From an uncultured Dokdonia sp. (GTDB lineage Bacteria; Bacteroidota; Bacteroidia; Flavobacteriales; Flavobacteriaceae), in assembly GCA_913060645.1 (NCBI GenBank), contig CAJXSW010000009.1, forward strand, positions 1-46,847: 46,847 nt of DNA, read 5' to 3'. A model generated the notes under the pieces. The model saw only the letters and a list, made by a program, of their open reading frames with translations, had not been told where the DNA came from and made no database searches. Shown here piece by piece: positions 1 to 46,847 of this stretch. A program made the position numbers and the translations under genes. Position 1 is the stretch's first letter. Each line of letters begins with the position of its first letter.

Positions 1-34
1 TTCGTCGGCAGCGTCAGATGTGTATAAGAGACAG
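1..34 (+). other. Nextera sequencing adapter (artefact)
   Basis: Positions 2-34 match the Illumina Nextera read-1 adapter. Positions 16-34 are the 19-bp Tn5 mosaic end AGATGTGTATAAGAGACAG. This is library-preparation sequence left on the contig end, not genomic DNA. Genomic sequence begins near position 35. Confidence 0.97.
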
Positions 35-1074
35 CCATCTGCACAACGGTTCTTAAGCTTACGCTCACCAAATCCGTTTGCTACAAGAAGACTGTTGTTA
101 ACTCCTTTAGAAATAAGGTAGTTTGCTACTGATTGCGCGCGACGCTCAGAAAGATCTTGATTAGAAGAAGCAGCTCCTCTAGAATCAGTATGTGAAGCAA
201 TCTCTAATTTTACACCTGGGTTTTGAGCTAATAATGGCATAAGACGTGTGTCAATGATGCTCTTTGCAGCAGGAGTTAATGTTGCAGAGTTAGTATTCCA
301 GTTGATAGGGAGTGCTTGGTACTCAACAAGAGCACACTCAACTTCTCTCCATGTAGTAAGTCCACCTTTCTGCTTAAGAACTTCTTTAGATACAGTATCA
401 AAAGTAGCAGCAACAACTTCTTCAGTTGTAGTTGCATCTTTTACCATTACAGTCTTAGTTATAGTCGCAAACTCAGCTGGGATTTCTTCCTCAACTACAC
501 TCGCTGGTTGATCAATTACTCTTACAGTATAAGTTCCGTTTGCAGAACCTCCTGGTGTAGATTGAACAGTAGCATCAGATGCTAATGTACGCTTGGATAC
601 CGTAGTATATTCTGCTGGGTATCCTTTGTAACACCAGTAACGACAATCGTCAGGGTTAGAAGAAGCACAATCAGGAGCTGGAGCACCTAATTCCCACTGC
701 GCATATGCAGATTTTACTTCAATCGTTTCAGTATCATTAGAAAAAGATGCAGGAACTATTCTTAAAGAAGAACCTGAAGTACTTTTTACATAAGTTACTG
801 TTTCAGTTTTGTAAGTAGCTGGAATTACGCGTAGACGCTTAGAAGCTTCTTTTACCATAACACGCTCAGTTACTGTATCGTATTGAGCAGGTACTACCTT
901 AAGAACCTTGTAAGCAGGAGTCTTTTGAATTTGTACACTTTGAGTCTCATATATATCAGGAGTAGTACAACGTACATAACATTTTCCTGGCTCAGGGTTG
1001 CTCGGTAAATCTTGTGCTTGCACATTTGCAAATGCAAAACCTACAAAGGCACATAAAAATAAAATTTTCTTCAT
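35..1074 (-). CDS. OmpA-family outer-membrane protein, C-terminus cut by contig end
   Basis: The gene starts at an ATG at 1072-1074 with a signal peptide (MKKILFLCAFVGFAFANVQA) and runs off the left end into adapter sequence. Near the truncated C-terminus is an OmpA/MotB-type peptidoglycan-binding domain with the typical TDSRGAASSNQDLSERRA motif, followed by VANYLISKGV. Family knowledge says this domain tethers the outer membrane to peptidoglycan. Between signal peptide and domain lie about six degenerate repeats of roughly 25-35 residues around the pattern PA-[YF]-x-T-[VI]-[ST]-x-x-V-x-V-K, plus a Cys-rich patch (KCYVRC and CRYWCYKG). Only a short C-terminal piece seems to be missing. The domain call is firm; the role of the repeats is unknown. 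Confidence 0.85.
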
Positions 1075-1266
1075 AATGTTGATAGTTTAAGTTAATATGG
1101 TGAATTTCAATTTCAAAGTACGAAAATAGAAGGTTTCATTAACAAAAGCGTTAACTTTTTTTTAAGAATTTATTTTTCTGATGAAAAGTAAACTACTGCC
1201 GATGAAAGACATAAAAAATTACATCCTTGTTAATTGTACGAAAATTGATGCACATTTTTGAAAATA

Positions 1267-2295
1267 CTAGGCATTATCAAATCTCTTCAAAACGTCTAAA
1301 ACAAGCTTGTGAGATGAATTATTGTAATCATAATGAGTAACAATTCTCAACTTACCCTGCCCCATATTACTTATAATGACATCATTATCAAAAAGATAAC
1401 TAACGAAAGCAGCTTCATCAGTGGTTTCTTTTAAATTAAATATTAAAATATTGGTCTCTGTTTTCTCTACAGATTTCACATAGGATAGCGATTCAAGTAG
1501 CGTTGCAATATCTTTTGCCTTAGCGTGATCATCACTCATTCTTTCGACATGGTGATCTAGCCCATATAATCCAGCAGCTGCCATAAAGCCCACTTGTCTC
1601 ATACCTCCTCCTAGCACCTTACGTACGCGCATAGCCTTATTCATAAACTGTTGTTTACCTACTAAAACAGACCCCATAGGAGCACCAAGCCCTTTTGATA
1701 GACATACAGAAATGGTATCAAACAGTTCACCATAAGAGCTAGCTGTTTGACCAGTAGCAACAAGCGCATTCCATAGACGTGCTCCATCTAGATGCAAGCC
1801 TAACCCATTGGTATCACAAACCTCTTTTATTTTCACAATCTCCTCTAGATCATAACAAGCACCACCCCCTTTATTAGTCGTGTTTTCTAAACAGACCAAT
1901 GTTGTGAGCGGACTATGATAAAAATCTGGTGGATTTATAGACTCCTCGACTTGTGCTGCAGTTATTAACCCACGATTACCATCTATAAGCTTACACGACA
2001 CTCCACTATTAAAAGATACTCCTCCACCTTCATAATTGTAAACATGTGCATACTTATCTGCAATGAGTTGTTCACCAGGTTGTGTATGAATTTTTATGGC
2101 AGCTTGATTAGTCATACTTCCCGTAGGAAAATAAAGTGCACTATCCATCCCAAACATCTCTGCAACGCGCTGTTCAAGTTCATTTACCGTAGGATCTTCT
2201 TTATAAACATCGTCACCCACTTCTGCACGCATCATATAATCAAGCATTTCAGGCGTAGGCTTTGTAATTGTATCAGAACGTAAATCTATTTTCAT
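1267..2295 (-). CDS. ltaE: Low-specificity L-threonine aldolase (PLP enzyme)
   Basis: A 342-residue cytoplasmic fold-type I PLP enzyme that cleaves L-threonine or L-allo-threonine to glycine and acetaldehyde. The N-terminus MKIDLRSDTITKPTPEM is the family hallmark. HLDGARLWNA provides the cofactor-binding Asp, and SKGLGAPMGS near residue 200 carries the Schiff-base lysine. Length is typical. A TTG lies one codon upstream, but the ATG at 2293-2295 gives the usual family start. It sits alone, separated from the metalloprotease gene by a short gap holding an iterated-palindrome copy. Related beta-eliminating lyases share the fold, so the exact amino-acid preference is inferred. Confidence 0.88.
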   Translation of the reverse strand: MKIDLRSDTITKPTPEMLDYMMRAEVGDDVYKEDPTVNELEQRVAEMFGMDSALYFPTGSMTNQAAIKIHTQPGEQLIADKYAHVYNYEGGGVSFNSGVSCKLIDGNRGLITAAQVEESINPPDFYHSPLTTLVCLENTTNKGGGACYDLEEIVKIKEVCDTNGLGLHLDGARLWNALVATGQTASSYGELFDTISVCLSKGLGAPMGSVLVGKQQFMNKAMRVRKVLGGGMRQVGFMAAAGLYGLDHHVERMSDDHAKAKDIATLLESLSYVKSVEKTETNILIFNLKETTDEAAFVSYLFDNDVIISNMGQGKLRIVTHYDYNNSSHKLVLDVLKRFDNA

Positions 2296-2364
2296 CAAAA
2301 AATATAGGTATTAATTATAGAGACCATTGGTTAATCTCCATTATGATTGTTTTATAAATGTATA

Positions 2365-2380
2365 CGCTTTCGCGAAAATG
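2365..2380. repeat. Iterated palindrome copy 1
   Basis: CGCTTTCGCGAAAATG: left arm perfect, right arm degenerate. It abuts the stop codon of the metalloprotease gene (stop triplet at 2381-2383) with no gap. Confidence 0.9.
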
Positions 2381-4777
2381 TTACTCAAAACACCCTATCG
2401 GCGATCCATCAGGAATCTTAGGCGAAGGAAGAACTTTGAACTTCTCTGGTGATTTTAAAAAGTCTTTAATCTCATCGACCATAAATGCTGCATTAGCATC
2501 AGGAGATTTTGAACCTAGTTTTGACATCACCTCTTTTAACTGTGCTTTTGCAAAAGCCTTAGTCTGTGGTATTGACTTTGTATGATTTACAAGATTCATT
2601 AAGTGCTTAAGTACGTTGTAATTTATAGTTTGCTGCACCTCCTTGCGGTAACTATCTGATTCTTTTGAAAAAAGTGTAGTCTCAACTAAGGAATCTAGCA
2701 TACCATCTAACCCCATTTGCTTACTATCTAAAGCCTTCTGTTGTACTAGCCTGTTTGCTCGTTCTGGATGTAATAGCAAGCTTAAGGTCATATCACTAGC
2801 TGTTGCTGCTGCACCTAGTGCATCAAATGCTACTCCATCATTACTTTTAAAGCTTTCTCTAGAGCGAGAATATCCCTGCGCTCTAGGTGGAAATAAAGCC
2901 AATTTATCTTTGGGAATTGCTAGTTCGCTAGCGGTAAGTGTCTTTAAAACACTTTTTAAAGCTCTCTGCTGCTCATTGGGCGTAAGTGTTTCTGTTACTT
3001 TGAGATTATTATCTCCTTTAACAGCATAGTTATAATCAAGACCTCCTATCATCTTTACTGCTCCTTCGGTTTGATATCTGTGATAGAAATATAAAGGGAC
3101 AAAAACATCTTCAAGCATTGAGTATGGCTCGTTTGTGCGGATGTTGTCTATAGAAAAGTTTGAAATCGCACCTTTTCTAAGTACAAGCATTTTTTCTAAC
3201 TCCTCTGCGGCATCTGTTCCATTATCCCATAGGTGTGCTTTATAATGTGCTCCTCCTTGGGCTCTTGCATCGCTATCTGTAATGTATCGCAATCCTGCCT
3301 TTTCTGCGGTAGTAAGTATATTATCAAGAAAAACCTCTTCTGATGTTCCCTGAGGTGCCACTCCGTAACTATATTTAACCGTTACTTTATCCCAAGCTCC
3401 TATTCCTGTGGCGTAGGCATTAGAAAAATCTACTTCGTCACCAGACCATGTAAGCGTAGGGTGAGGATAATCCATCACACTTGCTCTATTTTCTGTACTA
3501 GCGGCAAAGTTATGTGCAAAACCAATCGTGTGACCTACTTCGTGAGCGCTTAGTTGGCGTATTCTAGCTAGCGCCATTTCTAGCATTGGTTTATAATTAT
3601 CATCTCTTTCGGCAAAAGGCTTATTCATAAGCGCTTGAGCAATAAGGAAATCTTGACGAATGCGCAGACTCCCCAAACTTACATGACCTTTGATAATCTC
3701 ACCTGTACGTGGATCTGTAACACTTGCTCCATAACTCCATCCTCTTGTACTGCGGTGTACCCATTGTATAACGTTATATCGCACGTCCATAGGATCTGCA
3801 TTTTCTGGTAACATTTTTACTTGAAAAGCATCTTTAAAACCAGCAGCTTCATAGGCTTGATTCCACCAGCTAGCACCTTCTAACAATGCAGAACGAACAG
3901 GTTCTGGAGTACCTGGGTCTAGATAATATATGATAGGTTCTACCGCCTCACTTACTGCTGCCGCAGGATCTTTCTTTTCTAAACGATGACGATTTGCATA
4001 ACGCTTTACAATTGGCTCTTGTATAGGTGTTGCATAATCTAAGTATATGGTAGAAATATTTCCAGCTCTTGGGTCAAAACGTCTAGGTGTATAATTATCA
4101 TCTGGTAATTTTACAAATGAATAATGTTGCACCACTGTGAGTGCACTCGCATCTGGAGCTACACTTCTTATGTTTCTGCCAGTAGGAGTTCCCTTAAACG
4201 TGAGTAGCGCTTCAAACTCTGTGTTTTCTGGAAATGCTTTTGTGCGTTCCATATACATCGCGCTTCTAGTTTTATCAAGTTTATAGGTTCCTTCCTTGCT
4301 TCGCTTTAATCTAGCAGCCACTCCATGAGTGTCTTCTAGTAAAAATGGTGTAAAATCTATGAGATACTTCGCTCCTTTTGTTTCCTTAATAGGGAACCCA
4401 AACAGCACCGACTTTGCAAATGCTTCCTCTATAGATTTACGCTCTAAGGCGTTATCCGTATTTGCTCGGTATTTCAAGTTAGGTTGAACTAATAATAATT
4501 TGTTACCTGCTTTTTGAAACTTTACAACCGCAGTTCCTCCTAGTTGACCTCTATCAATCCCGATATCATTACTTCCTAAACCTGTACGAAGGGAGTGAAC
4601 GTATAAAAACTCTTCATCCAGCTTGTCAACTTCGACATATACCTTATCCTCGCTCTCATCATAGTGAAGAGTGAAGAAACCTTTTTCTGTAACGAGGTCC
4701 TTTTTTGTTTCTAAAAATTGTGCGAATGCAGAGCTTGCGACAAGCAGGCTAACGGTAAGAATTAGATATTTTTTCAT
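2381..4777 (-). CDS. Secreted zinc-dependent metalloprotease (DUF5117/DUF5118-type)
   Basis: A 798-residue protein with an N-terminal signal peptide (MKKYLILTVSLLVASSAFAQ). The catalytic zinc motif HEVGHTIGFAH fits the metzincin pattern HExxHxxGxxH. The order of regions (an N-terminal beta-rich DUF5117-like region, central zinc protease, long helical C-terminal region) and the length match large Bacteroidetes zinc-dependent metalloproteases, exported to periplasm or cell surface. The C-terminus ends in a short GSPIGCFE tail without an obvious type IX sorting domain. Substrate unknown. The upstream region holds a possible structured RNA. Family assignment rests on motif and architecture only. 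Confidence 0.88.
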   Translation of the reverse strand: MKKYLILTVSLLVASSAFAQFLETKKDLVTEKGFFTLHYDESEDKVYVEVDKLDEEFLYVHSLRTGLGSNDIGIDRGQLGGTAVVKFQKAGNKLLLVQPNLKYRANTDNALERKSIEEAFAKSVLFGFPIKETKGAKYLIDFTPFLLEDTHGVAARLKRSKEGTYKLDKTRSAMYMERTKAFPENTEFEALLTFKGTPTGRNIRSVAPDASALTVVQHYSFVKLPDDNYTPRRFDPRAGNISTIYLDYATPIQEPIVKRYANRHRLEKKDPAAAVSEAVEPIIYYLDPGTPEPVRSALLEGASWWNQAYEAAGFKDAFQVKMLPENADPMDVRYNVIQWVHRSTRGWSYGASVTDPRTGEIIKGHVSLGSLRIRQDFLIAQALMNKPFAERDDNYKPMLEMALARIRQLSAHEVGHTIGFAHNFAASTENRASVMDYPHPTLTWSGDEVDFSNAYATGIGAWDKVTVKYSYGVAPQGTSEEVFLDNILTTAEKAGLRYITDSDARAQGGAHYKAHLWDNGTDAAEELEKMLVLRKGAISNFSIDNIRTNEPYSMLEDVFVPLYFYHRYQTEGAVKMIGGLDYNYAVKGDNNLKVTETLTPNEQQRALKSVLKTLTASELAIPKDKLALFPPRAQGYSRSRESFKSNDGVAFDALGAAATASDMTLSLLLHPERANRLVQQKALDSKQMGLDGMLDSLVETTLFSKESDSYRKEVQQTINYNVLKHLMNLVNHTKSIPQTKAFAKAQLKEVMSKLGSKSPDANAAFMVDEIKDFLKSPEKFKVLPSPKIPDGSPIGCFE

Positions 4778-4890
4778 GGATTGTTATTAAGGTTGTCTAA
4801 GATACATGTTTAGCTCAAAAAAGTAAATCCAAATATCAAAATAGCTGATATCATCTGGCTAAATATATTAGAGACACACAACACCCTACA

Positions 4891-4972
4891 AGCTAGCCCC
4901 GATTGTCGTGTAAATCCCACAGCTGCCTGGCACAGCCGGCGCGAGGAATTGCAACAGAAAGCGGGAAACCCA
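4891..4972. ncRNA. Candidate structured RNA, Flavo-1-like
   Basis: This stretch is clearly richer in G+C than its surroundings and can fold. CCCCG near 4897-4901 can pair with CGGG near 4962-4965, and GCTG/CAGC gives an inner hairpin around 4922-4936. Flanking ATTG...TGTA and TACACAAT can add an outer stem. From memory, the opening GCTAGCCCCGATTG, then AAATCC, then GCGGGA resembles a small element repeated in flavobacterial intergenic regions, possibly the Rfam Flavo-1 motif. I could not check this and cannot fix the strand. Confidence 0.4.
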
Positions 4973-5011
4973 GATGCATAATACACAATACCCATATGCT
5001 ACAAACAAAAA

Positions 5012-5037
5012 AAAGAGCACCCAAAGGGATGCTCTTT
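5012..5037 (-). terminator. Rho-independent terminator of the sigma/DUF4252 operon
   Basis: An 11-bp stem (AAAGAGCA plus CCC against GGG plus TGCTCTTT, one bulged A, AAA loop) is followed on the minus strand by a long T run. It lies downstream of the second DUF4252 gene. Confidence 0.85.
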
Positions 5038-5092
5038 ATATATGGAAAGCCTATCGCCAAATAGGACTCATGCGTTCAACATTTTTTGATCA

Positions 5093-5641
5093 TTACTGAT
5101 TTTCAAAAACTTCCATAATACTGCCAAATTGAGATACATCTATATCGCTCTTATTAAGCGACTCTGCCATACGCATCATATCTCCTATATTCATGTCATT
5201 ACCCAATAGACGAGCTAGAACGAAACCTTTATTATCATCTGCACCAAAGAAAATTACTTCATCGATAGCCTCTTCTTCTCCTTTAAAATATAGGCGCATT
5301 TGCCCCATATCTCCAGAAGCTTTCATAAGCTCTTCATAATCATCTGAGGTAAGGATATCTTTTACTTTATCACGCTCTATCTGCATTGCTGCAGTGTCTC
5401 CAGATTTTGTTTGATATGCCATAAGATTGATCTTACGCACGGTCTTAAAAACCTTTTGCTGCTCTTCTGTAAATGCTTCTACATTCTTACCAAGTAGGCT
5501 TGTAGGTACATCTACAAGAATGAAATCTCCATTCTCTTGATTATCTACATAATATTCTTGTAAAGACTGCTTATTACTACAACTGGCCAGTGTAACAACA
5601 GCTAGCACTGCAGTGATGGTTACTTTTATAAATGTGTTCAT
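5093..5641 (-). CDS. DUF4252 domain lipoprotein
   Basis: A 182-residue lipoprotein: signal peptide ending TLASC-SNKQ, with the Cys as predicted lipidation site, then a DUF4252-like domain. It resembles the neighbouring upstream gene product in layout (a V-x-V/T-S-L-L region, KVFKTVRKINLMAYQT, and an FxG/EVIFFGAD-like end). It is the last gene of a four-gene operon begun by an ECF sigma factor, one nucleotide after the preceding gene. DUF4252 has no established biochemical function. By context it may be a target or feedback component of the sigma factor's envelope-stress response; that is inference. Confidence 0.85.
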   Translation of the reverse strand: MNTFIKVTITAVLAVVTLASCSNKQSLQEYYVDNQENGDFILVDVPTSLLGKNVEAFTEEQQKVFKTVRKINLMAYQTKSGDTAAMQIERDKVKDILTSDDYEELMKASGDMGQMRLYFKGEEEAIDEVIFFGADDNKGFVLARLLGNDMNIGDMMRMAESLNKSDIDVSQFGSIMEVFENQ

Positions 5642-5642
5642 C

Positions 5643-6179
5643 TTACGATTTTTTTGCGTTACCTACTTCTTTAAGGGCATCACTACCTTTAAAGTCTAAA
5701 TCTTGTGCAAGTTTTGAGATTTGCTTGAGATCAATGTTTCCTGTTACTTGAAAGAATACAGCACGTTTCTCACCATCCATATCCCCATTTAAGAACATTA
5801 CAAATTCTTTTACATAATCTTCACTACTACCTTCCTTGTAATAAAATTTTACATTCTTACCATCGTCCTTTACTCTCATGAGCTCTTGAAGATTGCTACT
5901 TGTAATGTAGCTCTTCATCGTACCGCTCATCTGGTCCATTACTCCCGTATTTGCACTTGTGTACATCTTTACATTCTCAAGATTGTCTACAAGGTTGATA
6001 TACTTTTGCATTTCTGGGTCAGATGAGTTAAGGTCTACTTTACTAAGCAGCTTAAACATCTTTTGATTCATTACTATAGAAGTAACTCCTTTTACATCCT
6101 CGTATTTATCAAAAGGACTTTGTGCGTAACCTACTAAAGTTACGAGGGCAAATGCCACTAACATTATTGACTTTTTCAT
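5643..6179 (-). CDS. DUF4252 domain secreted protein
   Basis: A 178-residue protein with a signal peptide (MKKSIMLVAFALVTLVGYAQ) cleaved by signal peptidase I, since no lipobox Cys is present. The mature part matches the DUF4252 pattern: an N-terminal region with GVTSIVMNQKMFKLLSKV, a NVKMYTS segment, then VKFYYKEGSSEDYVKEFVMF. It probably acts in the periplasm. It is a tandem paralogue of the lipoprotein encoded immediately downstream, so the operon makes one soluble and one lipid-anchored version. Function unknown. Confidence 0.85.
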   Translation of the reverse strand: MKKSIMLVAFALVTLVGYAQSPFDKYEDVKGVTSIVMNQKMFKLLSKVDLNSSDPEMQKYINLVDNLENVKMYTSANTGVMDQMSGTMKSYITSSNLQELMRVKDDGKNVKFYYKEGSSEDYVKEFVMFLNGDMDGEKRAVFFQVTGNIDLKQISKLAQDLDFKGSDALKEVGNAKKS

Positions 6180-6199
6180 AATATTTTTAATTTGAATTT

Positions 6200-6643
6200 T
6201 TATTTAAATAAAGTGCTCGATGCCTTATCAAATTCTTGCACCACCTCCAGCTGCGTAGTACTTTGATTAATCATTTGGGACATCATCCCAAGTGCTTGTT
6301 TTGTTTTTAAGATGGCTAGTTCTTCATTCTCATAATTAGTAGAAATACTAGCATCTACTTGAGTACTTTGCGTCCATAATACTAGTCCCACAATAACTGC
6401 AGCTGCAGCACTGGCTGCAAATCTATAAATAGATGTTGATCGTTGTTTTTGAGGTAGTACTATTGGTGCATCATATGTTTCCTTTGAGGCAACATTAAAT
6501 GCCGTAAACATGCTAGCATATTCTTCTAAGTGCGGCGCCACATGATCACTTGTAAAATAAGCTCTCAACTCTTGCTCTTCCTTAAGCGTAGTTGCCCCTT
6601 CAAAGTAACCATCTAGTAGCTTCTCTATATTATGAGATTCCAT
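6200..6643 (-). CDS. Putative anti-sigma factor, single-pass membrane protein
   Basis: A 147-residue protein with an N-terminal cytosolic region (MESHNIEKLLDGYFEGATTL...), one membrane segment (about residues 70-90, FAASAAAAVIVGLVLW) and a short periplasmic tail ending in QEFDKASSTLFK. The N-terminal helix pattern (LLDGYFEGxTTLxEEQELRxYF) is common in Bacteroidetes proteins encoded beside ECF sigma factors. Its start overlaps the end of the sigma gene by 14 bases, which implies translational coupling. The role as inhibitor of that sigma factor is inferred from position and topology; no zinc-binding anti-sigma motif is visible. Confidence 0.75.
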   Translation of the reverse strand: MESHNIEKLLDGYFEGATTLKEEQELRAYFTSDHVAPHLEEYASMFTAFNVASKETYDAPIVLPQKQRSTSIYRFAASAAAAVIVGLVLWTQSTQVDASISTNYENEELAILKTKQALGMMSQMINQSTTQLEVVQEFDKASSTLFK

Positions 6644-7139
6644 AGTTTCGTTTTTTAATCAATTCTTCTCTTAGTTTTTTGCGAGCTCTTGACAATGCAA
6701 CTCTTACAGCAGTTTCATTCATCTCAAGTATCACAGCAATCTCTGCGTTATCCATTTGCTCAACATCTCTCATTTGTACAATAAGTCGTTGCTGCTCTGG
6801 TAAATCTTCCATGAGTTTAAAAACCCAAGCTACCTCATCTGCAACTTCTATATGCTTACTTGTATTTCCTGAGTGATCTTCGTAATTGTTATGAACGATT
6901 TTAAGATTATTGCTTCCTTTTGCTTTAAGCTTATCATAGCAATAATTTTTTGTCATCGTCATCGCAAATGCTTCAACACTTCGATATTTTTTTATGTCGG
7001 ACCTCTTTGTCCATAAACGCAGTAGTACTTCCTGCGTAGCATCTTGAGCCTCATCGTCAGATACGAGCAACCGCTTTGCAACACGGTACACTTTATCCTT
7101 AAAAGGAGTTACAAGATTTATGAACTTATGTTGGTCCAT
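6630..7139 (-). CDS. ECF-type RNA polymerase sigma factor
   Basis: A 169-residue sigma-70 of the extracytoplasmic-function class, containing only regions 2 and 4. Region 2 shows RLLVSDDEAQDATQEVLLRLW. Region 4 is a helix-turn-helix, DNAEIAVILEMNETAVRVALSRARKKLREEL. It would direct RNA polymerase to a small regulon and probably to its own operon: a TGTAAC-N16-CGTCTT sequence lies just upstream at 7163-7190. It overlaps the anti-sigma gene and is followed by two DUF4252 genes. The inducing signal is unknown, though an envelope cue fits the membrane-bound partner. Confidence 0.92.
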   Translation of the reverse strand: MDQHKFINLVTPFKDKVYRVAKRLLVSDDEAQDATQEVLLRLWTKRSDIKKYRSVEAFAMTMTKNYCYDKLKAKGSNNLKIVHNNYEDHSGNTSKHIEVADEVAWVFKLMEDLPEQQRLIVQMRDVEQMDNAEIAVILEMNETAVRVALSRARKKLREELIKKRNYGIS

Positions 7140-7162
7140 CGATTAATTGGTTAGTTATAAGG

Positions 7163-7190
7163 AAGACGAAGCAGTATTACTTTTGTTACA
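7163..7190 (-). promoter_or_regulatory. Candidate ECF autoregulatory promoter
   Basis: On the minus strand TGTAAC (7185-7190) and CGTCTT (7163-7168) are 16 bases apart. They resemble -35/-10 elements of ECF sigma factors (compare Bacillus SigX/SigM-type promoters). The ATG of the sigma gene is 24 bases downstream. Confidence 0.5.
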
Positions 7191-7212
7191 ATGGGGATAA
7201 GAATTTTTATTT

Positions 7213-7228
7213 CGCTTTCGCGAAAACG
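7213..7228. repeat. Iterated palindrome copy 2
   Basis: CGCTTTCGCGAAAACG, one mismatch in the right arm. It lies between the yidC terminator and the candidate sigma-operon promoter. Confidence 0.9.
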
Positions 7229-7262
7229 TGATACAATCACAAACAACTCTCGAATAAAAACA

Positions 7263-7292
7263 GAAATCCCGTCTCAATAAAGACGGGATTTC
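7263..7292 (-). terminator. Terminator of yidC
   Basis: A perfect 12-bp stem (GAAATCCCGTCT / AGACGGGATTTC) with a six-base loop, followed on the minus strand by TGTTTTT. It is about 34 bases after the yidC stop codon. Confidence 0.85.
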
Positions 7293-7325
7293 CTAGTAAT
7301 TATGAAGTAGTAATACTAAAGCGTA

Positions 7326-9212
7326 TTATTTCTTTCCTTTTTGTTGTTGCTCTGCCTGCTCCATCATCTGTTGCATTTTCTTAGCAAATTTACCTTGCTT
7401 TTTAGGCTTAGCCTTTTTTACTTCAATTTTTGCTTTAATCTTTTCCTCATCAATGATGAAGTTTTTGATTACCAAAATAATTCCAATCGTAAGAAGGTTT
7501 GATATGAAGTAATATAAACTCAATCCACTTGCATACTGGTTAAAGAAAACAAGCATAAGTAGTGGAGAGAAATACATCATGTACTTCATCATTTTACTCA
7601 TATCTGGCATTCCTTCTTGCGTAGGTTGTTGCATTTGCTGGTTACCTGTAGTTAACCTCATTGAGAAGAAAATAGTAACTGCTGCAAGTATTGGGAATAA
7701 ACTCACGTGATCTCCATAAAAAGGAATCTCAAACGGAAGCTTTGCAATCTCATCATAGCTAGATAAATCATCTGCCCATAAGAAGCTCTTTCCTCTTAAA
7801 TCAAACGCAGATGGGAAGAATGTAAATAGCGCATAAAACACAGGAATCTGTAATAACGCTGGCAAACAACCTGCGGCAGGACTTGCTCCTGCTTTACTAT
7901 AAAGCGCCATTGTTTCCTGCTGCTTCTTCATTGCATTGTCCTTATGCTTCTCTGAAATTGCTGCAATCTCTGGTTTTAAGATTTTCATCTTAGCCTGAGA
8001 AGTATATTGCTTGTACTGAACTGGCGACAGTAATAACTTTATTGAAATAGTCATTACGATAATTGCAATTCCTGCTGGTAAGAATCCAGATAAAAATGCA
8101 AAAAACGGAATTACTAAGTATTTGTTTAAGAACCCAAAGATTCCCCATCCTAATGGCATTGCCTCATCAAGACCTTGATCATAAGATTTTAGGATTGTAT
8201 AATCTGTAGGACCGTAGTACATCTGCATGGCGTAATCTAGCTCACCATTTTTTGCTTCTAGCAATACATCAGACTTGTATTCTTTTGTGAAAATAGTTGC
8301 CTCATCTCTATCGTCTGCCTCCTTATATAAATCGGTAGATGATAATCTTGCTTCTTTAAATGGAGTCTTAGAGATAAGCATTGAGCTAAAGAAGTGCTGG
8401 CGGTAATTCATCCACACAAGATCTTCTTCTATCTCATCGTCATCTCCTGCTGGAGATAACTTATCTGTCTTATCTTCTTCATACTTGTAAGTAAGACGTG
8501 TGTATCTGTTTTCGTAAGACTGGCTACGTGCGTGGCGCATTCCTTTAAAATCCCATTGCATGCGCACAGGATTAGATGTGTTTAAACGAGAAGAAAGCCC
8601 TTGAGACTTCATCCCAAAATCCATCATATAATCTCCTTCTTTAAGCTCATAACGATACTCTAAGTATTCACTTGGAGAAACTTTAAGCTTCATAGAGAGG
8701 ACGTCATTCCCTCCATTTTTTGATAACGTAGGCTCAAAAAACAAATCCTTTGTATTAAGATTACGATTATCTGCAGTACTAAAACTTACATTAAATTGGC
8801 TATTTCCATCCTTAATAAGGTATACAGGAATTGAATCAAAAGTACTGTGTTTAAGCAGTTTTACTTCTGTAATATAACCTCCTTTATTACTTACTTTAAG
8901 CTCCAATACATCATTTGCAATGGTAGTGGTTGCTCCTTCCTTTGCTGATGGTAGCGAACCAGAGTAAGCAAATGTTCCTAATCTATTTTGTAATGCTACA
9001 TTACTTAAAGAGTCTGTCGCAATTGCAGGCGTAGCATCCATTACTGGTAGTGAAGCAACATCATCTTCAGTTTCTTGAAGTTGTTCTGTTTGTGCCGCTT
9101 TTTGTGCTTCTATTTCTTCAGGAGTAGGCTTATTAAAATAGATAATCCATACTAGAATCCCTCCCATAAGGAGCATTCCGATAAGAGAATTTGTGTCGAA
9201 GTTCTTTTTCAT
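7326..9212 (-). CDS. yidC: Membrane protein insertase YidC
   Basis: A 628-residue YidC/Oxa1 insertase that inserts and folds inner-membrane proteins, alone or with SecYEG. An N-terminal signal-anchor (about residues 10-25) is followed by a large periplasmic beta domain. The insertase core is in the C-terminal half with five predicted membrane segments, including GFLNKYLVIPFFAFLSGFLP and SPAAGCLPALLQIPVFYALF. The Lys/Gln-rich tail (KKAKPKKQGKFAKKMQQ) suits ribosome contact. The ATG at 9210-9212 is preferred to the TTG one codon upstream. It follows pyrG in the same direction with 82 bases between, occupied partly by a perfect palindrome copy. Confidence 0.96.
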   Translation of the reverse strand: MKKNFDTNSLIGMLLMGGILVWIIYFNKPTPEEIEAQKAAQTEQLQETEDDVASLPVMDATPAIATDSLSNVALQNRLGTFAYSGSLPSAKEGATTTIANDVLELKVSNKGGYITEVKLLKHSTFDSIPVYLIKDGNSQFNVSFSTADNRNLNTKDLFFEPTLSKNGGNDVLSMKLKVSPSEYLEYRYELKEGDYMMDFGMKSQGLSSRLNTSNPVRMQWDFKGMRHARSQSYENRYTRLTYKYEEDKTDKLSPAGDDDEIEEDLVWMNYRQHFFSSMLISKTPFKEARLSSTDLYKEADDRDEATIFTKEYKSDVLLEAKNGELDYAMQMYYGPTDYTILKSYDQGLDEAMPLGWGIFGFLNKYLVIPFFAFLSGFLPAGIAIIVMTISIKLLLSPVQYKQYTSQAKMKILKPEIAAISEKHKDNAMKKQQETMALYSKAGASPAAGCLPALLQIPVFYALFTFFPSAFDLRGKSFLWADDLSSYDEIAKLPFEIPFYGDHVSLFPILAAVTIFFSMRLTTGNQQMQQPTQEGMPDMSKMMKYMMYFSPLLMLVFFNQYASGLSLYYFISNLLTIGIILVIKNFIIDEEKIKAKIEVKKAKPKKQGKFAKKMQQMMEQAEQQQKGKK

Positions 9213-9240
9213 CAATTGTATTTAGGTAGTGTTTTCATTA

Positions 9241-9256
9241 CGCTTTCGCGAAAGCG
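9241..9256. repeat. Iterated palindrome copy 3 (perfect)
   Basis: A perfect 16-mer CGCTTTCGCGAAAGCG, extended to an 18-bp palindrome with flanking A and T (9240-9257). It sits in the pyrG-yidC spacer. Confidence 0.95.
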
Positions 9257-9294
9257 TGATTTTCTCAAAGCAATTCTGCCTCCATTATTATAAT

Positions 9295-11013
<1,719 letters not shown>

Positions 11014-11018
11014 TCAAA

Positions 11019-11052
11019 ACAAAAGGCAATCCTAAGCTGGATTGCCTTTTGT
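11019..11052 (-). terminator. Terminator of guaB
   Basis: A perfect 14-bp stem ACAAAAGGCAATCC / GGATTGCCTTTTGT with a six-base loop, 33 bases after the guaB stop codon. On the minus strand the CCTTTTGT arm leads into TTTTGATT. Confidence 0.8.
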
Positions 11053-11085
11053 AATTTATGTTATGCTTTAATAAAAGCAGCCTAT

Positions 11086-12558
11086 TTATCTAGAGTAATT
11101 AGGTGCTTCTTTTGTAATTGTCACATCGTGTGGGTGACTTTCATTGATACCACTAGCCGTGATTTTTACGAATTGTCCATTTTCCTTCAGTGCCTCTACA
11201 CTTCCAGCTCCGCAATATCCCATTCCTGCTCTAAGACCACCTACAAACTGGTGGATACTCTCATTCAGTTCGCCTTTATATGGTACGCGACCTACAATTC
11301 CTTCTGGGACTAGTTTTTTAATATCATCCTCTACATCCTGAAAGTAACGATCTTTTGACCCTTGTTTCATTGCTTCTACAGAACCCATTCCACGGTAAGA
11401 CTTAAACTTACGTCCTTCATAGATAATAGTCTCTCCTGGTGATTCTTTAGTTCCCGCAAGTAAAGATCCTAGCATCACACAATCTGCTCCTGCAGCAATT
11501 GCTTTAGGGATATCACCTGTATAACGTATTCCACCATCTGCAATTACTGGAACTCCTGTTCCTTTAATAGCTGCGGCACATTCAAGTACTGCACTAAATT
11601 GTGGGAAACCAACACCTGCTACTACACGCGTAGTACATATAGATCCCGGACCTATACCTACTTTTACCGCATCTGCTCCTGCTTCTACAAGATATTTTGC
11701 AGCAGCTCCAGTTGCAATGTTTCCTACTACACAATCTAGATCTGGGTAAGATGCTTTAACAGACTTTAAGACCTCTACCACACCTTTAGTATGACCGTGA
11801 GCAGTATCTATAACAATAGCATCTACTCCTGCTTTTACTAAAGCTCCTGCGCGCTCAACAGCATCTCCAGTAACACCTATCGCAGCTGCAACACGCAGTC
11901 TACCATAGATGTCTTTATTTGCGTTAGGCTTTAAAGTAAGTTTTGTGATATCTCTAAAAGTGATGAGACCTATAAGTGTATTGCTATCTGTAACTACAGG
12001 TAGTTTTTCAATTTTGTGATTTTGCAGAATTTCTTCTGCTTGTTGTAGTGATGTTCCTTCGGCAGCTGTAACGAGGTTTTCTGAAGTCATTACTTCGCTT
12101 ACCGGACGATCATTGTTTTTCTCAAAACGTAAATCTCTATTGGTCACGATACCTATCAATTTCCCAGCATCATCAACAATAGGAATACCTCCTATGCTAT
12201 GCTCTTTCATGGCTGCTTTTGCATCGCCTACATTTGATTCAAGAGGTAATGTAACTGGATCGATAATCATCCCACTTTCGGCACGCTTTACTTTGCGCAC
12301 TTTAATGGCTTGCTCCTCGATCGTCATGTTTTTATGCAACACGCCTATTCCACCCTCTTGCGCTATAGCTATTGCCATACGACTTTCTGTCACTGTGTCC
12401 ATTGCCGCAGAGACAATAGGTACGTTAAGTGTTATATTACGGGTAAATTTTGATTGTATACTAACCTCTCTTGGAAGTACTTCAGAAAATGCTGGTACTA
12501 ATAGTACGTCATCGTACGTAAGTCCTTCTCCTAAGATTTTATTCTCGTGTGCAGTCAT
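11086..12558 (-). CDS. guaB: IMP dehydrogenase
   Basis: A 490-residue enzyme oxidising IMP to XMP with NAD+, the committed step of GMP synthesis. The TIM-barrel core is interrupted by a pair of CBS domains (about residues 95-205). The catalytic cysteine is in [11 protein letters not shown] near residue 305, and the mobile flap region carries [11 protein letters not shown]. Length is normal. A consensus -7 box (TATCTTTG) at 12649-12656 predicts a leader of about 85 bases that contains a perfect palindrome copy, so the transcript would carry a hairpin ahead of the start codon. Confidence 0.98.
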
Positions 12559-12595
12559 CGCAATTATTGTTTTAAGAAGTGAGAGTGGATTATTA

Positions 12596-12611
12596 CGCTT
12601 TCGCGAAAGCG
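12596..12611. repeat. Iterated palindrome copy 4 (perfect), guaB leader
   Basis: Perfect CGCTTTCGCGAAAGCG, 37 bases upstream of the guaB start codon and downstream of its predicted -7 box. Confidence 0.95.
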
Positions 12612-12895
12612 AATAAACTATAAATCCACGCTAACAATTAATTGCATGCAAAGATACATTTTATTCCTCAATATGTAAGGGAATCAATTGTAATCTAATA
12701 ATTAACAGCCTCGATGCTTTAAACCGGACTAGCTTATTCTAATTTTCTATAATAATCCACTAGCAACAACATCTAGTATGTGCTAGCTATTCTTACTCAA
12801 TCTAAATACAAACAAACTGATTAACAATTATTTACGATTATCCAACATTCTTTCTACTTAACTTTAGAGAAGAAATGAATTAAAAAAAAGAAACT
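12612..12895. other. Divergent intergenic region
   Basis: With 12559-12611 this makes a gap of more than 300 bases between divergent genes. It holds the guaB -7 box and, on the plus strand, a near-consensus -7 box TAACTTTA (12859-12866) about 30 bases before the Cys-rich protein's ATG. I see nothing else in it. Confidence 0.5.
12649..12656 (-). promoter_or_regulatory. Predicted -7 box for guaB
   Basis: TATCTTTG on the minus strand matches the Bacteroidetes -7 consensus TAnnTTTG. No well-spaced -33 TTG is visible. Confidence 0.55.
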
Positions 12896-13141
12896 ATGGC
12901 TATCAAACTCGCACACAACTGTTCAAACTGTAACCAACTTAGAGATGGAAATTTTTGCAAAAAACACGAAGTACACGTAGGTGCTCAATACACCTGTGAT
13001 AGCTTTGATATGAAAGCTGCTTTAAAAGACGATCGTAATTGTGTGACTTGCACTCGCTATCAAGAAAGTGATTGTGCAAATCCTACACAAGCAGCTCCTG
13101 GAATGCTATGCGCTTCTTGGGCTCCGCAAGGCGAAGCTTAA
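12896..13141 (+). CDS. Small protein with two four-cysteine modules
   Basis: An 81-residue protein with no signal peptide and eight cysteines. They fall into two copies of one pattern. Residues 9-37 follow N-C-x2-C-x8-C-x12-C-x-S-F, and residues 49-75 follow N-C-x2-C-x7-C-x11-C-x-S-W. This looks like an internal duplication of a zinc- or iron-binding module, about 40 residues apart. I do not recognise the family. It is a single-gene unit with its own near-consensus -7 box and a terminator shared with the convergent TonB receptor gene. Metal binding, redox sensing or nucleic-acid binding are all possible; none is shown. Confidence 0.82.
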   Translation: MAIKLAHNCSNCNQLRDGNFCKKHEVHVGAQYTCDSFDMKAALKDDRNCVTCTRYQESDCANPTQAAPGMLCASWAPQGEA

Positions 13142-13160
13142 GACAAGGTTATTATAATTA

Positions 13161-13194
13161 CAAAGCCACCTCATGAACTTATGAGATGGCTTTG
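13161..13194. terminator. Bidirectional terminator
   Basis: Stem CAAAGCCA-x-CTCAT / ATGAG-x-TGGCTTTG with one mismatch and a six-base loop. It lies between the convergent Cys-rich and TonB receptor genes. The T tracts are short on both sides. Confidence 0.65.
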
Positions 13195-13226
13195 TTATTG
13201 TGTAATATTGAGTAAAAAGTCTACTG

Positions 13227-15665
13227 CTACAACTTAATCTGTAGCGTTGTATAAAAAGTAACCGGCTCTGCTGGAATAATTCCTGGGCCAGGATATCCTG
13301 TAGCACGTCTCGTGAAGTAAGACTCATCTAGCGCATTATTTAATCCAGCCTCTAATTTGAAACGCTTCCAAGTATATGCCGCCGAAATATCTAGTACTCC
13401 GTATGAAGGGATTGTCCCCTCTATACCACGTTGATTATCATTTACGTCTTGTGGAGCATTTGATGCGTCTGTAAATTGTTCTGTAAGGTATGTGTATTGT
13501 ACACTTCCTGTAAAATTTTTATATCCAAAATTCACTCCAGTTTTAAAGTTTACATCTGGAATAAACTCTACTTCATTACCCTCTACACCATTTCTATCAG
13601 AGTTTAAATATTCTGAACTTGTAAGCGCTAGGTTTGTAAAGAGCTTAAGTTTATAATCTGATTGTTCTTCAAAAAATGTGTTTTTTATATTCCAATCTGT
13701 AAAAAATTCTAAACCGTAAATAAATGCATCTCCTATGTTGCCACGACGTCTCTTTATACTATTATCTGTATCTTCAAAAAGCACTTCCCCTAAGCGGTCA
13801 TCATATCGCACACCAAACAAACTAAAATCATAAGCAAACTTATTATCTATACGACCCCTAGCTCCTAAGTCAACGGTAAATCCCTCCTCATCAGTTATAT
13901 TTTCATCAACTACAAATGATGGATTTGTAATTCTAATATCATTAAATGTAACAGAACGATAATTCTGGCTAAAATTCCCGTACAATTCAACTGCTGGAGA
14001 TAGATCATATGTTACGCCTGCACCTAACAGTAAAAAATCACGGTCAAAAACTCTATTATCTGCTATATCCTCATTTACAAGTAAATTACCCGCTAGGTCA
14101 ACCACCACATTATTAAAAAAACCTTCACTTTCTGTTCTGATTTGCTCATATCTAAAACCCGGAGTTACAGAAAGTCTGTTTGTCACATTGAAAATATTTT
14201 CCCCAAAAATTGCGAGATTTCTATTAGGAAAATCAAATTCAGCTTGACGCTCATAATTAGGAAACTGCACTGTAGCAAAACTAAAATCTGCATCTGCAGC
14301 CGTAGTTCCAGGTCCTTGCTGCTGACTGTTACTTGCATCATAATACTTACTTCCTATCAAGAAAACGGCATCCTTCTCTCCTATCTTATATCTCGTAAGC
14401 AAGCGTGCTTCTGCACCCCAGTTTGTAAAGTTATCTACAAGAAGTTCTCTAGGTTCTTCTAGATCATCTGGCTGTGATACTCTGTTTGTTCTAAAACCTA
14501 CGGCACTACGTTGTGCGTCTAGACCAAACACGTTTAAACTAAAATCTATATTATTACTAAAGGCGTGATCAAGGCGTAAAGAATATACTTTCCAGTCTAC
14601 ATCAAACCAGTTACGACCACGGTTACTAAAGTTAGGGTCTTCTATAAATTGAGCATCTGTAAGACCTCCAGCCTGTTTGGCTAGATAATTAAACAAGGTT
14701 AATTCTCCCGTTATTTTAGTATTCTCACTAAGCTGGTATGCTGCGTGCGCAAAGTAATTACGGCTATTAAACTGAGAGTTAGGTCTCCAGCCATCTCCTT
14801 CTTTGTAATTGAAATAAGTGTAATAACTGAATTTCCCTACCGTACCACTTAAACTATTAAACGAGGTAAGCAACCCATAAGAACCTGCTGTCTGTCTTGA
14901 TATCAATTCTATTTTTTTGTCTTTTACTGGCTCTCTAAATTTAAAATTTATCAATCCGCCAAACTGTGTTCCGTATTGCAATGATGCTGCTCCACGTACT
15001 ACTTGAATTTCTTTAAGAGCCTCTGCCGGTGGCGTGTAGTAACTCTCTGGATATCCAAGAACGTCTGCACTTATATCATAGTTATTCTGTCTAATATTAA
15101 AATTGGCAGAACGGTTAGGGTCTAACCCTCTTCCTCCAATGTTGAGTTGCAATCCAGCATCTCCATTTTCATAAATGTTGAGTCCTACTACCTGACTATA
15201 AATCTGTCTAGGTGCATTTGCAGCTAGGTTTGCCGTAAGTTGGTCTACAAGTACTACTTCACTCTTTTTACCAGCATAAATTGCTGTTCCCTCTACTTTT
15301 TTAAGTGAGCGTAAAGCAAAAATCTTCTCACGACGGCTTGTAAGCACCACTTCAGAAAGTGATTCCCCTAGCTCCTGAAGGGTATAATTCTTAGTAACAT
15401 TATTGGTAATTGAAACTTGATCTTCTACAAGCTCATAAGCAAAGCCAAAAACAACTACAGCGTAGTTTCCAGATGGCACATTATCAAATGTAAACGCACC
15501 AGAAGTATTTGTAGTAACCACCATATTTGCCTGGCGCACATACACCTCAACCTCTGGAATACCAGCACCAGTGGCGTCTGTTACTTTACCTGAAAATGTA
15601 AATTGTGCACTCATAGAAAGCGCACATAAAATCAATAACAACGTATTATAAACCTTTAATTTCAT
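13227..15665 (-). CDS. TonB-dependent outer-membrane receptor (iron/siderophore type)
   Basis: An 812-residue outer-membrane transporter. It has a signal peptide (MKLKVYNTLLLILCALSMSAQ), a carboxypeptidase-regulatory-like beta domain (about residues 20-100, FSGKVTDATGAGIPEVEVYV), a plug domain with EIQVVRGAASLQYGTQFGG, and a C-terminal 22-strand-type barrel ending in the aromatic-rich FYTTLQIKL. The plug and GGRGLDPNRS segment suggest a FecA-like ferric-chelate receptor; the ligand is not shown. The ATG at 15663-15665 is chosen over an upstream one because it begins the signal peptide. It overlaps the HTTM gene by 20 bases, so the two are translationally coupled within the iron operon. Confidence 0.93.
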   Translation of the reverse strand: MKLKVYNTLLLILCALSMSAQFTFSGKVTDATGAGIPEVEVYVRQANMVVTTNTSGAFTFDNVPSGNYAVVVFGFAYELVEDQVSITNNVTKNYTLQELGESLSEVVLTSRREKIFALRSLKKVEGTAIYAGKKSEVVLVDQLTANLAANAPRQIYSQVVGLNIYENGDAGLQLNIGGRGLDPNRSANFNIRQNNYDISADVLGYPESYYTPPAEALKEIQVVRGAASLQYGTQFGGLINFKFREPVKDKKIELISRQTAGSYGLLTSFNSLSGTVGKFSYYTYFNYKEGDGWRPNSQFNSRNYFAHAAYQLSENTKITGELTLFNYLAKQAGGLTDAQFIEDPNFSNRGRNWFDVDWKVYSLRLDHAFSNNIDFSLNVFGLDAQRSAVGFRTNRVSQPDDLEEPRELLVDNFTNWGAEARLLTRYKIGEKDAVFLIGSKYYDASNSQQQGPGTTAADADFSFATVQFPNYERQAEFDFPNRNLAIFGENIFNVTNRLSVTPGFRYEQIRTESEGFFNNVVVDLAGNLLVNEDIADNRVFDRDFLLLGAGVTYDLSPAVELYGNFSQNYRSVTFNDIRITNPSFVVDENITDEEGFTVDLGARGRIDNKFAYDFSLFGVRYDDRLGEVLFEDTDNSIKRRRGNIGDAFIYGLEFFTDWNIKNTFFEEQSDYKLKLFTNLALTSSEYLNSDRNGVEGNEVEFIPDVNFKTGVNFGYKNFTGSVQYTYLTEQFTDASNAPQDVNDNQRGIEGTIPSYGVLDISAAYTWKRFKLEAGLNNALDESYFTRRATGYPGPGIIPAEPVTFYTTLQIKL

Positions 15666-17025
15666 CTGTAAATGGTATAATCCAATTTTTATGAGCAAAA
15701 GAATCTTCTATTTGCGCGAGATCGGCTTTGGGATCAATATATGTGGTACTCAACCTTCCATTAAGAGCAACATAAGACTCTACGTAGACTTCTACCTCTT
15801 GATGCCCCTGCCCCTCAAAATGGTCGCGAAGATAGTGAGCATATTCTAAAATAAAGTCTGGCTGGAAACTCATTTGCTTTTCTTGCAGTGGCGTTAAGAA
15901 ATCTGTGTTATCTACATAAAATCGCTTTCCGCTTACGCCGTCTACTATTTTGAATTGTGCATAGCCAGATTTCTCCATAAGCATCACTCTCCATGAGAAT
16001 CTATAGCCCTCTTCTGTCCAGAATAACTCCCCAGGATACGCTAGGTAACGCCATGGCAATAGTAGTTGGACTGTAAAAAATATCGCTACAATAACTATAG
16101 AAGCCTTTGCTAGATTAAGGTTTCTAGACGCATAATGCTGCGCAGTTTCTAATAACTGTTGTGGATATTTTACCGCTTTCGCGAAAGCATAAATAATCTT
16201 TTTATGAAAACCTACATCAAAGAAAATCAACGCGCTCACTATCATCACGTACGGAAACATCCCGATAGGAAACAACACTCGTGTAAGCACATGGAAAATG
16301 ATGACCATGATAAATGCAAAAGGCCTCGACTTACGCCAGAGCAAGAAAAAAGGAATCAACAAATCATATCCCGCTCCAAACCAACTAAAGGCATAATGCA
16401 CCCATTCTTGACCCAACAAATCACCTATAAACGGAATATCAAATTTAGAAGGTAACCAGATTTTGAGCGGCATGGCCTTTACAAGCCAGTCACTATTAAG
16501 CTTTGCTAGTCCTGCATACACATACACTATCCCCAGCAGTAGTTTGATACTATCTATTGTCCAGCGAGGTACAAACTGGATGGGTGTAGCTGTACGCTTT
16601 CGCGAAAGCTGTAATGCATCAATCGAAAAATAAGAACCAGCAGGTATAAAAATCATCAAAAAGCTAAGCATGCTGATGAAGTAATAGTGATTGAGATACA
16701 TGGTTTTATCCATGAGCTCTATATATGTGAAGCTCAAAAAGAATATGATAATTGCCAGACGGTATTTATAACCTATGATTATCATGATCGTACTTAACGC
16801 ACATATCGCAAATAACAAGTAGGTATAATTCCCGAAAGGACGCACCCACTCAAAACCATAAAATGTAAAATGGAAGGATGGTGCAATATAGAATTTCTCA
16901 ATCCACCCGTGACTCCAGAATCTGATGAGACTGGCTAGCATGAGCAATCCAAAAGACACACGAAAGACCGCTAGTGGTGCGGCCTCTCTTTGTGTATTTA
17001 AATATCTTTTGACTTGCTGTATCAT
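15646..17025 (-). CDS. HTTM-domain multi-pass membrane protein
   Basis: A 459-residue inner-membrane protein with many hydrophobic segments in its first 330 residues and a soluble C-terminal part. The helical core matches HTTM (the transmembrane region shared with vitamin K-dependent gamma-carboxylase). It is coupled to the TonB receptor by overlap and begins 7 bases after the imelysin gene, pointing to a role in iron-chelate handling in the envelope. True carboxylase activity is not implied. The gene contains two copies of the iterated palindrome read in different frames, giving AFAKA (16174-16189) and LSRKR (16595-16610). Confidence 0.85.
   Translation of the reverse strand: MIQQVKRYLNTQREAAPLAVFRVSFGLLMLASLIRFWSHGWIEKFYIAPSFHFTFYGFEWVRPFGNYTYLLFAICALSTIMIIIGYKYRLAIIIFFLSFTYIELMDKTMYLNHYYFISMLSFLMIFIPAGSYFSIDALQLSRKRTATPIQFVPRWTIDSIKLLLGIVYVYAGLAKLNSDWLVKAMPLKIWLPSKFDIPFIGDLLGQEWVHYAFSWFGAGYDLLIPFFLLWRKSRPFAFIMVIIFHVLTRVLFPIGMFPYVMIVSALIFFDVGFHKKIIYAFAKAVKYPQQLLETAQHYASRNLNLAKASIVIVAIFFTVQLLLPWRYLAYPGELFWTEEGYRFSWRVMLMEKSGYAQFKIVDGVSGKRFYVDNTDFLTPLQEKQMSFQPDFILEYAHYLRDHFEGQGHQEVEVYVESYVALNGRLSTTYIDPKADLAQIEDSFAHKNWIIPFTDEIKGL
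16174..16189. repeat. Iterated palindrome copy 5 (intragenic)
   Basis: CGCTTTCGCGAAAGCA inside the HTTM gene, read on the minus strand as AFAKA. Confidence 0.92.
16595..16610. repeat. Iterated palindrome copy 6 (intragenic)
   Basis: CGCTTTCGCGAAAGCT inside the HTTM gene, read on the minus strand in a different frame as LSRKR. Confidence 0.92.
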
Positions 17026-17032
17026 CTAAGAT

Positions 17033-18154
17033 CTAATCTCCGTCTGCATCTGCAAAATCAATACTAATGCTCATTGCGCTTACCATATCTACTTTAAGAA
17101 GTGGTATAAGGCGTTGTACTTCATTATAAGACTCTAAAAATGTCGAAGGAGGATTTTGAGAAAGTTCGCTTTCAAAACTTCCCAATGCACTTACCGAAGC
17201 ACGTGCAACATCAAATTGCGAGTTTATGATCTCAATGAGATCTACGCCGTCTTTTATTGCATTAAGTTCATCAAGATAAGATGATAAGCTTTCGCCTTGA
17301 GCATTTGTATTATATGCTTTTCCATTAAAGAAGTCTTGAGTTGCATCTAGACCTACTAAAAATAATTCTTTAGAAAGGTTGCCTGCATACAGTGCTTCTA
17401 GATTGCCAACTTCTACATTACCAGAAAATACGCCTCCAGGAATTCCCATTTTACCAGCACGTAAGAACTTCTCGTAATAGAATATGTAATCATTTACAAA
17501 ACGATCTGTAGACGCCGTCGCCGATGCTCCATCGTTTTCTATAAATGCAGCTCTGTAAGAACCTTGCCACTCGCTTAATACTGATGCTGTAAGTTGCTTC
17601 ATATCTGCAACTACATCATTAAGATATTGCTTGTAAGCAGCTCCTTCTGTTCCATTATAAACTGCAAGAATCGCAGTCTCGTCTGCTCCTAAACCGTATA
17701 ATAAGTAATCAATTGCTGGAAAACCTTTGGCAGAGCGGTTAGATGATAGTCCAAAATCATAAGAACCGTTATCAATATTACTCTCTATTGTGGTAACATT
17801 TGCTGGGTAAATATTTACGTTAAGACGTAGGTTAACCGTTTCGGCTGGGCCTATTTCAAACATAGAAACTCGTTGCCATGTGGTGTAAGCGTCTAACCAT
17901 GCTGCACGCACTGCGGTAAGGTCACTAGCATCTGCAGTGAATGCTGCTGTTGCGCTTTCTAGCGTATTTACCTTTGCATTAAAGTCTATATAACCTGGCA
18001 CAATAATATTATCTGCCCAGTTAGTAAGCATCGCGCTACGATCAAAGTTACCTGTGTTTACTGTTCCACTATCGTCTGTTGTAAGGGTTGTATCATCACT
18101 ACCACATGCATAAAAGAACAAAGCAATTGCTATAATTCCAAAAATCTTTTTCAT
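17033..18154 (-). CDS. Imelysin-family lipoprotein (IrpA-like)
   Basis: A 373-residue lipoprotein with lipobox FFYAC, lipidated Cys17. The acidic residues right after it (CGSDD) resemble the Bacteroidetes surface-export signal. Two helical-bundle halves typical of imelysin/IrpA proteins follow. The family motif GxHxxE is replaced by GFPAID (residues 144-149), with His changed to Pro and Glu to Asp, so metal binding at this site may be altered. It is third in the order haem-binding, DUF4856, imelysin, HTTM, TonB receptor. The likely role is capture or presentation of iron or haem at the cell surface; ligand unproven. Confidence 0.9.
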   Translation of the reverse strand: MKKIFGIIAIALFFYACGSDDTTLTTDDSGTVNTGNFDRSAMLTNWADNIIVPGYIDFNAKVNTLESATAAFTADASDLTAVRAAWLDAYTTWQRVSMFEIGPAETVNLRLNVNIYPANVTTIESNIDNGSYDFGLSSNRSAKGFPAIDYLLYGLGADETAILAVYNGTEGAAYKQYLNDVVADMKQLTASVLSEWQGSYRAAFIENDGASATASTDRFVNDYIFYYEKFLRAGKMGIPGGVFSGNVEVGNLEALYAGNLSKELFLVGLDATQDFFNGKAYNTNAQGESLSSYLDELNAIKDGVDLIEIINSQFDVARASVSALGSFESELSQNPPSTFLESYNEVQRLIPLLKVDMVSAMSISIDFADADGD

Positions 18155-18180
18155 AGTTAATTCTTCTTTTTACCACCAAA

Positions 18181-18200
18181 AGGGAGCCAATGGGCTCCCT
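18181..18200 (-). terminator. Intra-operon hairpin between DUF4856 and imelysin genes
   Basis: A perfect 8-bp stem AGGGAGCC / GGCTCCCT with a four-base loop in a 67-base spacer, followed on the minus strand by TTTTGG. The short T run suggests attenuation or mRNA processing rather than full termination. Confidence 0.55.
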
Positions 18201-18221
18201 GTGAGTAGTTGTTATTTCTTA

Positions 18222-19430
18222 TTAGCTTCCTGCTTGCTCTAATGTGAAGTCAAAACGATCTGTTATCGTAGTTGAAATTAAATCAAGGGTTGCTGGTGTA
18301 ACTTCCCAAAGTCCGTTACCAGCTGTTAGTTGGCTTACGATTCCTTGTACTTCTTCTCTAGATAAGTATGGTGCATTTGTATCAGGGTTACGTGTAAATT
18401 GCAAACTATATACAAATCCAAAACCTTCTGATAGATCATGAAATGCAGTTCCAAAATTACCTGCCTCTATAGCATTTTTACCTTGTTGTAAGTAGTAAAC
18501 TGCACGAATCCCAACTACCTCAGAGATTTTTGTTCTTAAGATTTCTGCTTGCTCATCTCTTAATTCGTAATCCTTTGCAACGATTGCTGCACGACCTAGT
18601 TTAAAAGCATCAAATACATCTTGAGCGATACCTGCAAAGTCTTCATCATCCTCTACACGACCTAAATATCTGTTTAAAAAGAAATCATCTGATCCTATAG
18701 TAGCATTTGCATTTGCTGCATCTGCACTGTTACCAAAAAGGTACCCGAAAGCCTCATCCCACTTGTGCTCCATGTCTGTATAAACTGCTCCTTCTACAAG
18801 TACATCTGTATCATTATCTGCTACGTTAGTACCAGCGTCTAGTACGTTTGTACCTAAGTAATTGTTAAGCATTTGATCTACCATAAGTGATCCTATAAGA
18901 CTCTTTGCAACTACTTGGTTATATTCAAAACCATTTGCTGCAACGTAACGAGTGCTTTCTCCATCTGCTATTTGACCAGCAACACCTATGGAAGCTTGTG
19001 TATTTTGAGCTGGAAACACTTCGTTTATTTGTGTTGTGAAGTGTGACTCTATATATGCTTTGATTTCAGCAGAGGCTGCTGCATTTGTAGAAAAGTAATC
19101 TGTAGAAGCAGCTACTTTACTTTTTACACTCTTGTCAGACGCATTTAAATCTGCATCCTCAAAAGGGTTATTCTCATTTGCAAACATGTCTGTTAATGAT
19201 GCTATAGAAGCATTATCAAAATCACTCATCTCGCTCACAATTTCTTGTGCCATTGCGATGCGTGTTGTTTGTCCTGAGAAGCTTACAGTGCTTTCCCCAT
19301 TTCTTTCAAAAGAATAAGTTGCTGGTGCAACTACTTCAATTTCTTGTTCGATTACTGGGCTATCGTCATCTTCACAAGATGTAAAGGCGATTGTCGTAAT
19401 TGCTAGTGCTATTGGTAAGAAGTTTTTCAT
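18222..19430 (-). CDS. DUF4856 lipoprotein of the iron operon
   Basis: A 402-residue lipoprotein: MKNFLPIALAITTIAFTSC, lipidated Cys19, followed at once by acidic EDDD, consistent with surface export. The rest matches DUF4856 proteins: YSFERNGESTVSFSGQTTRIAM near the start, then a helical bundle with several Asp/Glu clusters. DUF4856 genes commonly adjoin imelysin genes in Bacteroidetes, as here. It is the first gene of its operon, with a well-formed promoter (TTG-N20-TATTTTTG, 19474-19504) and an upstream 14-bp element shared with the haem-binding gene. Function presumed in iron or haem acquisition; biochemical role unknown. Confidence 0.87.
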   Translation of the reverse strand: MKNFLPIALAITTIAFTSCEDDDSPVIEQEIEVVAPATYSFERNGESTVSFSGQTTRIAMAQEIVSEMSDFDNASIASLTDMFANENNPFEDADLNASDKSVKSKVAASTDYFSTNAAASAEIKAYIESHFTTQINEVFPAQNTQASIGVAGQIADGESTRYVAANGFEYNQVVAKSLIGSLMVDQMLNNYLGTNVLDAGTNVADNDTDVLVEGAVYTDMEHKWDEAFGYLFGNSADAANANATIGSDDFFLNRYLGRVEDDEDFAGIAQDVFDAFKLGRAAIVAKDYELRDEQAEILRTKISEVVGIRAVYYLQQGKNAIEAGNFGTAFHDLSEGFGFVYSLQFTRNPDTNAPYLSREEVQGIVSQLTAGNGLWEVTPATLDLISTTITDRFDFTLEQAGS

Positions 19431-19473
19431 TTTTATTTAGACTTAATATAAATAGTGAATTTGTTTACGACGG

Positions 19474-19504
19474 CAAAAATAATAGTCATTTCTCGTTCCA
19501 GCAA
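19474..19504 (-). promoter_or_regulatory. Promoter of the DUF4856-imelysin-HTTM-TonB operon
   Basis: The -33 TTG (complement of 19502-19504), a 20-base spacer and -7 TATTTTTG (19474-19481) match the Bacteroidetes consensus. The 12-base stretch around the -7 box (plus strand CGGCAAAAATAA) is repeated exactly at the haem-binding gene's promoter. Confidence 0.75.
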
Positions 19505-19505
19505 G

Positions 19506-19519
19506 CTTATTTAGAATAA
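19506..19519 (-). promoter_or_regulatory. Shared 14-bp element, copy A (candidate iron-responsive operator)
   Basis: TTATTCTAAATAAG on the minus strand, one base upstream of the -33 element. The same 14-mer occurs at 20094-20107. The TTATT...AATAA symmetry resembles Fur-type operators, but the regulator is not identified. Confidence 0.5.
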
Positions 19520-19558
19520 ATAAGAATAAGAATGTGTTAAAATTAATTTTTGCTAGTT

Positions 19559-20026
19559 TTACTGTACCACCATCTCGCTCTGTATCTGGGCTCGAGCTTC
19601 TTTTGCCCAGTTTTCTAAAAGCTCTTTTTCTTCGTCTGTTAAGTCTCCATGAAGGAACGTATATGATTTTAGAGGCATTTCTCCCTCTTCAACTTCTTCT
19701 ATGAGCTCATCTAGTTTATGGTCTTTTTTCTTGAGGGAATAGCTATTCCAATCTTCTACATCAAAATGTCTTTTACCATCTTTAATGTGATCGTTTACCC
19801 AATAAGATAAAGGTGCAATATCTGCATACCAAGGATATGTGGTTACACCACTATGACAATCATAACAATTTTTGCTGAATATCGCTCTTACCTCTGCAGG
19901 CATATTAGTTTCTGTTTCAAATGCATCTATAGCGAGATAATTGCCTTCTTGCTTATCTGGTCTAATAAATTGAATAACTACGAGCGCTATAAGTGCAATA
20001 ATCAAAAAATATCGAAGAATCTTCAT
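19559..20026 (-). CDS. Membrane-anchored haem-binding domain protein
   Basis: A 155-residue protein with an N-terminal membrane anchor (MKILRYFLIIALIALVVIQF) and a c-type haem motif CYDCH at residues 54-58, then SGVTTYPWYADIAP, typical of the haem-binding domain (haem_bd) family. It would be anchored in the inner membrane facing the periplasm. The start at 20024-20026 is preferred: an ATG at 20051-20053 overlaps the predicted -7 box and so would lie outside the transcript. It is upstream of the DUF4856 operon and shares its promoter design. Electron transfer or haem sensing linked to iron uptake is inferred. Confidence 0.88.
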   Translation of the reverse strand: MKILRYFLIIALIALVVIQFIRPDKQEGNYLAIDAFETETNMPAEVRAIFSKNCYDCHSGVTTYPWYADIAPLSYWVNDHIKDGKRHFDVEDWNSYSLKKKDHKLDELIEEVEEGEMPLKSYTFLHGDLTDEEKELLENWAKEARAQIQSEMVVQ

Positions 20027-20050
20027 ACTATGGTTGTTTGTATTATGCGG

Positions 20051-20081
20051 CAAAAATAATACGTAGTTGAAAAAGAGACAA
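20051..20081 (-). promoter_or_regulatory. Promoter of the haem-binding gene
   Basis: The -33 TTG (complement of 20079-20081), a 20-base spacer and -7 TATTTTTG (20051-20058). Spacing and -7 context are identical to the DUF4856 operon promoter. Confidence 0.75.
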
Positions 20082-20093
20082 CCTTATCTTTAA

Positions 20094-20107
20094 TTATTCT
20101 AAATAAG
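20094..20107 (+). promoter_or_regulatory. Shared 14-bp element, copy B
   Basis: TTATTCTAAATAAG on the plus strand, 12 bases beyond the -33 box of the haem-binding gene and in the opposite orientation to copy A. It forms part of a longer inverted repeat TTATTCT-N11-AGAATAA. Confidence 0.5.
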
Positions 20108-20137
20108 TTTAAGAATAATAAAATTTACTTAACATAC

Positions 20138-20153
20138 GCTTTCGCGAAAGCAA
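20138..20153. repeat. Iterated palindrome copy 7
   Basis: CGCTTTCGCGAAAGCA, directly beyond the T tract of the DEAD-box helicase terminator. Confidence 0.92.
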
Positions 20154-20156
20154 AAA

Positions 20157-20186
20157 AAACCCCTTATCCATATAGATAAGAGGTTT
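20157..20186 (-). terminator. Terminator of DEAD-box helicase gene 1
   Basis: Stem AAACC-x-CTTATC / GATAAG-x-GGTTT with one C-A mismatch and a six-base loop, followed on the minus strand by a T run leading into palindrome copy 7. Confidence 0.8.
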
Positions 20187-20207
20187 CATATTTATTAAGG
20201 AAAACTA

Positions 20208-21491
20208 TTACCGTCTTCTTGAGTTTTTGTTTCTACTATCAGAACTTTTACTTCCTCCAGTACTTTTTCCTCGTGCTCCACCATTACGTGAGTTACGACG
20301 TCCTTGCTGGTGTCTTGCTTTATTTTCGGCAGCTTCTTTTTTGATTTGCGCGAGTGTATCTGTTGGCTGAAAACCTTCTAATACTTCGCTATGTAGCTTT
20401 TCTCCTAAGAGTTTTTCTATTCCTCTTACGTATTCTACCTCATCTACACCTACTAGTGATATTGCTTGACCACTTGCGCCTGCCCTACCAGTACGACCTA
20501 TACGGTGTACATAATCTTCTGGCACATTAGGAAGCTCATAGTTAATTACATAAGGTAATAAAGGGATATCAAGACCACGAGCTGCGATATCTGTTGCTAC
20601 AAGTACGCGTACTTTCCCACTCTTAAAACCAGCAAGTGCTTTCACTCTTGCGTTTTGAGTTTTATTACCGTGTATTGCTGCAGATGAGATTCCGTCTTTT
20701 TCAAGTTTTTCAGAAAGTCTATTTGCACCGTGCTTTGTTCTTGTAAATACAAGTACTTGATCCCAGTTTCCTTCTCTTATAAATTTGATAAGCATTTCTG
20801 TTTTACGAGACTTATCTACTCTATAAGATTTTTGATCTACTTTCTCTGCAGTAGTGTTTTCTGGTGTTGCTTCTACTAATACAGGATTAGTAAGAATGCT
20901 ACTAGCAAACTTCTTAATGTCCGTATTAAAGGTTGCACTAAAAAGGAGGTTCTGCCTTTTCGCCGGAACCATTTTTAATACTTTCTTTATATCATGTATA
21001 AAGCCCATATCAAGCATACGGTCTGCTTCATCAAGTACTAGAAACTCTACATCAGAAAGGCTTAATAAGCCTTGGTTCTGTAAATCTAATAATCTACCAG
21101 GAGTGGCAACTAGAATATCTACTCCTTGACGTAAGGTGCGTACTTGTGGGTTTTGGTTCACTCCTCCAAAGATGACCATAGACTTGATATCTACGTACTT
21201 ACTGTACTCTAATACATTCTCTTGTATTTGTGCAGCAAGTTCTCTTGTAGGCGTAAGCACAAGTGCTCTTATCTTACGGCGTCCTTGTCTTGGGTTATTT
21301 ATGAGCCTATGGATCATAGGCAATGTGAATCCTGCAGTTTTTCCTGTTCCGGTTTGTGCACTTGCAAGAACATCTTTGCCTTGAAGTACTACTGGAATTG
21401 CTTTTTGTTGAATAGGTGATGGCGTTGTATAGCCTTTTTCGCTCACAGCTTTGAGCAGGGCATCAGAGAGCCCTAAAGATTTAAATGACAT
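20208..21491 (-). CDS. DEAD-box RNA helicase (RhlE-like)
   Basis: A 427-residue ATP-dependent RNA helicase. The Q motif region is [12 protein letters not shown], Walker A is AQTGTGKT, motif Ia is PTRELAAQ, motif II is [13 protein letters not shown], motif III is SAT and motif VI is [10 protein letters not shown]. The C-terminus is a basic, Arg/Ser/Gly-rich tail, as in RhlE-type helicases that unwind structured RNA in ribosome assembly and mRNA decay. Length fits the family. A second DEAD-box gene lies at 25868-27226, so the organism has at least two paralogues here. Substrate RNAs unknown. Confidence 0.95.
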
Positions 21492-21627
21492 ATAAAGGTT
21501 TTGTGAAATGACCTAAATGTAGTCACTTCCTTAAAGGCGCGAAGGTAGGGCTTATTTAATTACTTACTCCGCTATTAGCAAAGTGTTGTGACTTAATGGA
21601 TTTTCAAGTGATTACTTACTGCTTTTA

Positions 21628-22383
21628 CTACTGTTTCCAGAATTTTAATTTCTTTTTAAGTTGTTTCTTTTTATAAAAAGCTTTTTGAAATTTTTTTACT
21701 CCTGCTAGCATAGTATCAAATACTTTTTTCTCATTATCACCACTCTCTGCAGCATAAGCACTAGCCATCACTGCAATATCCTCAGGACGTGGAGATAATC
21801 GCGCAAAGTTATTCATGCGAGTTTCAAAATCCATAGGGCCAAATTTCATCCTATTAAGATCTACTAGGTAAAAATCATAGCCTTTGTCAGTAATTACAAT
21901 TAAGGTATTACCTAAGGAGTGATCAAGGAAATGTATTCCCTTTTCATGTAAATTATATGTAAACCTTGCAAAAGCACTTAGTATATCTTTATTTCCTAAG
22001 TAAGGAGATACTTCACATAGTTCTCTATACGTAAGGTCATAGTTAAGATGACTACTCACGTAAAAACTTTGTCCAAATAACATTCCTTCTTCCTCAAAAT
22101 AAGCAATGGGCTGTGGTGTAAGAATACCGTTTTCTAAAAGTTTATGAGCATACTCAAAAGATCTTGCTGCTTTTGAGCTACGTAAATACCTATAAGCTAA
22201 TCTATTAATAAGATTAGGCACCTTAAAGGACTTCACATTAATCACCCTTCCTCCTACTTCAAAAAGCTTTAAAGAATTGCGCTTGCGCTCATCAAACTTC
22301 TTACCGGAAGTATCAAAATCTGTAATACATTGCTCAATTGCTTTTGTATCACCCTTAAATTTTTTTGAGAAAACTATGTTCAC
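21628..22383 (-). CDS. Kdo/LPS-kinase-like protein
   Basis: A 251-residue protein with protein-kinase-fold catalytic signatures: FLDHSLGN (Asp154 and Asn159 as catalytic and Mg-binding residues) and FYLVDLNRM (Asp175, equivalent of DFG). It resembles the lipopolysaccharide kinase InaA/Kdo kinase group, which phosphorylates LPS core sugars at the cytoplasmic face. A basic C-terminal tail (KKKQLKKKLKFWKQ) could bind the membrane. It is divergent from the Sua5-like gene. A consensus -7 box (TATATTTG, 22494-22501) suggests a leader of about 105 bases. The sugar substrate is not evident from sequence. Confidence 0.82.
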   Translation of the reverse strand: MNIVFSKKFKGDTKAIEQCITDFDTSGKKFDERKRNSLKLFEVGGRVINVKSFKVPNLINRLAYRYLRSSKAARSFEYAHKLLENGILTPQPIAYFEEEGMLFGQSFYVSSHLNYDLTYRELCEVSPYLGNKDILSAFARFTYNLHEKGIHFLDHSLGNTLIVITDKGYDFYLVDLNRMKFGPMDFETRMNNFARLSPRPEDIAVMASAYAAESGDNEKKVFDTMLAGVKKFQKAFYKKKQLKKKLKFWKQ

Positions 22384-22493
22384 AGATATGAGTTAGTTAA
22401 TATGGTATTTAATGTCGTTGCGTTAGAAATTCATAAGAAGTCGCTCTTAGGATTACAGTCGCTTACTATAAAACATCAATACATTATATCCCG

Positions 22494-22501
22494 CAAATAT
22501 A
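22494..22501 (-). promoter_or_regulatory. Predicted -7 box, LPS-kinase-like gene
   Basis: TATATTTG on the minus strand, with a TTG 23 bases upstream (complement of 22525-22527), at the outer edge of normal spacing. Confidence 0.5.
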
Positions 22502-22563
22502 TAAAATTGCTATCCTTCCCTTTACAAAGTGCCTTAGAGTATACTAATAAAAAAAGAATAGGT

Positions 22564-22571
22564 TATTTTTG
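22564..22571 (+). promoter_or_regulatory. Predicted -7 box, Sua5-like gene
   Basis: TATTTTTG on the plus strand, 16 bases before the ATG, so the leader would be only about 10 bases. No clear -33 TTG. Confidence 0.5.
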
Positions 22572-22587
22572 CAGTTAAATTTATTTG

Positions 22588-23148
22588 ATGAAACAAGAAC
22601 ACGACGCAGCACTAGCCGTTTTAAAAAGAGGTGGCCTTATTCTTTACCCTACAGATACTGTATGGGGAATAGGTTGTGATGCTACAAACCCAGATGCCGT
22701 AGATAAAGTATATGCACTTAAAAAGCGCGCAGAGAGTAAATCTCTTATCTGTCTTGTAAGTGATTTTAAAATGCTTAACCAGTACATTGAAAATATTCCT
22801 GAGGTAGCATATGACATACTTAAATATGCAGCAAAGCCTACCACAATCATCTATGATGATCCTATACGTGTGGCAACTAACGTGATTGCGCCAGATAACA
22901 GCACTGCCTTTAGAGTGTGTCGCAATCAGTTTTGTAACTTTTTACTTAAAAAGTTTAGAAAACCTATCGTTTCTACAAGCGCAAATATAACTGGAAAGCC
23001 TACCCCTCAAAGTTTTAGTGAGATTTCTCAAGAAATTATAGACGGTGTAGATTATGTAGTGAATTTAGATCGTGATCGCACATCAACTAAACCTAGCGCA
23101 ATTATAAAACTTACAGAAGATGGTAAAGTAACCATCATTAGAGAATAA
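22588..23148 (+). CDS. Sua5/YciO/YrdC-family protein (threonylcarbamoyl-AMP synthase-like)
   Basis: A 186-residue cytoplasmic protein of the YrdC fold, which makes threonylcarbamoyl-AMP from threonine, bicarbonate and ATP for the t6A37 tRNA modification. Motifs are YPTDTVWGIGCDA near the start, KKRAESKSL (the KxR signature), and IVSTSANITGKPTP in the C-terminal half. It lacks the extra Sua5 C-terminal domain, so it is the short TsaC/YciO-like form. The ATG at 22588 is preferred over the TTG just upstream. Whether it is the essential synthase or a YciO paralogue cannot be settled here. Confidence 0.88.
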   Translation: MKQEHDAALAVLKRGGLILYPTDTVWGIGCDATNPDAVDKVYALKKRAESKSLICLVSDFKMLNQYIENIPEVAYDILKYAAKPTTIIYDDPIRVATNVIAPDNSTAFRVCRNQFCNFLLKKFRKPIVSTSANITGKPTPQSFSEISQEIIDGVDYVVNLDRDRTSTKPSAIIKLTEDGKVTIIRE

Positions 23149-23219
23149 TTCATTTAAGTACCTACTTTTAATTAAGTAAGCCTATCTCTATTTTTATAAA
23201 AATATGCTTGGCATGATCT

Positions 23220-23235
23220 CGCTTTCGCGAAAATG
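23220..23235. repeat. Iterated palindrome copy 8
   Basis: CGCTTTCGCGAAAATG, 39 bases upstream of the CCA-adding-type gene. Its right-arm change is identical to copies at 2365 and 42934. Confidence 0.9.
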
Positions 23236-23274
23236 TGCCAAATCCACACCTTTACCTCTATTTAAATTCTAGTA

Positions 23275-24690
23275 ATGAATCTAAAGAACGCACTCTCCCT
23301 TCCTATCTTTAACAATATTTCTAATGCCGCAGATGCACTCGAACTAGAAACCTACGTTATAGGTGGATTTGTACGCGATTACCTTTTAAAACGTAATAAA
23401 GAAGTAAAAGATATTGATGTTGTAGCTGTGGGTAGTGGTATTGCACTTGCTCGTAAAGTATCGCAAATTTTACCGAACAAGCCTAAAGTACAAGTATTCA
23501 AAACATACGGTACTGCTATGTTACGTTCTGGTAATATGGATATTGAGTTTGTAGGTGCCCGTAAAGAATCTTATGCTACAGACAGTCGTAATCCCGTAGT
23601 AGAAGATGGTACACTAGAAGATGACCAAAACCGTCGTGACTTTACTATAAATGCACTTGCTATTAAACTCAATGATAACGGTTATGGTGATTTGATTGAT
23701 CCCTTTGATGGAATAAGCGATCTTGAGCGAAAGATTATAAGAACGCCCTTAGATCCAGATATCACATACAGTGACGACCCACTTCGTATGATGCGTGCAA
23801 TCCGTTTTGCTTCACAGCTAGACTTCATGATTGAGCGCACGTCGCTTGAGTCTATCACTAAAAATGCAGAGCGCATTAAGATTATTACAAACGAGCGCAT
23901 TGTAGATGAGCTTAATAAAATAATGTTGAGCCCTACTCCTTCTAAAGGTTTTTTACTGCTGGAAAAAACAGGACTACTCCCATATATCTTACCGGAGCTT
24001 ATGGCGTTAAAAGGCATAGATGAGATTGAGGGGCAAAAGCATAAAGACAACTTTTACCACACGCTTGAAGTGGTAGATAATATCTCCGAACATACTGATG
24101 ATCTCTGGCTACGCTGGGCTGCATTGTTACATGACATAGGTAAAGCGCCAACAAAGAAGTTTTCAAAAAAGGTGGGCTGGACCTTTCATGGGCACGAGTT
24201 TGTAGGCTCAAAAATGGTTTACAAATTATTTAAACGCCTGAAAATGCCATTAAATGACAAAATGAAATTTGTCCAAAAAATGGTACTTATGAGTTCGCGA
24301 CCTATCGTTATCTCAGAAGATCATGTTACAGATAGCGCTGTACGAAGACTCATTTTTGACGCAGGAGATCATATTGAAGATCTCATGACACTATGTGAGG
24401 CAGACATCACTACCAAAAATCCAAAACGCTTTAAGAGATACCACAACAATTTTAAAGTAGTACGTGAGAAAATGAAAGAGGTTGAAGAGCGTGACCACGT
24501 GCGCAACTTTCAGCCGCCAGTTTCTGGAGAGGAAATTATGGAAGCTTTTAATCTTAAGCCAGGTCGTGAGATAGGGATACTTAAGGAAGCAATTAAAGAA
24601 GCTATCTTAGAAGGTGATATCCCTAACGAAAAGGAAGCTGCCATTGCTTTTATGATCAAAAAAGCAAAAGACATAAAACTCATTAAATAG
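23275..24690 (+). CDS. cca: CCA tRNA nucleotidyltransferase / poly(A) polymerase family with HD domain
   Basis: A 471-residue nucleotidyltransferase-superfamily enzyme. The N-terminal head has GGFVRDYLLKR and DIDVV (active-site carboxylates), the RRDFTINALA motif and DPLRMMRAIRFASQ. An HD phosphohydrolase-like domain follows, LLHDIGKAPTKKF near residue 285. The role is addition or repair of the tRNA 3' CCA end. Some bacteria split this into separate CC- and A-adding enzymes or use a relative as poly(A) polymerase, so nucleotide specificity is uncertain. It is convergent with the CDGSH gene and shares a terminator with it. Confidence 0.92.
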   Translation: MNLKNALSLPIFNNISNAADALELETYVIGGFVRDYLLKRNKEVKDIDVVAVGSGIALARKVSQILPNKPKVQVFKTYGTAMLRSGNMDIEFVGARKESYATDSRNPVVEDGTLEDDQNRRDFTINALAIKLNDNGYGDLIDPFDGISDLERKIIRTPLDPDITYSDDPLRMMRAIRFASQLDFMIERTSLESITKNAERIKIITNERIVDELNKIMLSPTPSKGFLLLEKTGLLPYILPELMALKGIDEIEGQKHKDNFYHTLEVVDNISEHTDDLWLRWAALLHDIGKAPTKKFSKKVGWTFHGHEFVGSKMVYKLFKRLKMPLNDKMKFVQKMVLMSSRPIVISEDHVTDSAVRRLIFDAGDHIEDLMTLCEADITTKNPKRFKRYHNNFKVVREKMKEVEERDHVRNFQPPVSGEEIMEAFNLKPGREIGILKEAIKEAILEGDIPNEKEAAIAFMIKKAKDIKLIK

Positions 24691-24709
24691 AGAAGGTTTT
24701 CATTCAACT

Positions 24710-24750
24710 AAAAAGCCCTTAGCATATCGTAGATATACTAAGGGCTTTTT
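24710..24750. terminator. Bidirectional terminator
   Basis: A 13-bp stem AAAAAGCCCTTAG / CTAAGGGCTTTTT with a short inner helix in its loop and A/T tracts on both sides. It lies between the convergent cca and CDGSH genes. Confidence 0.88.
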
Positions 24751-24768
24751 AATAACAGTTAGTTAAGT

Positions 24769-25023
24769 TTATCCTATTTCACACGTCTTGTGACTTCCAT
24801 CACAGTATGGTGGATTCTTTGTCATCTTACAGTTACATAAGTATGCTGTCCCTGTCTTTTCTGCTTCAAAACGTAAGCTAGGCGTACTTTCTGCTGCTTT
24901 GTGTCCTCCGTCGCAAAAAGGTTGCTTCTCAGAGTGACCACAAGTGCACCATGAATATTTCTTTCCTTCTTCTAGCTCTACTGCTATTGGTGCAATACCT
25001 GCTACCTTTTTATTGTCTTCCAT
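24769..25023 (-). CDS. CDGSH iron-sulfur domain protein (two motifs)
   Basis: An 84-residue protein with two CDGSH-type motifs, CTCGHSEKQPFCDGGH and CNCKMTKNPPYCDGSH. Each supplies three Cys and one His for a labile 2Fe-2S cluster. This tandem form occurs as a small cytoplasmic protein in bacteria. The role is redox or iron-sulfur handling; partners unknown. The start at 25021-25023 (MEDNKKVAG) is preferred to one 33 bases upstream, which would add a hydrophobic stretch ahead of the domain. It follows the metallo-beta-lactamase gene in the same direction. Confidence 0.92.
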   Translation of the reverse strand: MEDNKKVAGIAPIAVELEEGKKYSWCTCGHSEKQPFCDGGHKAAESTPSLRFEAEKTGTAYLCNCKMTKNPPYCDGSHKTCEIG

Positions 25024-25036
25024 AATGTATTTGATA

Positions 25037-25053
25037 ATCACCGTAAGGGTGAT
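25037..25053. other. Short inverted repeat before the CDGSH gene
   Basis: ATCACC-GTAAG-GGTGAT, 6-bp arms, 13 bases upstream of the CDGSH start codon. It could be a small mRNA hairpin or an operator half-site pair; weak on its own. Confidence 0.3.
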
Positions 25054-25067
25054 CATTTTTTATATTA

Positions 25068-25859
25068 TTAATTTTTAACTATGGCCAAAGTTTCGGCTGT
25101 AGTATTATTTTCAGGACTATCCTTTTGGAACATACCAATTGTATAGTCAAGTAAATCTTTATCTCCTCTACCGCCATGCCCTGGAATCACTTGTACTACT
25201 TTTGGATAATGGCTTTGTAACCTTGTTACCGTGTTTGCCCACTCATCAAGATTTGCATCTGCGATATTTCCTTTTGTTCCATCTAGCGGCTTGATCATAC
25301 AACCACCTAATAAAATATCTGATGCTCTTATATATGCAATAGAATTATCATCACTGTGAGCAGGTCCTAGATACTCCATTACAACATAACTTTCGGCTAT
25401 CTGTATGCTGTCTTTTTGTGAGAAAGGATTACTTATTGCTAAAGAATCTTTGACTAGTAATGCTGCTGTTTTGGTAGATGCGTAGGTGGGTATTTTTGCT
25501 TTCGCGAAAGCGTTAATACCACCAGCACCATCTATATGAGAGTGACTCACTTGCACCCCATTTATAGTTGCCTTTAAGTCTTCTTGTACAAATGTGATAA
25601 GCTGTTCAGAAAGTGTATCGTTAAGAGGTGTGTCAAAAATAAAAGCTTCGCTTCCTTCTACACGTAAGTAACCATTACAAGGAATATAACCACCATAATT
25701 ATCTTTGAGGTAAGATACATGCACGTAGTCTTGCTCTGATAATTTTATGATCTCCAAGGATCTTACATATGGTTCTGGATCATACTTACTATTATCAAAA
25801 CAGGAGTTTAATAGTAGTACGGCTAGACAGATCCCTAACATCTGTAGTAGTCGACACAT
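25068..25859 (-). CDS. Subclass B1 metallo-beta-lactamase, lipoprotein
   Basis: A 263-residue protein with lipobox LLLNSC (Cys20), so probably membrane-anchored in the periplasm like NDM-type enzymes. All six B1 zinc ligands are visible: His106, His108 and Asp110 in SHSHIDGAGG, His168 in GPAHSDDN, Cys187 in GGCMIK, His228 in IPGHGG. The substrate-binding Lys190 and GNIADANLDEW are also typical of B1. Known B1 enzymes hydrolyse penicillins, cephalosporins and carbapenems; this activity is predicted, not shown. It begins 8 bases after a DEAD-box helicase gene, so it is likely co-transcribed. An iterated-palindrome copy encodes residues 117-121 (AFAKA). Confidence 0.9.
   Translation of the reverse strand: MCRLLQMLGICLAVLLLNSCFDNSKYDPEPYVRSLEIIKLSEQDYVHVSYLKDNYGGYIPCNGYLRVEGSEAFIFDTPLNDTLSEQLITFVQEDLKATINGVQVSHSHIDGAGGINAFAKAKIPTYASTKTAALLVKDSLAISNPFSQKDSIQIAESYVVMEYLGPAHSDDNSIAYIRASDILLGGCMIKPLDGTKGNIADANLDEWANTVTRLQSHYPKVVQVIPGHGGRGDKDLLDYTIGMFQKDSPENNTTAETLAIVKN
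25497..25512. repeat. Iterated palindrome copy 9 (intragenic)
   Basis: TGCTTTCGCGAAAGCG within the metallo-beta-lactamase gene, encoding AFAKA just after the HxHxDGAGG zinc motif. Confidence 0.92.
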
Positions 25860-25867
25860 TTCTTTAC

Positions 25868-27226
25868 TTATTTACGTTTATTCCTTTTGTTGTAGTTCTT
25901 ATCTCCCCTAGTCTTAGGTTTCTTATATTTTTGGGCTATTTCTCTTCTATAAGCACCGCCTAAATTGACCTTAGAGTTCTTTTCACTTTTATCATGAAAA
26001 GCTGGCCCCGGAGCATCGTCATCATTTTTATTCCATCGATGCGGATTAAAAATTTCTTTTGCTTCTGGACGCTCCTCTGGAGTAAGTTCCTTAGAAATCG
26101 CGACATCTTCTGGCAATGGTTGAATAGCAACCTTTACTCCCATTAATGCTTCGATTTCTGCTAGATATTCATCCTCTTCTGGAGTACTTAACACAATAGA
26201 AACTCCTTCTTTTTGAGCACGACCTGTACGACCTATTCTGTGCAGGTAATTTTCAGGAAAACGTGGAGTGTTAATGTTGATTACATGTGTAATATCATCT
26301 ATATCAAGACCACGTGCCATTACATCTGTAGCTACCATCATACGTACCTTCCCTTTTGCAAATGCATTGATACTATTGATACGATAGTTTTGCGTTTTAT
26401 TTGAGTGTATAAGATCTACATCACCCGGAAATGCTTCTTCTAATTTTAAATAAAGTCTGTCTGCCATGCGTTTGTCACGCACAAATAACAGCACCTTAGG
26501 ATACTTGTTTGAAAATGCAAGTTCTTCTAACAAGAAGTTCACTTTCGTATAAAAGTTAGGCATTTTATAACCTATCTGAGTGATATTTTCTAGCGGTGTA
26601 CCACTTTTTGCAACCCTAATAAATTGAGGTGTGTTAAAGAAATCTTTTATAAGTGCATCCACATCTTCTGTCATCGTTGCACTAAACATGATATGCTGGC
26701 GACGCTTAGGTAGAATATCAAAAATATTCATGAGCTGCGGTCTAAAACCTAGATCAAGCATCACATCTACCTCATCAATCACCACTTTCTGGATACTCTT
26801 GAGCTGTAACACCCTACTCACCGCAAGGTCATATAACCTTCCTGGAGTAGCTACAATAATATCTTGCCCTTGAGCAATAAGTGTTTTTTGGGTATTAATA
26901 TTTGCTCCTCCATATACACCAGCCACGCGCACATCTATGTATGTGGTAAGCTTTTCTAATTCACTCACCACTTGCAGCACTAATTCTCTTGTAGGGACAA
27001 GGATAAGTACACGCGGATTCTCTTGACGAGAATATGGTAGTGTTCTAAGTATAGGAAGTAAGTACGCGTAGGTTTTACCCGTACCTGTTTGTGCAATCCC
27101 AACCACATCTCCACCAGACATAACTGGAGCGAGTGCATCCACCTGTATAGGAGTAGGTTGAGTGAATCCCATATCGTCTAGGGCATTCCACAAAAATTTA
27201 TCGAGATTGAGGTCTTTAAAAGTCAT
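25868..27226 (-). CDS. DEAD-box-family RNA helicase with DEVD motif II
   Basis: A 452-residue superfamily 2 RNA helicase: FTQPTPIQVDAL (Q motif), AQTGTGKT (Walker A), PTRELVLQ, motif II VIDEVDVMLDLGF, motif III SAT, and motif [11 protein letters not shown]. Motif II reads DEVD instead of DEAD, a conservative change at the third position that should still allow ATP hydrolysis. A basic Lys/Arg/Asn-rich C-terminal tail suits RNA binding. It lies upstream of the metallo-beta-lactamase with an 8-base gap. A weak -7 box (TATTTTCG, 27238-27245) precedes it. Confidence 0.94.
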   Translation of the reverse strand: MTFKDLNLDKFLWNALDDMGFTQPTPIQVDALAPVMSGGDVVGIAQTGTGKTYAYLLPILRTLPYSRQENPRVLILVPTRELVLQVVSELEKLTTYIDVRVAGVYGGANINTQKTLIAQGQDIIVATPGRLYDLAVSRVLQLKSIQKVVIDEVDVMLDLGFRPQLMNIFDILPKRRQHIMFSATMTEDVDALIKDFFNTPQFIRVAKSGTPLENITQIGYKMPNFYTKVNFLLEELAFSNKYPKVLLFVRDKRMADRLYLKLEEAFPGDVDLIHSNKTQNYRINSINAFAKGKVRMMVATDVMARGLDIDDITHVININTPRFPENYLHRIGRTGRAQKEGVSIVLSTPEEDEYLAEIEALMGVKVAIQPLPEDVAISKELTPEERPEAKEIFNPHRWNKNDDDAPGPAFHDKSEKNSKVNLGGAYRREIAQKYKKPKTRGDKNYNKRNKRK

Positions 27227-27419
27227 AGCTATAAACGCGAAAATACCTCTTTTTTAAAGATTGACAGTACTTTAGAGCGTATTATCGCTTAAAAGTACAT
27301 CATTTGTGGGTATTGCCCCTTTTTAGAATTTGGTCACACCACAAATGATTAATAACCTTCTTTGTAAATAGAAATTTAGGACTAGATTAAGCCTTAAAAC
27401 ATGAGGTTACTCCATAAAA

Positions 27420-27447
27420 AAAGCGCTCACAATGAAGTGAGCGCTTT
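27420..27447 (-). terminator. Terminator of the ABC permease operon
   Basis: A perfect 11-bp stem AAAGCGCTCAC / GTGAGCGCTTT with a six-base loop, followed on the minus strand by TTTTTATGG. Palindrome copy 10 lies between it and the permease stop codon. Confidence 0.85.
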
Positions 27448-27457
27448 GATGTATGTA

Positions 27458-27473
27458 CGCTTTCGCGAAAGCG
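27458..27473. repeat. Iterated palindrome copy 10 (perfect)
   Basis: Perfect CGCTTTCGCGAAAGCG, five bases after the stop codon of the ABC permease gene. Confidence 0.95.
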
Positions 27474-27478
27474 AGATC

Positions 27479-28321
27479 TTATAAATCCCTCTTCTTAAGC
27501 AAGGCAAGACTCGCATAAATAAATATAAAAATCCATACAGATACAATAGCAATCTCGTGGAAATACACAGTGTAATCTGAAAGCACATCTGCCTGAATCT
27601 GATTTGCTGCAGACTGTACTACGTTTAATCTTGTAATAGGTTGTTCTATAAGATTACTCATAGACTCTAGTGGTAAAAACTGTGTAACATTACTGCGTAA
27701 GCCTTCTATGTCATACTTCTCTTGAAAGAACAAGCACACTAATTGTACTACACCTTCAAAGAAATACCACATAAGGAGAAATCCTAACGCAAAAGCCGAA
27801 CGCTTTATAAGTATCCCCAAAAAGAGACAAAATGAAAAGAATGCAACTAGCTTGATGAAAAATGCTAGTAAGTATTCCATATCAGAAAAAACGATAGAAG
27901 CCTCTGTAAAATCTGAAAATGCAAAGCCTAAAATAAGACTCATTACTGCTACAAATATGGTAGACACTCCAGAAAACACAACAACTGTAAGGAACTTAGA
28001 GAGTATAAACTCTTTCTTGCTTAATCCATCAATCAGGTTTTGCTTGAGTGTTCTATTACTATATTCATTTGCCGTCATGGATACAATTACCACGGCAAGA
28101 AAGAACTTAAGTATTGCCGCAACATAGGTATTAAAATGCCAGATGTAAGGAAAATTAAATATACCCTGATCTGCCAGACGGAACTCGGCTCCAAAGAGAT
28201 TAAATTTTATAGAGGCAAGCAATGCAATTGCAGAGAGTAAAATGAAATAGCCAATAATGAGTACTCGTGACGTTTTACTGTGCTTGAGTTTATGATATTC
28301 TATGGTAAGTAGTCGTAACAT
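27479..28321 (-). CDS. ABC-2-type transporter permease
   Basis: A 280-residue inner-membrane protein with about six hydrophobic segments (for example VLIIGYFILLSAIALLASI and the C-terminal IAIVSVWIFIFIYASLALL) in the ABC-2 exporter pattern, including the amphipathic N-terminus MLRLLTIEYHKLKHSK. It is encoded 8 bases after its ATPase partner and forms with it a likely homodimeric exporter. Similar pairs handle antimicrobial peptides, lantibiotics or lipids, but nothing in the sequence identifies the substrate. Confidence 0.88.
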   Translation of the reverse strand: MLRLLTIEYHKLKHSKTSRVLIIGYFILLSAIALLASIKFNLFGAEFRLADQGIFNFPYIWHFNTYVAAILKFFLAVVIVSMTANEYSNRTLKQNLIDGLSKKEFILSKFLTVVVFSGVSTIFVAVMSLILGFAFSDFTEASIVFSDMEYLLAFFIKLVAFFSFCLFLGILIKRSAFALGFLLMWYFFEGVVQLVCLFFQEKYDIEGLRSNVTQFLPLESMSNLIEQPITRLNVVQSAANQIQADVLSDYTVYFHEIAIVSVWIFIFIYASLALLKKRDL

Positions 28322-28329
28322 CTGGTTGG

Positions 28330-29223
28330 TTAGTTTTTAGTTAATTCAAGAAATTGCTCTTCAAGGCTTTCCTTACGTTTCACTAGGTGCGTAAGTACAA
28401 TTCCTTGCTGGTGTAGTTGGGTATTTAACGTTTTCGCGTCAAGCGGATTTGTTAAAAATCCCGTGAGTAGATCATCTTTTATACTTACTTCTCCAAAGTC
28501 CGAATGACTCTCTAAATACGTTTTTAACAATGCAAGATTGTCAGAACGTAGCTCAAAAAATCCATGACTAGCATTCATAGCATCTACACGACCAGAATAA
28601 AGCTTTACTCCTTTGCGTAAGATCACAACATGCGAACATACTTTTTCTACCTCGTCTAGTAAGTGAGACGCAAGTAAGATCGTTGTACCATCTGCTGCAA
28701 TATTCTTTATGATCTCTCTTATCTGGTGTATTCCCTGAGGATCTAATCCGTTAGTAGGTTCATCAAGAATTAAAATCTCAGGATCATTGAGTAGTGCAGA
28801 AGCGATAGCAAGTCGTTGTTTCATCCCTAGCGAATAGGTACTGAACTTGCTATGCATGCGATCGAGTAAACCTACGATAGTTAGTTTCTCTTGTATTTTG
28901 TCTTGAGGCACCCCTTTAATTTTACAAACGAGCGCAAGATTTTGAGCCGCTGTCATGTATGGGTAAAAATTAGGACGCTCTATAATTGCTCCTACTTTCT
29001 TTAAGGCATTATGTGTAGTATCTGACCCGTCAAACCAGTGAAAGGTTCCTGCCGTGGGATTTACCACATTAAGCACCATTCCTAAGGTCGTAGATTTACC
29101 ACTTCCGTTAGGTCCTAGAATTCCGTACACGTTTCCTTTTTCTATCGTAAACGAGAGATCATTTACCGCCTTCACATGGCCGTAATGCTTCGTGAGATTG
29201 TTAATTGTTAAAATAGTTTCCAA
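28330..29223 (-). CDS. ABC transporter ATP-binding protein
   Basis: A 297-residue cytoplasmic ATPase. Walker A is GPNGSGKST, the ABC signature is YSLGMKQRLAIA, Walker B with catalytic Glu is ILILDEPTNGLDP, and the H-loop is LLASHLLDEV. The extra C-terminal 80 residues match drug/peptide-export type (CcmA/YxlF-like) subunits. First gene of a two-gene operon with the permease downstream. It is divergent from the kinase-like gene at 29320. Confidence 0.95.
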   Translation of the reverse strand: METILTINNLTKHYGHVKAVNDLSFTIEKGNVYGILGPNGSGKSTTLGMVLNVVNPTAGTFHWFDGSDTTHNALKKVGAIIERPNFYPYMTAAQNLALVCKIKGVPQDKIQEKLTIVGLLDRMHSKFSTYSLGMKQRLAIASALLNDPEILILDEPTNGLDPQGIHQIREIIKNIAADGTTILLASHLLDEVEKVCSHVVILRKGVKLYSGRVDAMNASHGFFELRSDNLALLKTYLESHSDFGEVSIKDDLLTGFLTNPLDAKTLNTQLHQQGIVLTHLVKRKESLEEQFLELTKN

Positions 29224-29319
29224 TATCCTGGTTGTTTTTTGATTGCTAGTGTTTACAAGACGTCTGTCTAGACTATTTGTTACAAGCCTTTAGTATCTTT
29301 ACTCAAAAGCTTACACCCC

Positions 29320-30390
29320 ATGGAGAAAAAGTTAATGTCAAAGAAGAAACCTTCCTTCCCCGTAAACGAGAAGCTTCTCGCTTATCTAGAAAATTACGGA
29401 AGGACTACTAAGGTTTCTATTTCTTACGAAGACTTATTGCGCTTTACTGGTGGTATCACGGTGTATGACAAGGAGGATAATGACACGCTCTGGATACGCG
29501 TGTACTACCCGGAGTTTGAACAAAACGAAATTGAATACAATCTTAAAAGTATATACACCCAACTTCACTCTGATGGTAATGAAAATATCTTTGACTATTT
29601 AAAAATAGCCGGTATAGACTATTGCACTTTTGGAAACTCTAAGCCCTTCCGCATCAAGGTATTAAATGTATATAATAACAACTATGTATATTTTTATGTA
29701 AAACAGGCAGACGCCAGCAGAATTTACGGTCTAGAACTAGAGCACATTCTTTCTCCTAATAGAATTAACTTCCTTGTTTTTGGCAATACGCTTATAGAAG
29801 AACATATTGCTGGGATTCCTGGTGATGAATTTATCAAAGAGCACCTTAACGAATGTGACGACCTAGGGCTTGCTCAAATAGCAAAGGAGTTTGTGAAGTT
29901 TAATGAACGCTGTATGATCACACTTCTAGGCGATATGAGAGCATATAACTTTGTAATTATACCTACGCATGATTTTGACTTAGTACGTTATAAGATTCGT
30001 GCTATAGATTTTGATCAACAGTGTTATGAAGGAAACTTCAAGGTATATCAACCAGCAATTTTTAAAGAAAATATAAAACTTGTTAGACTTGTTGCAAAAC
30101 GCTTAGATAATAGATCTATAGAGCAATATCGTAATGAAGAAAGAGCATTACTTGCAAAACGAATCATAAATGGCAAAAAGCGACTTACACGCTTACTAAG
30201 GGTAATGGCTACCGATAATATTTCACCTAGAAAACATGTAAAGGAACTGAGAGCAGATATTTATGGTTTTACAAACGATATGAAATTTAGACGTGCTGCA
30301 AATATGGGAGCTGTGTTAAGAGCAGCTTTAGAGTTTGTAAAACGTAATTATGAAGACATCAGTTTAAAAAGAATCATTAAAGACTTATAA
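29320..30390 (+). CDS. Unrecognised protein with APH/kinase-like motifs
   Basis: A 356-residue cytoplasmic protein; I do not recognise the family by name. In its middle, GDMRAYN (residues 204-210) fits the D-x4-N catalytic loop of aminoglycoside-phosphotransferase/choline-kinase enzymes. AIDFDQQ (228-234) sits where their Mg-binding Asp would be, and IAGIPGDEF (163-171) resembles their inter-lobe IPG segment. The helical, basic C-terminus (from about 245) has no known match. A kinase-like fold is inferred; no glycine-rich loop is obvious. A near-consensus -7 box (TATCTTTA, 29294-29301) precedes the ATG at 29320. It stands alone with its own terminator. Confidence 0.8.
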   Translation: MEKKLMSKKKPSFPVNEKLLAYLENYGRTTKVSISYEDLLRFTGGITVYDKEDNDTLWIRVYYPEFEQNEIEYNLKSIYTQLHSDGNENIFDYLKIAGIDYCTFGNSKPFRIKVLNVYNNNYVYFYVKQADASRIYGLELEHILSPNRINFLVFGNTLIEEHIAGIPGDEFIKEHLNECDDLGLAQIAKEFVKFNERCMITLLGDMRAYNFVIIPTHDFDLVRYKIRAIDFDQQCYEGNFKVYQPAIFKENIKLVRLVAKRLDNRSIEQYRNEERALLAKRIINGKKRLTRLLRVMATDNISPRKHVKELRADIYGFTNDMKFRRAANMGAVLRAALEFVKRNYEDISLKRIIKDL

Positions 30391-30411
30391 GGTCTCCACA
30401 ATTAGGGGCAT

Positions 30412-30449
30412 AAAAAAAGGCGTAGCACTGTGTGCTACGCCTTTTTTTT
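30412..30449. terminator. Bidirectional terminator
   Basis: A 10-bp GC-rich stem GGCGTAGCAC / GTGCTACGCC with a TGT loop, flanked by A and T runs. It serves the kinase-like gene (+) and the nucleoid-associated protein gene (-). Confidence 0.92.
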
Positions 30450-30469
30450 TATATGAGAAGTAGTTACTA

Positions 30470-31525
30470 CTATTTCTGTTCTTTATTAAAGTACACTAGG
30501 TAATAGTACATCTGTTTTTCTTCATCCCATCCTTTTTCAACAAACTTCTCTGCACTTTCTCCATTGATAAAATCTAGCTTTATCTGGATATTCGTATCAA
30601 GATTAATAACACTCTTAATCTTCTTGCGCTGTGCTGTTACCGCTTTGTTGCTTATAGAAAAATCGGTAAGATCCTCTATTTTATATTTTGGAGATTGCTC
30701 TGCTTTGTAATTACGAAACTCCGGTATTAAATCTGGATTTTCGATCACCTCATTCATAAAAGCAGACTCGTCAAAGGTATCGTTCTTTGCAAAGTGATTT
30801 ACCGCACGGTTCATAAAAAGAACTTCCTCCTTCTTATCCTCCGCAGGTAATACAACGTCTTTTGCAAAGTCTTGACAGAATTTCAAATACTTTTTAGTGT
30901 AAAAAGTCTCATCTTCAAAAATCTCTACGCCTAAGAAATTCTCTAGCCAGTACTTCGTATCATAGCGGTTAGAATCTACAGAAAGTACTTTATACCCCTC
31001 ATCTTCTTTATGATTAAAAATCAAACACCCTTTATCAAGTTTATTAAGATTAATCCCTTGTTCAAGAATCATCTGTAGATTTGTCCCGCTTTCGCGAAAC
31101 TGTAAGAAATCCTGTTTAAGTTCGCTCTTAAAGATTCCTATCGCGTCTGTTTTAATATTATCAATCTGCACACCATCTAAGTGTACGATGTATAACTCTC
31201 CTGGCTTGATATGTGGGTGATCACTTTGTGCATATAAATGCTTTGCGATATCTTCAGAAAGTAAGTGTGTACCACTTGGGTTATCAAAGATTTTCTTTGC
31301 TAGACTAAAGAGCGTGTTAAACTCTATATCTTGCTCATGGAAGAATTTATAATAATTCTCCTCTTTCTCACGAAAAGGCTTAAAGAAAAACTCCTTAATA
31401 AGTGGTGTAAGTTCGTCACTTAATGGATATGGATCTTGAGATACAAAAAGCCCTTCTGCTTTACCTTTATTTCCAATACGGTGAATGGAAAGTGATTCTA
31501 TCTGGGCGCTGTATAAGTTTATCAT
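30470..31525 (-). CDS. Nucleoid-associated protein, NdpA/YejK (NA37) family
   Basis: A 351-residue protein fitting the 37-kDa nucleoid-associated family: it starts with the INLYSAQIESLSIHRIGNK segment, has GELYIVHLDGVQID and IGIFKSE in the middle, and FAKDVVLP followed by FMNRAVNHFAKN later. The E. coli relative YejK binds the nucleoid; function in Bacteroidetes is poorly defined. It follows the pRiA4b-like gene in the same direction after a spacer with a 9-bp hairpin. Palindrome copy 11 is inside the gene and encodes FRES. Confidence 0.85.
   Translation of the reverse strand: MINLYSAQIESLSIHRIGNKGKAEGLFVSQDPYPLSDELTPLIKEFFFKPFREKEENYYKFFHEQDIEFNTLFSLAKKIFDNPSGTHLLSEDIAKHLYAQSDHPHIKPGELYIVHLDGVQIDNIKTDAIGIFKSELKQDFLQFRESGTNLQMILEQGINLNKLDKGCLIFNHKEDEGYKVLSVDSNRYDTKYWLENFLGVEIFEDETFYTKKYLKFCQDFAKDVVLPAEDKKEEVLFMNRAVNHFAKNDTFDESAFMNEVIENPDLIPEFRNYKAEQSPKYKIEDLTDFSISNKAVTAQRKKIKSVINLDTNIQIKLDFINGESAEKFVEKGWDEEKQMYYYLVYFNKEQK
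31087..31102. repeat. Iterated palindrome copy 11 (intragenic)
   Basis: CGCTTTCGCGAAACTG inside the nucleoid-associated protein gene, read in the third possible frame as FRES. Confidence 0.9.
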
Positions 31526-31548
31526 TTGTAGGTATAGGTTGTTAATTA

Positions 31549-31570
31549 TGAGCTTGCAATAGCAGGCTCA
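31549..31570 (-). other. Spacer hairpin
   Basis: A 9-bp stem TGAGCTTGC / GCAGGCTCA (one wobble pair) with a four-base loop between the pRiA4b-like and NdpA-like genes. There is no T tract, so it is probably a processing or stability hairpin rather than a terminator. Confidence 0.45.
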
Positions 31571-31596
31571 AGGTACTACGTAAAATTTAAAGCAAA

Positions 31597-32118
31597 CTAG
31601 TTCCAGTTTTCATCAAAACTAAGATCGTCAAAATCGTCGATGTTATAGTCGTCATTAAACTCATCTTCATCGTCGTCCTCTGCTCCTAGCTCCTGATCTT
31701 CCATTTCAAAATCTGGTGCTTGATCAGGTACTTGGCCTTGTACAAACATCAAGTTAGGATATGTTACTCCATCTTCTGGTTCTGTAATTTCGGCTAGTTC
31801 TACTAGAAAACGCCACATATTTAAAAAGTCATACACATAGATAAGACGCGTCTGGTGTTCCCCTAAAAGACCATCCAGCGAAGTCTCATTCATAATACGT
31901 AGCTGGCTCTCACCTTCTCCCATATCAAATTGTGCAAACTCCTCTCCTTGCATCCAGGTTTCATCACTTAAATAAAAAGCAGCCACTTCTGCCCCATCAA
32001 ATCCAAAAGACTGATTTATAGCATTATGTAAATCCTCAAGGGTATCTGTTGCTTCAATTTCAAGATCGCGAAAAACGTCTTCTTCTGTGTCTAGAATTGC
32101 TCTAAAACGGTAAATCAT
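31597..32118 (-). CDS. pRiA4b ORF-3-like protein
   Basis: A 173-residue protein whose first 120 residues match the plasmid pRiA4b ORF-3 family (MIYRFRAILDTEEDVFRDLEI, HNAINQSFGFDG, FLNMWRFLVEL). Its C-terminus is an extremely acidic tail (Asp/Glu-rich from about residue 130). The family is widespread on chromosomes and plasmids without a firm function. The start at 32116-32118 is chosen because the domain begins there; an upstream start would nearly abut the ctaA stop. It follows ctaA by 42 bases and probably shares its transcript. Confidence 0.82.
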   Translation of the reverse strand: MIYRFRAILDTEEDVFRDLEIEATDTLEDLHNAINQSFGFDGAEVAAFYLSDETWMQGEEFAQFDMGEGESQLRIMNETSLDGLLGEHQTRLIYVYDFLNMWRFLVELAEITEPEDGVTYPNLMFVQGQVPDQAPDFEMEDQELGAEDDDEDEFNDDYNIDDFDDLSFDENWN

Positions 32119-32160
32119 TGTAAAAATTTTAAGATGGTAAAGATAATTGGTTTTAAACAA

Positions 32161-33213
32161 CTACGCGGGAGAGAGGGCTTCCCTTTTTGGGAAACTTTCT
32201 AACAATACGTAGAATTGTGCGCCAAACAATAATGAAGACACTACAAGGTGTAAAGGTTGCGTACCAAATGGAAAATCTATGTAGTACATAGCGATCCCAG
32301 TTACTACCTCCAGCCCTATAAAAATAAGCACCCAGTTAAGTAACTTGGTATGACCTAAAAATAAGCTTCTATTACGCCAGAAAATATAAAGATTCAATAG
32401 CGTTACAAGTATTGAAAAAGATCTGTGCACATAAAACCATATGGTTGCAGGATTCAGCCATAAGTTTTTAGCCTCATAGCCTACTTGAGCAACACGCTCG
32501 TCTACATATTGACGCACTTGCGTTCCTAGCGCTATCTGCACAAGCGTGAGTATGCTAGCTATTACGATTAAGTTTCTAAAACGTGGGTCATAAATACGCT
32601 TTCGCGAAAGCGTACCCTGTACACCTTCCTTTATCTGAGATTTCCACCATAAGAATAGTAATAAGGCTACAATAAATAACGCAGCTATCATATGAATGGT
32701 AATCTTCACAGGAAGTAAATTTGAATCTACCACTTGCTTCCCTAGCCATGCTTGAAAAAGCATGAGAGGCAACACCATAAATGTGGCAAATATGAGCCAT
32801 TTATTACCTTTCCAATACCAGAAAGCAAGGATAACCATGAGTAACATTGGGATTCCTGCAAGTGCAGTTACAAGCCTGTTTATATACTCTATCCACGTAT
32901 GCCACACATTAAAACTAGCATAATCATGCTTCTCATACGTCTCCCAGTTTGCTTCGTTATAAGAATCTCCAGAAGTAAAATCTGTAGGAGCAATACGCAA
33001 TGATTCCTCCAGTATGATTACTTGTCCATCTTCATACAGATGGTTAGGCACCCATCGCAGCTCACTCTCCTCTGTAGGTGGTACCAGATACCCAAAACAC
33101 TGCGGCCAGTCTGGACATCCCATACCACTTCCCGTCATACGTACCACCGCTCCTGCAATGATAATTAAGTATAGAAATATAATGGATATTTTAAGAAGGC
33201 GTCTGTACCACAT
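32161..33213 (-). CDS. ctaA: Haem A synthase (CtaA/COX15 family)
   Basis: A 350-residue inner-membrane enzyme with about eight membrane segments, oxidising haem O to haem A for cytochrome oxidase. The signature VVRMTGSGMGCPDWPQCFG near the N-terminus, with its Cys pair, is characteristic. Conserved His residues occur in the HTWIEYINR and FYVHRSFS segments. The length is that of COX15-type enzymes. A consensus -7 box (TATTTTTG, 33236-33243) precedes the gene. A perfect palindrome copy in a cytoplasmic loop encodes LSRKR. Confidence 0.94.
   Translation of the reverse strand: MWYRRLLKISIIFLYLIIIAGAVVRMTGSGMGCPDWPQCFGYLVPPTEESELRWVPNHLYEDGQVIILEESLRIAPTDFTSGDSYNEANWETYEKHDYASFNVWHTWIEYINRLVTALAGIPMLLMVILAFWYWKGNKWLIFATFMVLPLMLFQAWLGKQVVDSNLLPVKITIHMIAALFIVALLLFLWWKSQIKEGVQGTLSRKRIYDPRFRNLIVIASILTLVQIALGTQVRQYVDERVAQVGYEAKNLWLNPATIWFYVHRSFSILVTLLNLYIFWRNRSLFLGHTKLLNWVLIFIGLEVVTGIAMYYIDFPFGTQPLHLVVSSLLFGAQFYVLLESFPKREALSPA
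32597..32612. repeat. Iterated palindrome copy 12 (perfect, intragenic)
   Basis: Perfect CGCTTTCGCGAAAGCG (18-bp palindrome with flanks, 32596-32613) inside ctaA, read as LSRKR. Confidence 0.95.
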
Positions 33214-33235
33214 AAGTGTTCATTTTTAAGAGGTG

Positions 33236-33243
33236 CAAAAATA
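33236..33243 (-). promoter_or_regulatory. Predicted -7 box of ctaA
   Basis: TATTTTTG on the minus strand, 22 bases upstream of the ATG. No well-spaced -33 TTG is seen. Confidence 0.5.
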
Positions 33244-33360
33244 CAAAACGACCTTATTTTAAATCTCGTTTGGTGTTCAAAATACTTGAAAATTGGGACT
33301 GCTTTTAAAATTCATTTTCTAGTCTTAATTACACTTTAACTAAAAGCTTTTGTCTCTACC

Positions 33361-33380
33361 AGAACTGTCTGTTCAGTTCT
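33361..33380 (+). terminator. Orphan hairpin with short T run
   Basis: Stem AGAACTG / CAGTTCT with a six-base loop, then TTTT on the plus strand. No plus-strand gene ends here, so it may end an unseen small transcript or be fortuitous. Confidence 0.3.
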
Positions 33381-33513
33381 TTTAAACCCTATACAACAAC
33401 GAACTAGGTAGTTAATCGTGAGTAATTATGATTATATCGAAAAATCTCACATTTGAATTACTGACTTACAGTCAATTACTATTTTTACGACTGGTTAACC
33501 CAAATCTATTGCT

Positions 33514-34698
33514 ATGAAATTCATTACAACAGTCCTCTTTGTTGCATCATTACTTTGTTCGATACAGTCATTTGGCCAAGTAGGAATAAATACTACGTCA
33601 CCTGCTAGTACTCTTGACATTACAGCTAGTAACGAAGCCCTGCCTAGTAATACAGATGGAATCTTAATTCCGAGAGTACAAGCTTTTCCTGTTGTTGACC
33701 CTACAGCAGATCAAGATGGTATTTTAGTCTTTTTAAATACTACAGACGGTTCTGATAATCGTGGCTTTTATTACTGGGATCACTCGCAAACGAGATGGGT
33801 AGGTTTTGCAGATGAATGGAGAGATGGTATAAACGCATCTGGAGATGAATTAATTTTTGCTTCTCAAGCTAGTACTACAGGCACACAAATCGTGATTACA
33901 GATGATGGTCGTATAGGTTTTGGGACAGAGGACCCAATAGAGCGTTTTGAGTTTAGAGGCCCTGGAGATAATGATTTTCAAATTACAAGTGCAAATTCAA
34001 ATCCGCCTAACGTAATTGTTTATAACTCAGGAGGTACACTAGATGTACCAACGGCATTACCTATAGATCAAGAAGTAGGTTCATTCATAGCAAAAACTCA
34101 CGATAACAATGCTGTACAAGAAATAGGTGGTTTGAGATTTTACATGGACGATACAGGATCCCCTGGAAGTGTACCTACTCGTTTTGAATTAGATTTAGCA
34201 TCAGAAACCAACACATCAAGAGAAAAACGTCTTATTGTAAAAAGCACGGGGAATACTGGACTTTCAGAAATAAACCCTACTGCAACCTTACACATAAGAC
34301 CAGGAACAGCAGTTGCACAATCTGCACCTATAAAACTAAGTCAAGGAACTATCATGACTACACCAGAAGCAGGTGCACTAGAGTATAATGGAACAAGCGT
34401 GTACTTTACTGATAATACAGATACTCGTGATGAAGTTGTATTAGGAAGTCGCAGTTCTTCCATAACGATATCTACCACTGTAGCCCTACGAAACACTTTT
34501 GATTCGGCAAATATTACGGTTGCAGGTGCCAGAGTAGGAATGGCTTGCAATTGCGCACCTCAAACACTACCTCCTGCAGGATTAATGTGGAGTTGCGTTA
34601 TCACTGCAGCAAATACTGCTAGAGTACGAGTAGCAAATATTACTAATGCTGCCATTGCTACAGGTAGTTTAGTTTTTAGAGTAAAGGCTATTAAATAA
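33514..34698 (+). CDS. Secreted VGINT-type repeat/fibre-like protein
   Basis: A 394-residue protein with a signal peptide (MKFITTVLFVASLLCSIQS) followed by QVGINTTSPASTLDI, a start typical of secreted flavobacterial surface proteins. Short beta motifs follow (RIGFGTEDPIERFEFRG; later NPTATLHIRPGT and GALEYNGTSVYFTD), reminiscent of phage tail-fibre and head-domain stalks. The last 90 residues (from about residue 305) form a different, Thr/Ala-rich domain with two nearby Cys (CNC). No type IX sorting domain is visible. It is probably exported to the cell surface; ligand or partner unknown. It is a single gene with a strong terminator. Confidence 0.82.
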   Translation: MKFITTVLFVASLLCSIQSFGQVGINTTSPASTLDITASNEALPSNTDGILIPRVQAFPVVDPTADQDGILVFLNTTDGSDNRGFYYWDHSQTRWVGFADEWRDGINASGDELIFASQASTTGTQIVITDDGRIGFGTEDPIERFEFRGPGDNDFQITSANSNPPNVIVYNSGGTLDVPTALPIDQEVGSFIAKTHDNNAVQEIGGLRFYMDDTGSPGSVPTRFELDLASETNTSREKRLIVKSTGNTGLSEINPTATLHIRPGTAVAQSAPIKLSQGTIMTTPEAGALEYNGTSVYFTDNTDTRDEVVLGSRSSSITISTTVALRNTFDSANITVAGARVGMACNCAPQTLPPAGLMWSCVITAANTARVRVANITNAAIATGSLVFRVKAIK

Positions 34699-34740
34699 TA
34701 AGATATATTAACTGAAGCTATATAAAGGCTTAAGACGATT

Positions 34741-34779
34741 AAAAAAGAGCTAAACACAATGTGTTTAGCTCTTTTTTTT
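34741..34779 (+). terminator. Terminator of the VGINT gene
   Basis: Stem AAAAAAGAGCTAAACAC / GTGTTTAGCTCTTTTTT with an AAT loop and a T run on the plus strand, 42 bases after the stop codon. Confidence 0.92.
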
Positions 34780-34912
34780 GGTTTATGGTTTATGAGGTGG
34801 ATGAAAGTTGGAGACATTCACCCTTAGCGTATAAGATGTTGATAATGTTGAAAGAATAGAGCTATTGAATATAATACTGTGTAGTATATTGTGTATAATT
34901 TACCTCACTAAT

Positions 34913-35476
34913 ATGAAATCATTACTATTAACATTATTTTCAACAAAAAGAGGTTTAAAAATTTTAGACGAAGAATTTGAAGATGACTTATACAGGAAAA
35001 GTCTCTTGATTTTTGGTGTTTATGAAATGATTCAATTCATAACCGACTTTAAAAAAGAAGCTTACGAAAATAGAATACTTCAAATTTTCTTAGAGTTTGG
35101 ATTGTCTATTTTATTCTCGATTATAGTTGGCCTAATATTTTCCTACATGTTATACCAGGTTGGAAAATGGTTTAATGGAAATAGTAATTTTATTGAGGTC
35201 TTTTCTCTTTTAGCATACTCATATTTCCCAATTATTATAGGATTGATAATTATCATAATATTTAAAGAAACTAATTATGAAATTGGAGGCATAAAAAACA
35301 CTAGTTTATTTAATTTTATTTTGTTGCTCAGTTGGTTGCTATCTGGAAAAATAATATTTCAAGGATTATTGAAGTTTAACGACTACGGAATAGTAAAAGC
35401 AATATTGAATTTGTCAATTTTAATAGGACTTATCGTTGGACTATATTTTTTACTTCCATATTTAATCATATCATAA
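34913..35476 (+). CDS. YIP1-like multi-pass membrane protein
   Basis: A 187-residue protein: a charged N-terminus (MKSLLLTLFSTKRGLKILDEEFEDDLYRK quoted in part only: FSTKRGLKILDEEFEDD) and four to five hydrophobic helices, in the layout of YIP1-domain proteins. The ATG at 34913 is preferred over 34865 because it removes a hydrophobic extension and starts at the family-like MKSLLLTLFS. Base composition is visibly more AT-rich than most of the window. It is followed by another AT-rich membrane-protein gene. No function can be assigned. Confidence 0.7.
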   Translation: MKSLLLTLFSTKRGLKILDEEFEDDLYRKSLLIFGVYEMIQFITDFKKEAYENRILQIFLEFGLSILFSIIVGLIFSYMLYQVGKWFNGNSNFIEVFSLLAYSYFPIIIGLIIIIIFKETNYEIGGIKNTSLFNFILLLSWLLSGKIIFQGLLKFNDYGIVKAILNLSILIGLIVGLYFLLPYLIIS

Positions 35477-35594
35477 AAATTACAATTCTAAAGCAGATTA
35501 ATTTAATTCTCACAGAATTTAACTGGTTAGAACTCAACACCAGCATGCTATATGTTACTGAGAGTTTAAAAATTTTATAAGACATATCTAAACT

Positions 35595-36137
35595 ATGTAC
35601 CCAAAAGCTATTAGATATATAGTTCTCCTTTTTCTCTTAAACCTAATAATATTAGTGATTAATATTATTTACAAGGATCCTTTTGCCTCCGTGATATCTG
35701 ATTTAGACTATTCAAAATTATTCCTATTCCTGAGCGGTATTAGTTTAGTGTTATTTGTCATTTTATCATCATCATACAAAGAATTTAGAGTATTAAGTAT
35801 AATCGCGTCCGTTTCATTTCTATCCTTATCAATATTCTTTAATCTGAGATTAGCAAAGGCCAACTTTAACCGATTTCAATGCAACAAAAGCCTTACAGAG
35901 TATTATGATTATTTTGAGGTTGATTCGTGTGTAAAAATCACAAAGAAATTTAAGCAGGATGTAATTAATCAAGAGATAAAGTATTTTCAAAAAGAATACA
36001 ACCCAAATAAGGAGTTCGAAGAAAGAATCAGAGATCAATATGGAATAGAACTTATAGCAGCAAGCTGCACACAATTTACTTCTATGACATGCTACAACGA
36101 GCTTGTTAAGGATTATATAGCTAAGAAGAATGAGTAA
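35595..36137 (+). CDS. Hypothetical membrane protein with Cys-containing C-terminal domain
   Basis: A 180-residue protein of unrecognised family. Three hydrophobic helices fill roughly residues 6-85, and a soluble, charged C-terminal half carries four cysteines (in FQCNKSL, DSCVKI, ASCTQF and MTCYNE). If exported to the periplasm these could form two disulfides. The gene is AT-rich like its upstream neighbour and is separated from it by 118 bases with no terminator, so the two may be a recently acquired pair. Palindrome copy 13 lies 14 bases after its stop codon. Confidence 0.65.
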   Translation: MYPKAIRYIVLLFLLNLIILVINIIYKDPFASVISDLDYSKLFLFLSGISLVLFVILSSSYKEFRVLSIIASVSFLSLSIFFNLRLAKANFNRFQCNKSLTEYYDYFEVDSCVKITKKFKQDVINQEIKYFQKEYNPNKEFEERIRDQYGIELIAASCTQFTSMTCYNELVKDYIAKKNE

Positions 36138-36151
36138 GATGATTTTCTTAA

Positions 36152-36167
36152 TATTTTCGCGAAAGCG
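36152..36167. repeat. Iterated palindrome copy 13
   Basis: TATTTTCGCGAAAGCG: right arm intact, left arm degenerate. It lies between the AT-rich gene's stop codon and the lpdA terminator. Confidence 0.88.
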
Positions 36168-36186
36168 TAATACCCCAAAAACCAAA

Positions 36187-36216
36187 AAAAAACCTGCTAT
36201 CACTAGCAGGTTTTTT
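36187..36216. terminator. Terminator (bidirectional, mainly lpdA)
   Basis: Stem AAAAAACCTGCTA / TAGCAGGTTTTTT with a TCAC loop, giving a T tract on both strands. It lies between the convergent hypothetical gene and lpdA. Confidence 0.9.
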
Positions 36217-36241
36217 AGTACTCTATAATATGTTATTATGA

Positions 36242-37639
36242 TTACACGTGCAACGCTCTGTCTGCCGTAGCAGCTAGTGCTGCTTCTTTTACAGCTTCTG
36301 CATACGTAGGGTGTGCGTGGCTCATGCGAGCAATATCTTCTGCACTTGCACGGAACTCCATTGCAGTTACTGCCTCTGCAATAAGATCTGCTACACGAGC
36401 TCCTACCATGTGTACTCCTAGTACTTCATCTGTAGTTTTATCTGCAAGGATTTTTACAAATCCGTCGGTATCTCCACTTGCGCGGCTACGTCCTAGTGCA
36501 CGCATAGGGAACTGTCCAGACTTGTACTCAACACCAGCTTCTTTAAGTTGCTCTTCGGTTTTACCTACAGAAGCAACTTCTGGCCATGTGTATACAACAC
36601 CTGGAATTAAGTTATAATCAATATGAGGTTTTTGACCTGCCATGATTTCGGCAACTAGTGTTCCTTCTTCCTCTGCTTTGTGAGCGAGCATTGCTCCTTT
36701 AATCACATCACCTATTGCATAGATGTTTGATACATTAGTTTGTAAATGTGCATTTACTTCTACTCTACCTCTATCATCTGTTTTAATACCTACAGCATCT
36801 AGATTTAATCCATCTGTATAAGCACGACGACCTACGGCTACAAGCACGTAGTCTCCTTTAAACTCAACATCATGACCTTTCTTATCTGTCGCTTTTACAG
36901 TTACCTCATCTCCATTTCTCTCTACGGCAGTTACACCATGAGAAAGAGCAAATTTCATTTTTTGCTTCTTGAAGACTTTAAGTAACTCTTTACTTTGCGC
37001 GCCATCCATTGTTGGGATAATGCGATCCATATACTCAACAACAGTAACCTCTGCTCCTAGTCTTTTATAAACTTGACCAAGCTCAAGACCTATTACTCCA
37101 CCTCCTATCACAATCATGTGCTTAGGAACTTCTGGAAGTTTTAATGCCTCCGTAGAAGTAATGATACGCTCTTTATCTAATGTGATAAAAGGTAATGTAC
37201 TAGGCTTAGAACCTGTAGCGATAATGGTATTTTTTGCCTCGATCGTTACATTCTTCTCTCCAGCAATATCAATATGTGTTGCGTCTTTAAAAGAACCTAC
37301 ACCTTGATACACATCAATTTTATTCTTATCCATTAAGAACTCAATTCCTTTAGTAGTCATGTCTACTACACCTTGCTTACGCGAGATCATTTTTTCAAGA
37401 TTGAGGCTTACTTCGCCTACGTCTATTCCGTGATCTTCAAAATGTTTTATGGCGTCTTCGTAGTGGTGGGAAGAGTCTAAAAGTGCCTTAGAAGGAATAC
37501 AACCTACGTTTAAGCAAGTTCCTCCTAGTGTACTATATTTTTCTATAATTGCAGTTTTCATTCCTAGTTGTGCACAGCGTATTGCTGCAACATATCCTCC
37601 AGGACCAGAGCCTATAATGGCTACATCGTATGAACTCAT
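36242..37639 (-). CDS. lpdA: Dihydrolipoyl dehydrogenase (E3)
   Basis: A 465-residue FAD-dependent disulfide oxidoreductase that reoxidises dihydrolipoamide in pyruvate and 2-oxoglutarate dehydrogenase complexes. It has an N-terminal FAD dinucleotide motif (IGSGPGGYVAA), redox disulfide GGTCLNVGCIPSKAL, NAD-binding motif VIGGGVIGLELG, and the dimer-interface catalytic His-Glu in SHAHPTYAEAVKEAAL. Length is standard. A consensus -7 box (TATCTTTG, 37661-37668) lies 21 bases upstream of the ATG, so its leader is very short. Confidence 0.97.
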   Translation of the reverse strand: MSSYDVAIIGSGPGGYVAAIRCAQLGMKTAIIEKYSTLGGTCLNVGCIPSKALLDSSHHYEDAIKHFEDHGIDVGEVSLNLEKMISRKQGVVDMTTKGIEFLMDKNKIDVYQGVGSFKDATHIDIAGEKNVTIEAKNTIIATGSKPSTLPFITLDKERIITSTEALKLPEVPKHMIVIGGGVIGLELGQVYKRLGAEVTVVEYMDRIIPTMDGAQSKELLKVFKKQKMKFALSHGVTAVERNGDEVTVKATDKKGHDVEFKGDYVLVAVGRRAYTDGLNLDAVGIKTDDRGRVEVNAHLQTNVSNIYAIGDVIKGAMLAHKAEEEGTLVAEIMAGQKPHIDYNLIPGVVYTWPEVASVGKTEEQLKEAGVEYKSGQFPMRALGRSRASGDTDGFVKILADKTTDEVLGVHMVGARVADLIAEAVTAMEFRASAEDIARMSHAHPTYAEAVKEAALAATADRALHV

Positions 37640-37660
37640 AATTTATTTTTAAAAGTTACA

Positions 37661-37668
37661 CAAAGATA
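37661..37668 (-). promoter_or_regulatory. Predicted -7 box of lpdA
   Basis: TATCTTTG on the minus strand, identical to the guaB -7 box; no clear -33 TTG. Confidence 0.55.
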
Positions 37669-37754
37669 CAAATATGAGTAGTAGTTTAAAACATAAACAA
37701 GACTCCTTTTTTGTTCAAAAATATCCTTGCTAGTAATACAAATTCTCCATAAAA

Positions 37755-37776
37755 AAAGCCCTCTAGTGAGGGCTTT
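37755..37776 (-). terminator. Terminator of the DUF2911 gene
   Basis: A 9-bp stem AAAGCCCTC / GAGGGCTTT with a TAGT loop, followed by TTTTATGG on the minus strand. Palindrome copy 14 lies between it and the stop codon. Confidence 0.82.
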
Positions 37777-37778
37777 CC

Positions 37779-37794
37779 TGTTTTCGCGAAAGCG
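37779..37794. repeat. Iterated palindrome copy 14
   Basis: TGTTTTCGCGAAAGCG, right arm intact, 12 bases after the DUF2911 stop codon and 2 bases from its terminator. Confidence 0.9.
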
Positions 37795-37806
37795 AAAAAG
37801 TATCAC

Positions 37807-38652
37807 TTACATTGCTCCCCATTCTTTTAGAGAGTCCATGTTCATTTTTACATAATCTTGATTCTTTGCTTCCTTTGCTCCTTCTAGAGATGCTTTGGCA
37901 GCCTTGATAGCACCTTTCTTGTTGCCTACTTTTGCAAGTAATAAAGACTGCTGGCGTAGTTGCCAGAATTTTGGCTCCTTAGTCATAGACATTGCTTTCT
38001 CCATGTACGTGTTTGCCTTTTCTAGAGATTGACCAGTGCTTGAAAGATATACTGCAGCAGCATAATAATCATTTACTCCTGGTCCAGCCATGATTTTATC
38101 AATCTGAGCCATTACCGTCTCGTTTGCTGGTACATTAAAAGGTACTGCAACAAACGTTTTATCCCACTGCATTGTTAAGTGTGCACCCTCGTTAGTAATG
38201 TGGTTGATTCCCATAGTAAAAGACTCTGCAGCCATGTTACTCATCTGTGCTTTTGCAGTAAATGTAGCTGCTACTTTGCTATCATCCCAAGTTGCTGGAG
38301 TTCCCCAGTTGCTTGTATCATTATAAAAATATACTTCCCATGCATCTTGCATAGGCTTAGTAAATACAGCATAAGAACCTGCTTTAAGTTCCTTCCCTCC
38401 TATGGTTACTGGAGTAGAAAAGCTTACCGTAGTATTTGCATTTGCTCCCGTACGCCACATTGCACCATAAGGCACTAGATCTCCCATAATGGTACGTCCT
38501 TTCATTGCTGGGCGTGAGTATTCTAATGTAACATCTGTAAGACCTACTACTTGCATCACTTTGGCCGCTGGGCTAGGTGCTGGAGTGTCAATTTGTGCAG
38601 TAACGCCCGCAGTCATAAGACCTAAGAAAGCTACAAAAAGTAATTTTTTCAT
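37807..38652 (-). CDS. DUF2911 secreted protein
   Basis: A 281-residue protein with a signal peptide (MKKLLFVAFLGLMTAGVTAQ) and a DUF2911 domain: VGLTDVTLEYSRPAMKGRTI, GAMWRTGANANTTVSFS and GSYAVFTKP are typical segments. The last 90 residues form helical, TPR-like repeats (YYAAAVYLSSTGQSLEKA...). Secreted DUF2911 proteins are common in Bacteroidetes but have no established activity. A consensus -7 box at 38709-38716 places palindrome copy 15 at about the transcription start. Confidence 0.88.
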   Translation of the reverse strand: MKKLLFVAFLGLMTAGVTAQIDTPAPSPAAKVMQVVGLTDVTLEYSRPAMKGRTIMGDLVPYGAMWRTGANANTTVSFSTPVTIGGKELKAGSYAVFTKPMQDAWEVYFYNDTSNWGTPATWDDSKVAATFTAKAQMSNMAAESFTMGINHITNEGAHLTMQWDKTFVAVPFNVPANETVMAQIDKIMAGPGVNDYYAAAVYLSSTGQSLEKANTYMEKAMSMTKEPKFWQLRQQSLLLAKVGNKKGAIKAAKASLEGAKEAKNQDYVKMNMDSLKEWGAM

Positions 38653-38685
38653 TGTTGTTGTTTTTTTAGTTAATGTGATTTTTTA

Positions 38686-38701
38686 CGCTTTCGCGAAAAA
38701 G
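38686..38701. repeat. Iterated palindrome copy 15, at the DUF2911 transcription start
   Basis: CGCTTTCGCGAAAAAG, left arm intact. It begins 8 bases downstream of the -7 box on the minus strand, so it would cover the +1 region. Confidence 0.88.
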
Positions 38702-38708
38702 TCTTTCA

Positions 38709-38716
38709 CAAAAATA
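38709..38716 (-). promoter_or_regulatory. Predicted -7 box of the DUF2911 gene
   Basis: TATTTTTG on the minus strand; the ATG is 56 bases downstream. Confidence 0.5.
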
Positions 38717-38909
38717 AGGCGTTCTAAAGGGGTAAGTGTTAACAAAATCTTAATATCAGCGCATTCTCTTAAATGGCTTAAAACCGTTTCTTTCCATAAT
38801 ATGTATTTAGTGTGTGCCGCTACTCTTGATACTTCTGTCTGCTTTACTCTTTAAATAAGGTACTCATAAAGTAATGCGTCAAAGTGATATATTATTTTAA
38901 TTTAATTTT

Positions 38910-38940
38910 TGTTTAACCTTTTAGTACTTGTAATTAAACA
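38910..38940 (+). promoter_or_regulatory. Inverted repeat at the SRPBCC promoter, candidate operator
   Basis: TGTTTAA (38910-38916) and TTAAACA (38934-38940) are perfect inverted arms 17 bases apart that bracket the -33 TTG. The layout fits an operator for a dimeric regulator such as a MerR/CarH-type protein; none is encoded in this window. Confidence 0.45.
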
Positions 38941-38957
38941 TTTTGATTGTATTTTTA
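38928..38957 (+). promoter_or_regulatory. Promoter of the SRPBCC-SDR unit
   Basis: TTG (38928-38930), a 19-base spacer and TATTTTTA (38950-38957); the last base departs from TAnnTTTG. The ATG is 19 bases downstream. Confidence 0.6.
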
Positions 38958-38976
38958 AACTCTCAATAAAGCGACT

Positions 38977-39483
38977 ATGAAAATCTATCAAATACATACC
39001 AAGCAAAATGTTCCCATCACGGTGGAGGAAGCTTGGAATTTCTTATCAAACGCTCGTAACCTAGGTACCATCACGCCATCGTATATGAACTTTAATATCT
39101 TATCTGGTGCAGATAGACCTGTGTATGCAGGACAGCTTATACAATATACGGTGACTCCTATTTCTAACATCAAAATGAAATGGGTGACAGAAATTATAAG
39201 TGTAAAGGAAGGAGAGTACTTTGTAGATGAGCAAAAATATGGTCCATACGCATTATGGCACCACAAACACTTTATCAAAGCAATACCGGGAGGTGTAGAG
39301 ATGGAAGATATTGTAGACTATGCCGTACCTGCAGGATTCTTAGGTAGACTAGCACATCCCTATATCGTACAACCTAAGCTTGATGAAATTTTTGAATATA
39401 GAAAGAAAGCGCTAGAAGAAAAATTTGGAGTTTATAAAGCTCCTACAGAAACAACAACTTTAAAACAAGATATAATCGCATAA
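38977..39483 (+). CDS. SRPBCC-family ligand-binding protein
   Basis: A 168-residue protein of the SRPBCC/START-like fold (helix-grip) with an N-terminal VPITVEEAWNFLSNARNLGTITP segment, a central MKWVTEIISVKEGEYFVDEQKYGPY strand region quoted here as KEGEYFVDEQKYGPY, and a long C-terminal helix with LDEIFEYRKKALEEKFG. Such proteins bind small hydrophobic molecules. It starts a unit with a short-chain dehydrogenase (28-base gap) and sits next to a photolyase, an arrangement I associate with light-stress clusters in Bacteroidetes. Ligand unknown. Confidence 0.87.
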   Translation: MKIYQIHTKQNVPITVEEAWNFLSNARNLGTITPSYMNFNILSGADRPVYAGQLIQYTVTPISNIKMKWVTEIISVKEGEYFVDEQKYGPYALWHHKHFIKAIPGGVEMEDIVDYAVPAGFLGRLAHPYIVQPKLDEIFEYRKKALEEKFGVYKAPTETTTLKQDIIA

Positions 39484-39511
39484 CTGCATCACCACAATAA
39501 CATATAACACT

Positions 39512-40210
39512 ATGGGCAAAAACATACTTTTAATAGGAGGAAGTCACGGAATTGGATTTGAAATCGCTAGTAAGTTACACCACGATCATACTGTATACGT
39601 AGCATCGCGTACTAATGAAAACCTAGGAAATCTTGATGTAAATTACATCGAGTATGACACAGAAAAGGACGAACTAGATTTGAGTCAGCTGCCGGATCAT
39701 ATCGATGGTTTTGTATTCTGCCCTGGGACTATCAACCTTAAGCCTTTTAAAATGCTAGGTGTAGATACTTTTAGAGAAGACCTAGAGATTAACTTTTTGA
39801 GCATGATAAAAGTGGTGCACCAAGTTATGGAGCACCTAAAAAAGTCTGAGCAAGCGAGTCTAGTATTCTTCAGTACCGTAGCAGTTAAGGTAGGTATGCC
39901 TTTCCACACGAGTGTAGCTGCTGCAAAAGGCGCTATCGAAGGTTTTGCAAAAGCACTAGCGGCCGAGTATGCTCCTAAGCTTAGAGTAAATGTAATTGCT
40001 CCATCACTTACAGATACTCCTCTTGCAAAAAGATTATTGAGCAATGACAAAAAGAAAGAAATGATGGACGCTCGCCACCCTCTTAAACGCGTGGGAACCA
40101 GCCAAGATATCGCAAATATTGCATCCTTCTTATTAAGCGATGAGAGCTCTTGGATCACCGGACAGGTAATCGGTGTAGATGGAGGTATGAGTACGCTTAA
40201 CGTAAATTAA
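39512..40210 (+). CDS. Short-chain dehydrogenase/reductase
   Basis: A 232-residue Rossmann-fold NAD(P)H oxidoreductase. The cofactor motif is GGSHGIGFEIA. The catalytic region keeps Ser (FFSTVAV) but where YxxxK is expected it reads TSVAAAKGA: the Lys is present, while the usual Tyr position is Ser or Val, so activity may be altered or lost. The C-terminal end ITGQVIGVDGGMS is typical of classical SDRs. It is encoded downstream of the SRPBCC gene and upstream of the photolyase. Substrate unknown. Confidence 0.9.
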   Translation: MGKNILLIGGSHGIGFEIASKLHHDHTVYVASRTNENLGNLDVNYIEYDTEKDELDLSQLPDHIDGFVFCPGTINLKPFKMLGVDTFREDLEINFLSMIKVVHQVMEHLKKSEQASLVFFSTVAVKVGMPFHTSVAAAKGAIEGFAKALAAEYAPKLRVNVIAPSLTDTPLAKRLLSNDKKKEMMDARHPLKRVGTSQDIANIASFLLSDESSWITGQVIGVDGGMSTLNVN

Positions 40211-40239
40211 ACCCCTATAATTATTAATGGTGGGTAATA

Positions 40240-40255
40240 CGCTTTCGCGAAAGCG
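40240..40255. repeat. Iterated palindrome copy 16 (perfect)
   Basis: Perfect CGCTTTCGCGAAAGCG (18-bp with flanks, 40239-40256) between the SDR gene and the hairpin ahead of the photolyase gene. Confidence 0.95.
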
Positions 40256-40271
40256 TGCAAGTCATTATCAT

Positions 40272-40306
40272 AAAGCTCAAAGATGCGATTAGTATCTTTG
40301 AGCTTT
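40272..40306 (+). terminator. Hairpin between SDR and photolyase genes
   Basis: A perfect 13-bp stem AAAGCTCAAAGAT / ATCTTTGAGCTTT with a nine-base loop, followed by CTTATG. It is 14 bases before the photolyase ATG, so it may terminate the SDR transcript or attenuate read-through into the photolyase gene. Confidence 0.65.
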
Positions 40307-40320
40307 CTTATGCAACAACT

Positions 40321-41631
40321 ATGAGCAGTAACAAAGTAAATATTTTTTGGTTTCGTCGTGATTTACGATTAGATGATAACGTAGGATTTCTAGAAGCACT
40401 TAAAGGTGACTTACCGGTACTTCCTATCTTTATTTTTGATAAAGAAATTCTTGACAAATTACCAAAAGATGACGCCCGCGTGACGTTCATTTTTGAAACA
40501 CTACAAAAAATGCGTAGCACCTTGCAAGATGAGCATGGTAGTTCGCTAGCGATGTATTACAACTCTCCAGAAAAAGTGTTTGAGCAACTATCACAAGATT
40601 TTGAAATTGCCTCTGTATTTACAAACCGTGATTATGAGCCGTATGCAAAGGAGAGAGATGAAAAAATAACATCATTACTTGAAGAGAAAAATATTGAATT
40701 TAAGACCTTCAAGGATCAAGTGATCTTTGAAAAACATGAGGTGGTTAAAGGTGACGGTAATCCATACGTAGTCTACACACCTTTTAAGAATAAGTGGAAA
40801 GAACGCTTTGATGTAGATAAGGATCTTACCATACACTACACTTCCCAGCATCTCAACAATCTTATAGAACACAGTCGCCTGCCTAATCTGAGTTTATCAG
40901 ACATGGGGTTTGAAAAATCTGCTATTGAGGTTCCTGAGTATGACGTCACTCCTACTCTTATTCAAAATTACGAAGACACACGCAACTTTCCTGCGCAGGA
41001 TGGCACCTCACATTTAGGGCCGCATTTGCGTTTTGGAACCGTGAGTGTGCGTAAAATGATGAAAAAAGCTATTGCAGAAACCAATGAGATTTTCTGGAGC
41101 GAACTCATATGGAGAGAGTTTTTTATGCAGATTCTGTATCACTTCCCACATACAAAAGACCAAGCCTTCAGATCAAAATATGACCGTATAGACTGGCGTA
41201 ATAACGAAGAAGAATTTGAAAAGTGGAAAAATGGCGAGACTGGTTATCTACTGGTAGATGCTGGTATGCGCGAGCTCAACACTACAGGATATATGCACAA
41301 TAGAGTACGTATGCTGGTTGCGAGCTTTTTATGCAAGCACTTACTTATAGACTGGAGATGGGGAGAAACCTATTTTGCTGAAAAATTACTAGACTATGAT
41401 ATGAGTGCAAACGTAGGTAACTGGCAGTGGGCAGCAGGTTCTGGAGTGGATGCAGCACCTTACTTCCGTATTTTTAATCCTATGACGCAGGTGGATAAAT
41501 TTGACAAGCAAAAGGAATATATCTCAAAGTGGATTCCAGAGCATGATACAGATAAGTATCCTGAGAAAATGGTAGATCACAAAGAAGCTAGAGAGCGTTG
41601 TTTAAAGACGTATAAGGAGGCGGTTGCTTAG
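40321..41631 (+). CDS. Deoxyribodipyrimidine photolyase (cryptochrome/photolyase family)
   Basis: A 436-residue flavoprotein of the class I photolyase type, repairing UV-induced cyclobutane pyrimidine dimers with blue light. The N-terminal domain opens VNIFWFRRDLRLDDN. The C-terminal FAD domain has EFFMQILYHFPHTKD, DAGMRELNTTGYMHNRVRM, and DYDMSANVGNWQWAAGSG followed by DAAPYFRIFNP. The ATG at 40321 starts the family-like N-terminus; the open frame extends to a GTG at 40255 that overlaps the palindrome and is not used here. A photoreceptor cryptochrome role cannot be excluded. Palindrome copy 17 lies two bases past the stop. Confidence 0.94.
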   Translation: MSSNKVNIFWFRRDLRLDDNVGFLEALKGDLPVLPIFIFDKEILDKLPKDDARVTFIFETLQKMRSTLQDEHGSSLAMYYNSPEKVFEQLSQDFEIASVFTNRDYEPYAKERDEKITSLLEEKNIEFKTFKDQVIFEKHEVVKGDGNPYVVYTPFKNKWKERFDVDKDLTIHYTSQHLNNLIEHSRLPNLSLSDMGFEKSAIEVPEYDVTPTLIQNYEDTRNFPAQDGTSHLGPHLRFGTVSVRKMMKKAIAETNEIFWSELIWREFFMQILYHFPHTKDQAFRSKYDRIDWRNNEEEFEKWKNGETGYLLVDAGMRELNTTGYMHNRVRMLVASFLCKHLLIDWRWGETYFAEKLLDYDMSANVGNWQWAAGSGVDAAPYFRIFNPMTQVDKFDKQKEYISKWIPEHDTDKYPEKMVDHKEARERCLKTYKEAVA

Positions 41632-41633
41632 TA

Positions 41634-41649
41634 CGCTTTCGCGAAAGCG
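41634..41649. repeat. Iterated palindrome copy 17 (perfect)
   Basis: Perfect CGCTTTCGCGAAAGCG (18-bp with flanks, 41633-41650), two bases after the photolyase stop codon. Confidence 0.95.
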
Positions 41650-41737
41650 TAGTTACACAAGTCGCTATTTTCAAAAACCTTACAAAAGAATATAGGTTTA
41701 ACTACCTACGCTAAAATTTTCATAAAGAACACATAAT

Positions 41738-41745
41738 TACTTTTG
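41738..41745 (+). promoter_or_regulatory. Predicted -7 box of the DoxX-SDR operon
   Basis: TACTTTTG on the plus strand matches TAnnTTTG; the ATG is 41 bases downstream. Confidence 0.5.
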
Positions 41746-41786
41746 ACGCGTCTCCTACTTACGAGAGATTTGTTTCAAAAATTATT

Positions 41787-42194
41787 ATGAAAACAACAAC
41801 CATAGCAAATATACTCACGATTATAACCATACTAGCCATCGGTTTTTTTGCATTACCAAAACTGATAGGTCTTGAACAAAGCGTTCAAGGTTTTTCTAAT
41901 TTTAATGAGGTAATAGGAATCCCAAACAACATCGCGCGATACGTGACGGGAGTTGTAGAGTTAATCACAGCCATCCTCCTTATACTCTCGCTTACGCTTA
42001 AAAGAAAAACAGAAGTTGCACATATTTTGGGTTATTTACTTCTAACCGGAACGATGCTAGGTGGACTACTCACAGAGTATTTAATACGCCCTGAGCCTAA
42101 AATGATGCTCGTATATATTGCCATAGCTTTACTTATAATTGCCGTGTACCAACTTTTAAATACGTACGCACTTAAAACCGTTGATCATGAATAA
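41787..42194 (+). CDS. DoxX-like membrane protein
   Basis: A 135-residue inner-membrane protein with four hydrophobic helices (ILTIITILAIGFFALPKLIG, the GVVELITAILLILSL region, LLLTGTMLGGLL and the C-terminal MMLVYIAIALLIIAVY). The ARYVTGVVELITAI region is typical of DoxX-like proteins, often linked to oxidative-stress or respiratory functions. Its stop overlaps the following SDR gene by 8 bases, which couples the two. Exact role unknown. Confidence 0.85.
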   Translation: MKTTTIANILTIITILAIGFFALPKLIGLEQSVQGFSNFNEVIGIPNNIARYVTGVVELITAILLILSLTLKRKTEVAHILGYLLLTGTMLGGLLTEYLIRPEPKMMLVYIAIALLIIAVYQLLNTYALKTVDHE

Positions 42195-42924
42195 CTCACT
42201 AGATAAAGTAATACTCATCACAGGTTCGTCAAAAGGAATAGGCAGTGCGACAGCAAAACTACTTGCAGCACATGGTGCAAAAGTGGTCATCAATTATGCA
42301 TCAAGCGATAAAGAGGCCTCCAAAACATTAGAAACCATAACAGAAAACGGTGGTGATGCGATTGCTATAAAAGCAGATGTAAGTAATCCAGAAGATGTAC
42401 AAGCGTTATTTGATAAAACGATTGCTCATTACGGCAAAGTAGATGTGCTTATCAATTGTGCGGGTATCATGAAAAACAAGCCGTTTCAAGACATCGAGCA
42501 AGATGATTTTACATCACAATTTGATGTAAATGTGAGAGGTGTTTTTAATACCATGCAACGCGCATACCATGACCTTTCAGATAACGGAACTATCCTTAAT
42601 TTTTCATCCAGCACTACAAAAATGATGTTGCCTAGCTACGCTATTTACTCAGCAACCAAAGCCGCCGTAGAGCAAATGACGCGGGTGGTAAGTCAAGAAA
42701 TAGGACGTGGTATTTCTGTAAACTGTATTGCTCCTGGCCCTACAGAAACAGATTTGTTTTTAGAAGGCAAATCTGCCGACTTTATTGAGCAACTTAAAAG
42801 CAAATCTCCATTTAACAGACTTGCACAACCAGAAGATATTGCAAAAGCAGTTCTCTTTATGGTAAGTGACGACTCAAAATGGGTGTCTAGCCAAGTGCTA
42901 TACACAAATGGTGGTATCGTGTAG
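42187..42924 (+). CDS. Short-chain dehydrogenase/reductase (classical)
   Basis: A 245-residue classical SDR. TGSSKGIGSATA is the cofactor loop, INCAGIM is the NNAG-like motif, the catalytic Ser is in NFSSST and the catalytic YxxxK is in YSATKAA. The end (WVSSQVLYTNGGIV) is the usual family C-terminus. All catalytic residues are intact, unlike the SDR at 39512. It overlaps the DoxX-like gene; the ATG at 42187 is chosen over an upstream TTG. Substrate unknown. Confidence 0.93.
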   Translation: MNNSLDKVILITGSSKGIGSATAKLLAAHGAKVVINYASSDKEASKTLETITENGGDAIAIKADVSNPEDVQALFDKTIAHYGKVDVLINCAGIMKNKPFQDIEQDDFTSQFDVNVRGVFNTMQRAYHDLSDNGTILNFSSSTTKMMLPSYAIYSATKAAVEQMTRVVSQEIGRGISVNCIAPGPTETDLFLEGKSADFIEQLKSKSPFNRLAQPEDIAKAVLFMVSDDSKWVSSQVLYTNGGIV

Positions 42925-42933
42925 CATTCTTTT

Positions 42934-42949
42934 CGCTTTCGCGAAAATG
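42934..42949. repeat. Iterated palindrome copy 18
   Basis: CGCTTTCGCGAAAATG, nine bases after the SDR stop codon and directly before its terminator hairpin. Confidence 0.9.
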
Positions 42950-42971
42950 TGCTTGTTGCAAGCGCCTTTTT
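42949..42971 (+). terminator. Terminator of the DoxX-SDR operon
   Basis: Stem GTGCTTG / CAAGCGC (one wobble pair) with a TTG loop, then CTTTTT on the plus strand. It begins where palindrome copy 18 ends. Confidence 0.7.
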
Positions 42972-43108
42972 GAACGCTACGCTCTCTATTCAAATTCATT
43001 GTATATTTAGATCGAATAATAAGACTAGATGTTGGAGTAAATCAGGAATTCCTGTAATAGTGGAAGCTGTATTTGCTTTGTGTGATGGGCTGTTAAGTAG
43101 AAAAACCT

Positions 43109-44260
43109 ATGAGTAAACGCAAAATTATTTTAGGAATAATCTTACTTCTGCTTTCTTATCTTTTCTATTGGGTTTTTGAGCCTTTTAGCTTAAATCCATT
43201 TTTCGACAAACCAACTTCGTTTTCTCAAAGTAAAAAAAATCTGACCTGTAATAATCTAAGTGTTTTTACGGTCAAAGCAGATAGTATTGTCAATATTGCA
43301 ATAAGTAAAAATGCCTTTTTAGGAGTTTCGACAGGTATTTATTCAGAAAATTGCGGGAATTGGATATCAACTGCTGGTTTTTTAGGCAAAAGAATTCAAG
43401 AAAAACCAAATCAATTTAGTCAGTTTAGAATTGCATCCATAAGTAAGCCTATGACTGCTGTTGCAATACTTCAACTTTATGAAAATGGTGAAATTGATCT
43501 AGATTTACCAATTCAAAAATATTTACCAGAATTTCCTAAAAAGAAAAAAGGAGATGTTACAATACGCCAATTATTAAATCATACATCCGGAGTTCCTCAT
43601 TACAAATCTAATTTAGGAATATTCAACTTCACACATTATGATAACTGCTTAAAAGCTCTTGATAAATTTCAGGATAGAGAACTTGCATTTAAACCTGATA
43701 CTGAATTTTTATATTCATCTTTTGGTTACACATTGCTTGGTGCGGTTATAGAAAAAATTTCAGGAAAATCATATCAGGATTATATGCACGACAATATTTG
43801 GGAACCAGCAAATATGACCAACACTAATGCGGAACAAACTAAAAATAAAGTTTATATAAAAGTCGCTAGTCATTTCTACAGAAGTCCAAGAAATGATTTA
43901 AGCTACACATATTCTGGTGGTGGAATCCAATCTACAGCAGAGGACTTACTTAAATTTGGAAAGGCAATTTTAAATTATAATCTAATTAATTCTGAGACTA
44001 CTGAACTAATGATGCAGTTATCGGCTTCTGAAAGTAAAGAAATGAAATATACTTATGGCTGGGATAATTGGATAAGTCCAAAATACGGTAAAATCATTGA
44101 ACATAACGGAACACAAATTGGTTCGAGCAGTTATTTTAGAATTTACTTTGATAAAAAAATAGTCGTTACAACTTTAGCAAATAACCTAAATTCAAGTGAA
44201 GAAGTAAGGGATTTATCAATTGAACTTTCAAATTCATTATTAGAAATAGAAAATGATTGA
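43109..44260 (+). CDS. Serine hydrolase, beta-lactamase class C / DD-peptidase-like
   Basis: A 383-residue protein with an N-terminal membrane anchor (ILGIILLLLSYLFYWVF) and the penicillin-recognising fold. The SxxK motif is SISK in IASISKPMTAV. The second motif reads YSS (FLYSSFGYTLLG) where YxN is usual. The third region is HNG in IIEHNGTQIG, as in many DD-peptidase/esterase homologues. Activity may be peptidase or esterase rather than drug hydrolysis. The gene is noticeably AT-rich and is flanked by palindrome copies 18 and 19, so it may be a recent arrival. A weak -7 box (TATATTTA, 43002-43009) lies about 100 bases upstream. Confidence 0.87.
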   Translation: MSKRKIILGIILLLLSYLFYWVFEPFSLNPFFDKPTSFSQSKKNLTCNNLSVFTVKADSIVNIAISKNAFLGVSTGIYSENCGNWISTAGFLGKRIQEKPNQFSQFRIASISKPMTAVAILQLYENGEIDLDLPIQKYLPEFPKKKKGDVTIRQLLNHTSGVPHYKSNLGIFNFTHYDNCLKALDKFQDRELAFKPDTEFLYSSFGYTLLGAVIEKISGKSYQDYMHDNIWEPANMTNTNAEQTKNKVYIKVASHFYRSPRNDLSYTYSGGGIQSTAEDLLKFGKAILNYNLINSETTELMMQLSASESKEMKYTYGWDNWISPKYGKIIEHNGTQIGSSSYFRIYFDKKIVVTTLANNLNSSEEVRDLSIELSNSLLEIEND

Positions 44261-44442
44261 AAGATGCCAATGCACAATAATAAACTAAGTTAAGAAAGAC
44301 TACTTGAACTTTACTCACCAGATGCTCTTAAGCTATTCTTAGTCTATAATATTTATAATGACTCTATAATAGCAATGGCTTGTTTTTATAAGCTTAATTA
44401 CCTCAAGATAACTGAGTGTTTTACACACGATCTACGCTTATT

Positions 44443-44458
44443 TTATTTCGCGAAAGCG
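44443..44458. repeat. Iterated palindrome copy 19
   Basis: TTATTTCGCGAAAGCG: right arm intact, left arm degenerate, 33 bases before the next gene. Confidence 0.85.
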
Positions 44459-44491
44459 TACTTTTCATATATTAGTAGCTAACAATCTACC

Positions 44492-44863
44492 ATGCTATCA
44501 TCCATACTCGCCTTCTGGAAGTCCTTATCATACACTACTCGATTCTCTATAATAGCTTTTGTAGCAATACTTCCTATGGGACTCTTTAGTATGGGAATTC
44601 TAGGTGCATTGCTCTATTATCCCGTTTCATTCTTCTTCACCTCCTATCCCACCCTCAATGATTGGACTGGTGATTGGGTATGGCCAGCAACTATAGGTGT
44701 TGGGATGTTTTGGTCTTTCGGCTTTATCTGGGCTGGACTTGCTTGGCACTTTCTGCGTACTAAAATACCATCTGTACATATTCTCAGAGTGATATACGCC
44801 CTTATATGCTGGGCGTGGGCTGCAGTTTTATGGTATGGAGTGATAAGCAGTAACCTATCGTAA
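44492..44863 (+). CDS. Small hypothetical membrane protein
   Basis: A 123-residue protein with three to four hydrophobic helices (FSIIAFVAILPMGLFSMGIL, VWPATIGVGMFWSFGFIWAG, and VIYALICWAWAAVLWYGV), rich in Trp. No family recognised. It lies 67 bases upstream of the M20 amidohydrolase gene in the same direction with no terminator between them, so co-transcription is possible. Confidence 0.7.
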   Translation: MLSSILAFWKSLSYTTRFSIIAFVAILPMGLFSMGILGALLYYPVSFFFTSYPTLNDWTGDWVWPATIGVGMFWSFGFIWAGLAWHFLRTKIPSVHILRVIYALICWAWAAVLWYGVISSNLS

Positions 44864-44930
44864 CGATATCATTTTCTGGAGTTTTGATTTTGTGTATCTT
44901 AGAAGCTACCAACCAAAATGTTAGACTTTA

Positions 44931-46364
44931 ATGAAAAAATTGACACTCCTCTACGTTTTGAGTATGATCACGCTAAGCGTCTCTGCTCAAAAACTATCAA
45001 AAAACAAACAAGCAGTAATCGCCTCTGTTGAAAAACATGAAAAAGAACTCATCCGCATTTCTGATGAGATATGGTCTATCGCCGAGACTGCTTTTGAAGA
45101 AACCCAGTCGGCTGAAATTCTTGCTAGCTATGCTGAGAAAAATGGATTTACCGTAGATCGTGGCGTTGCAGGAATGCCTACGGCTTTTGTTGCAACCTAT
45201 GGATCTGGAAGCCCTGTAATTAGTGTTCTAGGAGAGTTTGATGCACTACCAGGACTTTCTCAAAAAACAGAGCCAACAAAAAATCCGCTCAATGAAGGCG
45301 AGCCTGGTCATGGCTGTGGTCATAATATGTTTGGCGCAGCGAGCTTAGGTGCTGCCATTGCCATAAAAGAACAAATAGAAGCTGGAAAAATCAAAGGAAC
45401 CGTAAAGTTCATGGGAACACCTTCTGAAGAGAAATTCTTTGGAAAAATATGGATGGTGCGTGAAGGTCTCTGGGATGATGTAGATGTAAATATTTCTTGG
45501 CACCCAGCTGCAGAAATGAAAGCAGATGTACAGAGCTCTCTCGCACTTGTAGATTTTAAAATAGAATTCTTTGGTCAAGCAGCACATGCAAGCGCAGATC
45601 CATGGAATGGACGCTCTGCCTCTGATGCCCTTGAGATGTACACCAATGGAGTAAATTATTATCGTGAGCACGTAAAGCCTACGGTACGCATGCACTACCA
45701 CATACAAGACGGTGGTCAAGTGGTAAATGTAGTACCAGATTACTCGCGTCTCTGGATGCGCGTGCGCGACACCGAACGTAAAGGAATGATGCCCGTATAT
45801 GAGCGTCTTCAAGAAATGGTGCAAGGTGCCGCCATCCTTGCAGATGTAGATTATAAAGTGTCTCTTATCTCCGGTATTTATGAAGTACTAGTCAACAGGA
45901 CTGGTGGAGCAGTAATGCAAAAGAATCTTGAGCTTCTAGGGCCTATCACATACACGCCAGAAGAAATTGCCTTTGGTAAAAAAATTCAAGAAGTAACTGG
46001 AAAGCCTCAGGTGGGTATGGATAGTGCTATAAAACCACTAGAAGCGACTAGAGAAAATCCAGGTGGCGGTAGTACAGATGTGGGAGATGTGAGCTGGAAT
46101 GTAGCAAACATTAACCTTGGTGTTACCACTGCTCCTAAGGATACCCCATGGCACTCATGGGCTGTCGTGGCTTGTGGCGGGATGTCTATTGGTCATAAAG
46201 GAATGACGTATGCTAGTAAAGCAATGAGTATGACGATGCTTGATCTTTTTGAAGATCCTACGCTTGTAAAGGAAGTTAAAGCAGAATATAAAGAACGTAA
46301 AGGCGATGCCGTGTACGAAGCGATTGTACCAGCAGGACCGCCGCCAGTAAACCAAGGAAAATAA
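44931..46364 (+). CDS. Secreted M20-family amidohydrolase (AbgB-like)
   Basis: A 477-residue metallohydrolase with a signal peptide (MKKLTLLYVLSMITLSVSAQ). Family features are GEFDALPGLSQ, GHGCGHNMFGAASLG and TPSEEKFFGKIWM (metal ligands and catalytic Glu), a dimerisation domain starting near FFGQAAHASADPWNGRSA, and GGSTDVGDVSW near the end. It resembles AbgB (p-aminobenzoyl-glutamate hydrolase subunit B) and related amidohydrolases of amino-acid conjugates; the substrate is not fixed by sequence. It is followed with a one-base overlap (TAATG) by a VOC lipoprotein gene. Confidence 0.92.
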   Translation: MKKLTLLYVLSMITLSVSAQKLSKNKQAVIASVEKHEKELIRISDEIWSIAETAFEETQSAEILASYAEKNGFTVDRGVAGMPTAFVATYGSGSPVISVLGEFDALPGLSQKTEPTKNPLNEGEPGHGCGHNMFGAASLGAAIAIKEQIEAGKIKGTVKFMGTPSEEKFFGKIWMVREGLWDDVDVNISWHPAAEMKADVQSSLALVDFKIEFFGQAAHASADPWNGRSASDALEMYTNGVNYYREHVKPTVRMHYHIQDGGQVVNVVPDYSRLWMRVRDTERKGMMPVYERLQEMVQGAAILADVDYKVSLISGIYEVLVNRTGGAVMQKNLELLGPITYTPEEIAFGKKIQEVTGKPQVGMDSAIKPLEATRENPGGGSTDVGDVSWNVANINLGVTTAPKDTPWHSWAVVACGGMSIGHKGMTYASKAMSMTMLDLFEDPTLVKEVKAEYKERKGDAVYEAIVPAGPPPVNQGK

Positions 46365-46800
46365 TGATGGCTAATAAATTATTTACAAACGCAGTAGCTA
46401 TTATAGTTGCTGCGTTATGCTTTTACTCTTGTAAAGAGCAAACTAACACACCATCCACTAATCCAGACCCAGCGTCAGGATTTCAAGTTGCGATTGATCA
46501 TTATGCGATTAACGTAGCAGATCTAGATCAAAGTGTCGCTTTTTATCAAGAGGTCTTTGGTTTGAAGGAAATTAAAGATGGTACAGAGCAGCCGCATATA
46601 AGATGGTTTAGACTAGGATCATCGCAAGAATTACATATTATTGAAGTAAATAGTCTTGATAAGAAAATACCTAAAGGAGTACATATTGCGCTTGCTGTAG
46701 GTGATTTTGACCGCTTTCGCGAAAGCATAGAAAAAAGAAATCTCAACTACTATGATTGGCCAGGAAGCGCTAGCCAAATTTCAACGCGTCCAGATAAAGT
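46364..46800 (+). CDS. VOC-family (glyoxalase-like) lipoprotein, truncated by contig end
   Basis: The start ATG overlaps the previous stop (TAATG). A lipoprotein signal ending CFYSC is followed by a linker, then a vicinal-oxygen-chelate fold: IDHYAINVADLDQSVAFYQE, metal-ligand-like His in DHYAI and Glu in HIIEV, and VHIALAVGDFD. About 145 genomic codons are present; the frame then runs into adapter sequence, adding the artefactual peptide CLLYTSDAADE. VOC proteins include glyoxalases, dioxygenases and resistance proteins; the role is unknown. Palindrome copy 20 inside the gene encodes FRES. Confidence 0.85.
46712..46727. repeat. Iterated palindrome copy 20 (intragenic)
   Basis: CGCTTTCGCGAAAGCA inside the VOC lipoprotein gene, read on the plus strand as RFRES. 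Confidence 0.92.
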
Positions 46801-46847
46801 CTGTCTCTTATACACATCTGACGCTGCCGACGAAGAGGATAGTGTAG
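46801..46847 (-). other. Nextera adapter plus i5 index (artefact)
   Basis: 46801-46833 is the reverse complement of the Nextera read-1 adapter. 46834-46841 is AGAGGATA, the reverse complement of index TATCCTCT (S503/N503). 46842-46847 (GTGTAG) begins the P5 sequence. None of this is genomic. Confidence 0.97.

Follow-up and report, generated by a model that had tools for sequence, protein, structure and literature searches.

Two neighbouring transcription units in the genome of an uncultured Dokdonia sp. raise the question of whether they are controlled together and, if so, by which kind of regulator. The window, that is, the whole stretch of DNA analysed here, is 46,847 nucleotides long and constitutes an entire contig (C9) of an assembly of 3.1 Mb in 219 contigs that is 89% complete; among named relatives, those closest to its DUF4856 protein belong to Dokdonia. 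The two units lie in tandem on the minus strand. One is a gene with a Haem_bd domain (19559..20026; PF14376, E 5.2e-45), whose product contains a CxxCH motif and whose start is best placed at the ATG at 20026. The other consists of genes for a DUF4856 protein (18222..19430; Pfam PF16148, E 6e-147), an imelysin (Peptidase_M75; 17033..18154; PF09375), an HTTM/vitamin K-dependent gamma-carboxylase-like (VKGC) membrane protein (15646..17025; PF05090 and PF22777) and a TonB-dependent receptor (13227..15698; PF00593 and PF13715), which likely form one operon with the DUF4856 gene as its first member. The first-pass annotation of this DNA, made from the sequence, had described similar promoters and a shared 14-bp element upstream of the two units, and had suggested common control.

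The promoters do share their spacing, as had been claimed. Each has a TTG at -33 followed, after 20 nucleotides, by the -7 element TATTTTTG: on the minus strand, the two elements occupy 19502..19504 and 19474..19481 in the operon promoter and 20079..20081 and 20051..20058 in the haem gene promoter. Both promoters can be written as TTG-N20-TATTTTTGCCG. This longer string occurs twice in the window against 0.03 expected, and three times in the whole assembly, where two of the occurrences are at these promoters and a backward-read control also gives three. The CCG that follows TATTTTTG in both promoters is probably a coincidental likeness, since relatives further removed, L012 for one, do not keep it.

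The 14-mer is also found where it had been reported, at 19506-19519 on the minus strand and at 20094-20107 on the plus strand, and it has three exact copies in the whole assembly, the third being on contig C30. However, the pair alone is suggestive rather than decisive. When three mismatches are allowed, the window holds 18 matches to the 14-mer where 17.8 would be expected by chance. It is also rich in repeated 14-mers generally, with 596 pairs (mean of 30 shuffles, 24), and 16 pairs lie no more than 600 bp apart (compared with 0.37).

What is decisive is that both 14-mers are arms of a 23-bp palindrome that has the same offset from both promoters and is kept in orthologues. The palindrome, idealised as TTATTTAGATTNAATCTAAATAA, is imperfect; it was recognised by reading a first set of 30 DUF4856 loci, with that of the window included. 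Upstream of the operon, it forms box U (19507..19529, minus strand; TTATTCTTATTTATTCTAAATAA in the sense of transcription), which has counterparts in orthologues and of which the 14-mer is the right arm. Upstream of the haem gene, the corresponding box U (20084..20106, minus strand; TTATTTAGAATAATTAAAGATAA in the sense of transcription) has the 14-mer as its left arm, and it is found in 9 of the 11 loci, our own included, in which the Haem_bd gene adjoins DUF4856; no haem box was found in the other two (L021 and L022). This difference in arms explains the opposite orientation of the two 14-mers and the shift of 10 bp between them. In both units, box U ends at the same position, exactly 25 bp upstream of TATTTTTG, with 2 nt separating it from the -33 TTG. 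The 14-mers alone stand at different distances from the two promoters, whereas the whole palindromes are in register. The operon has a further palindrome, box D, between the -7 element and the ATG (19433..19455, minus strand). The shared upstream element is thus real, but the earlier description was incomplete in that it covered one arm of the palindrome and missed box D. Boxes U and D align as a single motif, which comes in two inner variants, AGAATNATTCT and AGATTNAATCT. We considered the 14-mer itself as the functional unit and rejected this, as it is an arm of the longer palindrome. Simpler searches were less informative: a window scan with TTTAGAATNATTCTAAA was of no use, and a core-only pattern with three mismatches gave 77 matches in the own genome against 63 for the control, which is not a clear enrichment.

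The palindrome is conserved well beyond this contig. In the first 30 loci, L030 and L032 gave no match and L031 only a weak one. From 32 boxes, taken from DUF4856 and Haem_bd loci only, we constructed a sequence-only model (R1) and a 23-bp weight matrix, and considered a larger set of named DUF4856 loci, the top 80 among 579, whose labels are mostly Flavobacteriaceae and Saprospiraceae, with three Balneola or Balneolaceae. A box scoring at least 8 bits lies within 200 bp upstream of DUF4856 in 77 of the 80 (no upstream box was found in L105, L126 and L140), whereas the other 257,316 bp of these loci contain 12 matches. When seven loci whose contigs have the same lengths as training contigs are set aside, 70 of 73 have a box, and 60 of 73 have one at 18 bits. 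Because it is conserved upstream of DUF4856 across loci, the motif goes beyond chance. In many loci of Aquimarina and Kordia and in some others (within L102-L160), an extra box is seen about 20-110 bp past the end of the DUF4856 match, perhaps marking an internal promoter of the next gene.

The element is not confined to this locus. A scan of 14 genomes with R1, in which the 150 top candidates per genome were scored, yielded 34 sites with E<=0.02 outside the DUF4856/Haem_bd locus. Of these off-locus sites, 27 are at iron genes and five have no clear iron link, the classes being assigned by reading the neighbouring genes, with Pfam applied to a selection. Nine sites are at feoAB, 15 at TonB receptors and two at DUF6607/ankyrin genes; one site precedes a small gene followed by a ferritin gene, one is at an imelysin gene and one at a pair of genes for a nitroreductase and a fur paralogue. 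The other five are on contig C30 of the own genome, on contig C7 of G018, 820 bp before a catalase gene in G044, at nqrA in G012 and 3' of a ferritin gene in G034. The first-pass annotation had proposed to look for the element at other iron genes, and in relatives it is there, at feoAB in 9 of the 14 genomes scanned and at TonB receptors. FeoB was confirmed by Pfam in one locus and recognised by its high sequence similarity in the others, and FeoA was read as an ORF beside the box in L066.

A further site at an iron gene was looked for in the own assembly and not found. The feoB copy there is partial, being truncated where contig C149 ends (a protein search matched up to base 6365 of 6404), and so the feo promoter lies outside the assembly. 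A query with the feo promoter of a relative (40 of 806 candidates scored) did not find it and returned only a repeated palindrome, GCTTTCGCGAAAGC, which is also present at about 20140-20160, upstream of the haem promoter, and which accounts for 42 short matches of that query in the own genome. Contig C30 holds the sole strong extra site of this genome. It carries a terminase-like gene and a 19-bit box (L003 and L064) and, judged by eye, looks phage-derived; the third copy of the 14-mer is on the same contig (L003, 1501-1514), just upstream of a phage-repressor-like ORF.

Some sites in relatives deserve mention in their own right. In G011, a near-perfect box (L216, 1801-1823) precedes a nitroreductase gene that is followed by a second full Fur gene, which is thus a candidate for an autoregulated paralogue. 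In two genomes (L071 and L219), a box lies about 100 bp before nqrA (Na+-NQR). In L050, L052, L210, L217 and L224, the box is shared by DUF6607 and ankyrin-repeat genes, which in three of these loci are divergent from a TonB receptor gene; on the evidence of the box, these may be counted as candidate uncharacterised genes of iron metabolism.

The arrangement of the boxes around the promoter can be described in the larger set, where the locus counts are not independent owing to shared ancestry and the floating box D in the same loci serves as an internal comparison. Two boxes are present in 51 of the 80 loci, with TAnnTTTG between them in 49 of the 51. In these 49, the distance from the end of box U to TAnnTTTG is exactly 25 bp in 40 and 24-26 bp in 45, and box D starts 2-18 bp past TAnnTTTG. 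The 26 single-box loci comprise 6 with the box upstream at 25-26 bp, 14 with the box 2-9 bp after TAnnTTTG and 6 with neither arrangement; in Saprospiraceae, 10 of 11 single-box loci have the downstream box only. Elsewhere, eight gene-directed off-locus promoters (L049, L055, L065, L211, L212, L213, L218 and L223) have a box 24-26 bp before TAnnTTTG; they come from 30 further loci in which distances of 20-30 bp were examined, and two further matches were left uncounted, L219 being the DUF4856/Haem_bd locus of G012 and L221 facing away from the catalase gene. In the nine feo promoters, the box begins 0-2 nt after TAnnTTTG, and in the DUF6607/TonB intergenic regions examined it is inside the spacer between -33 and -7. 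The boxes abut or overlap promoters, being upstream of -33, within the spacer or just after -7, and the variety of positions from which a promoter could be blocked speaks for a repressor. Within this layout, only the rigid upstream slot stands out as odd. A fixed helical phasing or looping between boxes, hinted at by spacings of 61 or 71-74 bp in the first loci, was rejected because the spacing holds no phase: in the 51 two-box loci, 48 spacings are at 59-74 bp, with 67-69 common, and the outliers are 33, 48 and 86.

Which protein, then, would act at these sites? The sequences show the palindromes, where they lie, how well they are conserved and that they recur at other iron genes; Fur as the binding protein, repression on binding and iron as the signal are what we infer. 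The boxes are most likely Fur operators of a 23-bp Bacteroidota type that confer iron-dependent repression on both units, and common control by a Fur-like regulator, which had already been suspected, is the best-supported prediction given the conservation, the regulon and the core shared with Riemerella. When iron is sufficient, Fe-Fur would sit on box U, immediately before the -33 element, and at the DUF4856 operon on box D just past -7 as well, so that RNA polymerase would be blocked and both the Haem_bd gene and the DUF4856-imelysin-HTTM-TonB operon would be off. When iron is short, Fur would be released and both units transcribed.

The distribution of Fur is consistent with this. The own genome (G000) encodes a Fur protein on contig C5, and a main FUR-family protein with a strong match is found in 22 of the 22 relatives searched. 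Three of them (G021, G030 and G037) show no other FUR-family match and have boxes. The Fur protein of G004 aligns with solved Fur proteins, with the HDH motif included. The main fur gene lies between a relA/spoT-like gene and purA in the loci read by eye, and in four genomes no strong box was found around it. In F. psychrophilum, efforts at fur deletion were unsuccessful (PMC9331221). A second, weaker FUR-family protein adjoins heavy-metal genes in L083 and L084, again by eye.

Published work on Riemerella anatipestifer bears directly on the assignment. In the results of PMC5609570, a Fur box ATTTAGAATTATTCTAAAT is predicted and four promoters bind Fur in EMSA, whereas for the putative Fur box the abstract prints an E. 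coli-like sequence, GATAATGATAATCATTATC, instead. With the 23-bp matrix, ATTTAGAATTATTCTAAAT is in the top 0.006% of the 19-mers of the window. Six of the 11 published R. anatipestifer boxes score at least 12 and two score below zero, one of them being the sprT box, which is from an EMSA-positive promoter and scores -13.8. The E. coli-type GATAATGATAATCATTATC scores -30, and the gammaproteobacterial GATAAT-type consensus is not matched. The Fur-regulated table of PMC5609570 includes RAYM_09779-09794 (TonB, VKGC, imelysin and hypothetical genes), of which RAYM_09794 would be DUF4856 judging from the gene order; Table 5 there gives no box for this operon. The -Fe/+Fe ratios of these genes are 2.1-3.1 in the wild type and 2.7-3.1 in delta-fur, and the delta-fur/wild type ratios with iron are 1.36-1.93 (these may be log2 values); for the imelysin gene, Table 4 gives an iron response of 3.07 in the wild type and 2.92 in the fur mutant. 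The ratios support Fur only in part, as iron still acts without fur. Since the iron response of the operon is as large without fur, Fur cannot be the sole iron regulator in R. anatipestifer. In a second paper on this species, Fur with Mn is reported to bind a TonB receptor promoter, and the E. coli-type GATAATGATAATCATTATC is given as the putative box (PMC7976709).

The surviving iron response leads to the question of whether the two slots have different occupants or different jobs. One explanation, which we consider very unlikely, is that a second iron-responsive factor acts on box U and Fur on box D. The model for such a factor is MliR, a MerR-like iron activator of Bizionia argentinensis, whose deletion lowers, among others, one imelysin-like gene and the gene of a TonB siderophore receptor (PMC9478572). 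A division of this kind would fit the precision of box U, which lies at exactly 25 bp in 40 of 49 two-box loci, as compared with the range of 2 to 18 bp over which box D floats, and also the retained iron response of delta-fur (PMC5609570); however, boxes U and D are one aligned motif, the nine feo promoters have the box just after -7, the single-box Saprospiraceae loci have the downstream box only in 10 of 11 cases, and the MliR passages of PMC9478572 name no binding site. It is conceivable, though unlikely, that Fur itself does different jobs at the two slots of Bacteroidota iron promoters: the downstream slot would be a plain roadblock, free to float, and the upstream slot would be held at exactly 25 bp from -7 by contact of the bound protein with RNA polymerase, either as a low-iron activator or as a repressor that traps the polymerase. 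If true, such an arrangement might account for the iron response that Riemerella retains after the loss of fur.

The remaining alternatives concern the protein, the nucleic acid and chance. Binding of the boxes by a metal repressor of the DtxR/MntR type in place of Fur is very improbable in our judgement. A DtxR-family gene is present in 21 of 22 genomes, is about 8-9 kb from feoAB in three genomes compared, and in one case encodes a protein with a FeoA-like C-terminal domain. However, the dtxR promoter has no strong box (the best in those loci has 12.1 bits and is about 1 kb off), the published EMSA used Fur, and in G016 the DtxR gene is followed, by eye, by one for a Zn/Mn-type substrate-binding protein, which suggests another metal; G037, which is 99% complete, has boxes but no DtxR match, a weak argument as it concerns one genome only. 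Box D lies downstream of -7 and immediately precedes the start codon, which invites the idea that it acts in the RNA leader on translation rather than as DNA. We give this hardly any credence, as box D shares its motif with an upstream box that the promoter should not transcribe, and Rfam at gathering scores gives no match in 18000-21000. A chance likeness of two AT-rich promoters served by one sigma factor would accord with the background of 14-mers in the window, but it is contradicted by the box at 77 of 80 orthologous loci and by the 27 of 34 off-locus sites at iron genes, and is extremely improbable.

The iron-linked operon also includes the HTTM protein (15646-17025, minus strand), whose residues 8-453 can be aligned with solved chains of gamma-carboxylase (GGCX). 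The GGCX segment GVKKLDADW is aligned with GLAKLNSDW of the HTTM protein, and the lysine K218, which we take to be the catalytic base of GGCX, appears from this alignment to be kept. A carboxylase-like enzyme that is linked to iron and adjoins imelysin would be unusual, and the operon ties an HTTM/gamma-carboxylase-like enzyme to predicted iron control.

The predicted regulation is itself of a known kind. What is new is the haem gene as a predicted target, the 23-bp extent of the element and the two-slot layout, rigid upstream and floating downstream, which is seen in many members of the phylum Bacteroidota. Iron control in Bacteroidota is poorly mapped, and the 23-bp operator is now a testable candidate, with a small predicted regulon of feoAB, TonB receptors, DUF6607, ferritin, Haem_bd and DUF4856-imelysin-HTTM-TonB.

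The element can be compared with several known operators. The DtxR box is a 19-mer in which TTAG and CTAA are further apart than here; DtxR/IdeR/MntR operators and this element are alike in being AT-rich inverted repeats with TTAG and CTAA. The classic Fur 7-1-7 box is TGATAATNATTATCA; it and GATAATGATAATCATTATC have the inverted repeat of the 7-1-7 type in common with the element, but the bases are different. In full-text searches of the main texts of a limited collection of papers, the palindrome cores led only to PMC5609570, and among the papers listed for DUF4856, imelysin, HTTM and gamma-carboxylase none beyond it was seen to treat the regulation of this operon; no paper there matched all terms for IdeR/DtxR in Bacteroidetes or for imelysin with gamma-carboxylase. 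MliR resembles the regulator proposed here in its effect on genes of a marine member of the Bacteroidetes (one imelysin-like, one for a TonB receptor and one FeoB-associated), but it differs in being an activator (PMC9478572). The closest system is that of Riemerella (PMC5609570): its Fur-regulated table contains the TonB/VKGC/imelysin/hypothetical set in the same gene order, the 19-bp core ATTTAGAATTATTCTAAAT corresponds to positions 3-21 of the 23-bp element, and the RAYM_00450 box is one base off the Haem_bd box of L012. It differs in that its Table 4 names no Haem_bd gene, whereas here the element extends over 23 bp, has two inner variants and occupies two slots around the promoter.
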